From positions 1-45,455 of the forward strand of contig JANWUW010000054.1 of assembly GCA_025057935.1 (NCBI GenBank): a DNA stretch of 45,455 nucleotides, in the 5' to 3' direction. Below the pieces are notes generated by a model. It did no database searches. It had not been told where the DNA came from and was given only the letters and a program-made list of their open reading frames with translations. The position numbers were made by a program, and so were the translations under genes. This document shows positions 1 to 45,455 of the stretch, one piece after another. Source of the DNA: Thermoflexales bacterium. Its GTDB lineage: Bacteria > Chloroflexota > Anaerolineae > J036 > Brachytrichaceae. Each line of letters starts with the position of its first letter. The first letter of the stretch is position 1.

Positions 1-1314
1 GGCATTGTGATCGCTAACCTCGACACGGGGGTGTACTGGGCGCACAACCTGATCAAGCCTAACTACCGAGGTTGGAACGGCATCACGGCTAATCACGATT
101 ACCACTGGTTCGACGCAGCGCCGGAGGGCGCGCAACCGCCAGCGAGTGAGCCAGTGGACTTGACGGGACACGGCACGCATACCGTAGGCACCTCGAATGG
201 CGTGGGCGGGATCGGCGTCGCGCCGGAGGCGAAGTGGATTGCTTGCCGCAACATGGCGGGGACTGCTGGGATCGGCAGTGTGGCGCGTTACACGGCGTGC
301 TTTCAGTTTGCGCTGGCGCCGACCGATCGCAACGGCAACAATCCGAACCCAGACCTCGCTGCCGACATCACCAGTAACTCGTGGGCATGTGACCCGAACT
401 ACGGCGAGGAAGGATGCGATGTGCCCACCGCGCTGGTGACTGCGACGCAGGCGCTGCGCGCGGCTGGCATCATGGTGATCGCTGCGGCTGGCAACAGCGG
501 ACCAGGATGCAGCACTGTGAGCCTCGCGCCAGCGACGCTCGATCAAGCCTTCACTGTCGGCGCAACAAACAGCGCAGACGGCATCGCAGGCTTCAGCAGC
601 CGCGGGCCCTCAACGCTCACTGGGCGGCTCAAGCCTGATGTGGTCGCGCCCGGCGTAGGCGTGAACTCAGCATGGCACACGGGAGAGGACAGCCAGGCGC
701 TGTTGAGCGGCACGAGCATGGCGACGCCGCATGTTGCTGGGGTCGCCGCGCTAGTGTGGAGCGCAGCGCCATGGTTGCGCGGAAATGTTGAGGGCACAGA
801 GCAACTGCTGCGCGCCACTGCGCGCCCTCTCACCACAACAGCCCAGACGTGCGGCAGTGTGCCTGGCACGCAAGTGCCCAACAACACCTTCGGTTACGGC
901 TTGGTGGACGCGCGCAATGCCGTCAGCTACACACGCGTGTTGCACAGCGATGCGCCGCAGGTCGCGCTAGCCGGGACGCCCATCACTTACACCGTTGTGC
1001 TAACCAACGTTGCGCCTTTCGTCCGCAGCGCAGTGGTCACAGCAACGCTGCCGATGAGCGCGAGCCTAGTCTTCAGCGATCCGCCAGCGAGCGTGGTTGG
1101 TCAGTCCATCGTCTGGGCGTTTGCGACGCTTGCGCCAGGGGCAGTGGTGAGCATGACGTATGCAGTGCAACACGCGCAAAGCGGTTGGGTGAGCAACGCG
1201 CCGCTGTGGGTGCACTTCGCCGATCTCCCTGCGCCGGTGCCTGGACGCACCGCGCATACTTTCCTAGAGGCGCAGCGCTACTGGCTGCCTCTTGTGCGCG
1301 TGAGCGCGCCTTGA
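1..1314 (+). CDS. S8 family serine peptidase (subtilase), 5' truncated
   Basis: The reading frame is open from base 1, so the N-terminus (signal peptide and probable propeptide) lies outside the window. The subtilisin triad is visible: Asp in LDTGV at codon 8, His in GHGTHT near codon 57 and Ser in GTSMATPHVAG near codon 239. The oxyanion Asn is in AAAGNSG near codon 165. After the catalytic domain (to about codon 310) comes a DUF11-like beta-sandwich with the segment ITYTVVLTN, then a short tail ending in RYWLPLVRV. Four or more Cys in the catalytic domain suit an exported, disulfide-bonded enzyme. It is probably secreted and degrades external protein. The gene converges on the Rieske gene with a 9-base gap. 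Family assignment is firm; substrate is unknown. Confidence 0.95.
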   Translation, partial: GIVIANLDTGVYWAHNLIKPNYRGWNGITANHDYHWFDAAPEGAQPPASEPVDLTGHGTHTVGTSNGVGGIGVAPEAKWIACRNMAGTAGIGSVARYTACFQFALAPTDRNGNNPNPDLAADITSNSWACDPNYGEEGCDVPTALVTATQALRAAGIMVIAAAGNSGPGCSTVSLAPATLDQAFTVGATNSADGIAGFSSRGPSTLTGRLKPDVVAPGVGVNSAWHTGEDSQALLSGTSMATPHVAGVAALVWSAAPWLRGNVEGTEQLLRATARPLTTTAQTCGSVPGTQVPNNTFGYGLVDARNAVSYTRVLHSDAPQVALAGTPITYTVVLTNVAPFVRSAVVTATLPMSASLVFSDPPASVVGQSIVWAFATLAPGAVVSMTYAVQHAQSGWVSNAPLWVHFADLPAPVPGRTAHTFLEAQRYWLPLVRVSAP

Positions 1315-1323
1315 ATAATCGGC

Positions 1324-1644
1324 TCAGCTCACTGTTTCGGGGAGCCCCACCCAGATTTCGTTACCCTTGATGGTGACTGGGTAGATGGGTATCGGCGTGA
1401 CGGCGGGGAAGGTGGGCTTGCCTGTTTCAAGGTCAAACTTTGCGCCATGGCGCGGACACACCACGCATCGGTCTTCGATGTAGCCCTCGGAGAGCGGTCC
1501 GTCGTCATGCGTGCAAATGTCGCCGAATGCACGCACCTCGCCGTTAATGCGCGTCAGCGCAATGCGCGTTTCCTGAAGGATCAAAGGCAGGATCTCGCCC
1601 TCTTTCACGTCCTCGGTCTTCGCGGCAAACACAAACACGCTCAT
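1324..1644 (-). CDS. Rieske [2Fe-2S] ferredoxin-type protein
   Basis: This 106-residue protein has the two Rieske ligand motifs CTH (Cys44, His46) and CPRH (Cys63, His66), the latter followed by GAKFDLETGKP. That spacing is typical of small soluble Rieske ferredoxins such as NirD-like or dioxygenase-type ferredoxins, which carry one electron to an oxygenase or reductase. There is no membrane segment, so it is not a bc1-complex subunit. I chose the start at MSVFVF because the open frame upstream has no family similarity and a TATAAT hexamer lies 9 bases before this ATG. No oxygenase partner is adjacent, so its redox partner is unknown. It is divergent from the histidine kinase gene. Confidence 0.9.
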   Translation of the reverse strand: MSVFVFAAKTEDVKEGEILPLILQETRIALTRINGEVRAFGDICTHDDGPLSEGYIEDRCVVCPRHGAKFDLETGKPTFPAVTPIPIYPVTIKGNEIWVGLPETVS

Positions 1645-1653
1645 TGCTTGCGG

Positions 1654-1659
1654 ATTATA
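1654..1659 (-). promoter_or_regulatory. -10 element (TATAAT), probable leaderless start of the Rieske gene
   Basis: A perfect TATAAT on the minus strand lies 9 bases before the ATG at 1644. Transcription would begin within 1-3 bases of the start codon. No convincing -35 and no Shine-Dalgarno are present. Confidence 0.55.
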
Positions 1660-1695
1660 GGCATTTGGTGCGGGGCAAACTTGAGGCGAGGGTGA

Positions 1696-1701
1696 TAGCA
1701 T
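1696..1701 (+). promoter_or_regulatory. Possible -10 element (TAGCAT) of the histidine kinase gene
   Basis: TAGCAT lies 9 bases before the ATG at 1711, the same geometry as several other genes in the window. It matches the -10 consensus at four of six positions and has no clear -35. Confidence 0.35.
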
Positions 1702-1710
1702 AAAGCTGAG

Positions 1711-3270
1711 ATGTTGACAGATTACCGCGTGCGCCAGCGCGATTACCTGTTGCAGATCGCGCGCGCCCTCACCTCGCGCCTGAACCTCAATGAGGTGCTC
1801 GGCTTGATCTTGCGCCAGACCACCGACTTGTTGGCTAGCCACGCTGCGCTCATTGCGCTGGTTGACGAAGATGGGGTGTATCGCGTGCGCCAAGCCTACG
1901 GCATTGCAGAGCCGCTGCTGGAGCGCATCCGCGCCCTGCCGCCGTTGAAAGGCGACCTCAGGCGCGCCGTGCATGAGTTGGAACGGCAACTGGTTGAGCT
2001 TGCGTTTAATTTTGGTTTGGGTCGGTGGCAGGTGATCGCTATGCCGCTGGTGCTAGGGAAGGACGAGTTCCTTGGCGCAATTTACGCCTTCCGCAGGCGC
2101 GGGGCTGGCTTCGGCGCGGACGAATATCAGCTCTTGCGCAGCTTCGCCGACCAAGCGGCAATTGCGGTGAACAACGCTCGGCTGTATGAGCAGCTTGTGC
2201 AGGAAAAGCGCCGCCTCGATGCTATCCTCGAGTTCAGTGCAGACGGCATCGCCATTTTGGACAGCGCGCATTACATTCAGATGTTCAATCGCGCGCTCTC
2301 GCGCATGCTTGGCATCCACGCTGAACAGGCGCTGGGGAGGCGATTCGAAGAAATCGTCGTGCTGGTGAACAAGCGCAGCGGCATGACGCTCGCTGAGGCA
2401 GAAGCAGGGGGGTGGCCGCTCGTGAGCGACGCGCCCGCAGTGCGCGTGGAGGGTGATTTGCGGCGGGCGGACGGCAGCACGTTGAGCGTCGAAATGGCGT
2501 TCACTGCGCTGTTCAACGCGCGTGGTAGGCTGGTCAACATCATCGTCGCCGTCCATGATCTCACGCGCTTTCGTCTTGCAGAGGAGATGAAGGCGACGTT
2601 TATCGCCGCTGTTTCGCATGAGTTGAAGACCCCCGTCGCGCTGATCAAGGGCTATGCCAGCACCTTATTGCGCACCGATGCGCAGTGGAGCGAGCAAACG
2701 CTGCGCGAGAGCCTCAAGGTGATCGAGGAGGAGGCGGATCGCCTAAGCGAGCTGATCGAGAATCTGCTTGATGCCTCGCGTGCTCAAGCAGGGCGCTTCC
2801 GCATCGCGCCAGTGGAGCTTGATCTCGCTGAGTTGATCCCGCGGGTGGTGCAAAAATTTCAAACCCAATCGCCTTCGCATCAGTTTGCTGTGAGCCTTGC
2901 CTCTGACTTGCCGCTTGTATATGCTGACGAGGCGCGCATCACGCAAGTGCTAAGCAACCTCATCTCCAACGCTGTCAAGTATTCGCCGCCAGGCAGCAAA
3001 GTACAGGTGAGCGCGCGCGCAACGCCCACTGAGGTGATCATTAGCGTGAGCGACGAAGGGCTAGGCATTCCGCGAGAGGAGCAAGAGCGGATTTTCGAGC
3101 GTTTCTATCGCGGCGAAAATGCCACACGGCGTGGCACTCCAGGCACTGGGCTTGGTTTGTATCTTACGCGCATCATTGTCGAAGCACACGGCGGGCGAAT
3201 TTGGGTGGAAAGCGATGGAAAGAGCGGCTCTACGTTCCACGTAGCATTGCCGCGTATGGCAGCAGGCTGA
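1711..3270 (+). CDS. Cytoplasmic sensor histidine kinase (GAF-PAS-HisKA-HATPase)
   Basis: The 519-residue protein has no transmembrane segment. Domain order is a GAF domain (about 15-160), a PAS domain (about 168-285), a HisKA dimerisation domain with the phospho-acceptor His303 in AVSHELKTP, and a HATPase_c domain (about 405-515). The ATPase domain shows the N box (LSNLISNAVKYS), G1 box (SDEGLGIP, Asp448) and G2 box (GTGLGLYL). It should autophosphorylate in response to a soluble or redox signal sensed by GAF/PAS and pass phosphate to a response regulator. No response regulator gene is near, so it is an orphan kinase in this window. A TAGCAT hexamer 9 bases before the ATG suggests a short or absent leader. 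Confidence 0.93.
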   Translation: MLTDYRVRQRDYLLQIARALTSRLNLNEVLGLILRQTTDLLASHAALIALVDEDGVYRVRQAYGIAEPLLERIRALPPLKGDLRRAVHELERQLVELAFNFGLGRWQVIAMPLVLGKDEFLGAIYAFRRRGAGFGADEYQLLRSFADQAAIAVNNARLYEQLVQEKRRLDAILEFSADGIAILDSAHYIQMFNRALSRMLGIHAEQALGRRFEEIVVLVNKRSGMTLAEAEAGGWPLVSDAPAVRVEGDLRRADGSTLSVEMAFTALFNARGRLVNIIVAVHDLTRFRLAEEMKATFIAAVSHELKTPVALIKGYASTLLRTDAQWSEQTLRESLKVIEEEADRLSELIENLLDASRAQAGRFRIAPVELDLAELIPRVVQKFQTQSPSHQFAVSLASDLPLVYADEARITQVLSNLISNAVKYSPPGSKVQVSARATPTEVIISVSDEGLGIPREEQERIFERFYRGENATRRGTPGTGLGLYLTRIIVEAHGGRIWVESDGKSGSTFHVALPRMAAG

Positions 3271-3304
3271 GCATGAATGCGTGTGCACACACCTGTTTTT
3301 GAGG

Positions 3305-3333
3305 TTGCTAGAAATTGCGAATGGGAGTATGAT
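3305..3333 (+). promoter_or_regulatory. Sigma70-type promoter for the gene at 3373
   Basis: TTGCTA (3305-3310), a 17-base spacer and TATGAT (3328-3333) fit a housekeeping promoter. It gives a leader of about 33 bases that holds a GGAGG ribosome binding site at 3361-3365, 7 bases before the ATG. Confidence 0.55.
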
Positions 3334-3372
3334 GATCGCTGAAACAACATTCCTTTTGTTGGAGGATGTGCG

Positions 3373-3909
3373 ATGACAAGCACGATAGCTGACATGGTTG
3401 CCTTCGTTGAAAGGCTAGGGAAGGAAAACAAGATCAACCCAAGCCTCGCCGCTCAACTTGCGAGCTCAGTGCGCCGAGTTGCCGAGGTGGAGCCAAGCTG
3501 GGAGCAGATGGATGTGAAGCAGCTCAACGTTGACGCGCTGCTTCAGCGCTTTGCCCAAGAAAAAGCCTCGAGCTATGGCAAAACTAGCCTCGAGGAGTAT
3601 CAGCGGCGCTTTCGGCGCGTAGTGAACATGTATCTCGATTACCTCGCCAACCCAGAAGGTTGGCAGCCCGCCATCCGCCGTGGTCGCCCGCCAAAAAGCA
3701 AAACCGCCGTCACTGCGAAGAGAGGTCGCACGGCAGCCACAGCCGCGCCAGCTGCTTCAGCGCCCGCACCTGTTGGCGAAGTGCGCGTGGTCGAATACCC
3801 GTTCCCCCTGCGCGCCTCGCTCGTGATCAAGTTGAGCCTTCCTTCCGATCTGCGCAAGGCAGAAGTAGAACGCCTCAGCGCATTCTTGCGCACCTTGACG
3901 GTAGACTGA
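3373..3909 (+). CDS. Putative DNA-binding protein with AT-hooks (unknown function)
   Basis: I do not recognise a named family for this 178-residue protein. Residues 1-97 are helical and basic; the stretch around SLEEYQRRFRRVVNMYLDYL (72-91) looks like the SAM-like core-binding domain of tyrosine recombinases. A linker with AT-hook-like basic motifs follows, RRGRPPK at 102-108 and KRGR at 116-119, then an Ala/Pro-rich stretch. The C-terminus (142-175) is a compact module beginning YPFPLR and containing LSLPSDL and FLRTL; from memory, similar tails end other bacterial hypothetical proteins that have DNA-binding N-termini. No recombinase catalytic residues are present, so it is not an integrase. 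A GGAGG ribosome binding site supports the start. It ends in a strong hairpin. A chromatin-like or regulatory role is inference. Confidence 0.75.
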   Translation: MTSTIADMVAFVERLGKENKINPSLAAQLASSVRRVAEVEPSWEQMDVKQLNVDALLQRFAQEKASSYGKTSLEEYQRRFRRVVNMYLDYLANPEGWQPAIRRGRPPKSKTAVTAKRGRTAATAAPAASAPAPVGEVRVVEYPFPLRASLVIKLSLPSDLRKAEVERLSAFLRTLTVD

Positions 3910-3939
3910 GCGCTAAGCCTGATCGCGTCATTCGACCGG

Positions 3940-3967
3940 CATCGCCCGAGGGCAACCTCGGGCGATG
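3940..3967 (+). terminator. Hairpin terminator after the AT-hook gene
   Basis: Perfect 12-bp arms (CATCGCCCGAGG and its complement) enclose a GCAA tetraloop. They are followed by a short T-containing stretch (GCATTTCT). It lies between two convergent genes and may act on both. The T tract is weak. Confidence 0.6.
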
Positions 3968-3973
3968 GCATTT

Positions 3974-4894
3974 CTACGCTGGGCGTAAGCGCCCATTTTG
4001 AAGCATGGCGTTGCTCACAATACGCTTCTCAAATGGCTGCTCAGGATTCACCGAGCACACGTGCACCGTGACGTAGTTGCGGAGGGGGGTGGCGTTGATC
4101 TTCTTGATCAGCGTTTCTTCGACCTGAAAGATGCCTGCTGAGTTGCTCATCAGGACCTCGATCTCGACAGGGATGTTGGGAAGCGGACAGCGGCGGATGT
4201 TGACTTCTTCAATTGCGAGCGCAGAGACAGCGTGGATGTCCAGTTTTCCAAGGTCGAAGGGCATGCGCGCCCGACCTTTAGTCATGTCACAGCCATCTGC
4301 AACAGCGACCACTGCCCCCTCCATGAAGAGAGGCGGCGGCGCCATGTCGTGGCACTGTATGGCGGATAGGATGAAGTCTTTGATCAGCGTGCGCTGCTCG
4401 AGATCATCGTAGAGCTGGGCAAGCAGCTCATCGAGAATGGGCTGTGCCAAGATCACCCCCATCAGCTCATGCCCAACGCGGTGAGTGGCGTTGCCAATGT
4501 CGTGCAACATTACGCCGCACAGCACTACAAGGTGCGCGTCGTCGAGATCGCCAACGCCGGAGGTCACCACGTCAAACGGCGTGTGCGCCTCCGCCAACAG
4601 TTGCATGATTTGCATGGCATACGCCGCTGTGACGCGCGCGTGGATTGGACCATGATCGTTGTAGTTGAGTTTGCCAACCGTGGTGTAGTTGGAGAGATTC
4701 CAATGCGCGTCCACGCGCGGATCGTTGAGCAGTGCGTCATACAAGTAAGCGGTGCGTGGGAATGATTTGGTTAATTCGCGCACGGCAATGTCGGCGCGCA
4801 TCGCGAGCTCGCCGTAGTCATCGGGGAGCTGCGCGCGCAATTGGGCGCCGTTGGTGTTGTGGTTTGTGGGATGGGGAAGTCGAACGCGGCTCAT
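3974..4894 (-). CDS. HD-domain metal-dependent phosphohydrolase
   Basis: The 306-residue protein has the HD-superfamily metal site: His85 (GPIHARV), His131-Asp132 in MLHDIGNATHRVGH, further His residues at 138 and 142, and Asp200 in VADGCDMTKGR. HD proteins hydrolyse phosphate esters, often nucleotides or cyclic nucleotides; the substrate here cannot be told. Residues 225-306 form an extra C-terminal alpha/beta domain. I chose the ATG at 4894 because its ATGA overlaps the stop of the upstream Cys-rich gene, a classic coupled start. The longer frame upstream only reads through that gene in another frame. No transmembrane segments are seen, so it should be cytoplasmic. Confidence 0.85.
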   Translation of the reverse strand: MSRVRLPHPTNHNTNGAQLRAQLPDDYGELAMRADIAVRELTKSFPRTAYLYDALLNDPRVDAHWNLSNYTTVGKLNYNDHGPIHARVTAAYAMQIMQLLAEAHTPFDVVTSGVGDLDDAHLVVLCGVMLHDIGNATHRVGHELMGVILAQPILDELLAQLYDDLEQRTLIKDFILSAIQCHDMAPPPLFMEGAVVAVADGCDMTKGRARMPFDLGKLDIHAVSALAIEEVNIRRCPLPNIPVEIEVLMSNSAGIFQVEETLIKKINATPLRNYVTVHVCSVNPEQPFEKRIVSNAMLQNGRLRPA

Positions 4895-5220
4895 GGTTCT
4901 GGGTTGTTGTCTAGGAATTCCCGCACGGCGCGACGCGCCTCCTCGAGGCGTTTGAAAAGCTCTTCGTTGCTGCCGCGAAATCCCTGCAAGGTGCGCTGAG
5001 CGCAACGTGTGCAACCTAGGCTGGCGCGATAGCTGTCCAAGTCGCAGGTGAGGCAATTCCCCAAGCGGATCATCATCAGCGAAAACGCTAGCACCTCCTC
5101 GCTGGTCTCGGGCAGCTTCGCTAAGCGATCAATCAGCTCTTGCCACGCTCGCCCGGGTCGAGCATCGCGCAGCTCTGGGATCGAACGCGCCGGGAAAAGA
5201 ATTTCACTCTCGGGATACAT
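4891..5220 (-). CDS. Small cysteine-containing protein of unknown function
   Basis: This 109-residue protein starts at [10 protein letters not shown] and ends in the ATGA overlap with the HD hydrolase gene, so the two are probably made together. Its visible feature is a four-cysteine set, NCLTC followed after about 11 residues by GCTRC, which could bind zinc or an iron-sulfur cluster. The rest is helical, with a charged helix near the C-terminus ([17 protein letters not shown]). I know no family for it. It may regulate or scaffold the HD enzyme (inference from coupling). A TATGAT hexamer lies at 5263-5268 on the same strand, about 42 bases upstream, as a possible -10. Confidence 0.7.
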
Positions 5221-5342
5221 TGAAGGTGCAGCCCTTGCAGCGGGCAAACCGCACTACCGCACATCATACAACGCCTGCGCAGCGCCTGAAGCGCGGCTGT
5301 GATCGACGATCGCTGGTTGCGTGTTGGATAATCGCAGGGCGC

Positions 5343-6377
5343 ATGGCCAACGAGCTTCCCGATCGGCTGGTCTCCGGTCGTCATCGCCCCGAGGACGACA
5401 GCGTGCTGGATCGCGCGCTGCGCCCGCGCACGCTAGACGAGTTGATCGGTCAAGACCAAATCCGCGACAACTTGCGCTTGATGATCCAAGCCGCGCGCGC
5501 CCGCGGCGAGGCGCTTGATCACGTGCTGTTTTACGGGCCGCCCGGCTTGGGAAAAACCACCCTCTCGCACATCATCGGCAACGAGATGCAGTCCAATGTG
5601 CGCGTGACGAGTGGACCCGCCATCGAGCGCCCTGGCGACTTGGCAGCGATCCTCACCAACCTCCGCGCGCGCGATGTGCTCTTCATTGACGAGATTCACC
5701 GCCTCAACCGCGCCGTCGAAGAGATTCTTTATCCTGCCATGGAAGATTACGCGGTGGACATCGTGATCGGCAAGGGTCCGGCGGCGCGCAGCGTGCGCTT
5801 GAAGCTGCCGCCGATCACTGTAGTGGGCGCGACCACGCGCTTGGCGCTGATCAGCGCCCCCTTGCGCGCGCGCTTCGGCGCGGTGTTCCGCGTGGATTTC
5901 TACCCAGTTGAAGCGCTTGAGCAGATCATTGCGCGAGCGGCGCGCTTGCTGGAGACGCCGATCGATCCAGAGGCGTTGCACCTCATCGCACAGCGTGCGC
6001 GCGGCACGCCACGCGTGGCGCTGCGGTTGTTCAAACGCGCGCGTGACTACGCGCAAGTGAAGGGCGAGGGGCACATCACCGCGACCTTGGCGGATGAGGC
6101 GCTGGCGCTCCTCGGCATTGACGCGCTCGGCTTAGATGATCTCGACCGCCGCGTGTTGCGCGCCATCATCGAGAAGTTCGGAGGCGGTCCAGTGGGGTTA
6201 GAGACGCTCGCTGCCAGCGTGAGCGAAGAAAGCGACACGATCGCCGATGTAGTAGAGCCATACCTGCTACAACTGGGTTTCCTCGAGCGCACAGCTCGTG
6301 GGCGCAGCGCGACGCCGCGTGCGTATGCCCACTTGGGGATTCCCTACGTGCCGCCGGCGCAGCCTAACTTGTTGTGA
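5343..6377 (+). CDS. ruvB: Holliday junction branch migration ATPase RuvB
   Basis: The 344-residue protein is full length for RuvB. It shows Walker A GPPGLGKT (65-72), Walker B DEIH (116-119), the RuvB signature ending in [10 protein letters not shown], a sensor segment TVVGATTR, an arginine-finger region around APLRARFG, and a C-terminal winged helix ending near [13 protein letters not shown]. RuvB hexamers drive branch migration with RuvA. The start MANELPDR was chosen because RuvB similarity begins there and GATAAT lies 10 bases before it; the open frame upstream is unrelated sequence. ruvA and ruvC are not adjacent, and I see no LexA box in front of it, unlike ruvB in many SOS-regulated genomes. 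Confidence 0.97.
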
Positions 6378-6398
6378 AGGAGGAGAGCGCAGGGCAGG

Positions 6399-6404
6399 TA
6401 TAGT
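6399..6404 (+). promoter_or_regulatory. -10 element (TATAGT), probable leaderless start of the esterase gene
   Basis: TATAGT lies 9 bases before the ATG at 6414. It matches the -10 consensus at five of six positions. There is no well-placed -35, and the purine-rich GAAGGAGGAGAG lies upstream of the -10, too far to serve as a ribosome site. Confidence 0.5.
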
Positions 6405-6413
6405 GAGCGAGCC

Positions 6414-7304
6414 ATGTCTCGAAATGGCGTTGTGCTCGATCTGCCAGAATCCGTGCGCGCTGCGCGTCGTCCCTTCGCATTCAACCCTGAGGCGCGCGAA
6501 GTGGGCGTGCTGTGTTTGCATGGCTTCACTGGCTCGCCGGCTGAGCTGAGGCCGCTCGGCGCCTTCCTTGCCGAGCATGGCTTTGCCGTAGAGGCACCGC
6601 TGTTGCCGCAGCACGGCGGAATGCCGCACGAGCTGAAAGGCGCACGGCGCAAGGCGTGGTTGGATGCGGCAGCGCGCGCCTTTGAAGTGCTGCAGCAGCG
6701 ATGCCGCGACGTGTTCATCGCTGGTCTCTCGATGGGCGGTTTGCTGGCGTTGCACTTTGCGGCGCAGCATGCGACGCCGAAGCTGCGCGGCTTGATCGTC
6801 ATGGCGGCGCCAGCGGCGATCAACGATCCGCGCGCCAAGTTTGTGGGCATTGCGCGCTTTTTCGTGCCATACCATTACCCTTTCAAAGGTATTAATTTCG
6901 ACGACCCGGCTGTGCGCGCTGAGATAGAGAAGCGTTTCGCTGCCTTTGGGCGCATTGACCTCGACGATCCGCAAACACGGCGCGCAATCGTGAACAGCGT
7001 GCGCATCCCCGTGGACGCCATTCACGAGCTAATCCAGCTCAATGCCGAGGTGATGCGCTTGTTGCCAGCAGTGCGCGCACCTGTGCTCTTCTTGCAAGGG
7101 CGGCGCGATCGCGTCATCCAGCCAGATAGCGCGGAAGTGCTCGCCGCGCGCGTCGGCTCGACCTATCGGCGCGTGATCTGGTATGAGAACAGCGCGCATG
7201 AGTTGCCGCTTGAGCCTGATGCGCCGCGCATGTTCGCCGACATCCTCGCCTTCATCCGCGAGCACTCCCTCGTTCAAGCGCCCGAACCCGCGCCGGCGAC
7301 ATGA
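6414..7304 (+). CDS. Alpha/beta hydrolase (carboxylesterase/monoglyceride lipase type)
   Basis: The 296-residue enzyme has the carboxylesterase Est30-type layout: LCLHGFTGSPAE at 33-44 (oxyanion region), nucleophile Ser106 in GLSMGG, acid Asp232 in GRRDRVI and His262 in NSAHELP. There is no signal peptide, so it acts in the cytoplasm on short acyl esters; the natural substrate is unknown. Its stop overlaps the start of the next gene as ATGA, so it is translated with the TIGR03943-type membrane protein. A TATAGT hexamer 9 bases before the start suggests leaderless transcription of the pair. Confidence 0.92.
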   Translation: MSRNGVVLDLPESVRAARRPFAFNPEAREVGVLCLHGFTGSPAELRPLGAFLAEHGFAVEAPLLPQHGGMPHELKGARRKAWLDAAARAFEVLQQRCRDVFIAGLSMGGLLALHFAAQHATPKLRGLIVMAAPAAINDPRAKFVGIARFFVPYHYPFKGINFDDPAVRAEIEKRFAAFGRIDLDDPQTRRAIVNSVRIPVDAIHELIQLNAEVMRLLPAVRAPVLFLQGRRDRVIQPDSAEVLAARVGSTYRRVIWYENSAHELPLEPDAPRMFADILAFIREHSLVQAPEPAPAT

Positions 7305-8080
7305 CGCGCGACGTGCAGCGCTTTCTGCGCATTCTCGTGTTGCTTAGCTTGGCAGCGATGATGTATGCCAAGCTAAGCGACGGCAGCTTGGCGTTCTACA
7401 TCAACCGGCGCTTTGCATGGCTCTCGTTGCTAGCGGTGGTCCTGCTGGTTCTGCTCGCGCTCTCCGCGACGTGGCAGTGGGTGTGGCAGCAGCGCCGCGG
7501 ACGCGCAATGCAGCGGGTAGCAGCTGAAGAAGAGGAGGTGGTATTGCTGCATCCACTGCAAAAGTTGGGTGAGCATCGTCTCTCTGTTGGGGCTTTGCTG
7601 CTGTTGCTGCTGCCTGCCGCAGCAGGCCTGCTCGTGCCGCCGCGCCCGCTCGGCGCAAGCGCAGTAGAGATGCGCGGCATTGGCGCCTTCGCGCCCGAGC
7701 GCCCTGCCTCCATCGCGCGCCTTGCAAGTGGCGAGCCGAGCAACATCCTTGATTGGCTGCGCGCTTTCGCGCGCGAGAGCGACCCAGCAGCATTCGCGGG
7801 TCGCGCGGTGGACGTGGTCGGTTTCGTGTACAAAGACCCGCGCGCAGCAAAGAATGAGTTTTGGGTCGCGCGCTTCATGGTGAGCTGCTGCGTCGCCGAC
7901 GCTGCAGCAGTGGGCTTGCTGGTGCGCAGTGATCAAGCGCCCAATCTGCCAGCGGACACGTGGGTGCGCGTAGTGGGGCGATTCGGCGTGGGCACTTTTG
8001 CCGGCGAGCGCGTGCCACTGATCCTCGCCGAGCGCGTGGAGCCCACCGCGCCGCCGGCGCAGCCTTACCTTTACCCCTGA
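7301..8080 (+). CDS. TIGR03943 (YcgQ-like) membrane protein
   Basis: The 259-residue protein has two N-terminal membrane helices (about 10-26 and 38-60), a third near 95-113, and a C-terminal soluble domain. That domain carries the family hallmark RFMVSCCVADAAAVG, with two adjacent Cys, and later GRFGVGTF. The family is usually encoded next to a DUF318-type permease (YcgR); such a partner is absent here. The Cys pair suggests a metal- or thiol-linked role at the membrane, but the function is not established. It is coupled to the esterase by an ATGA overlap and is followed by livK after about 90 bases. Confidence 0.85.
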   Translation: MTRDVQRFLRILVLLSLAAMMYAKLSDGSLAFYINRRFAWLSLLAVVLLVLLALSATWQWVWQQRRGRAMQRVAAEEEEVVLLHPLQKLGEHRLSVGALLLLLLPAAAGLLVPPRPLGASAVEMRGIGAFAPERPASIARLASGEPSNILDWLRAFARESDPAAFAGRAVDVVGFVYKDPRAAKNEFWVARFMVSCCVADAAAVGLLVRSDQAPNLPADTWVRVVGRFGVGTFAGERVPLILAERVEPTAPPAQPYLYP

Positions 8081-8094
8081 ATCCGCAGCGCACC

Positions 8095-8123
8095 TTCTCA
8101 CTGCTGCCAAACTCGGATAAAAT
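8095..8123 (+). promoter_or_regulatory. Probable promoter of the liv operon
   Basis: TTCTCA (8095-8100), 17 bases and TAAAAT (8118-8123) form a moderate sigma70 match. The leader of about 40 bases ends in a good ribosome site, GAGGAG, before the livK ATG. Confidence 0.45.
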
Positions 8124-8169
8124 CGCGGCACTCTCAGCCTGAATGCAGGTTGAACGAGGAGTGAGAACA

Positions 8170-9471
8170 ATGAAGAAACAGCCAATCTTCTTCCGCTTTG
8201 CTGTTGGTGCTGCGCTTGCTGCAGTCTTGGCAGCCTGCGCTCAACCCACACCGACGTCGGCTCCGCAGCAACCGGCAGAGCCAACGCCTACCACTGCGCC
8301 TGCTGAACCAACGCCCACGGCTGCGCCAGCAGAGCCGACTCAGACGCCTGCTGCCAGCAAGGGCAAGATCAAGATCGCCACGCAAAGCCCGCTTTCAGGC
8401 GGTCAAGCCGCGCTTGGTGTCGGCATCCGCAACGGCGCTGAGCTGGGCTTGATCGACATGGGCAAGGCGCTTGAAGAGATGGGGTTTGAGGTCGAGCTGG
8501 CACCTTTCGACGACCAAGCCAAGCCAGAGGTTGGTGCGGCGAATGCGAAGAACATCGCCTCCGACCCCGACATCCTGTGCGTGGTTGGTCACCTCAACTC
8601 GGGCGTGGCGCTTGCCTCGCTGCCCACATACCGCGATGTGAGCTTGGCGATGGTGTCGCCAGCGAACACGAACCCCAAGATCACAGAAAGCGGCTATCCG
8701 AACGCCTTCCGCGTCGTGGGGCGCGACGATGTGCAAGGCGCTGTCGGCGAGGAGTTTGCCCGCACCGAGATGGGCATCAAGAGCGTGTACATCATCCATG
8801 ACAAGACTGACTACGGTCAGGGCGTGGCAGAGTTCTTCCGCCAGCAAGCGGAGAAAAACGGCATCAAGGTGCTCGGCTTCGAGGGCACTGAAGAGAAGGC
8901 GAACTTTGAGTCCATCTTGACGCCGATCCTTGCTGCCAACCCAGACCTGATCTACTTCGGCGGCATTTACGATCAGGCGGCGCCGTTCTTCAAGCAGGCG
9001 CGCGAGCGCGGCATCACGGCGAAGTTCCTCGGGCCGGACGGTCTGGACTCGCCGGAGCTGCTCAAGCTGGCAGGCGATGCGGTGAAGGGCATGTACTACA
9101 CCTCGGTAGCCGCTCCAGTCAGCCAGTTCCCGGATGCGGCGAAGTTCGCTGAGGATTACAAGGCGAAGTTCAATGAGGATGCGCCGCCCTTCTCGGCACA
9201 AGCTTACGACGCGATGGGCGTCTGCATCCGCGCGATCAAGACCGCTGCAGATAAGAACGGCGGCAACAAGCCTACCCGCGAGCAGGTCGTGCAAGCCATC
9301 CGTGAGGGCGGCGAGTACAAGGGCATCGCCGGCACTTACAAGTTCAACGCGAAGGGCGACCCCGAGAAGGCGGTGTACTTCGTGTTGCAGGTGAGCGAAG
9401 AGGACGGCGACCCAGCGGAGGTCTGGAACAAGAACAAGGTGGTGAAGAAGCTGGAGATCCCGGCGCCGTAA
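8170..9471 (+). CDS. livK: Branched-chain amino acid ABC transporter, substrate-binding lipoprotein
   Basis: The 433-residue protein starts with a lipoprotein signal (lipobox LAAC, lipidated Cys23). A low-complexity Thr/Pro/Ala linker (about 25-67) tethers the binding domain to the membrane. The mature part is a periplasmic-binding type I fold beginning IKIATQSPLSGGQAALG, as in Leu/Ile/Val receptors. It should capture amino acids or related compounds outside the cell for the permease encoded next. I chose ATG 8170 because GAGGAG lies in front and the signal peptide starts there. A strong hairpin after the gene probably lowers expression of the downstream genes relative to this receptor. Exact ligand is not certain; the family also binds urea and amides. 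Confidence 0.93.
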   Translation: MKKQPIFFRFAVGAALAAVLAACAQPTPTSAPQQPAEPTPTTAPAEPTPTAAPAEPTQTPAASKGKIKIATQSPLSGGQAALGVGIRNGAELGLIDMGKALEEMGFEVELAPFDDQAKPEVGAANAKNIASDPDILCVVGHLNSGVALASLPTYRDVSLAMVSPANTNPKITESGYPNAFRVVGRDDVQGAVGEEFARTEMGIKSVYIIHDKTDYGQGVAEFFRQQAEKNGIKVLGFEGTEEKANFESILTPILAANPDLIYFGGIYDQAAPFFKQARERGITAKFLGPDGLDSPELLKLAGDAVKGMYYTSVAAPVSQFPDAAKFAEDYKAKFNEDAPPFSAQAYDAMGVCIRAIKTAADKNGGNKPTREQVVQAIREGGEYKGIAGTYKFNAKGDPEKAVYFVLQVSEEDGDPAEVWNKNKVVKKLEIPAP

Positions 9472-9504
9472 CGCTGCACTTGGACTCCAACTTCCTCCAC
9501 CCGC

Positions 9505-9541
9505 GAGCGGGGGAGTGTGCACCGCTCCCCCGCTCTTGTAT
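9505..9541 (+). terminator. Terminator/attenuator between livK and livH
   Basis: Perfect 11-bp arms (GAGCGGGGGAG and its complement) with a 9-base loop are followed by TTGTATT. Its place inside the transporter operon fits partial termination, giving more receptor than membrane components. Confidence 0.7.
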
Positions 9542-9590
9542 TAGACTCGGCGCACAAACCGAGCAATCCGAAACCCAGAGAGCGTGACGT

Positions 9591-10763
9591 ATGGCGGTTG
9601 CAGCACTCCCAACTCCCACCGTACGGCGCACCCTGCGCATGACGCTTGCGAGCGTGTTCGGCCCGCTAGGGCAAGTATTCGTGTTTGTTGTGGGCAGCGC
9701 AATTGTGCTCAGCATCGGCACCCTGTTGATCGCGTTCTTGCTGCGCGGCACGCGTGCCGACGTGGACTTGGTCCAAGCTACGCTCGTGATCCTGCCACAA
9801 GTCATCATTGACGGCTTGGTGCGCGGCTTCCTCTTCGCCACCATTGCCCTCGGTTACACCATGGTGTATGGTGTGCTGGAGTTCATCAACTTCGCGCACG
9901 GTGAGATCTTCATGGTCGGCGCGTTTGCTGGCGCTGCGCTCGGTTCAATTCTGGTTTCATCAGGTGTGTTGAACGCGCTGCCAGTGCCGCTCTACGTTGT
10001 GGTTGCAGTGCTGGTGGGGATGGTGGTGAGCGGCTTGCTCGCGGTGAGCATTGAGCGCGTCGCCTACCGACCACTGCGGGGCGCGCCGCGTTTGGTGCCG
10101 TTAATCTCAGCGATCGGCGTCTCACTGCTGCTGCAAGACGGCGTGCGTCTAATCGCGAACCTGAGCGGCTTGGGGTTCAACGCGCGCTTTCAAACGCCAA
10201 ACTTCGGACCGCCGCTGCGCCTCGCGGAGATCCCCGTCTCTGAGGATCGCGCTATCCCGCTGATTCTCGATGTGCGTGCGTTGACCTTCATTGTTGCGGC
10301 GATCCTGATGCTGGTTGCGCTGAACTATCTGGTCAACGCCACCAAGCTGGGCACGGCGATCCGCGCGGTGGCGCAAGATCGTCCTACGGCAAGCCTGATG
10401 GGGATTAACGTCAACCAAATCATCGCGTTGACGTTCCTCATCGGCGGCGCATTGGGTGGAGCTGCAGGAGTGCTGTTCGGCATCCGCGTGGGCACGGTGA
10501 ACCCCTACGTCGGCTTCTTGCCTGGGCTCAAGGCGTTCACTGCGGCGGTGCTCGGCGGCATCGGCAACATCCCCGGCGCGATGGTAGGTGGGATCGTGCT
10601 CGGCTTCCTAGAGGCGTTTGTGGCGTCCTACCTCTCGTTGATGACAGCGGGCGCATTCTCTGGCGCCAGCTACGCCGACATTGTGGCGTTCAGCATTCTG
10701 ATCCTCATCCTCATCTTTCGCCCCTCTGGGTTGCTTGGTGAGGCGGTCTCGCAGAAGGTATAG
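9591..10763 (+). CDS. livH: Branched-chain amino acid ABC transporter permease LivH
   Basis: The 390-residue inner-membrane protein carries the LivH core (GYTMVYGVLEFINFAHGEIFMVGAF and, near the end, AVLGGIGNIPGAMVGG). Compared with the usual length near 300 it has an N-terminal extension of about 75 residues containing one further membrane helix (28-50). It pairs with LivM to form the channel. The gene lies 119 bases after livK, across the attenuator hairpin, and 3 bases before livM. Confidence 0.93.
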   Translation: MAVAALPTPTVRRTLRMTLASVFGPLGQVFVFVVGSAIVLSIGTLLIAFLLRGTRADVDLVQATLVILPQVIIDGLVRGFLFATIALGYTMVYGVLEFINFAHGEIFMVGAFAGAALGSILVSSGVLNALPVPLYVVVAVLVGMVVSGLLAVSIERVAYRPLRGAPRLVPLISAIGVSLLLQDGVRLIANLSGLGFNARFQTPNFGPPLRLAEIPVSEDRAIPLILDVRALTFIVAAILMLVALNYLVNATKLGTAIRAVAQDRPTASLMGINVNQIIALTFLIGGALGGAAGVLFGIRVGTVNPYVGFLPGLKAFTAAVLGGIGNIPGAMVGGIVLGFLEAFVASYLSLMTAGAFSGASYADIVAFSILILILIFRPSGLLGEAVSQKV

Positions 10764-10766
10764 GCC

Positions 10767-12092
10767 ATGAACAAGACGGCAAATCACGCGCAGAGAGTTT
10801 CTGTGCAGTTCAACCGCGGACTGCCGGCGTATGTGGCGCTGACGCTCTATGTGCTGATCACAAGCGCGTTGTTGCTGAGCAATACGCGCACCAGCCTGCT
10901 CACCGATATCATCTTCGTCCTGTTCTTGATGGGCATGCTGGCGATCTATCGCGCGCGCGTTGCTGGCGGCTACAAGCTTGTGCTAGCGGCAGTGGTGCTC
11001 TTGGGGGTGTTGCCCTACTTCGGCACGCGCAACGCCTTCTACGTTGAGCTGGCGATTCAAGCGGCGATCTTTGTCACATTGGCGCTGGGCTTAAACGTGG
11101 TCGTGGGCTTCGCAGGGCTGCTCGACCTCGGCTACGTGGCGTTTTTCGCCGTCGGCGCGTATTTGTGGGGCATCCTCAGCACGCCACAAATCGCGCAGAT
11201 CGCGCCCGGCGCTTCGCCTGTTGAGCCTTGGATGTTTTACTTGTTCCTTGCGATTGGTCTGCTGGTGGGCACGATCTTCGGCATCCTGTTGGGCTTTCCA
11301 GTGCTGCGGTTGCGCGGCGACTACCTCGCCATCGTCACATTAGGGCTGGGCGAGGTGATCCGCGTGTTGGCGGTGAACCTCGACCGGCCGGTCAACATCA
11401 CGAACGGCTCGCAGGGCATCAAGGACGTAGCGCGCCCGCCACTGCCGGATGTGTTGCGCGCGCTCATGCCCGGGCTTGGAGACGCGCAGATTTACCAAAT
11501 CTTCATTTACCTCATGGCGCTGGCGGTGCTTGGGTTGACCGTGCTGGTTGTGTATCGCCTGAAGAACTCGCGCGTCGGGCGCGCTTGGGAGGCAATCCGT
11601 GAGGACGACGTAGCGGCAGTGGCGATGGGAGTTCCGATCGTGCGCATGAAGCTGCTTGCGTTTGCCGTGGGCGCTTCGTTTGCGGGCGCGATGGGCGTGC
11701 TGTTCGCCGCAAAGCAGCAGTTCATCAACCCGCCCACGTTTGACCTGTTACGCTCGATTGGCATCCTGGCGATGGTGATCCTCGGTGGCATGGGGAGCAT
11801 CCCCGGCGCGATCTTCGGCGGCACGCTGGTCACGTTGCTCGATCTTCAAATCTTGCCGCGCATTGCCATGGAGCTTTCTGCGCTTAAGCGCCAAGGCATC
11901 GGCATTCCAGACTGGTTCGATCCCGCCCAGTATCAGCGCGCGCTCTTCGGGCTGCTGCTGATCCTGATGATGATCTTCCGCCCGGCAGGGATTCTGCCCG
12001 ATGAGCGCCGACGCGAGGAGCTTAGCGAGGGCGAGGGCGTCGAGATAGTCGAAACTGCGACCTCGCCGCAACCCGAAGCGGCTTCATCCTGA
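10767..12092 (+). CDS. livM: Branched-chain amino acid ABC transporter permease LivM
   Basis: The 441-residue protein has about ten predicted membrane helices. The LivM core includes ALGLNVVVGFAGLLDLGYVAF, the cytoplasmic coupling segment GRAWEAIREDDVAAVAMG, and MVILGGMGSIPGAIFGG near the C-terminus. It forms the translocation path with LivH and docks on LivG/LivF. The charged C-terminal tail (about 410-441) is rich in Glu. It lies 3 bases after livH and 18 bases before the preferred livG start. Confidence 0.93.
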   Translation: MNKTANHAQRVSVQFNRGLPAYVALTLYVLITSALLLSNTRTSLLTDIIFVLFLMGMLAIYRARVAGGYKLVLAAVVLLGVLPYFGTRNAFYVELAIQAAIFVTLALGLNVVVGFAGLLDLGYVAFFAVGAYLWGILSTPQIAQIAPGASPVEPWMFYLFLAIGLLVGTIFGILLGFPVLRLRGDYLAIVTLGLGEVIRVLAVNLDRPVNITNGSQGIKDVARPPLPDVLRALMPGLGDAQIYQIFIYLMALAVLGLTVLVVYRLKNSRVGRAWEAIREDDVAAVAMGVPIVRMKLLAFAVGASFAGAMGVLFAAKQQFINPPTFDLLRSIGILAMVILGGMGSIPGAIFGGTLVTLLDLQILPRIAMELSALKRQGIGIPDWFDPAQYQRALFGLLLILMMIFRPAGILPDERRREELSEGEGVEIVETATSPQPEAASS

Positions 12093-12110
12093 TCAACCGA
12101 GGTGTTGAAC

Positions 12111-12896
12111 GTGGCGCTCCTTGAAGCAGAAAACATCACCAAAGTCTTCGGCGGCTTGATGGCTGTCAACAGCGTCTCCCTCACAGTGGAGAAAGGGAGC
12201 ATCGTCAGCGTCATTGGCCCGAACGGCGCTGGCAAGACGACGTTCTTTAACGTGCTAACCGGTATCTACAAGCCAGACGGCGGCACAATTCGGTTCGATG
12301 GCGAGACCATCACTGGCTTGCGCCCCGACCAGATCACCCAGCGCGGGATCGCGCGCACGTTTCAGAACATCCGCCTGTTCGGCAACATGACCGCGCTGGA
12401 GAACGTGATGGTGGGCATGCATAGCCGTCTGCGCGCAGGGGTGTGGGGCGCTATCTTCCAAACGCCACAAGTGCGCCAAGAGGAGACACGCGCGCGACAA
12501 CGGGCGCGCGAGCTGTTGGCGTTTGTGGGGCTGGAGCGGCGCATGGATGAGTTGGCAAAGAACCTGCCCTACGGCGACCAGCGCCGCCTGGAGATCGCGC
12601 GCGCGCTCGCCACGCAGCCAAAGCTGATCTTGCTCGACGAGCCGACCGCCGGCATGAATCCCCAAGAGACTGCTGAGGCGACGGAGCTGATCCGCCGCCT
12701 GCGCGACGAACTGGGCATCACGGTGGTCCTGATCGAACACGACATGCGCGTTGTGATGACGATCTCGGAGCGTATCACCGTGTTGGACTACGGCTCGAAG
12801 ATCGCCGAGGGCAAGCCGGAGGAGATCCGCACCAACCCACGCGTGATCGAGGCGTACCTTGGTCGCGGTGCTGCGTTAGAAGCCCAAATGCGTTGA
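12111..12896 (+). CDS. livG: Branched-chain amino acid ABC transporter ATP-binding protein LivG
   Basis: This ABC ATPase has Walker A GPNGAGKTT, the LivG-type signature LPYGDQRRLEIARAL, Walker B LILLDEPTAGMNP and the H-loop IEHDM. It powers the permease. I chose the GTG at 12111 (MALLEAENITK) because GAGG at 12099-12102 is 8 bases upstream; a GTG at 12102 in the same frame would overlap that ribosome site. The product is 261 residues, normal for LivG, including the C-terminal extension (IEAYLGRGA) that separates LivG from LivF. Confidence 0.94.
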   Translation: MALLEAENITKVFGGLMAVNSVSLTVEKGSIVSVIGPNGAGKTTFFNVLTGIYKPDGGTIRFDGETITGLRPDQITQRGIARTFQNIRLFGNMTALENVMVGMHSRLRAGVWGAIFQTPQVRQEETRARQRARELLAFVGLERRMDELAKNLPYGDQRRLEIARALATQPKLILLDEPTAGMNPQETAEATELIRRLRDELGITVVLIEHDMRVVMTISERITVLDYGSKIAEGKPEEIRTNPRVIEAYLGRGAALEAQMR

Positions 12897-12916
12897 TTGT
12901 GCGAGGAGAGGTCACC

Positions 12917-13630
12917 ATGGCGCTGCTGGAGTTGAAGAACGTCCACACCTACTACGGCAACATCCACGCGCTCAAGGGCATTTCATTCTCCGTCGAGAAG
13001 GGCGAGATCGTCACGCTGATCGGCGCCAACGGCGCCGGCAAGAGCACCACGCTGCGCACCATCTCTGGCTTGCTCACTCCCCGCCAGGGCGAAATCTGGT
13101 TCGAGGGTCAACGCATTGATCGCTTGCCGCCCCACGAGATCGTCGCGCGCGGCGTGTTGCAATCGCCAGAAGGGCGACGCATCTTCCCGCGGCTGACGGT
13201 GCGTGAGAACCTTGAGATGGGTGCCTACCAGCGCAAGGACAAAGCGGGCATTCTGCAGGACATGGAGCGCGTGTTCGCACTGTTTCCGCGCCTGAAGGAG
13301 CGCTTGAACCAAAAAGGCGGCACGCTCTCAGGAGGAGAGCAGCAAATGCTCGCCATCGGGCGCGCATTGATGGGACGCCCGCGCGTGCTACTGCTCGATG
13401 AGCCTTCAATGGGCTTGGCGCCCGTGCTGGTTGAGCAAATCTTTGACATCATCCGCGAGATTAATCAGCAGGGCACGACGATTTTGCTGGTGGAGCAAAA
13501 CGCGCGCCTTGCGCTGAGCATCGCGCACCGAGGCTACGTGTTGGAGACCGGCCGCATTGTGCTCACCGGCACCGGGCAGGAATTGGCGAACAACCCACAG
13601 GTAAAAGCCGCATACCTTGGCGAGCACTGA
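12917..13630 (+). CDS. livF: Branched-chain amino acid ABC transporter ATP-binding protein LivF
   Basis: The 237-residue ATPase has Walker A GANGAGKST, signature LSGGEQQMLAIGRAL, Walker B VLLLDEPSMGLAP and H-loop VEQNA, as in LivF. It forms the nucleotide-binding heterodimer with LivG. A ribosome site GAGGAGAGG lies before the ATG at 12917, so I prefer it to the in-frame upstream start at 12893. It is the last transporter gene; plsY begins 3 bases after it. Confidence 0.94.
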   Translation: MALLELKNVHTYYGNIHALKGISFSVEKGEIVTLIGANGAGKSTTLRTISGLLTPRQGEIWFEGQRIDRLPPHEIVARGVLQSPEGRRIFPRLTVRENLEMGAYQRKDKAGILQDMERVFALFPRLKERLNQKGGTLSGGEQQMLAIGRALMGRPRVLLLDEPSMGLAPVLVEQIFDIIREINQQGTTILLVEQNARLALSIAHRGYVLETGRIVLTGTGQELANNPQVKAAYLGEH

Positions 13631-13633
13631 GCG

Positions 13634-14284
13634 ATGAATGCGCTCGTCGTAAGCTTGCTCAGCGGCGTCGTCGGTTACCTCGTCGGCTCGATTCCCTTTG
13701 GTTGGATCATCGTCAAGCTAACGAAAGGGATCGACGTGCGGCAGGTCGGCAGTGGGCGCACAGGCGGCACAAACGTGTTCCGCGCTGCCGGTCCTGTTGC
13801 TGGTGTGGCAACAGCCGTGCTCGACGTGCTGAAGGGTGTGATCGCCGTAGTGGTCGTACGAGCGCTCAGCGGCGAGACGGCTGGATGGGCGGAGGCACTG
13901 ACGGGTTTTGGCGTAGTTCTGGGGCACAACGCCTCAGTGTTCCTTGGCTTTCGCGGCGGCGCTGGTGGTGCAACGGCTGTAGGCACGAGTATTGCCCTCT
14001 GGCCGCCCAGCGGCATTCCTGCGCTGCTTGTAGGTTCTTTTGTGCTCTTTGTGATCGGCTATGCCTCCGTGGCTTCGATGCTTGCGGGCAGCATCGTGGC
14101 GATCGGCTCGACGGTTGGAGCGCTGATAGGCGCCTGCCCGCCAGCGTATGCTGCTTACGGCTGGGGTGTGCTCGCGCTGATCCTCATCGCGCTGCGTCCC
14201 AACATTCAAAGGCTGCTAGCAGGCACCGAGCGCCGCGTCTCTTGGTTTGGGCGCCGCAAATCCGCAGAGAGGCAGACAGGGTAG
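13634..14284 (+). CDS. plsY: Glycerol-3-phosphate acyltransferase PlsY
   Basis: The 216-residue membrane protein has the PlsY architecture: an N-terminal GSIPFGWIIVKL, motif 1 GSGRTGGTN (usual form GSGNxGATN), and motif 2 GHNASVFLGFRGGAGGAT (usual form GHxxxxFxxFxGGKG). PlsY moves the acyl group of acyl-phosphate to glycerol-3-phosphate, the first step of phospholipid synthesis. The Asn to Arg change in motif 1 and the Lys to Ala change in motif 2 are unusual, though I recall similar forms in Chloroflexi. The gene starts 3 bases after livF and so is probably cotranscribed with the transporter. Confidence 0.88.
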   Translation: MNALVVSLLSGVVGYLVGSIPFGWIIVKLTKGIDVRQVGSGRTGGTNVFRAAGPVAGVATAVLDVLKGVIAVVVVRALSGETAGWAEALTGFGVVLGHNASVFLGFRGGAGGATAVGTSIALWPPSGIPALLVGSFVLFVIGYASVASMLAGSIVAIGSTVGALIGACPPAYAAYGWGVLALILIALRPNIQRLLAGTERRVSWFGRRKSAERQTG

Positions 14285-14359
14285 CTCGTTCCCGCGCGCT
14301 AATGCTCGGAGGCGCGCTTAATCTGCTCTTCACGCTGCGGTGGTAAGAGCATAGTTGCG

Positions 14360-14791
14360 ATGGTCAAGCCGCGTGTTTTGATCCTTTGCACGGCGAACTC
14401 GGCGCGTTCACAAATGGCAGAAGGCATTCTGCGGTGGCTTTCTGGGGGGCAGGTGGAGGCGCACAGCGCTGGCATGCGTCCTAGTCGTGTGAACCCTTTC
14501 GCGATCCGCGCCATGCAAGAAATTGGCGTGGACATCAGCAACCAGCGCTCAAAGGGAGTGGAGGAATTTCTAGGTCAGCCCTTTGACTATGTGATCACGG
14601 TTTGCGATGACGCTGCGGAAAGCTGCCCTACTTTCCCCGGCCCAGCGCGCCGCATCCACTGGAGCTTTCCAGACCCAGCGGCTGTTGAAGATGAAACAGA
14701 GCGCATGACTGCGTTCCGCGATGTGCGCGACGGGCTGATTCAGCGCTTTCGTTCATTTTTGCAGGAGATCGGGATTCAGGCGGCTGCCTAG
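14360..14791 (+). CDS. arsC: Arsenate reductase, thioredoxin-coupled (LMW-PTPase fold)
   Basis: The 143-residue protein has the phosphatase loop CTANSARS starting at Cys10, and a Cys pair Cys82/Cys89 (VCDDAAESCP). These three positions match the catalytic cysteines of the Staphylococcus pI258 thioredoxin-dependent ArsC, which passes a disulfide from Cys10 to Cys82-Cys89. The DP segment (FPDPAAVE) gives the general acid Asp. No arsenite pump or ArsR gene is near, so it is a solitary arsenate reductase, or less likely a protein tyrosine phosphatase. Its TAG stop shares a CTAG with the stop of the convergent metallopeptidase gene. Confidence 0.9.
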   Translation: MVKPRVLILCTANSARSQMAEGILRWLSGGQVEAHSAGMRPSRVNPFAIRAMQEIGVDISNQRSKGVEEFLGQPFDYVITVCDDAAESCPTFPGPARRIHWSFPDPAAVEDETERMTAFRDVRDGLIQRFRSFLQEIGIQAAA

Positions 14792-15888
14792 CTGTTGCGC
14801 TCTGGGAAAAACAGGCCAGTGTGTTTGTAATTCATGCACATGCGCGTGATCAACGCGGTGAGCTCCACCAATTTCTTGTCTGCGTTCTCCTTCTCCAGCC
14901 ACAGGTTGAGCGCCCGGGCGCGCTGAATGAGTTTGTCGAGCACGTCGTGAACAACAGCTGAGTCCACACCGCTGCGGTTGGCGATGCGGCTGATCAGCGT
15001 TTGTTTGTGCTGCTTGATGAACGTCTCCGCACGTGCAAAGCGGCTGAAAAGCTGTCGGCGGTTGAGGCGCGCTGGCTGCTTACGAAAAATGAGCTTGAGA
15101 TCGACGTCCACGTAGCCCGTTGCTTTAGCGTAGTAGTGGCGAGGGTTTGCCTTCATGAACTGCGCTACGGTTAGCTTGACTTCTTGATATGGCTCGATCA
15201 TCCATGTCGGGTTCACCTCCACAAGGATGGGCTGGCGACCGAGCTCAGCTACGATACGCTCAGTGTATTCAAGCTTTGCCAACGCGCGCGGGTAGTTGCG
15301 ATACACCTTGCGCCAGTTCGAGCGCGGCGTGAGCCAAACGGTGAACGTCTCCGCAAAGTCTTCATCGGGATGCTTCTGCGCGTAGTAGTCCCCGTTGGGG
15401 TTCACGTAGCTGCGGCTCCATGGGTTGTATTCAAACTCATCGCCCTCAGGGTAGGTGTTGAAGAAATGCCCTTGCACGTCAAACAACTCACGGAAATCTT
15501 TGCGGCGATAGAGTTTGTAGGCGTAGCAAAATGCGTGGCCGCACTCGTGGCGCAGGAGATCGAAGATATCAGCGTCGCTGTAGCGCCAGCCACGAAATTC
15601 CTCATTGAGGTCTTTGAGGAGCGGATCAAAGTCGTAGAAGCCGAGCGCGATGATTGGCTGACCGGCAATGCAGCCGTAGCCTGTAGAGATGTAAAAAATC
15701 GGCTCCAGTTTGGTAATGCCAGCGCGCCGCAACTCGTGTTTAACGACAGGAATAGCTTGCGCGAAGATGGTGCCCTCAAAGCGCAGATCGAGCTCGCAAA
15801 TGGGTGTGTTGAGCAATTCCAATTTTTTGGTATCGGTCGAAAAAAGTAGAGCCTGAGAGCGCCTCATCTGTTTGCTTCTGGGTCGCAT
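14788..15888 (-). CDS. Putative zinc metallopeptidase (HExxH, gluzincin-like)
   Basis: The protein (up to 366 residues) contains HECGH at 114-118 in a helix (LLRHECGHAFCYAY) and a downstream acidic motif HPDEDFAETFTVWL (about 173-186). Glu180 is the likely third zinc ligand, the pattern seen in the putative zinc-binding metallopeptidase families. No signal peptide is seen, so it appears cytoplasmic. The C-terminal 130 residues are basic and helical, perhaps a nucleic-acid or protein contact domain. A TAGAAT hexamer on this strand (15887-15892) overlaps the first ATG, so the real start may be the second ATG at 15867, giving 359 residues. No substrate can be named. The gene is divergent from cdaA. 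Confidence 0.75.
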   Translation of the reverse strand: MRPRSKQMRRSQALLFSTDTKKLELLNTPICELDLRFEGTIFAQAIPVVKHELRRAGITKLEPIFYISTGYGCIAGQPIIALGFYDFDPLLKDLNEEFRGWRYSDADIFDLLRHECGHAFCYAYKLYRRKDFRELFDVQGHFFNTYPEGDEFEYNPWSRSYVNPNGDYYAQKHPDEDFAETFTVWLTPRSNWRKVYRNYPRALAKLEYTERIVAELGRQPILVEVNPTWMIEPYQEVKLTVAQFMKANPRHYYAKATGYVDVDLKLIFRKQPARLNRRQLFSRFARAETFIKQHKQTLISRIANRSGVDSAVVHDVLDKLIQRARALNLWLEKENADKKLVELTALITRMCMNYKHTGLFFPERNS

Positions 15889-15954
15889 TCTAACGCAGGT
15901 TGGTTAAAGTTTTTTTGAGCTTATGCTTATGTCTAATTTAGTGTGCTCGCGCAG

Positions 15955-15984
15955 TTGAACACGGAGGCGCGCCGACGTTAGAAT
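15955..15984 (+). promoter_or_regulatory. Sigma70-type promoter of cdaA
   Basis: TTGAAC (15955-15960), an 18-base spacer and TAGAAT (15979-15984) precede the cdaA ATG by 28 bases. Confidence 0.55.
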
Positions 15985-16012
15985 CAGGCAGGAGCGCGGA
16001 CGCAGGACGGGC

Positions 16013-16840
16013 ATGATAGAGCTATTCTGGTTGCTGCAGCGACTCACCCCCTTGGCTGTGTTGGACATAGCGCTTGTGGCGCTATTGTTCTTCGGCGCAC
16101 TGCTGTTGGTGCGCGCCACTCAGGCGGTCTCCGTGCTGCGTGGTCTGGTGATCCTCGGCTTGATCAGTTTAGCGCTTGGCAGCAGCGCGCAACTGCCGGC
16201 GTTCAATCTTGTGATGCGCACAGTGTTGCCAGCGCTGTTAGTTGCGATTCCGGTGATCTTCCAGCCGGAGCTGCGCCGAGCGCTTGAGCGCCTCGGACGC
16301 TTTAATGAGGTGCTCACCGCGCCGCGTCGTAGTGAAACGGAGATAGTGGTGCGCAAGGTGAGCGAAGCAGCGCAGCGCTTGGCGAACAAACACCACGGCG
16401 CGCTCATCGTGCTGGAGCGCGAGACAGGGCTGCAGCACTTGATCGACTCAGGCGTGAAGCTCGACGCAGAGCTCTCGCCAGAGCTGTTGCTGGCAATCTT
16501 CGACCCGCATTCGCCGTTGCACGACGGTGGGGTGATCATTCGTCATGGGCGTGTTGCAGCGGCGGCATGCGTGTTGCCGCTCACCACCTCAACTCCGGAG
16601 GATATGCGCATTGGGCTGCGCCACCGCGCTGGCATTGGCGTTACGGAGGGCAGCGATGCTGTCGCGGTGATCGTCTCTGAGGAGCGCGGCACGATCAGCA
16701 TCGCGCACAGCGGGCGCTTGATCCGTCGCATTGATCCCGCGCACCTCGAGAGCGCGCTGATCGCGCTCGTGCAGCCCGTGCTCCCCCGCGCCACTTCGCT
16801 GCTCGGGCTGTTTCGGCAAGAGCGCGCGCGTGAGCAATGA
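16013..16840 (+). CDS. cdaA: Diadenylate cyclase CdaA (c-di-AMP synthase)
   Basis: The 275-residue protein has three N-terminal membrane helices (about 12-34, 38-56, 64-82) and a DAC domain. Catalytic motifs are LHDGGVII (171-173 DGG, where most enzymes have DGA) and GLRHRAGIG (RHR 203-205). CdaA joins two ATP into cyclic di-AMP, which controls potassium and osmotic balance and wall homeostasis. The usual operon partners cdaR (YbbR) and glmM are not here; instead a GH4-family gene follows, its frame overlapping the end of cdaA. The Ala to Gly change in DGA keeps the metal-binding Asp, so activity is likely. Confidence 0.92.
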   Translation: MIELFWLLQRLTPLAVLDIALVALLFFGALLLVRATQAVSVLRGLVILGLISLALGSSAQLPAFNLVMRTVLPALLVAIPVIFQPELRRALERLGRFNEVLTAPRRSETEIVVRKVSEAAQRLANKHHGALIVLERETGLQHLIDSGVKLDAELSPELLLAIFDPHSPLHDGGVIIRHGRVAAAACVLPLTTSTPEDMRIGLRHRAGIGVTEGSDAVAVIVSEERGTISIAHSGRLIRRIDPAHLESALIALVQPVLPRATSLLGLFRQERAREQ

Positions 16841-16874
16841 GCCGCGCAAGGCTTCTCAAATCGCAGAGTATGTG

Positions 16875-18197
16875 ATGTCGGCACGCATCGTCTTCCTTGG
16901 AGCTGCTGACGCGCACCTCGGGCCTGCTCTGCTTGGCGATCTGTTTGCGGAGGCTGAGAAGCTGCGCGGCAGCACGCTGTGGTTGGTGGACACTGACGCC
17001 GATGCGCTGGCGATCATGCGCCGCTACGCGGAGCGGATCAACGCGGCGCTCGGTGAGCCGTTTATCCTCCGCGCAAGCACTGATCGGCGTGAAGCGCTGC
17101 CCGAGGCGACGTTTGTCATCCTCGATGTGGATGTTGACCATTTAACGACATGGAAGGCAGATTGGCAAATTCCTCTGCGTCACGGCGTTCGCCATGTCCT
17201 TGGAGCGAATGGTGGGCCGGGCGGATTAAGCCGTGCTCTGCGCGTTATCCCGCAGGCGCTTGCGGTTGCTCGTGATGTCGAGCAGCTGGCGCCTGAGGCG
17301 TGGGTGATCAATCTCGCTGATCCTCTCAGCCGTGTGTGCATGGCGCTGGACCGCTACACGCGCGTGCGCTGGCTGGGGTTGTGCCCTCGGATCAGCGAAG
17401 GATATCTGATGGTTAACCGTGTGCTCGGGCTAGTGTCCGAACACGGCGATCGCGCCGAGGACGTGCACGCGCTGCGGCAGCGTGTGCGCATCACCGCCGC
17501 TGGGCTCAATCACTTCACGTTTATCCTCGAGCTCCGCGATGCCCGCAGCGGCGAAGACCTCTATCCAGCATTTCGCGCGCGCCTTGCCCACATGCCGTTG
17601 GACTTCGCACCGCTCACGCGCCGTATGATGGACGCCTTCGGCTTGTTCTGCACGGCGGGCGATGAGCATGCGGGTGAATTCGTAGGCTTTGCTGCGGAGG
17701 TGCTGCCGCTGCGCGGTTTTGATTTCGTAAGCTACGCGCGGTGGGAGGCGGAGCAGTGGGCACGCATTCGAGCCGTGGCTGAGGGCACAGCGTTGCTCGA
17801 TATGGCATCCCTTGTGCGCCGCAGTGAGATGCGCATGGCGCCAGTGCTGCTCGCATTGCAGCAAGGGACTAACCAGTGGGAGGACGCAGTGAATGTGCGC
17901 AACCGAGGCTTCATCGCCAACTTGCCCGACGAGGCGATTGTGGAAGCGCCAGCCTTTTTGAATGCAGCGGGCGTGCATGGCGTGCAGGTTGGAGCACTGC
18001 CGCGCGCTTTGGCTTCCATCATGCGCCGCGAAGTGGACATTCAGGCGCTTACTGTCGAGGCAGCGGTGCACGGCGACCGCCGCGCTGCCTTGCAGGCGTT
18101 GCTGCTCGATCCGCACATCCACAGTTACGCGCAGGCGACGTATCTGCTCGACGACTTGCTGCGCACGCACGCGCGTTACCTGCCGCAGTTCGCATGA
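16875..18197 (+). CDS. Glycoside hydrolase family 4-like protein (divergent)
   Basis: The 440-residue protein has the GH4 Rossmann start (MSARIVFLGAADAHLG) and the family core GANGGPGGLSRALRVIPQ. GH4 enzymes use NAD and a divalent metal to cleave sugars by oxidation-elimination, typically alpha-glucosides, 6-phospho-glucosides or galacturonides. The metal-binding Cys170 (GLC) and His213 (GLNHF) are kept. However, the NP motif has become DP (ADPLS, 149-150) and the His normally after the Cys is Pro171. Substrate and even hydrolase activity are therefore uncertain. The start MSARIV is where similarity begins; a longer frame from GTG 16830 overlaps cdaA. It ends base-to-base against the convergent beta-helix gene. 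Confidence 0.8.
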   Translation: MSARIVFLGAADAHLGPALLGDLFAEAEKLRGSTLWLVDTDADALAIMRRYAERINAALGEPFILRASTDRREALPEATFVILDVDVDHLTTWKADWQIPLRHGVRHVLGANGGPGGLSRALRVIPQALAVARDVEQLAPEAWVINLADPLSRVCMALDRYTRVRWLGLCPRISEGYLMVNRVLGLVSEHGDRAEDVHALRQRVRITAAGLNHFTFILELRDARSGEDLYPAFRARLAHMPLDFAPLTRRMMDAFGLFCTAGDEHAGEFVGFAAEVLPLRGFDFVSYARWEAEQWARIRAVAEGTALLDMASLVRRSEMRMAPVLLALQQGTNQWEDAVNVRNRGFIANLPDEAIVEAPAFLNAAGVHGVQVGALPRALASIMRREVDIQALTVEAAVHGDRRAALQALLLDPHIHSYAQATYLLDDLLRTHARYLPQFA

Positions 18198-19514
18198 TCA
18201 CACGCGATTGCCTTCAGTGCTCACCTCGGCGCAGCCCACTAGCTTGATCGCTGCAACGAGATTGCCCTCGAAGAGGTTACCGTTGATCGCGCTCTGGCGC
18301 ACGCGCTCGAACAGCACGCCGATGCGGTTATCACGGAACATATTGCCGCTCACGCGCAACGCGCGGCAGCGCGGACCCGTGTAGTTTGCGCCACGCTCCG
18401 TCCATACATGGACGCCGCTGTCGTTGTGCATGAATTGGTTGTTCAGGATCGCTGTCTCGTGGGTCTCGGCGCCCTCGGGGAAAAACTGACGAAACAGCCC
18501 AGCGCCGCGGTTGGCGTCATCGTTCACCCACAGTTGCACGCCTGTGCTGTTGCGCTCGAGATAGTTGTCGCGGATGAGGTTGTGGTGTCCGTGCTCGATT
18601 GCCACGCCGGCAATTCGGTTGCCGCAGATGCGGTTGTGTTCGACCGTGGTCTCGCTCGACCATCCGAGCCAGAAGCCATAGTTGCAAAAATCAGCGCGGT
18701 TGTGGCGGAACACGTTGCGCTGCGAGAATGTCGCCTCGAAGCCGACGTTCGGGCTGTAGCTGACGTCGTTGCCGTCGAATACGTTGTCGTTGCAGGGCAC
18801 CTTGATTTGGTCTTTGTGGAAGCCGCCGAGGAACACCCCATCGCCGCTGGCGCGGAAGCGGTTGTTGCGCACCACGTTGCGCGAGGCATCGCACATGATC
18901 ACCAAGGCTGCAGCGTCTGCGCCGACGTGTGTGCGCTGCGGATCGCCGCTCGGCGCGTAGGCGCGGCAACAGAAGTCCGCTGTGTTGTCCTCAATCACGT
19001 TGTCGGAGGACTCGTAGAGCAGCAGTCCAGCGCCGCTGTTGTAGCTTGCGTTGTTGCCGCGCAATCGCACGCGCCGGCAGCCGTAGAGCATGATGCCATT
19101 CTGCTGATGTTGCACGTCGTTGTCGAGCACTTCACTGTCGGAGACGCCGGAGAGGAAAATGGCGCCGCCGTAAGCCTCCTCTCGCCCGCGCCACACGTCG
19201 AGAAACACCTCCAGCGCTGGGAGCTCATGGGTGCTGCGGATGGCGCAGCGCTCAATGCGCAAGCCCTCACAGGCGTTTGCCCAAATGCCGTGGTAGAAGC
19301 CGACGATGCGCAAATTGCGTACCGTGACATTGCGCCTGCGGTTGATCGTCACGCCGCGTCCTTCTGTGTTCGAGCTGACGATGAGCGCGCCATTGCCCTC
19401 TAGGACAACTTCGTCTGCGCCGATGCTCACGCCGTTTGGCAGCCAATACACGCCGGGCTGGAAGCTCACGTCGCGTGTGATCACCATGCCGTCTTCGGGT
19501 AGGATGGTCGCCAC
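18198..19514 (-). CDS. Right-handed parallel beta-helix protein (NosD/PbH1 repeats)
   Basis: The 438-residue protein is built of about 15 PbH1-type turns with recurring N-x-I/V/F and G-I/V/L patterns (NVTVRNLRIVGF, NGIMLYGCRRV, NVFRHNRADFC, NLIRDNYLERN). The first 50 residues form the cap, DVSFQPGVYWLPNGVSIGADEVVLEGNG. Such folds occur in polysaccharide lyases, epimerases and carbohydrate-binding surface proteins. There is no signal peptide, so it looks cytoplasmic or leaderlessly exported. Cys residues line several turns. TAAGAT lies 8 bases before the GTG at 19514, which supports that start over the internal ATG ten codons in. Its tail-to-tail position with the GH4-like gene hints at shared carbohydrate work, but that is inference. 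Confidence 0.85.
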   Translation of the reverse strand: MATILPEDGMVITRDVSFQPGVYWLPNGVSIGADEVVLEGNGALIVSSNTEGRGVTINRRRNVTVRNLRIVGFYHGIWANACEGLRIERCAIRSTHELPALEVFLDVWRGREEAYGGAIFLSGVSDSEVLDNDVQHQQNGIMLYGCRRVRLRGNNASYNSGAGLLLYESSDNVIEDNTADFCCRAYAPSGDPQRTHVGADAAALVIMCDASRNVVRNNRFRASGDGVFLGGFHKDQIKVPCNDNVFDGNDVSYSPNVGFEATFSQRNVFRHNRADFCNYGFWLGWSSETTVEHNRICGNRIAGVAIEHGHHNLIRDNYLERNSTGVQLWVNDDANRGAGLFRQFFPEGAETHETAILNNQFMHNDSGVHVWTERGANYTGPRCRALRVSGNMFRDNRIGVLFERVRQSAINGNLFEGNLVAAIKLVGCAEVSTEGNRV

Positions 19515-19522
19515 AAGCTGCG

Positions 19523-19528
19523 ATCTTA
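19523..19528 (-). promoter_or_regulatory. Possible -10 element (TAAGAT) of the beta-helix gene
   Basis: TAAGAT is 8 bases before the GTG at 19514, again the leaderless geometry. It lies in the 26-base gap between two divergent genes. It matches the consensus at four of six positions. Confidence 0.35.
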
Positions 19529-19540
19529 GGGCACTGCCTG

Positions 19541-20308
19541 ATGCTGAGCTACTGGCTAAACCCTGCGCGCCTGCCCTTAGTCATTGCTCATCGAGGGGCA
19601 AGCGCTTATGCGCCAGAGAACACTGTATCTGCGTTTCGATTGGCGATGGCGCAAGGCGCTGACGGCGCAGAGCTTGATGTTGCGCTCTCAGCAGACGGCG
19701 CCGTTGTGGTGATCCATGATGACACGGTTGACCGAACCACTAACGGCACAGGGCGCGTTGCTCACTTGACGCTAGCGGCGTTGCGCGTGCTGGATGCTGG
19801 ACAGGGCGAACGAATTCCAACCCTCGCCGAAGTCATAGAAGCAACCGCGGACGCAACATCGCCATTCCTTCTCAATATCGAGCTGAAAGCCGCGTGGAGC
19901 TCAAGCGCGCCTGCGCTGACGCGCGCCGTGGTGGAAGTCGTGCGTGCGACGGGCAGCGCCGAACGTGTTCTGTTCTCGTCATTCAGCCCATTTGTGGTGC
20001 GCAGCGTGGCGCAGCTTGCGCCAGAGGTGCCACGTGCCTGGCTATACCAGCGCGCGATGCCGCGCTGGGCGCGCGCGCTCGGGTTGAGGCTGGCTGGCGA
20101 TTGCCACTTCGAGCATCCTGAGCATGCGCTGGTCAATGCCTCGCTCGTGCAGCGATGCGTGCGGCTGGGGCGGCGCGTGAACACATGGACAGTGAGCGAT
20201 ATCGGGCGCGCTGTGCAGCTTGCGCGTTTGGGAGTGCATGGCTTAATTGGTGACGATCCTCTGCTGCTGATTGAGGCACGTGAGGTGGCAGAGCAGGGGG
20301 CAAAATAA
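19541..20308 (+). CDS. Glycerophosphodiester phosphodiesterase
   Basis: The 255-residue enzyme has the GDPD motifs in order: AHRGASAYAPENT (His17, Arg18, with Glu26), GAELDV (Glu and Asp metal ligands), VIHDDTVDRTTNG (catalytic His-Asp) and LLNIELK. It is a TIM barrel that releases glycerol-3-phosphate and an alcohol from deacylated phospholipids. No signal peptide is present, so it is the cytoplasmic UgpQ type. Only 26 bases separate it from the divergent beta-helix gene, and its promoter is not evident. Confidence 0.93.
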   Translation: MLSYWLNPARLPLVIAHRGASAYAPENTVSAFRLAMAQGADGAELDVALSADGAVVVIHDDTVDRTTNGTGRVAHLTLAALRVLDAGQGERIPTLAEVIEATADATSPFLLNIELKAAWSSSAPALTRAVVEVVRATGSAERVLFSSFSPFVVRSVAQLAPEVPRAWLYQRAMPRWARALGLRLAGDCHFEHPEHALVNASLVQRCVRLGRRVNTWTVSDIGRAVQLARLGVHGLIGDDPLLLIEAREVAEQGAK

Positions 20309-20339
20309 GAGCGCGGCTTTTTGGGCTTCGCAGCCGCGC
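20301..20339 (-). terminator. Terminator of tRNA-Ser
   Basis: On the minus strand 8-bp arms GCGCGGCT/AGCCGCGC with a 13-base loop are followed by TCTTATTTT. It lies 9 bases after the tRNA 3' end and may also stop the convergent GDPD transcript. Confidence 0.65.
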
Positions 20340-20348
20340 CGCTTCCAG

Positions 20349-20435
20349 CGGAGAGGACAGGATTTGAACCTGCGAGGCCTCATCGGCCCACGCGCTCTCC
20401 AGGCGCGCGCATTAACCGGGCTATGCTACCTCTCC
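20349..20435 (-). tRNA. tRNA-Ser (anticodon GGA)
   Basis: The minus strand folds as an 87-base class II tRNA. It has a 7-bp acceptor stem GGAGAGG/CCTCTCC, a D stem GCAT/ATGC, an anticodon stem CGCGC/GCGCG with loop CTGGAGA (anticodon GGA, reading UCC and UCU), a long variable arm with GGCC/GGCC stem, a T arm with TTCAAAT, and discriminator G. The long variable arm and G73 fit serine. CCA is not encoded. It has its own promoter and terminator. Confidence 0.95.
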
Positions 20436-20447
20436 GTGGCTGCCGCT

Positions 20448-20476
20448 ATTCTAGCAGCGTTTGACTGCGCTGTAAA
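20448..20476 (-). promoter_or_regulatory. Sigma70 promoter of tRNA-Ser
   Basis: On the minus strand TTTACA (20471-20476), a 17-base spacer and TAGAAT (20448-20453) put the start point about 6 bases before the tRNA 5' end. Confidence 0.7.
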
Positions 20477-20494
20477 GGGTGCCTTTCCCACTCT

Positions 20495-20531
20495 TTATCC
20501 CACCAAGGATGTGGGATAAGATGTGGGATAA
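20495..20531 (+). repeat. GATGTGGGATAA direct repeat with inverted half-site
   Basis: Two adjacent perfect copies of GATGTGGGATAA (20508-20519, 20520-20531) follow an inverted half TTATCCCAC (20495-20503), making the dyad TTATCCCAC-N7-GTGGGATAA plus a third half-site. It ends 17 bases before a TACAAT (20549-20554) that could be the -10 of the J-domain gene, so it occupies the -35 region. It looks like an operator. The regulator is unknown. Confidence 0.55.
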
Positions 20532-20568
20532 CCCTAGCTCGGGGGCAGTACAATCAAACGCAAGTTCG

Positions 20569-21075
20569 ATGACGCTCAAGGACTACTATGCGATCATCCA
20601 AGTGCGCGCCGATGCTGACCCAGTCGTAATCACCGCAGCCTATCGCGCCTTGGCGGCGAAGTACCACCCTGACCGCAATCCTAGCCCCGAGGCGACGCGC
20701 ATGATGCAGGAGCTGAACGAGGCCTATGAGGTGCTCAGCGATGAGCGGGCGCGCGAAGCCTACGATCGCAAGCGGAGGTTGGAGGCGCACTTCAACGGCA
20801 ATCGTGCTGCCGAGCTAAGCCCTGCTTCTTCCTCGTTAGGCGATCTGGCTGCGCGTGAACGCCTCGAGCGCGCCCTGCGCCGCATCCGTGAGATCCAAGA
20901 GCGCGCGCTTGAGCAGATCCGTCAAGTGCAAGAGCGCAGCAACATCCAAGTGCGCGATATCCAAGAGCGCGCCGCTCAGCAAATCAACGAAGTGCGCGAG
21001 CGCGCCGCGCAGCAGATCCTGGAGATTCAACAGCGCGCCCTCGAGCAGATTCGTGCCATTCAGGAAACCCTGTGA
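20569..21075 (+). CDS. J-domain protein with hendecad coiled-coil tail
   Basis: The 168-residue protein has an N-terminal J domain (1-68) with the HPD tripeptide at 33-35 (KYHPDRNP) and helix I starting TLKDYYAII. It should recruit and stimulate an Hsp70 (DnaK). After a Ser/Ala linker (80-95), residues 98-168 are an almost perfect run of 11-residue repeats of the form IQERAxxQIRx, five full copies plus a partial one. There is no Gly/Phe region, zinc finger or substrate domain of classical DnaJ. I start at MTLKDYY, where the J fold begins. The stop overlaps the GTG of the nitroreductase gene. An operator-like repeat lies upstream. Confidence 0.88.
   Translation: MTLKDYYAIIQVRADADPVVITAAYRALAAKYHPDRNPSPEATRMMQELNEAYEVLSDERAREAYDRKRRLEAHFNGNRAAELSPASSSLGDLAARERLERALRRIREIQERALEQIRQVQERSNIQVRDIQERAAQQINEVRERAAQQILEIQQRALEQIRAIQETL
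20893..21057 (+). repeat. Five 33-bp in-frame repeats coding the hendecad tail
   Basis: Residues 109-163 of the J-domain protein form five 11-residue units (starting I109, V120, I131, V142, I153), each with R at unit position 4 or close, Q/A-rich core and I/V at positions 1 and 9. DNA copies are similar but not identical, so selection appears to act on the protein pattern. Eleven-residue periodicity gives a straight or slightly right-handed helical bundle. Confidence 0.8.
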
Positions 21076-21854
21076 ACCAAACCGAAGTGCATAACCCTGT
21101 CCTCGCCCAGATTCATCAGCATGCCTCAGTGCGTCGGTACAAGCCTGACCCAGTGCCGCGGGATTGGGTCGAAGCCATCGTTGCAGCCGGTCAACGCGCT
21201 GCCACTTCTTCTAACTTGCAAGCCTACAGTGTGGTCGCCGTCACTGATGCAGCAGTGCGCCGCGAAGCTGCTCACTGGTGTGGCGATCAGGCGCACATCG
21301 CCGAGGCGCCTGTGTTCCTTGTGTGGTGCGCTGACTTGAGCCGCCTCGAGCGCGTGTGTGAATTGCGCGGCATGCAGCAAGTGACGGACTACGTGGAGAA
21401 CTTCCTAGTTGCCGTCGTGGACACAGCGCTGGCGATGCAGAATGCCGCTTTGGCTGCGGAGTCGCTCGGCTTGGGCACATGCTACATTGGCGGCATTCGC
21501 AATCACCCGCGCGAGATCATTCGGCTGCTCGGGTTGCCGCGCCTCACCTTTCCGATCGCTGGCATGACGCTCGGCTTCCCAGCCGTGCGACCCGAGCCGC
21601 GCCCGCGCTTGCCGCTGCGCGCCGTGCTCCACTGGGAGCGCTATGACCGCGCACATGAAGATGAAGCCCTGCGCGAATACGATCGCGTCATGGCGGCAAC
21701 AGGCATCTACGACCGGCGACAGATTCCCGTGCCGGGCAAGCCCGAACAGCTCGAAGACTACGGCTGGCTTGAGCACACAGCGCGGCGCATTTCACAGCCC
21801 ACACGCACGCGCCTGCGCGACGTGCTCCGCGAACAGGGGTTTGCGTTGCTCTAA
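21072..21854 (+). CDS. Nitroreductase family protein (NfsA/Frp type)
   Basis: The 260-residue flavoprotein has the FMN-binding start HASVRRYKPDPVP, the segment RAATSSNLQAYSV, and LGLGTCYIGGIRNHP in the dimer region, as in NADPH-dependent NfsA/Frp oxidoreductases. The C-terminal 60 residues include the arm typical of that subgroup. It should reduce quinones, nitro compounds or flavins with two electrons from NAD(P)H. Its GTG start overlaps the stop of the J-domain gene (GTGA), so the two are coupled; a functional link is not known. Confidence 0.9.
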   Translation: MNQTEVHNPVLAQIHQHASVRRYKPDPVPRDWVEAIVAAGQRAATSSNLQAYSVVAVTDAAVRREAAHWCGDQAHIAEAPVFLVWCADLSRLERVCELRGMQQVTDYVENFLVAVVDTALAMQNAALAAESLGLGTCYIGGIRNHPREIIRLLGLPRLTFPIAGMTLGFPAVRPEPRPRLPLRAVLHWERYDRAHEDEALREYDRVMAATGIYDRRQIPVPGKPEQLEDYGWLEHTARRISQPTRTRLRDVLREQGFALL

Positions 21855-21860
21855 AGACCA

Positions 21861-21892
21861 AGCAAGCACAGCCTACGCTGCGCCTGCTTGCT
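21861..21892. terminator. Possible bidirectional terminator hairpin
   Basis: Arms AGCAAGCA and TGCTTGCT enclose 16 bases between two convergent genes. There is no T tract on either side, so function is uncertain. Confidence 0.35.
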
Positions 21893-21902
21893 AGTGCAAG
21901 GG

Positions 21903-22469
21903 CTACTTCTCGGGTTGCAACAACCCGTAGCCGCCCTTCTTGCGGCGGTAGGCGACTTTGATGCGTCCGTCGTCTTGGTGCATGAAGACAAAGAAGTCGT
22001 GCCCCAGCAATTCCATTTGCTCAATGGCTTCTTCGATGCTCATTGGCACGACCTCAAAGGTCTTGATGCGCACGAGCTTCGGCTCGGGCTCAGCGGGCGG
22101 TGCCTCGATAGGCAGTGGCTCTGCCTCTAAGAGCTGCAGATCAGCCTCGGGCAGCGCTGCGCCATTGCGCTTGCGGTCAATGCGTCGCCCTTTGTAGCGC
22201 GCGATGCGTTGATACATCTTGTCTAGTGCGGCGTCGAAGGCAGCGAAGGGGTCAGGGTTGCGTTCCTCAACGCGCAGAAGCGTGCGCCCACGGCGGACGG
22301 TCAGCTCAACGGACTTCAAGGCGTCTCGCTTGCTGCTCTCCCGTGTGAACTCCACGTGCACATCCTCAATCCCGGGGAGATAGCGGTCGAGCTTTGCTGC
22401 TTTGTTGCGCACATATTTCTCGAGCCGCTGGCTGACGATCATGCTGTGGCCGTGGATGTTGATCTGCAT
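21903..22469 (-). CDS. hpf: Ribosome hibernation promoting factor, long form
   Basis: The 188-residue protein has the N-terminal S30AE/YfiA domain (1-105; MQINIHGHSMIVSQRLEKYV, with RVEERNPDPFAAFDAALDK) and the C-terminal dimerisation domain (about 130-188; VRIKTFEVVPMSIEEAIEQMELLGHDFFVF), joined by an Ala/Pro/Glu linker. Long HPF binds idle 70S ribosomes and joins them into 100S dimers in stationary phase or stress. A GGAAG/GGAGG ribosome site lies just before the ATG. A short hairpin (GGGCG/CGCCC) lies in the leader, with no obvious -10. Confidence 0.95.
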   Translation of the reverse strand: MQINIHGHSMIVSQRLEKYVRNKAAKLDRYLPGIEDVHVEFTRESSKRDALKSVELTVRRGRTLLRVEERNPDPFAAFDAALDKMYQRIARYKGRRIDRKRNGAALPEADLQLLEAEPLPIEAPPAEPEPKLVRIKTFEVVPMSIEEAIEQMELLGHDFFVFMHQDDGRIKVAYRRKKGGYGLLQPEK

Positions 22470-22535
22470 GGCACTTCCTCCAAGACAAACATCCTTGACT
22501 GGGGGCGTCCTGCGCCCGTGTGCGGAATTGTGCCG

Positions 22536-23219
22536 CTAATTGCGCGCGCGCGCAAGTGTGAGCGCTGCAACCTGACTTGCGCCTGCGGCGAGCAGCGCCT
22601 CCGCACAAGCGCTCAGGGTTGCCCCAGTGGTGTACACATCATCAACCAGCAGTATTGGTTTTGCGTAGACGGCGCGCGGGTTAGCAGCGAAGGCGCCCTG
22701 CACGTTCGCTTGGCGCTGTGCGTCGTCAGCGAGCTGCGCCTGTTGCGCGGTGTGGCGCGTGCGGCGCAGCGCCTGCCGAGCTACGGCGAAGCCCAACGAT
22801 GCCGAGAGCGCTTTTGCCAGCAGCTCGCTCTGGTTATAGCCGCGTTCGCGCTGCCGCCGAGGGTGCAGTGGCACGGGCACGAGCACGAATGGCAGTGTCT
22901 CCGCGTGGCTGATGTGCCACGCACGCGCCATGAGCGCTGCGAAGAGCTCAGCGAGCTGAGGCGTTGCCTTGTATTTGAAAGCGTGAATAGCCTCGGCGAG
23001 CGGCGCCCTATAGCGCACCGCCGAATAGATGGGCAATGCTGCCCCCGAGGGAAGCGCTAGCACATGCTCCACTTCGTTTGGTGCCAGCCAAGCCACCTGA
23101 GCGCGACAGCGTTCGCACCACCAGCTACCCACGAACGCGCCGCAAGTGCAGCACTGCGGCGGATAGAGCAGATCAAGCAAGGCGCGCCAGCCTCGGCGCA
23201 CCATCTGCGCCCAGCTCAC
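22536..23219 (-). CDS. comF: ComF family phosphoribosyltransferase-like protein
   Basis: The 227-residue protein has an N-terminal zinc-binding knuckle (CCTC at 23-26 and CERC at 35-38) and a PRTase domain with the PRPP loop ILLVDDVYTTGAT near residue 190, plus the ComF segment HPRRQRERGYNQSELLAKAL. In naturally competent bacteria ComFC helps carry single-stranded DNA inward with the ComFA helicase, which is not encoded nearby. The GTG start overlaps the stop of the upstream 50-residue pilin-like ORF, so both are probably translated from one message. Confidence 0.93.
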   Translation of the reverse strand: MSWAQMVRRGWRALLDLLYPPQCCTCGAFVGSWWCERCRAQVAWLAPNEVEHVLALPSGAALPIYSAVRYRAPLAEAIHAFKYKATPQLAELFAALMARAWHISHAETLPFVLVPVPLHPRRQRERGYNQSELLAKALSASLGFAVARQALRRTRHTAQQAQLADDAQRQANVQGAFAANPRAVYAKPILLVDDVYTTGATLSACAEALLAAGASQVAALTLARARN

Positions 23220-23368
23220 GTCACAAGCTGACCTAGGAAGTCCACGAGTGTCGGTCCGAGCAGCACTGCGATGGCGATCAGCACGATGGAGAACAGAATA
23301 AGGATCAACGCGAAGTCGATCAAGTTGCCGCGTCCGCTTTCGCCACTCGGGGGGCGTAAAGTTGGCAT
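23216..23368 (-). CDS. Flp-pilin-like micro-protein (50 residues)
   Basis: This short ORF encodes a 14-residue polar basic leader (MPTLRPPSGESGRG), then NLIDFALILILF and a hydrophobic helix to about residue 38, then GPTLVDFLGQLVT. That layout, Gly before a short polar stretch with an acidic-aromatic pair (here Asp-Phe, usually Glu-Tyr) leading into ALILxL, is the pattern of Flp/Tad type IVb prepilins, although one residue longer between Gly and the acidic residue. TATAAT lies 6 bases before the ATG, and the stop overlaps the comF start as GTGA. A plain small membrane protein is the alternative. No prepilin peptidase is nearby. Confidence 0.65.
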   Translation of the reverse strand: MPTLRPPSGESGRGNLIDFALILILFSIVLIAIAVLLGPTLVDFLGQLVT

Positions 23369-23374
23369 AACGTC

Positions 23375-23380
23375 ATTATA
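23375..23380 (-). promoter_or_regulatory. -10 element (TATAAT) of the micro-ORF/comF unit
   Basis: A perfect minus-strand TATAAT lies 6 bases before the ATG at 23368. Transcription would begin at or just inside the start codon. No -35 is visible at standard spacing. Confidence 0.5.
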
Positions 23381-23404
23381 GCGAAGAAACTAGCCACTTA
23401 GCGC

Positions 23405-23432
23405 TTGACAACGCAAATCCCAATCATATCAT
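23405..23432 (+). promoter_or_regulatory. Sigma70 promoter of rpoD
   Basis: A perfect TTGACA (23405-23410), 16 bases and TATCAT (23427-23432) give the best housekeeping promoter match in the window. The leader to the sigma factor start is about 90 bases and holds GAAAGGG at its end. Confidence 0.65.
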
Positions 23433-23527
23433 AGGCATTACCGCGTTCGAGGTTGCTCGGCGATAAGCTTGGGCGGGTGTGCAGGATTCTCACGCACATC
23501 TCATCAAGCATATTAGAACGGAAAGGG

Positions 23528-24889
23528 ATGATTGCTGTGACGAAGAGCACGAAGCGAAGCCGAACCACGACAAAAGCGCGTCGAAAGATGGAGAAGCGAC
23601 TGCGCCAGCAGCAGGCGGAAACGGCGTCGAAAGGGACGCCGGCTCCTGCGCCGTCGAAGCCGCCGGTGGTGGAGCCCGCTGTGGCTGAGTCTTCAGCCAC
23701 GGTGAACACCATCGAGGCAGCGGTAGAAGAGCTCAGCGTCGAGGAACAGCTCATCAACATTGGGCGTGAAAAAGGCTACGTGACCTACGAGGATATCCTC
23801 ACGCTGTTCCCCGATGCGGAGAGAAACCTCGACCAGCTTGAGGAGCTTATCAACGCGCTCACCGACGCTGGCGTTCCCATCCTCTCCAACGAGGAAGAGG
23901 TGGCAGAAGCGCTCGAAGAGGAAGAGGATGAAGAGGAAGAATTTGGCGAGCGCAGCAACGAGAATGTCCTCGACTCCGTTGAGACGGACGACGCAGTAGG
24001 GCTTTACCTCAAGGAAGTCGGGCGGGTGCCGCTGTTGACTGCGCCGCAAGAGGTGGACCTCGCGCAGCGCATGGAGCGCGGGCGCGAAGCGCGCGAGTTG
24101 TTGCTGACGACTGAACCGCCGCCTGAGCAGCGGCAGCTTCTGGAGGCGCTAGTGCAGGATGGGCTTGCAGCGCGCGAGCACCTGATCAACGCAAACTCGC
24201 GCTTGGTGATCAGCGTCGCAAAGAAATACATCGGGCGCGGCGTGCCCTTCCTCGACCTCATCCAAGAAGGCAACATCGGCTTGATTCGGGCTGCAAAGAA
24301 GTTTGACTGGCGCCGCGGTCACAAATTCAGCACCTACGCCACGTGGTGGATTCGCCAAGCGGTGACGCGCGCCATTGCTGACCAAGGGCGCACCATTCGC
24401 GTCCCAGTGCACATGGGTGACCAGATCAACCGCTTGCTGCGCGTGAATCACCAACTGACGCAGGAGCTGGGGCGCGACCCAACCGTCAACGAACTTGCCG
24501 AGGCGATGGGTGTAACTGTGCGCAAGGCGGAGCAGATGATCCAAGTTGCACGCCGACCCATCAGCCTCGAGACACCCACTGATGACGAAGAGGAGAGCGT
24601 GCTGGGCGATTTCATCCCTGACGAGGAAAGCCCAGCGCCAGCTGAAGTTGTAACCAACCAGCTCCTGCGCGAGAAGCTGATGGAGATCCTGAGCACTCTC
24701 CCGCCGCGCGAGGTGCGCGTGTTGCAGCTCCGCTACGGGTTGCTGGACGGCGAAACTTACACCCTCGAGGAGGTGGGGCGCAAGCTCGGCATCACGCGCG
24801 AGCGCGTGCGCCAGATCGAAGCCCAGGCGCTCAGCCGGCTGCGTTTGCCTGCCAACATGCGCCACTTGCGTGATTTCATGCGCGAGTGA
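23528..24889 (+). CDS. rpoD: RNA polymerase principal sigma factor (SigA/RpoD)
   Basis: The 453-residue protein has a basic, disordered N-terminus, region 1.1 (about 71-125), an acidic linker ([10 protein letters not shown]), region 1.2 (153-186; [17 protein letters not shown]), region 2 with the -10-binding segment [17 protein letters not shown] (267-283), region 3 (299-375) and region 4 with the helix-turn-helix [24 protein letters not shown] (412-435). This is the full set of a group 1 sigma. Start is ambiguous: ATG 23528 is used here, but GTG 23537 sits 9 bases after AAAGGG and may be the true start. A clear terminator follows. Confidence 0.96.
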
Positions 24890-24917
24890 GTGGCTGTGTC
24901 AGCGCTAGGCTTCTGTG

Positions 24918-24952
24918 ACGACCTCGCCTCAAAGGCGAGGTCGTTGCTTTTA
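24918..24952 (+). terminator. Intrinsic terminator of rpoD
   Basis: Perfect 11-bp arms ACGACCTCGCC/GGCGAGGTCGT around a TCAAA loop are followed by TGCTTTTAA. It closes the rpoD transcript. Confidence 0.85.
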
Positions 24953-25007
24953 ACTTTGCGTAAGTGCAAGGACGAATCTACGGGTTGCGCTATCCTTAAG
25001 CCAGCTC

Positions 25008-26087
25008 ATGAGCGCGTTCATCTCCCTTCTCGCGGTTGGAACAGCGCTTCCTCCCCACCTCGTGTGGCAGTCTGAGGCAGCAGCATTCGCCATGCGCCAC
25101 TTCGGTGAGCGGTTGGCGAAGCATCGCCAACTGCTCTCCATTTTTCCCAACACGCGCATCGCTAAGCGGCACTTTGTGGTGCCGCTCTCGTGGTTCGAGA
25201 CCCCTCAACACAGCTTGAAAGAGCGCAATGACCTTTACGTGCGCACTGCGGAAGCGTTGAGCTTAGCCGCTGCCCGGGAAGCGCTTGCGCGCGCGCAGGT
25301 GATGCCTGAGGAGGTGGATTTCGTCGTCTTCGTCTCAACGACTGGCTTAGCGACGCCGAGCCTTGATGCGCGCCTCATCGAGTGCTTGGGGATGCGCCGC
25401 ACAACGCGGCGTGTGCCTGTGTGGGGGCTAGGGTGCGCAGGTGGGGTAGCTGGCTTGGCGCGTGCTGCGGAGTTCACCGCAGCGTATTCCGGCAGCACAG
25501 CGTTGGTCGTCGCCGTCGAGACGAGCAGCCTCACTTTCCAGTTCCATGACTACTCGAAGAAAAATTTCGTCGCCTCCGCGCTTTTCGCAGATGGCGCGGC
25601 TGCAGCCGTGATCAGCAGCAATCCCGCGCGCCGTGGTCGGCTGCGCTACATCGGCAGCCACTCGATGCTCTTCCCGAACAGCGCGCACGTGATGGGGTGG
25701 GATGTAGTGGACACGGGCTTTTCGGTGGTCTTCGCGCCAGAGATACCAGCGCGCATCGCGCGGGACTTGAAGCCCGTGGTGTCGGCGTGCCTTGCCGAAC
25801 ATCGTCAGCCAAGCGATGCTGTGCGCTACTACGCGCTGCATCCGGGCGGCGCTCGCGTGCTGGAAGCTTACGCTGAAGCTCTTGATCTCACGGACGAAGA
25901 CCTCCGCGCAGCGCGCGATGTGCTGCGTGAGCACGGCAACATGAGTTCGCCGACGGTGTTGTTTGTCCTCGAGCGCTTGTTGCGCGAGCCTGCGCTTGAG
26001 CCAGGCGCGCTGATGTTGATGGGCGCGTTGGGACCAGGCTTCAGCGCAGAACTGGCGCTGTTTCAAGTGCAGGAAGCCGCATCATGA
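25008..26087 (+). CDS. Type III polyketide synthase (chalcone/stilbene synthase family)
   Basis: The 359-residue enzyme has the complete triad Cys143 (GLGCAGG), His278 (LHPGG) and Asn311 (HGNMSS), and the C-terminal GALGPGFSAEL. Such homodimers extend a CoA starter with malonyl-CoA and cyclise the chain, giving alkylpyrones, alkylresorcinols or phloroglucinols; bacterial forms like BcsA and ArsB/C often use long acyl starters. The usual companion methyltransferase is missing. Instead the gene overlaps an AI-2E-family permease by ATGA. TATCCT lies 11 bases before the ATG. Product cannot be predicted from sequence alone. Confidence 0.93.
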   Translation: MSAFISLLAVGTALPPHLVWQSEAAAFAMRHFGERLAKHRQLLSIFPNTRIAKRHFVVPLSWFETPQHSLKERNDLYVRTAEALSLAAAREALARAQVMPEEVDFVVFVSTTGLATPSLDARLIECLGMRRTTRRVPVWGLGCAGGVAGLARAAEFTAAYSGSTALVVAVETSSLTFQFHDYSKKNFVASALFADGAAAAVISSNPARRGRLRYIGSHSMLFPNSAHVMGWDVVDTGFSVVFAPEIPARIARDLKPVVSACLAEHRQPSDAVRYYALHPGGARVLEAYAEALDLTDEDLRAARDVLREHGNMSSPTVLFVLERLLREPALEPGALMLMGALGPGFSAELALFQVQEAAS

Positions 26088-27334
26088 GCAACGCTCGCTT
26101 AATGCGCATCGCGCTGATCCTGGCGATCATCGCCTTGCTGCTCTTCATTGTCGAGCGCGTGTGGTTGTTTGGGCAGTGGATCGGAACAGTGGTCTCGATG
26201 GTGGCGAGCGCGTGGTTCCTAGCGTTCCTTGTAAAGCCGCCGATCTATGCACTGGCGAATGGCTTGGTGCCGCGCCGTGTGGTGGCGTGGGCGCGTCGTC
26301 GGTACGGGGCGCGCGTGGCGCACCGGCTCAGCCTGATCCGCTTGCCGCTCGGCGTCGCCATCGTCATCGTGTACTTGGTGGTGCTGATGATCGCCGCGGG
26401 CGCGGCTGCCGTGGCGACTGTCACGCTGATCCCCCAAGCTGCTGATCTCATTCGCCGCACGCCGGAGTTTCTTAACCTCGTGGTCCGCGAAGCGCAGCGC
26501 AATTGGCCCGAAGTCGCCGCGCGGTTAGGGCTGGAGGCAGATGTCTTGGAGCAGGTGCTTGCTTCGCTGGAGTTGCCGCGCCAGCTCACCCAAGCAGCGG
26601 GGGCAGCCGCCTCGCAGGTGTTGAACATCGCTGCAGGCACAGCCTCGGCGATTGGGCAGGTGGTGCTGGTTGTGGTGCTGAGCTTGTTCATCGTAGTCGA
26701 GGATCGGCTGCTCAAGCAGCAATTGTTCATGATCTTGCCCCAGCGTCTCCATGAGACCACGCAGGCGCTGCTCAGTGCTGTTGACCGTGCCTTCAGCGGC
26801 TACTTGCGCGCGCAGGTGATCGGTGCAGCATTGCGCGGCTTGTTCACGCTCATTGTTTTCAGCATTTTCCAGGTGAGCTTTGGGTTTGTGGTGGCGTTTG
26901 CGTTTGGTTTGCTCTCGTTCATCCCGTTGATCGGCGGTCCTGTTGGTGTACTGATTGTGTTGGTGGTGAGTCTGATCGTGCGCCCAGAGGCAGCGCTGGC
27001 GGTGACGCTGCTGGTGTTCGCGTGGGATCAGGTTGTGGCGTATGTCATTTTGCCGCGCTTGGTGCGCCTCACTGTGGGTGTGCCGAGCTTGGTGGCGCTG
27101 ATCGCCATCGCGCTCGGTGTGCAGTTGCTCGGCTTCTGGGGGTTGATCTTCGGTGTTCCAATCGTTGGCGCGCTTTACGCTGTGGTGTTCGAGTTCTGGT
27201 TGCCACGGCGGCGCAACCTGAGCGTGCCCGCGGTGAGCGAAGAAGCCTCGCCGTCCACAGCGCAGGAGGTAGCTGCTGCATCCACGCCGACGGTGAGAGA
27301 ACCGCCGCACGCCAACCCGCTAACGGAATACTAG
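26084..27334 (+). CDS. AI-2E family (PerM/YdiK-type) transporter
   Basis: The 416-residue membrane protein has about eight predicted helices: two near 5-50, one near 85-115, a large extracytoplasmic loop (120-180), and the conserved C-terminal bundle (GLLSFIPLIGGPVGVLIVLV and GVPIVGALYAVVFEFW). The family covers autoinducer-2 exporters, Na+/H+ antiporters and uncharacterised permeases, so the name says little about substrate. Coupling to the polyketide synthase by an ATGA overlap suggests it could export the polyketide or be needed when it is made. The C-terminal tail is a disordered Ser/Ala/Pro stretch. Confidence 0.88.
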   Translation: MSNARLMRIALILAIIALLLFIVERVWLFGQWIGTVVSMVASAWFLAFLVKPPIYALANGLVPRRVVAWARRRYGARVAHRLSLIRLPLGVAIVIVYLVVLMIAAGAAAVATVTLIPQAADLIRRTPEFLNLVVREAQRNWPEVAARLGLEADVLEQVLASLELPRQLTQAAGAAASQVLNIAAGTASAIGQVVLVVVLSLFIVVEDRLLKQQLFMILPQRLHETTQALLSAVDRAFSGYLRAQVIGAALRGLFTLIVFSIFQVSFGFVVAFAFGLLSFIPLIGGPVGVLIVLVVSLIVRPEAALAVTLLVFAWDQVVAYVILPRLVRLTVGVPSLVALIAIALGVQLLGFWGLIFGVPIVGALYAVVFEFWLPRRRNLSVPAVSEEASPSTAQEVAAASTPTVREPPHANPLTEY

Positions 27335-27349
27335 GCGAGAGAAGAAGTC

Positions 27350-27364
27350 AGGGCACGCTGCCCT
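27350..27364 (+). terminator. Weak hairpin after the permease gene
   Basis: AGGGCA-CGC-TGCCCT forms a 6-bp stem 15 bases after the stop. No T tract follows, so it is a poor terminator candidate. Confidence 0.25.
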
Positions 27365-27396
27365 CTCATAGAACACGCCGCGAGCGACAAACAAGG

Positions 27397-27402
27397 TACG
27401 AT
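27397..27402 (+). promoter_or_regulatory. -10-like element (TACGAT) of the Mo-oxidoreductase gene
   Basis: TACGAT lies 8 bases before the ATG at 27411, with no Shine-Dalgarno; it fits the leaderless pattern. Confidence 0.4.
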
Positions 27403-27410
27403 TCGAAACG

Positions 27411-28058
27411 ATGAGCCTGTTCAACCCTCGGAAAGACCGCGAAGACGCGCTCAAGCGCGCTGGGCGGCTGCCGCCCGGGCAAGCGCTCACCGAGAAGTTT
27501 CCGGTGTTGCACTACGGTCCGGTGCCGCAATACGACATGAGTAAATGGACTTTCCGTATCTTCGGCGAGGTCGAGGAGCCAAAGGAGTGGACTTGGGAGG
27601 AGTTCCTCAAGTTGCCCATGCGCGAAGTGACCATGGACATTCACTGCGTCACGCGCTGGAGCAAGTTCGACACGCGCTGGAAGGGCGTGTGGCTGCCAGA
27701 CTTGATCGAGCAGGGCATCATTAAGCTCAAGCCCACTGCGCGTTACGTGATTGAGCATTGCGAGTTCGGCTTCACCACCAATCTCGACCTCGAGCACTTC
27801 TTCAAACCCACCACGCTGCTCGCCATCGAGTACGATGGCAAGCCGCTCGAGCCGGAGCACGGTTATCCGCTGCGCGTTGTGGTTGGCGCGCTGCCCGATA
27901 ACCCAAAGGACCCCGACACGCGTTACTTCTGGAAGGGCGGCAAGTGGCTGCGCGCTTTGGAGTTCAGCGCAGTGGATAAGCCAGGCTTCTGGGAGCAGGC
28001 TGGTTATCACAACGTTGCGCGCGTGTGGCTAGAGGAGCGCTTCGAGCGCGGCTGGTGA
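27411..28058 (+). CDS. Molybdopterin-dependent oxidoreductase (sulfite oxidase fold)
   Basis: The 215-residue protein is the Mo-cofactor domain of the sulfite oxidase/YedY superfamily: TFRIFGEVEEPKEWTWEEFLKLP, then DIHCVTRWSKFD with the molybdenum-ligating Cys79, and PLRVVVGALPDN, YFWKGGKWLRALEF near the end. Unlike YedY (MsrP) it has no Tat signal, so it would stay in the cytoplasm, and it lacks the dimerisation domain of sulfite oxidase. The substrate (sulfite, methionine sulfoxide or another) is not deducible. No haem or quinone partner is adjacent. Confidence 0.9.
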   Translation: MSLFNPRKDREDALKRAGRLPPGQALTEKFPVLHYGPVPQYDMSKWTFRIFGEVEEPKEWTWEEFLKLPMREVTMDIHCVTRWSKFDTRWKGVWLPDLIEQGIIKLKPTARYVIEHCEFGFTTNLDLEHFFKPTTLLAIEYDGKPLEPEHGYPLRVVVGALPDNPKDPDTRYFWKGGKWLRALEFSAVDKPGFWEQAGYHNVARVWLEERFERGW

Positions 28059-28068
28059 AAGACAAAGC

Positions 28069-28086
28069 ACGCTGACACATCAGCGT
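28069..28086 (+). terminator. Small hairpin after the Mo-oxidoreductase gene
   Basis: ACGCTGA-CACA-TCAGCGT is a perfect 7-bp hairpin in the 37-base gap before the next gene. No T run follows. Confidence 0.35.
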
Positions 28087-28095
28087 TCGCCGTCC

Positions 28096-29109
28096 ATGGG
28101 CAAGCCTCTCGTTTTCGTCACGCGTCGCATCCCCGAGCCAGCGCTTAACCTGTTGCGCGAACACGTTGCGCTTAGCCTTTGGGATGAGCTGAAGCCAGTG
28201 CCGCGCGATGTGCTGCTGCGCGAGGTTGCCCACGCTGAGGGCCTGATCACCATGCTCAGCGATCGCGTGGACGCGGAACTGCTGAACGCAGCGCCGCGCT
28301 TGCGCGTGGTGGCAAACATGGCAGTGGGCTACGACAACATCGACTTGCATGCGCTCACTGAGCACGGCGTCGTTGTCACGAACACACCCGACGTCCTCAC
28401 CGAAGCCACCGCAGATATGGCGTGGGCGTTGCTGCTTGCGGCTGCGCGGCGCGTAGTGGAAGGTCACAAAGTGGTGGAGTCGGGGCGCTGGGAGACATGG
28501 CATCCGTTCTACATGCTTGGGCAGGAAGTGCATGGAGCGACGCTCGGCGTGGTTGGGGCAGGGCGTATCGGCGCTGCCGTGATGCGACGAGGGCTTGCGT
28601 TTCACATGCGCCTGCAATACTACAGCCGCAGGCGTGTGCCTCAGCTCGAAGCTGCGTTGGGCGCGACGTACTGCGCGCTCGACGACCTACTGCGCACCTC
28701 GGACTTCGTGGTGGTCACCGTGCCGCTCACGGAGGAGACGCGCGGCATGTTCGGCGCGCGCGAGTTCGCGCTGATGAAGGACACTGCGGTGTTCGTCAAC
28801 GTGGCGCGCGGCGGCGTGGTGAAAGAAGCGGAGCTGGTCGAAGCGCTGCGTCGTGGGCGACCGTGGGCAGCAGGCTTGGATGTGTTTGCCGTTGAGCCTA
28901 CGCCACCGAATAACCCGCTGCTCAGCCTGCCCAACGTTGTGGCTACGCCTCACGTGGGCAGCGCTACGTTGCGCACGCGCACTGCGATGGCGGTGCTTGC
29001 TGCCCGCAACGTCATCGCGGTGCTCAGCGGGCAGCCTCCTCTCACGCCTGTGAACGTGGAGGTGCTCAAGGCGCGAGATCGAAGCGCAAGCGCGTCTGCC
29101 CAATCGTGA
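28096..29109 (+). CDS. 2-hydroxyacid dehydrogenase (glyoxylate/hydroxypyruvate reductase, GyaR-like)
   Basis: The 337-residue enzyme has the D-isomer dehydrogenase layout. The NAD(P) motif GAGRIG is at 154-159, preceded by GATLGVV. Catalytic residues are Arg238 (NVARGG), Glu267 (DVFAVEP) and His286 (TPHVGSA). The segment MAVGYDNIDL and the His-Gly-Ser end match glyoxylate reductase and D-glycerate dehydrogenase. It interconverts glyoxylate/glycolate or hydroxypyruvate/D-glycerate. The 3' end overlaps the convergent FHA gene by 44 bases. Confidence 0.92.
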   Translation: MGKPLVFVTRRIPEPALNLLREHVALSLWDELKPVPRDVLLREVAHAEGLITMLSDRVDAELLNAAPRLRVVANMAVGYDNIDLHALTEHGVVVTNTPDVLTEATADMAWALLLAAARRVVEGHKVVESGRWETWHPFYMLGQEVHGATLGVVGAGRIGAAVMRRGLAFHMRLQYYSRRRVPQLEAALGATYCALDDLLRTSDFVVVTVPLTEETRGMFGAREFALMKDTAVFVNVARGGVVKEAELVEALRRGRPWAAGLDVFAVEPTPPNNPLLSLPNVVATPHVGSATLRTRTAMAVLAARNVIAVLSGQPPLTPVNVEVLKARDRSASASAQS

Positions 29110-29479
29110 TCACATCGCCTGGGCGCAAGCGCGCGCGTATCACGGGCACGTTGTTTAAGCGCGTTCCGTTCTGGCTGAGGTTGTCCTCGATCCACCAAGC
29201 TTGTTCGTCGGCGCGCCACGCCAGCAGCGCATGGCGCGACGAGGCGAACTCGTCTTCAAGCCGCACATAGCAGCTTGCATCTCGCCCGATCCACGCGAAC
29301 GGCATGCGGATGGTGTGGGCGTTGGTGGGCTTTCCTGCTACGTCGAGCTGCTGGAGCAGCGCGGGCACGAAGTGGGGTGCGCTTGGCTCGCGCAACAACA
29401 ACCACAACAGCAAGCCTAAGAAGGCGTAGAGCGCCAGCGCGATAGCCATGCGCAGCGCAAAGAGCACGATTTCTTCCAT
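29066..29479 (-). CDS. Membrane-anchored FHA-domain protein
   Basis: The 137-residue protein has one N-terminal membrane helix (about 5-30, IVLFALRMAIALALYAFLGLL) and a C-terminal FHA domain (about 55-135) with the phosphothreonine-binding residues GR in WIGRDAS, SSRH, and NGTRLNN. It should hold a phosphothreonine protein at the inner face of the membrane. No Ser/Thr kinase is in the window, so its partner is elsewhere. It follows the propeller gene by 9 bases and is probably cotranscribed. Its last 44 bases overlap the end of the convergent dehydrogenase gene. Confidence 0.88.
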   Translation of the reverse strand: MEEIVLFALRMAIALALYAFLGLLLWLLLREPSAPHFVPALLQQLDVAGKPTNAHTIRMPFAWIGRDASCYVRLEDEFASSRHALLAWRADEQAWWIEDNLSQNGTRLNNVPVIRARLRPGDVITIGQTRLRFDLAP

Positions 29480-29488
29480 CGCGGCGTG

Positions 29489-30754
29489 TCACTGGTGGCT
29501 CCAGAACGCAATTACGCCCGGTGTGATAGGGCGGGGTGGCCCGGCACGCCGATCTGCGGGCACTACGCAAATCCAAGGCTGCGCTTCCTCTTGAGGCGCG
29601 CTTTCTGCAGGTCGAACCATCATGGGCAACACCAGTGCTTGTCCGTCTGGTGACCACAGGCGATGGCTGAGCGCGAACTGGTCGAAGAAGGGCAGAAATT
29701 CCTCGGCGAAGGTATCGGTCGGCGCAAAGGTGCAGATGAGATGCTGCGTCTCGCGCTGCAAGTCTGCGACCCAGAGATTGAGATGAGCGTCGTCGAAGGT
29801 GAGCGCCTCTTGTGCTTCCACCTGACGGCAGCCGCCTGCGCGCGCGAGCTGAGTGGGGTCTGAGATTAGCTCGCTGAGCACGGCTTCTTTGGTCTTCGCG
29901 AGGGTGAAATAGGCGATGCGGTCGCCGCTTGGCGACCAGAAGAAGGCAAGCACCAGGTCATCTGCGATCAGGTTGAGCTCGCGTGTGCGCATGTCCACCA
30001 CGCGCAGAGGTCCATACGAGAGCCGCAGCGGCTCGGTGGGAGAGATGTAGGCGAGTTGATCTTCGGTCGGGCTCCAGCTCAGCGCGGCGATCCCGAGGTG
30101 TGCGATGATAGTGCGCGTTTGCTCCTGGAGATCGTCCACGGCGAGGTACATCTCGCCATCGTTGCCTACCTCTCCAAACGCAAGGTAACGACCGCTGCGT
30201 GAGAACCCCGGCGCGCGAAACATGCCTGGCTTTGAAACAAGGCGGATGCGCGGACGTGAAGCGTCGAAAGGGTCGAGCAGATGCACGAAGGCATCCTTGC
30301 CTTCCATCCCGCCATGGATGATCAGTTGCTGCCCGTCGGCACTCCAGTCCCAGAAGAAGGGGCGCCCGCTTGCAAGCAGGCGCACTTCGCGCGCACGCAA
30401 GTCGACAAGGCGCAGCTTGAAGGGCTTACGCTCTTCCTCCTCGAATTCATCACTGAGATGGGCGGTGATGAAGCTGAGGTGTTCTCCGCTCGGCGACCAG
30501 AAGAGGTGAAGCGGTACTTCGTTGGCGCGGCTAAAAATGGGGCGCAGCGCTGTGCGCTCGCGATCTTCGAGCATGAAAAGCGTGGCGCCTTCCTCGGAGA
30601 AGCCGATGGCAGCGATGTGCTGCCCGTCTGGCGACCAAGCTGGGAAGCGAAAGACGTGCGCGCTGCTGGTGAGGATGCGCCGTGAGCCACCATCTGGCGC
30701 GATGGTCACCACGTTGTCCTCGGCATCCACCAGAACGATGCGGTTAACGCCCAT
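29489..30754 (-). CDS. TolB-like beta-propeller protein (WD40/PD40 repeats)
   Basis: The 421-residue protein is a run of propeller blades with the PD40 core WSPDGQ or close variants (FPAWSPDGQHIAAIG, LFWSPSGEHLSF, WDWSADGQQLII, LSWSPTEDQLAY, FFWSPSGDRIAYF, RLWSPDGQALVLP). About seven blades fit the length, giving a protein-interaction ring as in TolB. Unlike TolB there is no signal peptide, so it should be cytoplasmic. Its operon partner is the membrane FHA protein. Function is not known; a scaffold role is inference. Confidence 0.85.
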   Translation of the reverse strand: MGVNRIVLVDAEDNVVTIAPDGGSRRILTSSAHVFRFPAWSPDGQHIAAIGFSEEGATLFMLEDRERTALRPIFSRANEVPLHLFWSPSGEHLSFITAHLSDEFEEEERKPFKLRLVDLRAREVRLLASGRPFFWDWSADGQQLIIHGGMEGKDAFVHLLDPFDASRPRIRLVSKPGMFRAPGFSRSGRYLAFGEVGNDGEMYLAVDDLQEQTRTIIAHLGIAALSWSPTEDQLAYISPTEPLRLSYGPLRVVDMRTRELNLIADDLVLAFFWSPSGDRIAYFTLAKTKEAVLSELISDPTQLARAGGCRQVEAQEALTFDDAHLNLWVADLQRETQHLICTFAPTDTFAEEFLPFFDQFALSHRLWSPDGQALVLPMMVRPAESAPQEEAQPWICVVPADRRAGPPRPITPGVIAFWSHQ

Positions 30755-30827
30755 GGGTTGCGCCGTTCGCAGCTCGATTATGCCGTATCCTGAGATGTGC
30801 GGCGCGGCTGCGCGTCAGCCAAGAGTA

Positions 30828-33119
30828 TTAAGCAGCAGAGGGGCGTGGCTCGTCGTAGCGCAGCAGGCGCAGACCGTTCAGCGTCACCAGCAGCAAAGCG
30901 CCGTCGTCGGCGAGCACAGCGAGCCAAAGAGTGCCAACGCCGGCGAGGGCGAGCGCGAAGAAGATCAGCTTTAATCCAATGCTGATGCCAATGTTGAGGC
31001 GCACTGTGTGCAGCGCAGCGCGGCTGAGGCGATAGGCAAAAGGCAGCTGAGAGAGGTCGTCTTTCATCAGCACCACATCGGCAGCTTCCATCGCCTGCGC
31101 GCTGCCAGCGCCCCCCATGGCGATGCCCACATCGGCTGCGGCGAGCGCAGGTGCGTCGTTGATGCCATCGCCGACCATGGCGACGTATCTGCCACGTGGC
31201 TGTTGGGCGCGCAACTGGCGCACCGCATTGACCTTATCCTCAGGGAGCAGCTCGGCGCGAACCTCGTCCACCTCGCCGATTTGCTGCGCGATGTGCTGTG
31301 CTGTGCCAGCAGCGTCGCCAGTGAGCATGACTAAGCGCTGCACGCCGGCAGCGCGCAGAGCGCGCAAGGCGTCGCGGCTGCTCCCACGCACCGTGTCGGC
31401 TACAGCAATATAGCCGGCATAGCGCCCATCCACGCTCACCATGAGCGGTGTGTGCCCGTTGGCTGCGAGGGCTTGGATTTCTTCACACACAGCGGTGCTG
31501 TGAGGGAACAAGCGGTCGAACAGCGCGTGGCTGCCCACGACTACCTCGCGCCCATTCACGCGCCCTTGGATGCCCTCGCCGATGCGCGCGACCACTGATT
31601 CCGCAGGAGCGTAGCGTGGGACGTGAAGCGCCGAGACAACGGCGCGTGCGAGTGGGTGCTCGCTGCGTTGCTCAACAGCACTGGCGAGCGCGAGCACCTC
31701 CTCGCAGCGCTCACACCAACCCTGGGGATTCACGCAGTCAACAGCGCGCACGTGGGTTACTGTCGGCGTGCCCGACGTGAGAGTGCCGGTTTTGTCGAAG
31801 GCGACCACGCGCACACGCCCGAGCGCTTCGACGGCGGCGCTGCCTTTGAGCAGCACGCCGCGTTGCGCAGCGCGCGCCATGGCGCTGAGCAGCGTCACTG
31901 GTGTGCTAATCACGAGCGCGCACGGGCATGCGATGACCAACAGTTCCAAGGCGCGGTAAAGCCAACCTTGCGTGCCCTCAGCCGTGTTCCAGAAAGGCTG
32001 TCCGAAGAAGATCGGCGGCACACTTGCCACAAGCGCAGCGATGCCCACCACAGTTGGCGTGTAGTAACGCGCAAAGCGGTCAACGGTCTTCTGGAGGGGT
32101 GCTTTGGAGAGCTGCGCTTGCTCGATCAGGCGCGTGATGCGCGCGAGCGTGCTTTCTGCGGCGACGCGCGTGACTTCGACAACGATCGCGGCTGGACCGT
32201 TAAGGCTGCCTGCCAGCACTGCGTCTCCAGGGCGCTTAAGCACTGGCAAGCTCTCGCCTGTGATGGCGGACTGGTTCACCTCCGTGATCCCTTCGACAAT
32301 CACGCCGTCTAGCCCGATGCGCTCACCGGGGCGCACAACCACGCGTTCACCCACACCAACTTCGTTGATGGGCACGCGATGCTCCTCAACGCCGCAGAAG
32401 GGACAAGGACCGCCGCTGTAGCCTTCCTTGCCAAGGTGTTCGCGGCAGTCCATGCACGGGCGCAGCACAGTCACGTGATCGGGCGCCAACGCCATGAGGC
32501 TCTCGATAGCGTGGCGCGCGCGCTGGGTGGTATAGCCCTCAAGGGCTTCGCCGACGGCAAAAAGCACCATCACCAGCCCTGCTTCGCTGTAGGCGCCGAT
32601 CACAAGCGCGCCGCTTGCGGCGATCGTCATGAGCAGGTTGATGGTGATCTCGCGGTTGAGCCAAAGCGCGCGCAAGCCACTGCGAGCAACGGGTGCGCCA
32701 GCAGTGACCAAAGCGCCGAGCGCTAGTGCCTCGCCGATCGATGCGTATGCGGCGATGCCAAAGAGCGGCAACAGTTCACCGAGAATCAACGCCGGCACGA
32801 TGAGCAGTGCGCCAAGCGCTGCGAGCGCCGTCTCGCGCCGCACGAGCAAGTACCGCGCGAAGCTGAGCGTGCCCGTGGAAGATGTAGCGGCGGAAGTTGG
32901 CTCAGAGGCTGGGTGCAGATCGTAGCCGAGTGCTCTCACACGGTCCGCGATGGTCTCTGCGCTGACGTTGCCCTCGACCATGAGCAAGCCGGTTTGGGCG
33001 TTCAACGCGCAGGCGGTGACACCCTCAAGCCCTGCGAGGCTGCTCTCGATGGACTGCGCGCATGCAGCGCAGTCGACACCGCTCACGCGAAAGGTCTGGC
33101 GTTGTTTCTGTGAGGACAT
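30828..33119 (-). CDS. Heavy-metal P1B-type ATPase (Zn/Cd/Co/Pb class)
   Basis: The 763-residue exporter has an N-terminal HMA domain (GVDCAAC, Cys17 and Cys20), TGES at 287-290, the metal-path CPC (398-400), phosphorylated Asp442 in DKTGTLT, SEHPLA, and MVGDGINDAPAL. The last membrane helices have the Asn-free, Lys/Asp pattern (GLKLIFFALA, VLADDGALLLV) of ZntA/CadA zinc-type pumps. Between membrane helices and actuator domain is an inserted CMDC (222-225) and CPFC (239-242), a zinc-ribbon-like loop, plus further Cys at 462, 469 and 472. It starts 7 bases after lexA and is likely in the same transcript. Confidence 0.93.
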   Translation of the reverse strand: MSSQKQRQTFRVSGVDCAACAQSIESSLAGLEGVTACALNAQTGLLMVEGNVSAETIADRVRALGYDLHPASEPTSAATSSTGTLSFARYLLVRRETALAALGALLIVPALILGELLPLFGIAAYASIGEALALGALVTAGAPVARSGLRALWLNREITINLLMTIAASGALVIGAYSEAGLVMVLFAVGEALEGYTTQRARHAIESLMALAPDHVTVLRPCMDCREHLGKEGYSGGPCPFCGVEEHRVPINEVGVGERVVVRPGERIGLDGVIVEGITEVNQSAITGESLPVLKRPGDAVLAGSLNGPAAIVVEVTRVAAESTLARITRLIEQAQLSKAPLQKTVDRFARYYTPTVVGIAALVASVPPIFFGQPFWNTAEGTQGWLYRALELLVIACPCALVISTPVTLLSAMARAAQRGVLLKGSAAVEALGRVRVVAFDKTGTLTSGTPTVTHVRAVDCVNPQGWCERCEEVLALASAVEQRSEHPLARAVVSALHVPRYAPAESVVARIGEGIQGRVNGREVVVGSHALFDRLFPHSTAVCEEIQALAANGHTPLMVSVDGRYAGYIAVADTVRGSSRDALRALRAAGVQRLVMLTGDAAGTAQHIAQQIGEVDEVRAELLPEDKVNAVRQLRAQQPRGRYVAMVGDGINDAPALAAADVGIAMGGAGSAQAMEAADVVLMKDDLSQLPFAYRLSRAALHTVRLNIGISIGLKLIFFALALAGVGTLWLAVLADDGALLLVTLNGLRLLRYDEPRPSAA

Positions 33120-33126
33120 GCGAGCG

Positions 33127-33768
33127 CTAGCTGACGCGACGGATCACGCATTCCACGCGCCCTAGGATGCGCGCGTGTTGTGCGTCCACGTAGAATGGCT
33201 GAAGGGTGGGGTTTTCAGGCTTGAGCTTGAGACGGCGCCCTTCGCGGTAAATCCGCTTGAGGGTGGACTCATTGCGATCGGTGAGAAACACGGCGACGAG
33301 ATCGCCATTTTTCACCTCGTCTGCGCTCTCCACGCGACGCAGGATCACGATGTCGCCGTCGTGTATCAGCGCATCAATCATCGAGTCGCCGCGCACCTCG
33401 AGCGCATACAACCCTTTGGTAGTGCTCACCAAGTTGCGTGCGATGGGGATGACGTGTTCTGCAGCCGCAAGCGCGTCTGCGTCAGGCGTTGGTGCAGGTG
33501 CGCTGGCGACGATCTGCCCAACAAGCGGGACGTTAACGATCTCGCTGCTCGGGTGCACCTCGCGCAGCACCACGCCACGCGAGCGCCGCGCATAGCGACT
33601 CAAGCGCTGCGCACGCTCGAGCGCGCGCAGATGGTAACTGACCATCGAGGTGGAGCTTAGACCGACGCCGTGCTGGATTTCACGAATCGTCGGCGGCACG
33701 CCGTGCGTCTCGACGTAGTCGTGGATAAACGCGAGGATGCGCTGTTGCGCTTCAGAAAGCGTGTTCAT
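33127..33768 (-). CDS. lexA: LexA repressor
   Basis: The 213-residue protein has the winged-helix N-domain (1-70; ILAFIHDYVETHGVPPTIREI) and the S24 C-domain with catalytic Ser129 (GDSM) and Lys171 (STLKRIY). The self-cleavage site aligns with VASAPAP (Ala88-Ser89), where most LexA have Ala-Gly. RecA filaments should trigger cleavage after DNA damage. ATG 33768 is used, since the upstream extension has no LexA similarity and would include the promoter. A LexA box and a TTGACG-N17-TATCAT promoter lie directly upstream, so the gene is autoregulated. The metal ATPase gene follows 7 bases after it. Confidence 0.95.
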   Translation of the reverse strand: MNTLSEAQQRILAFIHDYVETHGVPPTIREIQHGVGLSSTSMVSYHLRALERAQRLSRYARRSRGVVLREVHPSSEIVNVPLVGQIVASAPAPTPDADALAAAEHVIPIARNLVSTTKGLYALEVRGDSMIDALIHDGDIVILRRVESADEVKNGDLVAVFLTDRNESTLKRIYREGRRLKLKPENPTLQPFYVDAQHARILGRVECVIRRVS

Positions 33769-33787
33769 GCGCCACTGAGCCCATAAC

Positions 33788-33795
33788 GAACGTTC
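33788..33795. promoter_or_regulatory. GAACGTTC palindrome near the lexA start point
   Basis: GAACGTTC holds the two LexA half-sites with no spacer and lies at the expected transcription start. It may be a second, degenerate operator. Confidence 0.3.
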
Positions 33796-33802
33796 CGACT
33801 TG

Positions 33803-33831
33803 ATGATAGTCGAACACGCGTTCTGCGTCAA
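33803..33831 (-). promoter_or_regulatory. lexA promoter
   Basis: On the minus strand TTGACG (33826-33831), a 17-base spacer and TATCAT (33803-33808) are well placed, with the start point near 33796 and a leader of about 28 bases. Confidence 0.7.
33811..33824 (-). promoter_or_regulatory. LexA (SOS) box
   Basis: AGAACGCGTGTTCG on the minus strand (CGAAC-N4-GTTCT on the plus strand) matches the Gram-positive CGAAC-N4-GTTCG operator at nine of ten fixed bases. It sits inside the spacer between the -35 and -10, where binding would block RNA polymerase. Confidence 0.7.
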
Positions 33832-33838
33832 GGTGCAC

Positions 33839-34918
33839 TCACGCTTCACAGCGCACCTCGCGCCGCTCGGCGGCGGATCGGTAGATGGCGTCAATGATGC
33901 GCAGCCCGATCAAGCCGTGCTCGCCCGGCGATTCTGGCGTTTGTCCGCTCAGGCAGCAATCCACGAAATGATGCACGGCAAGGCGATGCCCGCTCACGTT
34001 GCTTTGCAGGCGCGGCAAGATGGCAGCAGGTTGATCACCGACGTACTTGAACAGCGCCACGGTCTCGCCGTTGGGCGCGGCGCTGTAGAAGTTGGCGCCG
34101 GCTTCACTGCCGAACAGTCGCACGTAGTAAGCGTCCTGCTGCGGCTCGCGGTGGGTCGCCCACGCGCTTTCGAACTGAAGCACTGCGCCGTCGGCGAAGC
34201 GCACAAAGCCAAAGCCGCTGTCGTCCACATCGAAGCGCTCTGGTTTCAAGTGGCGCGGCTTGGTTTTCTGACCGCGCTGACCGAATTCGGCGAAAGCCGC
34301 GCCGCTCACGCTGATCGGTTGGGGGTAGCCCATGAGCCACAGCGCTAGATCGAGCACATGCACGCCGAGGTCGATCAAAGCGCCGCCGCCAGCGCGTTCT
34401 TTCTGGGTGAACCAAGCGCCATGCGTGGGGATCCAGCCCTCGCGCAGCCAACCTGCCTTCGCCGCGTAGATGTGTCCGAACTCGCCTGCGCGCGCCAATC
34501 GCTTCAACCACACGATCTCTGGTCGGTAGCGATGGTTGTAGCACACCATCAGCGTTTTGCCGGCTGCTTTGGCAGCTTCGATGATGCGCTCCCCTGCTTC
34601 CACCGAATGCGCAAGCGGCTTTTCCATCAGCACGTGTTTGCCGTGCTGGAATGCTTCGATCGCGACCGGCTCATGCAGCCAATTGGGCAGCGCGATGCTC
34701 ACCGCGTCGATCTCCTTCGAGGCAAGCACATGCCGATAGTCGGTGAAGCGGCGTTCAGGCGGCACGTTGAAGCGCTCGCCGCGTTCATGCAGCAGCGCTT
34801 CGTTGATGTCGCAGATCGCAGCAAGTTCGCATTGCGGGTGGGTCTGATAGCCTTCGATGTGATTCCAGCCCACGCCAACCCCGATGACTGCAGCGCGCAG
34901 CTTCGACTCTCCAGCCAT
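33839..34918 (-). CDS. Gfo/Idh/MocA family oxidoreductase
   Basis: The roughly 359-residue enzyme has an N-terminal Rossmann fold (RAAVIGVGVGWNHIEGY), the family EKPLAHS motif, YNHRYRPEI, and a C-terminal alpha/beta domain (GGGALIDLGVHVLDLALWLMG). Such enzymes oxidise or reduce sugars, inositols or related polyols with NAD(P). The exact start is uncertain: TTG 34939 would overlap the gcvPA stop; ATG 34927 and ATG 34918 follow, and I use the last because the Rossmann fold begins there and GAGG is just upstream. It is the last gene of the gcvH-gcvPA run, and no metabolic link to glycine cleavage is evident. Confidence 0.88.
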   Translation of the reverse strand: MAGESKLRAAVIGVGVGWNHIEGYQTHPQCELAAICDINEALLHERGERFNVPPERRFTDYRHVLASKEIDAVSIALPNWLHEPVAIEAFQHGKHVLMEKPLAHSVEAGERIIEAAKAAGKTLMVCYNHRYRPEIVWLKRLARAGEFGHIYAAKAGWLREGWIPTHGAWFTQKERAGGGALIDLGVHVLDLALWLMGYPQPISVSGAAFAEFGQRGQKTKPRHLKPERFDVDDSGFGFVRFADGAVLQFESAWATHREPQQDAYYVRLFGSEAGANFYSAAPNGETVALFKYVGDQPAAILPRLQSNVSGHRLAVHHFVDCCLSGQTPESPGEHGLIGLRIIDAIYRSAAERREVRCEA

Positions 34919-34935
34919 AAGCCTCATGCAGAGGG

Positions 34936-36258
34936 TCAAGCCATTTTGGTCAGCGCCTCCACTAGGGCGTCAATTTCTTCGCGCGTGTTGGTCTCAGTGC
35001 AGCAGAGCAACATGTGGTTTGTGAGGTGAGGGTAATCTTGCCCAAGGTCGTAGCCGCCGATGATGTCGTACTCGTCGAGCAGGAATTCGTTGATCTCCTC
35101 GACGCTGGTGGGGCACTTGATCACGAACTCGTGGAAGAAGGGCTTCTCGCGCCACACCTCGAAGCCTTTGATTTGCGCGATCTGGTCGGCAGCGTAATGA
35201 GCTTTGTGATAGCACAGGCGCGCCACTTGCTTCAAGCCGTGTTTGCCCATCACGCTGAGATATACGCTTGCTGCCAACGCCATGAGCCCTTGGTTGGTGC
35301 AGATGTTGCTTGTGGCTTTCTCGCGGCGGATGTCCTGCTCGCGTGTCTTCAGCGTGAGCACGTAGCCGCGTCTGCCTTCTTTATCCACGGTCTCGCCGAC
35401 AATGCGCCCAGGGATGCGGCGCATGAACTCACGCTTCGTGCAGAAGAAACCGAGGTACGGTCCGCCAAAGCTCAGTGGAATGCCCAGCGGCTGACCCTCG
35501 CCGACGACCACATCGGCGCCGTAGACAGAGGGGGGCTTGAACAAGCCAAGCGCGATTGGGTTGGTGATCACGACAAACAGCCCGCCCATCGCGTGCAGGC
35601 GCTGTGCTAATCCGTCGAGCGCTTCAAGTTGACCGAAGAAGTTCGGCGTCTGCGCGCACAGACACGCCGTCTCCAGATCAGCTTGCGCAGCGAGGGTGTA
35701 GAGGTCGCCCTCGATGATGTGAGCGTCACGGAACTGCAGGTAAGTGTGTAGCACGCGGCGGTAGTGCGGGTGAATGGCATCGGAGACGAGCACCTTGCTG
35801 CGCTGCGTGATAGCCATGCTCATCAGCACGGCTTCTGCGAATGCAGTGGCGCCGTCGTAGTGCGAAGCAGTGCTGATCTCCATGCCAGTCAGCGCGCTCA
35901 TCATGCTTTGGAACTCAAAAATCGCTTGGAGCGTGCCTTGGCTGACCTCGGGTTGGTATGGCGTGTAAGCCGTGAGGAACTCGCCGCGACGGATGATGTG
36001 ATCCACCACGCTGGGGATGTAGTGGTTGTAGGCGCCAGCGCCGAGGAAGCAAGCATGGTGTTGAACATCGGCGTTGGCATCAGCAAGCGCGCTCAGCTCC
36101 CACATCACCTCCATCTCAGTGACTGGCTCGGGTAAGTTGAGCTTGGGGAAGCGGAACTTCTCAGGGACAGCGCTGAACAACGCTTCGATGCTGGAAACGC
36201 CGATGGTCTCCAGCATGGCGCGGCGCTCTTCGTCTGTATGGGGAATGTAGGCGGTCAT
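34936..36258 (-). CDS. gcvPA: Glycine dehydrogenase (decarboxylating) subunit 1
   Basis: The 440-residue protein begins MTAYIPHTDEERRAML and carries FLGAGAYNHYIPSVVDHIIRRGEFLTAYTPYQPEVSQGTLQ-type core segments of the alpha subunit of two-subunit P-protein. GcvPA lacks the PLP lysine, which is on GcvPB; the two form the enzyme that decarboxylates glycine and loads aminomethyl on the H-protein lipoyl arm. gcvPB is not in the window. The gene starts 13 bases after gcvH ends. I chose the start at MTAYIP because the upstream frame reads into gcvH. Confidence 0.95.
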   Translation of the reverse strand: MTAYIPHTDEERRAMLETIGVSSIEALFSAVPEKFRFPKLNLPEPVTEMEVMWELSALADANADVQHHACFLGAGAYNHYIPSVVDHIIRRGEFLTAYTPYQPEVSQGTLQAIFEFQSMMSALTGMEISTASHYDGATAFAEAVLMSMAITQRSKVLVSDAIHPHYRRVLHTYLQFRDAHIIEGDLYTLAAQADLETACLCAQTPNFFGQLEALDGLAQRLHAMGGLFVVITNPIALGLFKPPSVYGADVVVGEGQPLGIPLSFGGPYLGFFCTKREFMRRIPGRIVGETVDKEGRRGYVLTLKTREQDIRREKATSNICTNQGLMALAASVYLSVMGKHGLKQVARLCYHKAHYAADQIAQIKGFEVWREKPFFHEFVIKCPTSVEEINEFLLDEYDIIGGYDLGQDYPHLTNHMLLCCTETNTREEIDALVEALTKMA

Positions 36259-36271
36259 GGGCTGGAGTAGG

Positions 36272-36673
36272 TCAGTGATGAGCTTCCTCTTCTTGTAGAA
36301 ACGCAGCGTAGGCGCTAGCGTCCATGAGCGCGCCCAGCGCGCTGGGGTCATCCGGCTTGATGCGGAACAGCCAGCCAGCACCGTAGGGGTCTTTGTTCAC
36401 TAGCTCGGGCGAACGCTCAACTTCGCGGTTGACAGCAGTGATTGTGCCGCTGATTGGAGCATAGACGTCTGAGGCTGACTTGACTGATTCAACCACAGCG
36501 ACCGCCTCGCCAGCTTTGACGGCGCGGCCCTCTTGCGGCAGCTCAACGTACACCAGGTCATTCATCGCTTGCTGTGCGTGGTCAGTGATGCCGCACACCA
36601 CTTCATCGCCATCGAGGCGCGCCCATTCGTGTGTTTTAAGGTATCGAGCGCTGGGGTCGATCTTTGATGTCAT
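36272..36673 (-). CDS. gcvH: Glycine cleavage system H protein
   Basis: The 133-residue protein has the H-protein fold with the lipoylated Lys65 in [14 protein letters not shown] and the N-terminal [16 protein letters not shown]. It shuttles the aminomethyl group between P, T and L proteins. TATCAT on this strand at 36692-36697 lies 18 bases before the ATG and may be its -10. gcvT is not in the window. Confidence 0.95.
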
Positions 36674-36691
36674 AGGCGTTCCCGAGCGCGG

Positions 36692-36697
36692 ATGATA
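36692..36697 (-). promoter_or_regulatory. Possible -10 element (TATCAT) of gcvH
   Basis: Minus-strand TATCAT lies 18 bases before the gcvH ATG and just after the thiB terminator. No good -35 is found. Confidence 0.35.
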
Positions 36698-36712
36698 CCG
36701 CAGCTCATCGCC

Positions 36713-36750
36713 AAAAAAGCAGCGCCGGCAAGAGCCACTCATGCCGGCGC
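36713..36750 (-). terminator. Intrinsic terminator of the thiN-thiB unit
   Basis: On the minus strand 8-bp arms GCGCCGGC/GCCGGCGC with a 13-base loop are followed by TGCTTTTTT. It separates thiB from gcvH. Confidence 0.85.
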
Positions 36751-36778
36751 CATAGGCGTGCGAACTCAACCGAGCGCC

Positions 36779-37870
36779 TCAGCGCAGGACGATTTCCGTC
36801 CAGCGCTCGATCCAGCGCTCGCGCCCTTCGTGGATTTGCTGCGGCGGAAGCGTGAGCGGATTTGCGGGCGGCTGACCAAACTTGATGAACACCTCGGGTA
36901 GTTGCGCCTCAGGCAAGACGGGGTAGACGAACATCTGCAGCGGGATGTCCTCTTGGAACGTGCGGCTCAGCATGAAGTCCACCCACTTCTCGGCGAGCGC
37001 GCGCTTCTTCGTGCCCTTTAAGATGCCGACGAACTCAATTTGTTCGAAGGCTGTGCCTTCCACGTTGCCAGTGGGCGGCTCAGTGAGTTTGCCTTCGCTG
37101 AACACTACTTCAGCCGCAGGGCTAGTAGCATACGAGACGACTAGCGGGCGCGGACCCTTACCGCTGCTGCCGCTGAATTGCGTGAAATAGGCGTCTTCCC
37201 AGTCGGGGCTAACGTACACATCGTTGGCGCGCAGGTCTGCCCAAAACTGCGTCCATGGGTACGCGCTGCCCTCTGGAAAGGCAGCGATGGTCGCCATCAG
37301 GAACGCCAAGCCCGGCGAGGACGTGGCGGGATTCTGCACGACGAGCAAACCCTTGTAACGCGGATCTGCAAGGTCGCGCAGCGAGCGCGGCGGCTCGAGG
37401 TTGCGCGCGCTGAAGTAGGCTTTGTCGTAGTTCACCATTACGTGCCCGTAGTCCACAGGCAGCAGGCGGTTGGTTTTGTCGAGCTTGAAGCGCTCAGGGA
37501 TCGCAGCGAGCCTTGGCGAGGCGTAGGGCTCGAAGATGTCGGCGTCGAGCGCGCGGCTCATGAAGGTGTTGTCCACGCCGAAGAACACGTCTGCTAGCGG
37601 CGCGTCTTTGCTGAGGATGGCTTTGTTGAGCGCGCTGCCTGTGTCGCCCGATTCGAGGATTTGCACTTTGACGTTGTGCGCTTGCTCGAACTGGCGAATG
37701 ACGCTCTCGCTGACGTTGAAGCTGTCGTGCGACATGATCACCAAGGTCTCCGGCTCAGCCGCCGGAGCGGGACTTACTGGCGTGGCGGCAGGCGGCGGCG
37801 CTTGCACAGCGCAGGCGCTTGCGAGCGCCACAATGCTGGAAAGGAACAGGGTGGAAATGCGCTTTATCAT
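36779..37870 (-). CDS. thiB: Thiamine ABC transporter substrate-binding lipoprotein
   Basis: The 363-residue protein has a lipoprotein signal (lipobox LASAC, Cys20), a Pro/Ala linker and a type II binding fold. The segments VIMSHDSFNVSESV, ESGDTGSALNKAIL and ADVFFGVDNTFMSRAL are typical of ThiB/TbpA. It should bind thiamine or its phosphates outside the membrane. It lies 18 bases after thiN in a TPP-riboswitch unit, which supports the substrate. The permease ThiP and ATPase ThiQ are absent here; a terminator follows directly. Confidence 0.9.
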   Translation of the reverse strand: MIKRISTLFLSSIVALASACAVQAPPPAATPVSPAPAAEPETLVIMSHDSFNVSESVIRQFEQAHNVKVQILESGDTGSALNKAILSKDAPLADVFFGVDNTFMSRALDADIFEPYASPRLAAIPERFKLDKTNRLLPVDYGHVMVNYDKAYFSARNLEPPRSLRDLADPRYKGLLVVQNPATSSPGLAFLMATIAAFPEGSAYPWTQFWADLRANDVYVSPDWEDAYFTQFSGSSGKGPRPLVVSYATSPAAEVVFSEGKLTEPPTGNVEGTAFEQIEFVGILKGTKKRALAEKWVDFMLSRTFQEDIPLQMFVYPVLPEAQLPEVFIKFGQPPANPLTLPPQQIHEGRERWIERWTEIVLR

Positions 37871-37888
37871 GGCGTCTTGCTCCTCTTA

Positions 37889-38608
37889 TCACGTGCAGTT
37901 GACTTGATGGTTCGCAGGTTCAATTGCAGTTAGCGGGGTTGCGCTGGCTTGAGTCTCACGCATGATGCACAGCAGCAACCCGCGACGCACATGCACATGC
38001 GCGCGTGGGCTGATCAGCACGTTGCTCACGCCGCGCGCTGGACCGATGAATAGCGGCTCATCGTGCAGGGGATACTCCAAACCTTCTGTGCTAATGCCGT
38101 GCACGTCGCCGCCGAAGGGGATTAGCGAGACCGTGTCGCCTGGCGTGCCGTGAAGCACAAGCGTGGCAGGGGCTTCGCGCGCATCAATCAGCATGGCACG
38201 CTCAGTGCCGTGAGCGAGCGTAACTGACCAGCCGCGCAGCGCAGGCACGGCCAGCAGCAGCATGTTGGCGAGCGTGTGGTCGAGCCGCCCGCCAAAAGCG
38301 CCGAGCACGATGATTGCTTCTGGGCGCGGTGTGAGCTGAGTGGCGAGCAGCAACGCTAACTCGAGGTCGGTCTCATTCTTGCGCGTGGGGTAGCGGTGAA
38401 GCTGCGCGCCCAAAGCTTGCAGCCGATGCACTGTTGCTTCGGACAGCGAGTCGAAGTCGCCGACTACGTGGTGGGGTTTGAGGTTGAGCGCGAGCGCAGC
38501 GTTAGCGCCGCCGTCGGCGCAGATCAGCACATCCTCATCGCGCAGCCAGCGCCGTGCGTCAGCTTCGCTGGGCGGCTCGCCGTTAGCAATGATGACAGCT
38601 CGTGACAT
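37889..38608 (-). CDS. thiN: Thiamine diphosphokinase
   Basis: The 239-residue enzyme has the TPK motifs CADGGAN (30-36), GDFDS (50-54), and KNETDLELAL (77-86), followed by GAFGGRLDHTLAN and a C-terminal beta domain (GISTEGLEYPL, RGVSNVLISPRAHVHVRRG). It moves pyrophosphate from ATP to thiamine, giving TPP. The last 20 or so residues extend past the usual end. A TPP riboswitch and a hairpin that covers the ribosome site lie upstream, so high TPP should turn it off. Confidence 0.93.
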   Translation of the reverse strand: MSRAVIIANGEPPSEADARRWLRDEDVLICADGGANAALALNLKPHHVVGDFDSLSEATVHRLQALGAQLHRYPTRKNETDLELALLLATQLTPRPEAIIVLGAFGGRLDHTLANMLLLAVPALRGWSVTLAHGTERAMLIDAREAPATLVLHGTPGDTVSLIPFGGDVHGISTEGLEYPLHDEPLFIGPARGVSNVLISPRAHVHVRRGLLLCIMRETQASATPLTAIEPANHQVNCT

Positions 38609-38609
38609 G

Positions 38610-38644
38610 AAACGCCTCCGCGGGTCAAGCCCGCGCAGGCGTTT
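38610..38644 (-). promoter_or_regulatory. Ribosome-site-sequestering hairpin before thiN
   Basis: On the minus strand 15-base arms (AAACGCCTGCGCGGG against CCCGCGGAGGCGTTT, with one G-G mismatch) close over a CTTGA loop. The Shine-Dalgarno GGAGG (38615-38619) lies inside the 3' arm, 6 bases before the thiN ATG. No T tract follows, so it suits translational rather than transcriptional control. Confidence 0.7.
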
Positions 38645-38660
38645 GTTAATGCAGGTGAGC

Positions 38661-38683
38661 AGCGCCGAAGAAGTCTCGGCACT
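38661..38683 (-). promoter_or_regulatory. Secondary hairpin in the TPP expression platform
   Basis: AGTGCCGA and TCGGCGCT pair (one G-T) around a 7-base loop, between the aptamer and the sequestering hairpin. It may take part in switching. Confidence 0.4.
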
Positions 38684-38690
38684 CCGCTAT

Positions 38691-38783
38691 TTTCCCTACG
38701 CTGGCATGACCCAGATCAGGTTCTTCGGGTCGGCGCCGGCATCCTAGGCGCCCTCTCAGCCCGCATCCGCAGACTCCCCGTTG
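38691..38783 (-). ncRNA. TPP riboswitch aptamer (THI element)
   Basis: The minus strand shows the THI-box landmarks in order: GGGG at the 5' side, GCTGAGA, then ACCCGAAGAACCTGATCTGG and ATGCCAGCGTAGGGA at the 3' side. A variable helix (GGCGCC/GGCGCC-type) lies in the P3a position. It controls thiN-thiB. The RNA begins about 8 bases after a perfect TATAAT. Confidence 0.95.
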
Positions 38784-38791
38784 TCAAGGCA

Positions 38792-38797
38792 ATTATA
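38792..38797 (-). promoter_or_regulatory. -10 element (TATAAT) of the thiN-thiB unit
   Basis: Perfect minus-strand TATAAT, about 8 bases before the first paired bases of the riboswitch, so the aptamer forms right at the RNA 5' end. No good -35 is seen. Confidence 0.6.
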
Positions 38798-38809
38798 CGC
38801 CGACTTGCA

Positions 38810-39931
38810 CTAGATAAACAGCATCATAGCCTGATTGCTTATAAAGCGCGCTTCAGGTCGCAGGCGCACGCGCTCTGGGGTGACCTCGATCAAGCCGAGC
38901 TGTTCGCCGCGCTGCAGCGCCTCTGCGAAGAAGGCGCTGATTGGGGCGCCGTAGCGTTGCGCGAAGCGCGCCTGAGAGACGCCTTCCTCAAGCAGTCGCA
39001 AGCCGAGCATCATGGTCTCGCTGCGCGAGGTCGCGGGTTCGATAGTCTCGCTGCCGGCGATTGTGCTCTCGCCGCGTTGCGCACGCGCGATGTACTCAGC
39101 AGGGCGTCGCACACGCCAGTAGCGCAGTGTCTCTGTCGCGCCGTGCGCGCCTGCGCCAAACCCAAAATAGCTGCCGTTGCGCCAATACACTAAGTTGTGT
39201 TGGCATGCTTTGTCGGGGCGATGCCAATTGGAGATTTCATAGTGTGTGAAGCCAGCAGCATCGAGGTGTTCCTCGGCGAGCGCATACATTGCTGCTGCAA
39301 GGTCGGGGTCGGGCAGCGGCACTTCGCCACGGCGTGTCCAGTCATGCATGGGCGTGCCTGCTTCGATCGTCAGCGCGTAGAGAGAGAGGTGATCGGGTTG
39401 GAGCGCCAATGCAGCGCGCAGTGTGTGTTGCCATTGATCGAGCGTCTGATAAGGCAAGCCGAAGATGAGATCGAGGTTGAGGTTGTCGAATCCTGCTGCG
39501 CGCGCTGCCTCGACGGCGCTCACGACCGCACGCCAATCGTGCTCGCGCCCAAGCAGCCGCAGCTCGTGCAGGTTGGCGCTTTGCGCGCCGAAGCTGAGCC
39601 GATTGACGCCCACGCTGCGCAGCGCGCGCAGGTAAGGCTGCGTGACCGTGCCCGGGTTGCACTCCACAGTGATCTCGGCGTCGCTTGGCAGCGCGAGCGC
39701 GTCGCGGCAGGCAGTGATGAGGCGCTCGAGCTGCGTCGGCGTGAGCAGCGAGGGCGTGCCACCTCCGAAGAACAACGTATGCGCCACGCCCCGATGCGCG
39801 CGAATTTCGCGCTCCAGCGCGCGCACATAGGGCTCGAACAGCGCCTCCTGCCCGATGTAGGTGTTGAAGTCGCAGTAAGTGCAGCGCGCGCGGCAAAACG
39901 GGATGTGCACGTAAATCCCGACCGCGTCCAT
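38810..39931 (-). CDS. hemW: Radical SAM haem chaperone HemW
   Basis: The 373-residue protein starts MDAVGIYVHIPFC and has the radical SAM cluster ligands Cys13, Cys17 and Cys20 (CRARCTYC), GGGTPS at 56-61, the SAM-binding segment ECNPGTV, and HNLVYWRNGSYFGFGAGAHG. The HNLVYW motif and lack of the second SAM-site Cys typical of HemN point to HemW, which binds haem and inserts it into respiratory enzymes. Many genomes label it coproporphyrinogen oxidase by similarity. The start was set at the first ATG before the conserved HIPFC segment; the upstream frame overlaps the divergent glycosyltransferase gene. Confidence 0.93.
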   Translation of the reverse strand: MDAVGIYVHIPFCRARCTYCDFNTYIGQEALFEPYVRALEREIRAHRGVAHTLFFGGGTPSLLTPTQLERLITACRDALALPSDAEITVECNPGTVTQPYLRALRSVGVNRLSFGAQSANLHELRLLGREHDWRAVVSAVEAARAAGFDNLNLDLIFGLPYQTLDQWQHTLRAALALQPDHLSLYALTIEAGTPMHDWTRRGEVPLPDPDLAAAMYALAEEHLDAAGFTHYEISNWHRPDKACQHNLVYWRNGSYFGFGAGAHGATETLRYWRVRRPAEYIARAQRGESTIAGSETIEPATSRSETMMLGLRLLEEGVSQARFAQRYGAPISAFFAEALQRGEQLGLIEVTPERVRLRPEARFISNQAMMLFI

Positions 39932-39975
39932 GACAAGAATGATTTTCGCGCATCGCTGGATGAGGTGCTGCACAG

Positions 39976-39981
39976 TATCAT
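39976..39981 (+). promoter_or_regulatory. -10 element (TATCAT) of the glycosyltransferase gene
   Basis: TATCAT lies 8 bases before the GTG at 39990. It matches the consensus at five of six positions and supports that start codon. Confidence 0.5.
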
Positions 39982-39989
39982 CTGGCGTT

Positions 39990-41162
39990 GTGCGCATCGT
40001 GTTCATCGCGCCTTTCGCCTACGCGCCGAAAGCCACAGTGAGCGCGCGCATGATGCCGATGGCGAAGGCGCTGGCGCGACGTGGGCACACGGTTCACATC
40101 CTCGTCCCGCCCTACGACAACCCCGCGCACAGCGGCGTGATTTGGGAAGAGGATGGCGTGCGCGTGATCAACATGCGGGTTCGCGCTGGCGCTTCGGGGT
40201 TCGCGACGTATGCCTCGTTGGCACGTCAACTCGTGCAGCATGTCCGGCAGCTTAAGCCAGAGGTGCTGCACGTGTTCAAGCCGGTCGGCGTCGGCGCGTT
40301 GGCGATGTTGGCGCTGCCTCCGCCCTTCGTGGACAACGATGATTGGGAAGGGCGCGGCGGCTGGGTCGACGTGAATCCATACTCGCCTGCGCAGCGCTTG
40401 ATGATGATCTGGCAAGAGCGCTGGGCGTTGCGCCGCGCGCGCGCGGTCACGTGTGCCAGCGAGGCGCTGGTTATGCGCACGCAGGTGTTGCGAGGTCGTT
40501 GCGATGCGGTGCTAATGCTGCCCAACGGGCCGGATTTTCAGTTGCGCGCGCAGGTCGCAGAAGCCGAATCTCGACGCGCAGCGCTGCGCCGCGCATTTGG
40601 CTGGGACGGGAACATGCCGATGCTGATCTACGCCGGCACTGTGCCGCGCAACCACGACCTCGATGTTGCTGTGCGCGCGCTCGCTGAGCTTGTTGATCGT
40701 CCATGGCGTTGGGTGATCATCGCAAGTGGTGATGGCGTGTCCGATTTGCAGGCGCAGATCACGCGATTGCATCTCGACGCGCGCGTGGAATGGCACGCGT
40801 TCATGCCGCGTGCGCAGTTGGTAGAGCGGCTTGTAGCTGCCGATATTGCCCTCTACCCGTATCGCGACACGCCCATCAACCGCGCGAAGTGCAGCGGCAA
40901 GGTAGTGGATTACATGGCGTGCGGCAAGCCAATGGTTGTGAGCGATGTGGGCATGAATCGCATTTACCTCGATGGAGGGCGCTGCGGCATGCTCACGCCG
41001 CCGGGCGATGCCCTAGCCTTCCGTGACGCGCTCCGCTACCTGCTAGAGCATCCGCACGAGGCGTTGGCGCTGGGTCGCGCAGCGCAGGCGTATCTGTGGG
41101 CGCATTTCGATTGGTCAGAACGCGTCGGCGCGCTTGAGGCGCTGTATGCGCAACATGCGTGA
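39990..41162 (+). CDS. Glycosyltransferase family 4 protein
   Basis: The 390-residue protein is a two-domain GT-B enzyme. The N-domain starts RIVFIAPFAYAPKATVSARMMPMAKALARRGHTVHILVP, with the acceptor-side Gly/His pattern. The C-domain has the nucleotide-sugar region (LIYAGTVPRNHDLDVAVRAL, ADIALYPYRDTPINRAKCSGKVVDYMACGKPMVVSDVG), close to the GT4 EX7E region although the first Glu is replaced. It should add a hexose to a lipid or glycan at the cytoplasmic membrane face; donor and acceptor are unknown. GTG 39990 is chosen because the fold begins there and TATCAT is 8 bases upstream; a longer frame overlaps hemW. Confidence 0.88.
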   Translation: MRIVFIAPFAYAPKATVSARMMPMAKALARRGHTVHILVPPYDNPAHSGVIWEEDGVRVINMRVRAGASGFATYASLARQLVQHVRQLKPEVLHVFKPVGVGALAMLALPPPFVDNDDWEGRGGWVDVNPYSPAQRLMMIWQERWALRRARAVTCASEALVMRTQVLRGRCDAVLMLPNGPDFQLRAQVAEAESRRAALRRAFGWDGNMPMLIYAGTVPRNHDLDVAVRALAELVDRPWRWVIIASGDGVSDLQAQITRLHLDARVEWHAFMPRAQLVERLVAADIALYPYRDTPINRAKCSGKVVDYMACGKPMVVSDVGMNRIYLDGGRCGMLTPPGDALAFRDALRYLLEHPHEALALGRAAQAYLWAHFDWSERVGALEALYAQHA

Positions 41163-41190
41163 AGCGCTCACGCGGCGCGCCTCCCTCGCG

Positions 41191-41196
41191 TATACT
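41191..41196 (+). promoter_or_regulatory. -10 element (TATACT) of ubiX
   Basis: TATACT lies 8 bases before the ATG at 41205, five of six matches, without a Shine-Dalgarno between. Confidence 0.5.
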
Positions 41197-41204
41197 GCGC
41201 TTGC

Positions 41205-41792
41205 ATGACCACCCCGCGCAGGCTGATCGTCGGCATGAGCGGCGCTAGCGGCGCGATCCTCGGCATTCGCCTGCTCGAAGTGCTGCGCGATACCGACATT
41301 GAGACCCATCTTGTGATCTCCAAAGCAGCGCGGCTCACTATCTACAGCGAGACGCATTGGCGTGTCGCCGATGTGGAGCGCCTTGCCTGCGTGGTGCATC
41401 CACACAGTGACCTGGGCGCGACGATTGCGAGCGGATCGTTTAAGACGATGGGCATGGTGATCGCGCCGTGCTCGGTGAAGACGCTCGCAGCGATCGCCTA
41501 CGGCTTCACTGACGATCTCATCGCCCGTGCCGCCGACGTGTGCCTGAAGGAAGGGCGACCTGTGGTTGCGGTGTTTCGCGAAGCGCCTTTGCACGTCGGT
41601 CACTTGCGTGCGCTCACGCAGTTCGCCGAGATGGGCGGCGTGGTGTTTCCGCCAGTGCCCGCGTTTTACGCGCAGCCGCAGACGCTCGACGAGGTTGTGA
41701 CGCAGATCGTCGGGCGCGTGCTCGACCGATTGGGCATCGAAAACAACCTGGTGAAGCGCTGGGAGGGGCTGCGGCTCAGGCGCGAGGTTTGA
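41205..41792 (+). CDS. ubiX: Flavin prenyltransferase UbiX
   Basis: The 195-residue protein has the UbiX flavoprotein motifs GMSGASGAILGIRLLE (10-25), GSFKTMGMVIAPCSVKTLAAIAYG and RPVVAVFREAPLH. It joins a dimethylallyl group to FMN, making the prenylated cofactor for UbiD-type decarboxylases in quinone or aromatic metabolism. No ubiD is in the window. Length and motifs are normal. Confidence 0.95.
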   Translation: MTTPRRLIVGMSGASGAILGIRLLEVLRDTDIETHLVISKAARLTIYSETHWRVADVERLACVVHPHSDLGATIASGSFKTMGMVIAPCSVKTLAAIAYGFTDDLIARAADVCLKEGRPVVAVFREAPLHVGHLRALTQFAEMGGVVFPPVPAFYAQPQTLDEVVTQIVGRVLDRLGIENNLVKRWEGLRLRREV

Positions 41793-41891
41793 CCCCCCAA
41801 GAGAGTGGCCGATGTCGCGAGAATGATGTTGGCGCTCCATGTGATGGGGCACAGCAGGAGCTTGCCGACCAGAAGTTAACCACTCCCGCGT

Positions 41892-41897
41892 TATCAT
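41892..41897 (+). promoter_or_regulatory. -10 element (TATCAT) of the DsbB-cytochrome gene
   Basis: TATCAT lies 8 bases before the ATG at 41906; there is no Shine-Dalgarno. It fixes the start well downstream of the longer open frame. Confidence 0.5.
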
Positions 41898-41905
41898 CAG
41901 GCACG

Positions 41906-42811
41906 ATGGACGAGAGGGCAAACGTAGCGCCTCCGCTGCCAAGCATTGCGCGGCTCGCTTCCATCAGCTTGTACCTTGCGCTTCTTGCTGCATGGGTCGC
42001 CACTGCGGGGAGCCTCTACATGAGCGAGGTGCTTGGCTGGATTCCGTGCTTGTGGTGCTGGTACCAGCGCGTGGCTATGTACCCGTTGGCGGTTGTGCTT
42101 GCGGCTGGTCTGATCGCGCGCGACCGCAACACGCCGCGCTACGCGCTGGTGTTGGCTGTGCCGGGCATTTTGGCTTCAACGTATCACATCCTGCTTCAAA
42201 AGGTGCCAGCGCTGGCGCAGTTCGAGTCGTGCCGTGTGGGCGTGCCGTGCTCAGTGGATTACCTCAACTGGCTCGGCTTCATCACAGTGCCAATGCTTGC
42301 GTGGGTGGCGTTTGCGATCGTGATCGCAGGCAGCGTGTTCGCGTTGCGCGCAAATCGTGTGGTGGCTGAGGATTATCTGCGCGAGGGTCCTGTGTTCGGC
42401 TTCTCGCCGGCTTTCTCGGTTGTCATGACTGTAGCGGCGGTGGTGGCGCTTTTTGTGCTCGGCGGCGTGATGACCAGCCAGCGCGCTGCAGCGGCGCAAT
42501 CTCGAGCGACCTTGCCTACGCCTGCAGCAAGCCTCGCTGCCTCCGCCTCACGCGATGAAGCGCTGCACATCTACAACCAGTCCTGCATCGGTTGCCACGG
42601 ACCAGCAAACGCCAGCATGATTTGGGTGCGTCCTGAGTTCTTGCGCTCGCGCAGCGATCTTGAGTTGCTTGCCTTCATGCGTGCTGGACGCGCAGCAAAC
42701 GCGCCTGATAACTTCAGTGGTCAGGCAATGCCGGCAAACGGCGGGCGCGTGGATCTCACGGATGCACAGTTGCTCGCGCTGATCCAGCTTCTGCGCGAAG
42801 TCAAACAGTGA
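41906..42811 (+). CDS. DsbB/BdbC thiol oxidase fused to a cytochrome c domain
   Basis: The 301-residue protein joins two modules. Residues 15-150 are a four-helix DsbB/BdbC domain with the first Cys pair CLWC (Cys48, Cys51, followed by WYQR) and the second pair Cys109/Cys115 (SCRVGVPC). A fifth helix (about 168-190) and an Ala/Ser/Pro linker lead to a class I cytochrome c domain (about 215-301) with CIGCH (Cys227, Cys230, His231) and the probable axial Met275 (GQAMPANGG). Five helices place the cytochrome on the same outer side as both Cys pairs. DsbB reoxidises a thioredoxin-like donor and hands electrons to quinone; the haem may offer another route. The DsbA partner is not nearby. Confidence 0.9.
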   Translation: MDERANVAPPLPSIARLASISLYLALLAAWVATAGSLYMSEVLGWIPCLWCWYQRVAMYPLAVVLAAGLIARDRNTPRYALVLAVPGILASTYHILLQKVPALAQFESCRVGVPCSVDYLNWLGFITVPMLAWVAFAIVIAGSVFALRANRVVAEDYLREGPVFGFSPAFSVVMTVAAVVALFVLGGVMTSQRAAAAQSRATLPTPAASLAASASRDEALHIYNQSCIGCHGPANASMIWVRPEFLRSRSDLELLAFMRAGRAANAPDNFSGQAMPANGGRVDLTDAQLLALIQLLREVKQ

Positions 42812-42824
42812 GCTGAAAGCGCGC

Positions 42825-43682
42825 GTGTACGTTGGCATTGACTTCGGCTTATCAAACCTCGACGCGGTTGCAATGCCGGCGCCGTCAGCTCCGCTTCACG
42901 AGTGGCGCACAGTCACGCTGCGCGGTCGGCACATGCCGAACGAGGCCACAGTGAGAGCTGCGCTCGAGGCGCTGGCAGTAGAGTGGAGCGAAGCGCGCAT
43001 CATCGCCGTAACGGGCGGGCAGCATCGCATGTTGCCTGGAGTCCTGCGCGGAACCGTGCTGTTCAAGGCGAATGAGTTGGAGGCTGCAGGTCGAGGCGGT
43101 TTGCATCTAGCGCGCAGTGCGCGTCCCTCGCTTGAGGCAGCGACAGTAGCAAGTTGTGGATCAGGCACAGCGGTTGTTGCAGTGCGAGGGCGCTCAGTGA
43201 GCCATGTGAGCGGCAGCGCTGTCGGCGGTGGCACGTTATTGGGGCTGTCGCGCCTGCTGATCGGCAGCACCGACCCGCACGAAGTGGATATGCTTGCGCG
43301 GCAGGGCAATCCGAATGCAATTGACCTCTCGCTGCGCGATGCGGTTGGGGGAGCGATTGGGCGCTTGCCTGCCGAAGCAACAGCGGTGAACTTCGGGCGC
43401 GTGCCGTTGCTGGAGCGGTTGGAGCTTGCGCACGCTGACCTTGCAGCAGCGATCGTGACCATGGTCGCGCAAGTAGTGGGCGTCACTGCAGTGAGCGCTG
43501 CGCGTGCCGAATCGTTGTTCCCCATCGTGTTCGTGGGTCACCTGGTGGACATGATCTCCGTGCGGCGTGTGCTTGAGGAAGTAGCGCAACTCTACGACGC
43601 GGGGATGCTGATCCCTGAGCTGCCTGGGTACGCCACTGCGGTGGGCGCGCTGCTGCTAGCGGCGGAGGGCCTGCCGAGGTGA
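42825..43682 (+). CDS. coaW: Type II pantothenate kinase (CoaW/Fumble family)
   Basis: The 285-residue protein has the acetate-kinase/ASKHA fold: [12 protein letters not shown] (4-15), [13 protein letters not shown] (110-118), [18 protein letters not shown] and AVNFGRV, each aligning with the Staphylococcus type II enzyme (NVGTGTS, GGGMIQGLGYLL, AANFGHV). The candidate catalytic Glu is in [11 protein letters not shown] (Glu84). It phosphorylates pantothenate, the first step of coenzyme A synthesis, and this type is not blocked by CoA. The phosphate loop lacks the usual GGT, so activity should be checked. A GTG start follows the DsbB-cytochrome gene by 13 bases; the two are probably cotranscribed. 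Confidence 0.8.
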
Positions 43683-43708
43683 ACGCGAGAGTAGAAGACG
43701 TCGCTCGT

Positions 43709-43714
43709 TATACT
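43709..43714 (+). promoter_or_regulatory. -10 element (TATACT) of glnS
   Basis: TATACT lies 9 bases before the ATG at 43724, which supports that start over the upstream in-frame ATG at 43679 that overlaps coaW. No -35 or Shine-Dalgarno is evident. Confidence 0.5.
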
Positions 43715-43723
43715 CTTCTCCCT

Positions 43724-45439
43724 ATGAGCGCAGAGACGACCTCAGCCGCAGCAGAAAGCAAGGTTGAAGCCAAACCAGAGAAGTCGGACTTCATTCGCAC
43801 GGCGATCCGTGAGGATCTCGCCTCAGGACGATACACCTACGTGCGCACGCGCTTTCCACCAGAGCCAAATGGCTACTTGCACATTGGGCACGCGAAGGCG
43901 ATGTATGTGGATTTCGAGATCGCGCGTGACTTCGGCGGCACGTGCAACCTGCGCTTCGACGACACCAACCCTGTGAAGGAGGAACAAGAGTATGTAGACG
44001 CGATTATCGAAGACGTGCGCTGGCTTGGCTACCAATGGGATGGCTTGTACTTCGCCAGCGACTACTTCGACCAGCTCTACGAGTTCGCTGTCAAGCTGAT
44101 CAAGAAGGGCAAGGCTTACGTGTGCGATCTTTCGCCAGAGGAGCTGCGCGAGTATCGCGGCACGTTGACTACACCAGGGCGCGAAAGCCCCTGGCGCAAC
44201 CGAAGCGTGGAGGAAAACCTTGAGCTGTTCGAGCGCATGCGCCGCGGTGAGTTCCCAGAGGGCAGTCGCACGCTGCGTGCAAAGATCGACATGACCTCTG
44301 GCAACATCAACATGCGCGACCCCGTGATGTATCGCATCCTCTACACGCCGCATCACCGCACAGGGACAAAGTGGTGCATCTATCCCACCTACGACTTCGC
44401 GCATGGTCAGAGCGACAGCATTGAGGGCGTAACGCATTCGCTGTGCTCGCTGGAATACGAAGACCACCGCCCGCTGTATGAGTGGTTCCTGCGCGAGCTG
44501 GAGATCTTTGAGCCGCGCCAGATCGAGTTTGCGCGCTTGAAGCTGAGCTACACCGTGCTCAGCAAGCGCAAGCTAATCCAGCTCGTCAAAGAGGGCTACG
44601 TGCGCGGCTGGGATGATCCACGCATGCCGACGCTGCGCGGGCTGCGACGACGCGGCTACACTCCAAGCGCCATCCGCGATTTCTGCGCGCGCATCGGCAT
44701 TTCCAAAGCCGACAGCCTTGTGGACATCGCGCTGCTGGAGCATTGCTTGCGCGAGGAGCTGAACAAGATTGCGCCACGCGTCATGGCAGTGCTTCGCCCG
44801 CTGCGCGTGGTGATTGAGAACTATCCAGAGGGTCAGGTGGAGTGGCTTGAAGCGATCAACAACCCAGAAGACCCCAGTGCTGGCACGCGCCTTGTGCCGT
44901 TCAGCCGCGTGCTCTACATCGAGCAAGACGACTTCATGGAAAACCCACCCCCGAAGTTTTACCGTCTTGCGCCTGGGCGCGAAGTGCGCTTGCGCTACGG
45001 CTACTTCGTCAAGTGTGAGGAAGTTGTGAAGGATGAACAAGGCAACGTGGTTGCGTTGCGCTGCACCTACGATCCAGCAACGCGCGGCGGCAGCGCGCCC
45101 GACGGGCGCAAGGTGAAGGCGACGATCCACTGGGTTAGCGCAGCCCATGCCCTTCCGATCGAGGCGCGGCTCTATGATCATCTTTTCACCCGCGCCAACA
45201 TGGAAGACCTTGAGGAGGGCGAGAGCTTCCTCGACTACATCAACCCCAACTCCCTCGAAGTTGTGCAGGGCTACGCAGAGCCCAGCGTTGCTGGCTCGCC
45301 TGTGGGCAAGCATTACCAGTTCGAGCGCCTGGGCTACTTCGTCGTCGACCCAGATTCAACACCTGAAAGGCTAGTGTTCAACCGTGCGGTCACACTGAAA
45401 GATGAATGGGCAAAGATCAAACAACAGCAGCCTACATGA
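43724..45439 (+). CDS. glnS: Glutaminyl-tRNA synthetase
   Basis: The 571-residue class I synthetase has [17 protein letters not shown] (HIGH at 53-56), LRFDDTNP typical of GlnRS, the specificity segment [21 protein letters not shown], and VLSKRKL (278-284) in place of KMSKS. The C-terminal half has the two anticodon-binding beta barrels. It charges tRNA-Gln directly, so this organism need not rely only on the GatCAB route. The N-terminal 20 residues are a polar, Ala/Ser/Glu tail without known role. The gene ends 16 bases before the window edge. Confidence 0.97.
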
Positions 45440-45455
45440 ATGCATGGAAGCGCGG

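What the first reader, a model, noticed from the sequence alone, without database searches (positions are those of the whole stretch)
41906..42811. DsbB/BdbC disulfide oxidase fused to a c-type cytochrome
One reading frame holds both DsbB Cys pairs (48/51 and 109/115), a fifth membrane helix, and a CIGCH cytochrome domain with a candidate axial Met275. Topology places the haem on the same outer face as the Cys pairs. DsbB normally passes electrons to quinone; a tethered haem could let disulfide formation feed a cytochrome oxidase or soluble carrier directly, or sense haem supply. I know of no standard DsbB with this domain. hemW, a haem chaperone, lies 2 kb away, which may be coincidence.
Basis: partly seen in the sequence, partly recalled or inferred. 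Interest (0 to 1): 0.72.

Follow-up and report, generated by a model that had tools for sequence, protein, structure and literature searches.

The report
Disulfide-forming enzyme fused to cytochrome c
A group of Chloroflexota bacteria carries the membrane enzyme that makes protein disulfide bonds joined to a haem-carrying cytochrome c, which suggests that electrons taken from folding proteins may be handed straight to a cytochrome chain, much as mitochondria do with Erv1 and cytochrome c.

Summary
One ORF (41906-42811, 301 aa) encodes a BdbC/DsbB-type thiol oxidase, a fifth membrane helix and an outward-facing class I cytochrome c. It is no assembly artefact: 23 of the 27 family genomes with a DsbB, and at least 32 of 35 in a second Anaerolineae family, carry the same full-length fusion. 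The four DsbB cysteines, the quinone-site residues R55 and H94 (E. coli R48, H91), CxxCH and Met275 are conserved throughout.

Two further facts support a working electron link. In the second family the fusion usually follows a DsbA/BdbD gene (11 of 16 loci). In a third family DsbB is paired with cytochromes c of two other subfamilies: fused once, and adjacent as separate genes in four genomes (order DsbA-cytochrome c-DsbB in one).

Best reading: DsbA > DsbB cysteines > bound quinone > tethered haem > cytochrome oxidase. Electron transfer to the haem is inferred, not shown. The hemW neighbour is coincidental. I found no report of this architecture in the papers library, which lacks most subscription journals. 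Verdict: a new variant of a known kind, of real interest.

The parts
41906..42811 (+). DsbB/BdbC-cytochrome c fusion gene (301 aa plus stop)
   Evidence: ORF; Pfam and NCBIfam; same full-length protein in relatives
41969..42271 (+). DsbB domain match, residues 22-122; the four-helix core runs to about residue 152
   Evidence: PF02600, 41.2 bits; model helices 13-42, 49-70, 76-99, 128-152
42047..42058 (+). first Cys pair C48-L-W-C51 at the start of helix 2
   Evidence: invariant in 23 and 32 aligned fusions
42068..42070 (+). R55 (CXXC+4), equivalent of E. coli DsbB R48 at the quinone site
   Evidence: HMM alignment to PDB 2hi7/6wvf; invariant; role of R48 from PMC11208910 and PMC3839904
42185..42187 (+). 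H94, equivalent of E. coli DsbB H91
   Evidence: alignment; invariant in fusions
42230..42250 (+). second Cys pair C109-x5-C115 in the outer loop
   Evidence: conserved in all fusions
42407..42481 (+). fifth membrane helix (about residues 168-192)
   Evidence: hydropathy peak; model helix 168-200
42482..42541 (+). variable Ala/Pro/Ser/Thr-rich linker
   Evidence: pLDDT under 50 at 204-211; helix-plus-linker region has the highest dN in 7 of 8 pairs
42542..42808 (+). class I cytochrome c domain
   Evidence: Cytochrome_CBB3/Cytochrom_C; model resembles cytochromes c-554, c6 and the c domain of cd1 nitrite reductase
42584..42598 (+). haem-binding motif CIGCH (C227, C230, H231)
   Evidence: CxxCH invariant in all type-A fusions
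42728..42730 (+). M275, candidate sixth haem ligand (MP motif)
   Evidence: M275-P276 invariant
41205..41792 (+). ubiX (flavin prenyltransferase), upstream neighbour kept in genera g1, g5, g6 only; context, not part of the system
42825..43682 (+). type II pantothenate kinase-like gene, downstream neighbour kept in g1, g5 and, at a distance, g6; context only
38810..40006 (-). hemW/hemN-like radical SAM gene; neighbour not conserved; not part of the system

Best explanation
It is a disulfide-bond-generating membrane enzyme with a built-in cytochrome c. A DsbA/BdbD-like partner oxidises secreted proteins and is reoxidised by C109/C115. Electrons pass to C48/C51 and on to a quinone held at R55/H94, as in ordinary DsbB. 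Instead of, or besides, leaving with the quinol to the pool, they are taken one at a time by the tethered haem c on the same outer face and passed to a terminal oxidase (the genome has a caa3-type oxidase) or a soluble carrier. Shown: the fusion, its conservation, the retained catalytic residues of both halves, the predicted outward placement, DsbA partners, and the presence of cytochrome maturation, bc-type and oxidase genes. Inferred: haem attachment, the electron step from DsbB to haem, and the final acceptor.
For: Full-length conservation in two families and one member of a third, with all redox residues conserved and purifying selection on both domains. R55 and H94 align with quinone-site R48 and H91 of E. 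coli DsbB (roles in PMC11208910). The model's first 155 residues match E. coli DsbB with ubiquinone best (6wvf, Z 10.5, 141 aligned, rmsd 3.6) and its last 90 match class I cytochromes c. A DsbA/BdbD-like gene lies directly upstream of the fusion in 11 of 16 loci of family f117. Pairings of DsbB with other cytochromes c in family f37: fused to a different subfamily in G666; order DsbA-cytochrome c-DsbB in G495; DsbB followed directly by a lipoprotein cytochrome c in G413, G513 and G200. The own genome has one DsbB, three DsbA-like domains, CcmF/CcmH, Rieske/cytochrome b/dihaem c, and a caa3-type oxidase subunit II. All 28 family genomes have COX1 and Thioredoxin_4 matches.
Against: No experiment shows haem attachment or electron transfer. 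Retained quinone residues mean ordinary discharge to the pool may be enough. One genus of the family (g2) has DsbB without the domain yet also has COX1, so the domain is dispensable for DsbB function in related cells. In the window's own lineage no DsbA gene is adjacent. The linker is variable and the models give no haem-to-cysteine distance.
Confidence: 0.62

Rival explanations
1. Ordinary quinone-dependent DsbB that happens to anchor a respiratory cytochrome c: the fusion gives the cytochrome a membrane tether and co-expression, but the haem shuttles electrons from the bc-type complex to the oxidase and takes none from thiols.
For: Quinone-site residues are intact. Cytochromes c of the same type exist as separate proteins in the class. 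Standalone DsbBs in other Chloroflexota families already have a fifth helix to which a domain could be joined.
Against: DsbB is paired with cytochromes c of three different subfamilies, both fused and as adjacent separate genes, once between dsbA and dsbB; a simple anchor would not favour the same partner repeatedly.
Confidence: 0.22
2. A dedicated assembly factor: the pair adjusts the thiol state of cytochrome c or oxidase CuA apoproteins, and the haem domain senses or docks the target machinery.
For: The f37 fusion of G666 is followed by SCO1/SenC, with another cytochrome c nearby. Loss of BdbC or BdbD suppresses cytochrome c defects of ccdA and resA mutants in B. subtilis (PMC9145763).
Against: SCO1 is seen next to only one fusion; other loci lie beside ubiX, an acyltransferase gene or a general DsbA gene. 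The genome has a single DsbB, so it probably serves general disulfide formation.
Confidence: 0.08
3. Haem or redox sensor: the cytochrome domain gates DsbB according to haem supply or respiratory state without net electron transfer.
Against: hemW adjacency is not conserved; the domain keeps a complete CxxCH/Met set as in electron-transfer cytochromes c.
Confidence: 0.05
4. Assembly or frameshift artefact joining two neighbouring genes.
For: Separate adjacent genes do exist in f37.
Against: The same in-frame fusion occurs in more than 55 genomes, including single-contig ones.
Confidence: 0.01

Closest known systems
BdbC of Bacillus subtilis and DsbB of E. coli (PF02600)
   Same: Four-helix core, CXXC at the start of helix 2, second Cys pair in the outer loop, quinone-site Arg and His, partnership with a DsbA/BdbD protein (gene order in f117 as in the Bacilli fetched)
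   Different: Extra fifth helix and a covalently joined cytochrome c domain; Q54 in place of E47
Mia40-Erv1/ALR-cytochrome c relay of mitochondria
   Same: Proposed logic: a disulfide generator passes electrons one at a time to cytochrome c and the oxidase; Erv1 has cytochrome c reductase activity (PMC7155059)
   Different: Unrelated protein; Erv1 uses FAD and a separate cytochrome c, here a quinone site and a tethered cytochrome. Works like it at most; not a member
Membrane-anchored single-haem class I cytochromes c (CccA/c550 type), and caa3 oxidase subunit II with a fused cytochrome c
   Same: One helix plus an outer CxxCH domain; fusion as a way to wire a donor to an acceptor
   Different: The helix follows a DsbB core rather than a signal anchor or a CuA domain
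VKOR (PF07884) quinone-dependent thiol oxidase, in bacteria often fused to a thioredoxin domain (from memory)
   Same: Fusion of a quinone-dependent disulfide generator with a redox partner domain
   Different: In VKOR the CXXC is at helix 4 (PMC11208910), here at helix 2; VKOR's fused partner is a thioredoxin, not a cytochrome

Membership tests
DsbB/BdbC (PF02600, PRK03113) | Profile match over the curated cut-off | tested here: met
   PF02600 41.2 vs 22.1 bits; PRK03113 128.1 vs 124 bits
DsbB/BdbC (PF02600, PRK03113) | CXXC at the start of helix 2 and a second Cys pair in the outer loop between helices 3 and 4 | tested here: met
   C48/C51, C109/C115; model helices
DsbB/BdbC (PF02600, PRK03113) | Quinone-site Arg (CXXC+4) | tested here: met
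   R55 aligned to E. coli R48, invariant
DsbB/BdbC (PF02600, PRK03113) | Fold of the four-helix bundle | tested here: met
   best match 6wvf, Z 10.5, rmsd 3.6, 141 aligned, 20% identity; helical bundles give middling Z by chance, so this is supportive only
DsbB/BdbC (PF02600, PRK03113) | Reoxidises a DsbA partner using quinone | not testable with these tools
   DsbA-like genes adjacent in f117; needs biochemistry
Class I cytochrome c | CxxCH with a downstream axial Met in a small helical domain | tested here: met
   CIGCH and M275 invariant; model resembles c-554 and c6
Class I cytochrome c | Pfam curated cut-off | tested here: inconclusive
   window protein 24.1 vs 27 and 16.0 vs 21.3 bits; homologues pass both
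Class I cytochrome c | Covalently bound haem | not testable with these tools
   maturation genes CcmF and CcmH present
VKOR | PF07884 match and CXXC at helix 4 | tested here: not met
   no VKOR hit at E 0.1; CXXC at helix 2
Erv1/ALR sulfhydryl oxidase | FAD-binding Erv1/Alr domain | tested here: not met
   no such Pfam hit at E 0.1

The most novel reading that the evidence does not exclude
A bacterial thiol:cytochrome c oxidoreductase: a single protein that makes disulfides and sends the electrons to the cytochrome c branch, bypassing the quinone pool and the bc-type complex, so a bacterial counterpart in logic of Mia40-Erv1-cytochrome c, with a bound quinone as internal relay.
Probability: 0.45. 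Interest if true: 0.78.

Novelty: new variant of a known kind. Interest (0 to 1): 0.62.

Why it matters
To my knowledge all characterised DsbB and VKOR enzymes hand their electrons to quinone. If this one uses a tethered cytochrome, bacterial oxidative folding would have a second exit into respiration, one that mitochondria reached with unrelated proteins. The haem also gives a built-in coloured reporter for a step that is otherwise hard to watch, so thiol-to-quinone-to-haem transfer in a DsbB could be followed directly.

Tried and rejected
Artefact or frameshift: rejected, as the same fusion is in more than 55 genomes. hemW link: not conserved. Function from ubiX or panK neighbours: kept only in three genera, while other genera have an acyltransferase and a PDZ/radical-SAM-like gene downstream (named by eye), so the neighbourhood in f1 says little. 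Correlation with cytochrome oxidase: uninformative, as all 28 family genomes have COX1, including the genus without the fusion. Number of origins: the DsbB-domain tree needs at least 8 changes of fusion state and splits f1 from f117, while the cytochrome-domain tree does not reject one clade for type-A fusions (p-AU 0.28); gains and losses stay open. Foldseek alone gave no significant hit; VIA-align gave the DsbB and cytochrome matches. Other phyla: no type-A fusion among 1043 sampled genomes of the phyla of a Thermoactinomyces, an Actinomycetes and a Kiloniellaceae genome, but fusions to other cytochrome subfamilies would appear there only as DsbB hits, and only four such ORFs were read for CxxCH (none). 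Literature: no description found in the held library; most subscription papers are not held. I did not name family f117: a guess that G667 is Caldilinea aerophila was dropped, as its length does not match the one I recall.

Full report
What is there. The window is a whole contig (C47) of a 2.27-Mb genome estimated 97% complete; its closest named relatives are metagenome-assembled Chloroflexota (Anaerolineae, Thermoflexales, Candidatus Roseilinea). One ORF at 41906-42811 (+) encodes 301 residues. Pfam and NCBIfam place residues 21-148 in the DsbB/BdbC family and 219-299 in class I cytochrome c, the latter slightly under Pfam's cut-off in this protein but over it in homologues. It is the only DsbB found in the genome.

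It is real and kept. Of 28 family (f1) genomes, window's included, 27 have a DsbB and 23 of these carry the full-length fusion, down to 34% identity to the window protein, all with CxxCH. The other four, all of genus g2, have a DsbB of about 150 residues without the domain; the genome without any DsbB match (G011) is only 67% complete. In a class-wide sample a second family (f117) has the fusion in 34 of the 35 genomes with a DsbB match, 32 of them without a stop inside the match, plus one genome of f33. Single-contig genomes are among them. Both domains show dN/dS well under 1; the helix-plus-linker region changes fastest in 7 of 8 pairs. C48, C51, Q54, R55, H94, C115, C227, C230, H231 and M275 are invariant, and so is C109 once one misplaced gap is allowed for.

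What the parts say. An alignment that spans other phyla, compared with PDB sequences, puts C48/C51 on C41/C44, R55 on R48 and H94 on H91 of E. coli DsbB. R48 and H91 act at the quinone site (PMC11208910, PMC3839904). So the quinone reaction is probably kept. AlphaFold2 models (mean pLDDT 78 and 84) give a DsbB-like bundle (best PDB match 6wvf, E. coli DsbB with ubiquinone, Z 10.5, rmsd 3.6, 141 residues, 20% identity), a fifth helix and a domain like cytochromes c-554 and c6. The models contain no haem and I could not read distances from them. An odd number of helices after an inside N-terminus places the cytochrome outside with the cysteines, where c-type haem is attached; this is inference from topology.

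Company it keeps. In f117 a DsbA/BdbD-like gene (CPAC or CPHC) lies directly upstream of the fusion in 11 of 16 loci, the same order as in the Bacilli fetched. In f37 three further arrangements occur. G666 fuses DsbB to a cytochrome c of another subfamily and is followed by SCO1. G495 has DsbA, a lipoprotein cytochrome c of that same subfamily, then DsbB. G413, G513 and G200 have DsbB followed at once by a lipoprotein cytochrome c of a third kind. The cytochromes of type-A fusions and of the f37 neighbours together separate from the unfused ones at 94/98 support, and one origin for the type-A cytochrome is not rejected, whereas the DsbB tree splits the fused families. Whatever the number of type-A origins, the f37 cases use different cytochromes. 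That the same two functions are joined in several ways is the best evidence here that electrons pass between them; it is still circumstantial.

The rest of the chain. The own genome encodes CcmF and CcmH, a Rieske/cytochrome b/dihaem cytochrome c set, a caa3-type oxidase subunit II with cytochrome c, two COX1 proteins, and three DsbA-like domains, one joined to a cyclophilin. So holocytochrome, partner and acceptor are all plausible in this cell.

Mechanism. Most likely: DsbA dithiol, C109/C115, C48/C51, bound quinone, haem c, oxidase. The first three steps follow from the DsbB family; the haem step is inferred. I give 0.62 to this, 0.22 to a DsbB that only anchors a respiratory cytochrome, 0.08 to an assembly role and 0.05 to sensing.

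Known or new. It belongs to DsbB/BdbC by every sequence test run and carries an added domain. It works, if the reading is right, like Erv1-cytochrome c, without being related to it. No in-frame type-A fusion was seen among the 393 genomes outside family f1 in a phylum-wide sample (that sample gave no match labelled f117) or in 1043 genomes drawn from three other phyla. I found no description in the papers library, with the limits stated. I call it a new variant of a known kind.

Noticed in passing
L186:4856-5740 and 5744-6328 (genome G666): DsbB fused to a different cytochrome c subfamily (CTACH), followed by SCO1/SenC, with a separate lipoprotein cytochrome c and another Cys-rich lipoprotein upstream.
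   Followed up: partly
L207:1882-3734 (genome G495): Gene order DsbA-like, lipoprotein cytochrome c (CSTCH), DsbB; the cytochrome groups with the fused domain of G666.
   Followed up: partly
L185:5391-6266, L187:5305-6165, L214:1347-2265: DsbB directly followed by a lipoprotein cytochrome c gene; in L185 and L187 only the stop codon separates the two in one frame.
   Followed up: partly
L200:2524-4332 (window genome, contig C80): A 603-residue lipoprotein-like ORF joins a cyclophilin-type peptidyl-prolyl isomerase to a DsbA-like thioredoxin domain; ORFs of similar size with a Thioredoxin_4 match recur across the family.
   Followed up: no
L194:920-1585 (genome G689): A DsbB of family f117 that lacks the cytochrome domain but is sister to a fused one; the tail looks like a deletion remnant, so either a recent loss or an assembly error.
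   Followed up: no
L189, L190, L191, L195 (families f86 and f50) and L188, L193 (f35): Standalone DsbBs with a fifth hydrophobic segment after the core but no cytochrome.
   Followed up: no
window 42825-43682: A bacterial type II pantothenate kinase-like (Fumble) gene directly downstream, below the equivalog cut-off.
   Followed up: no
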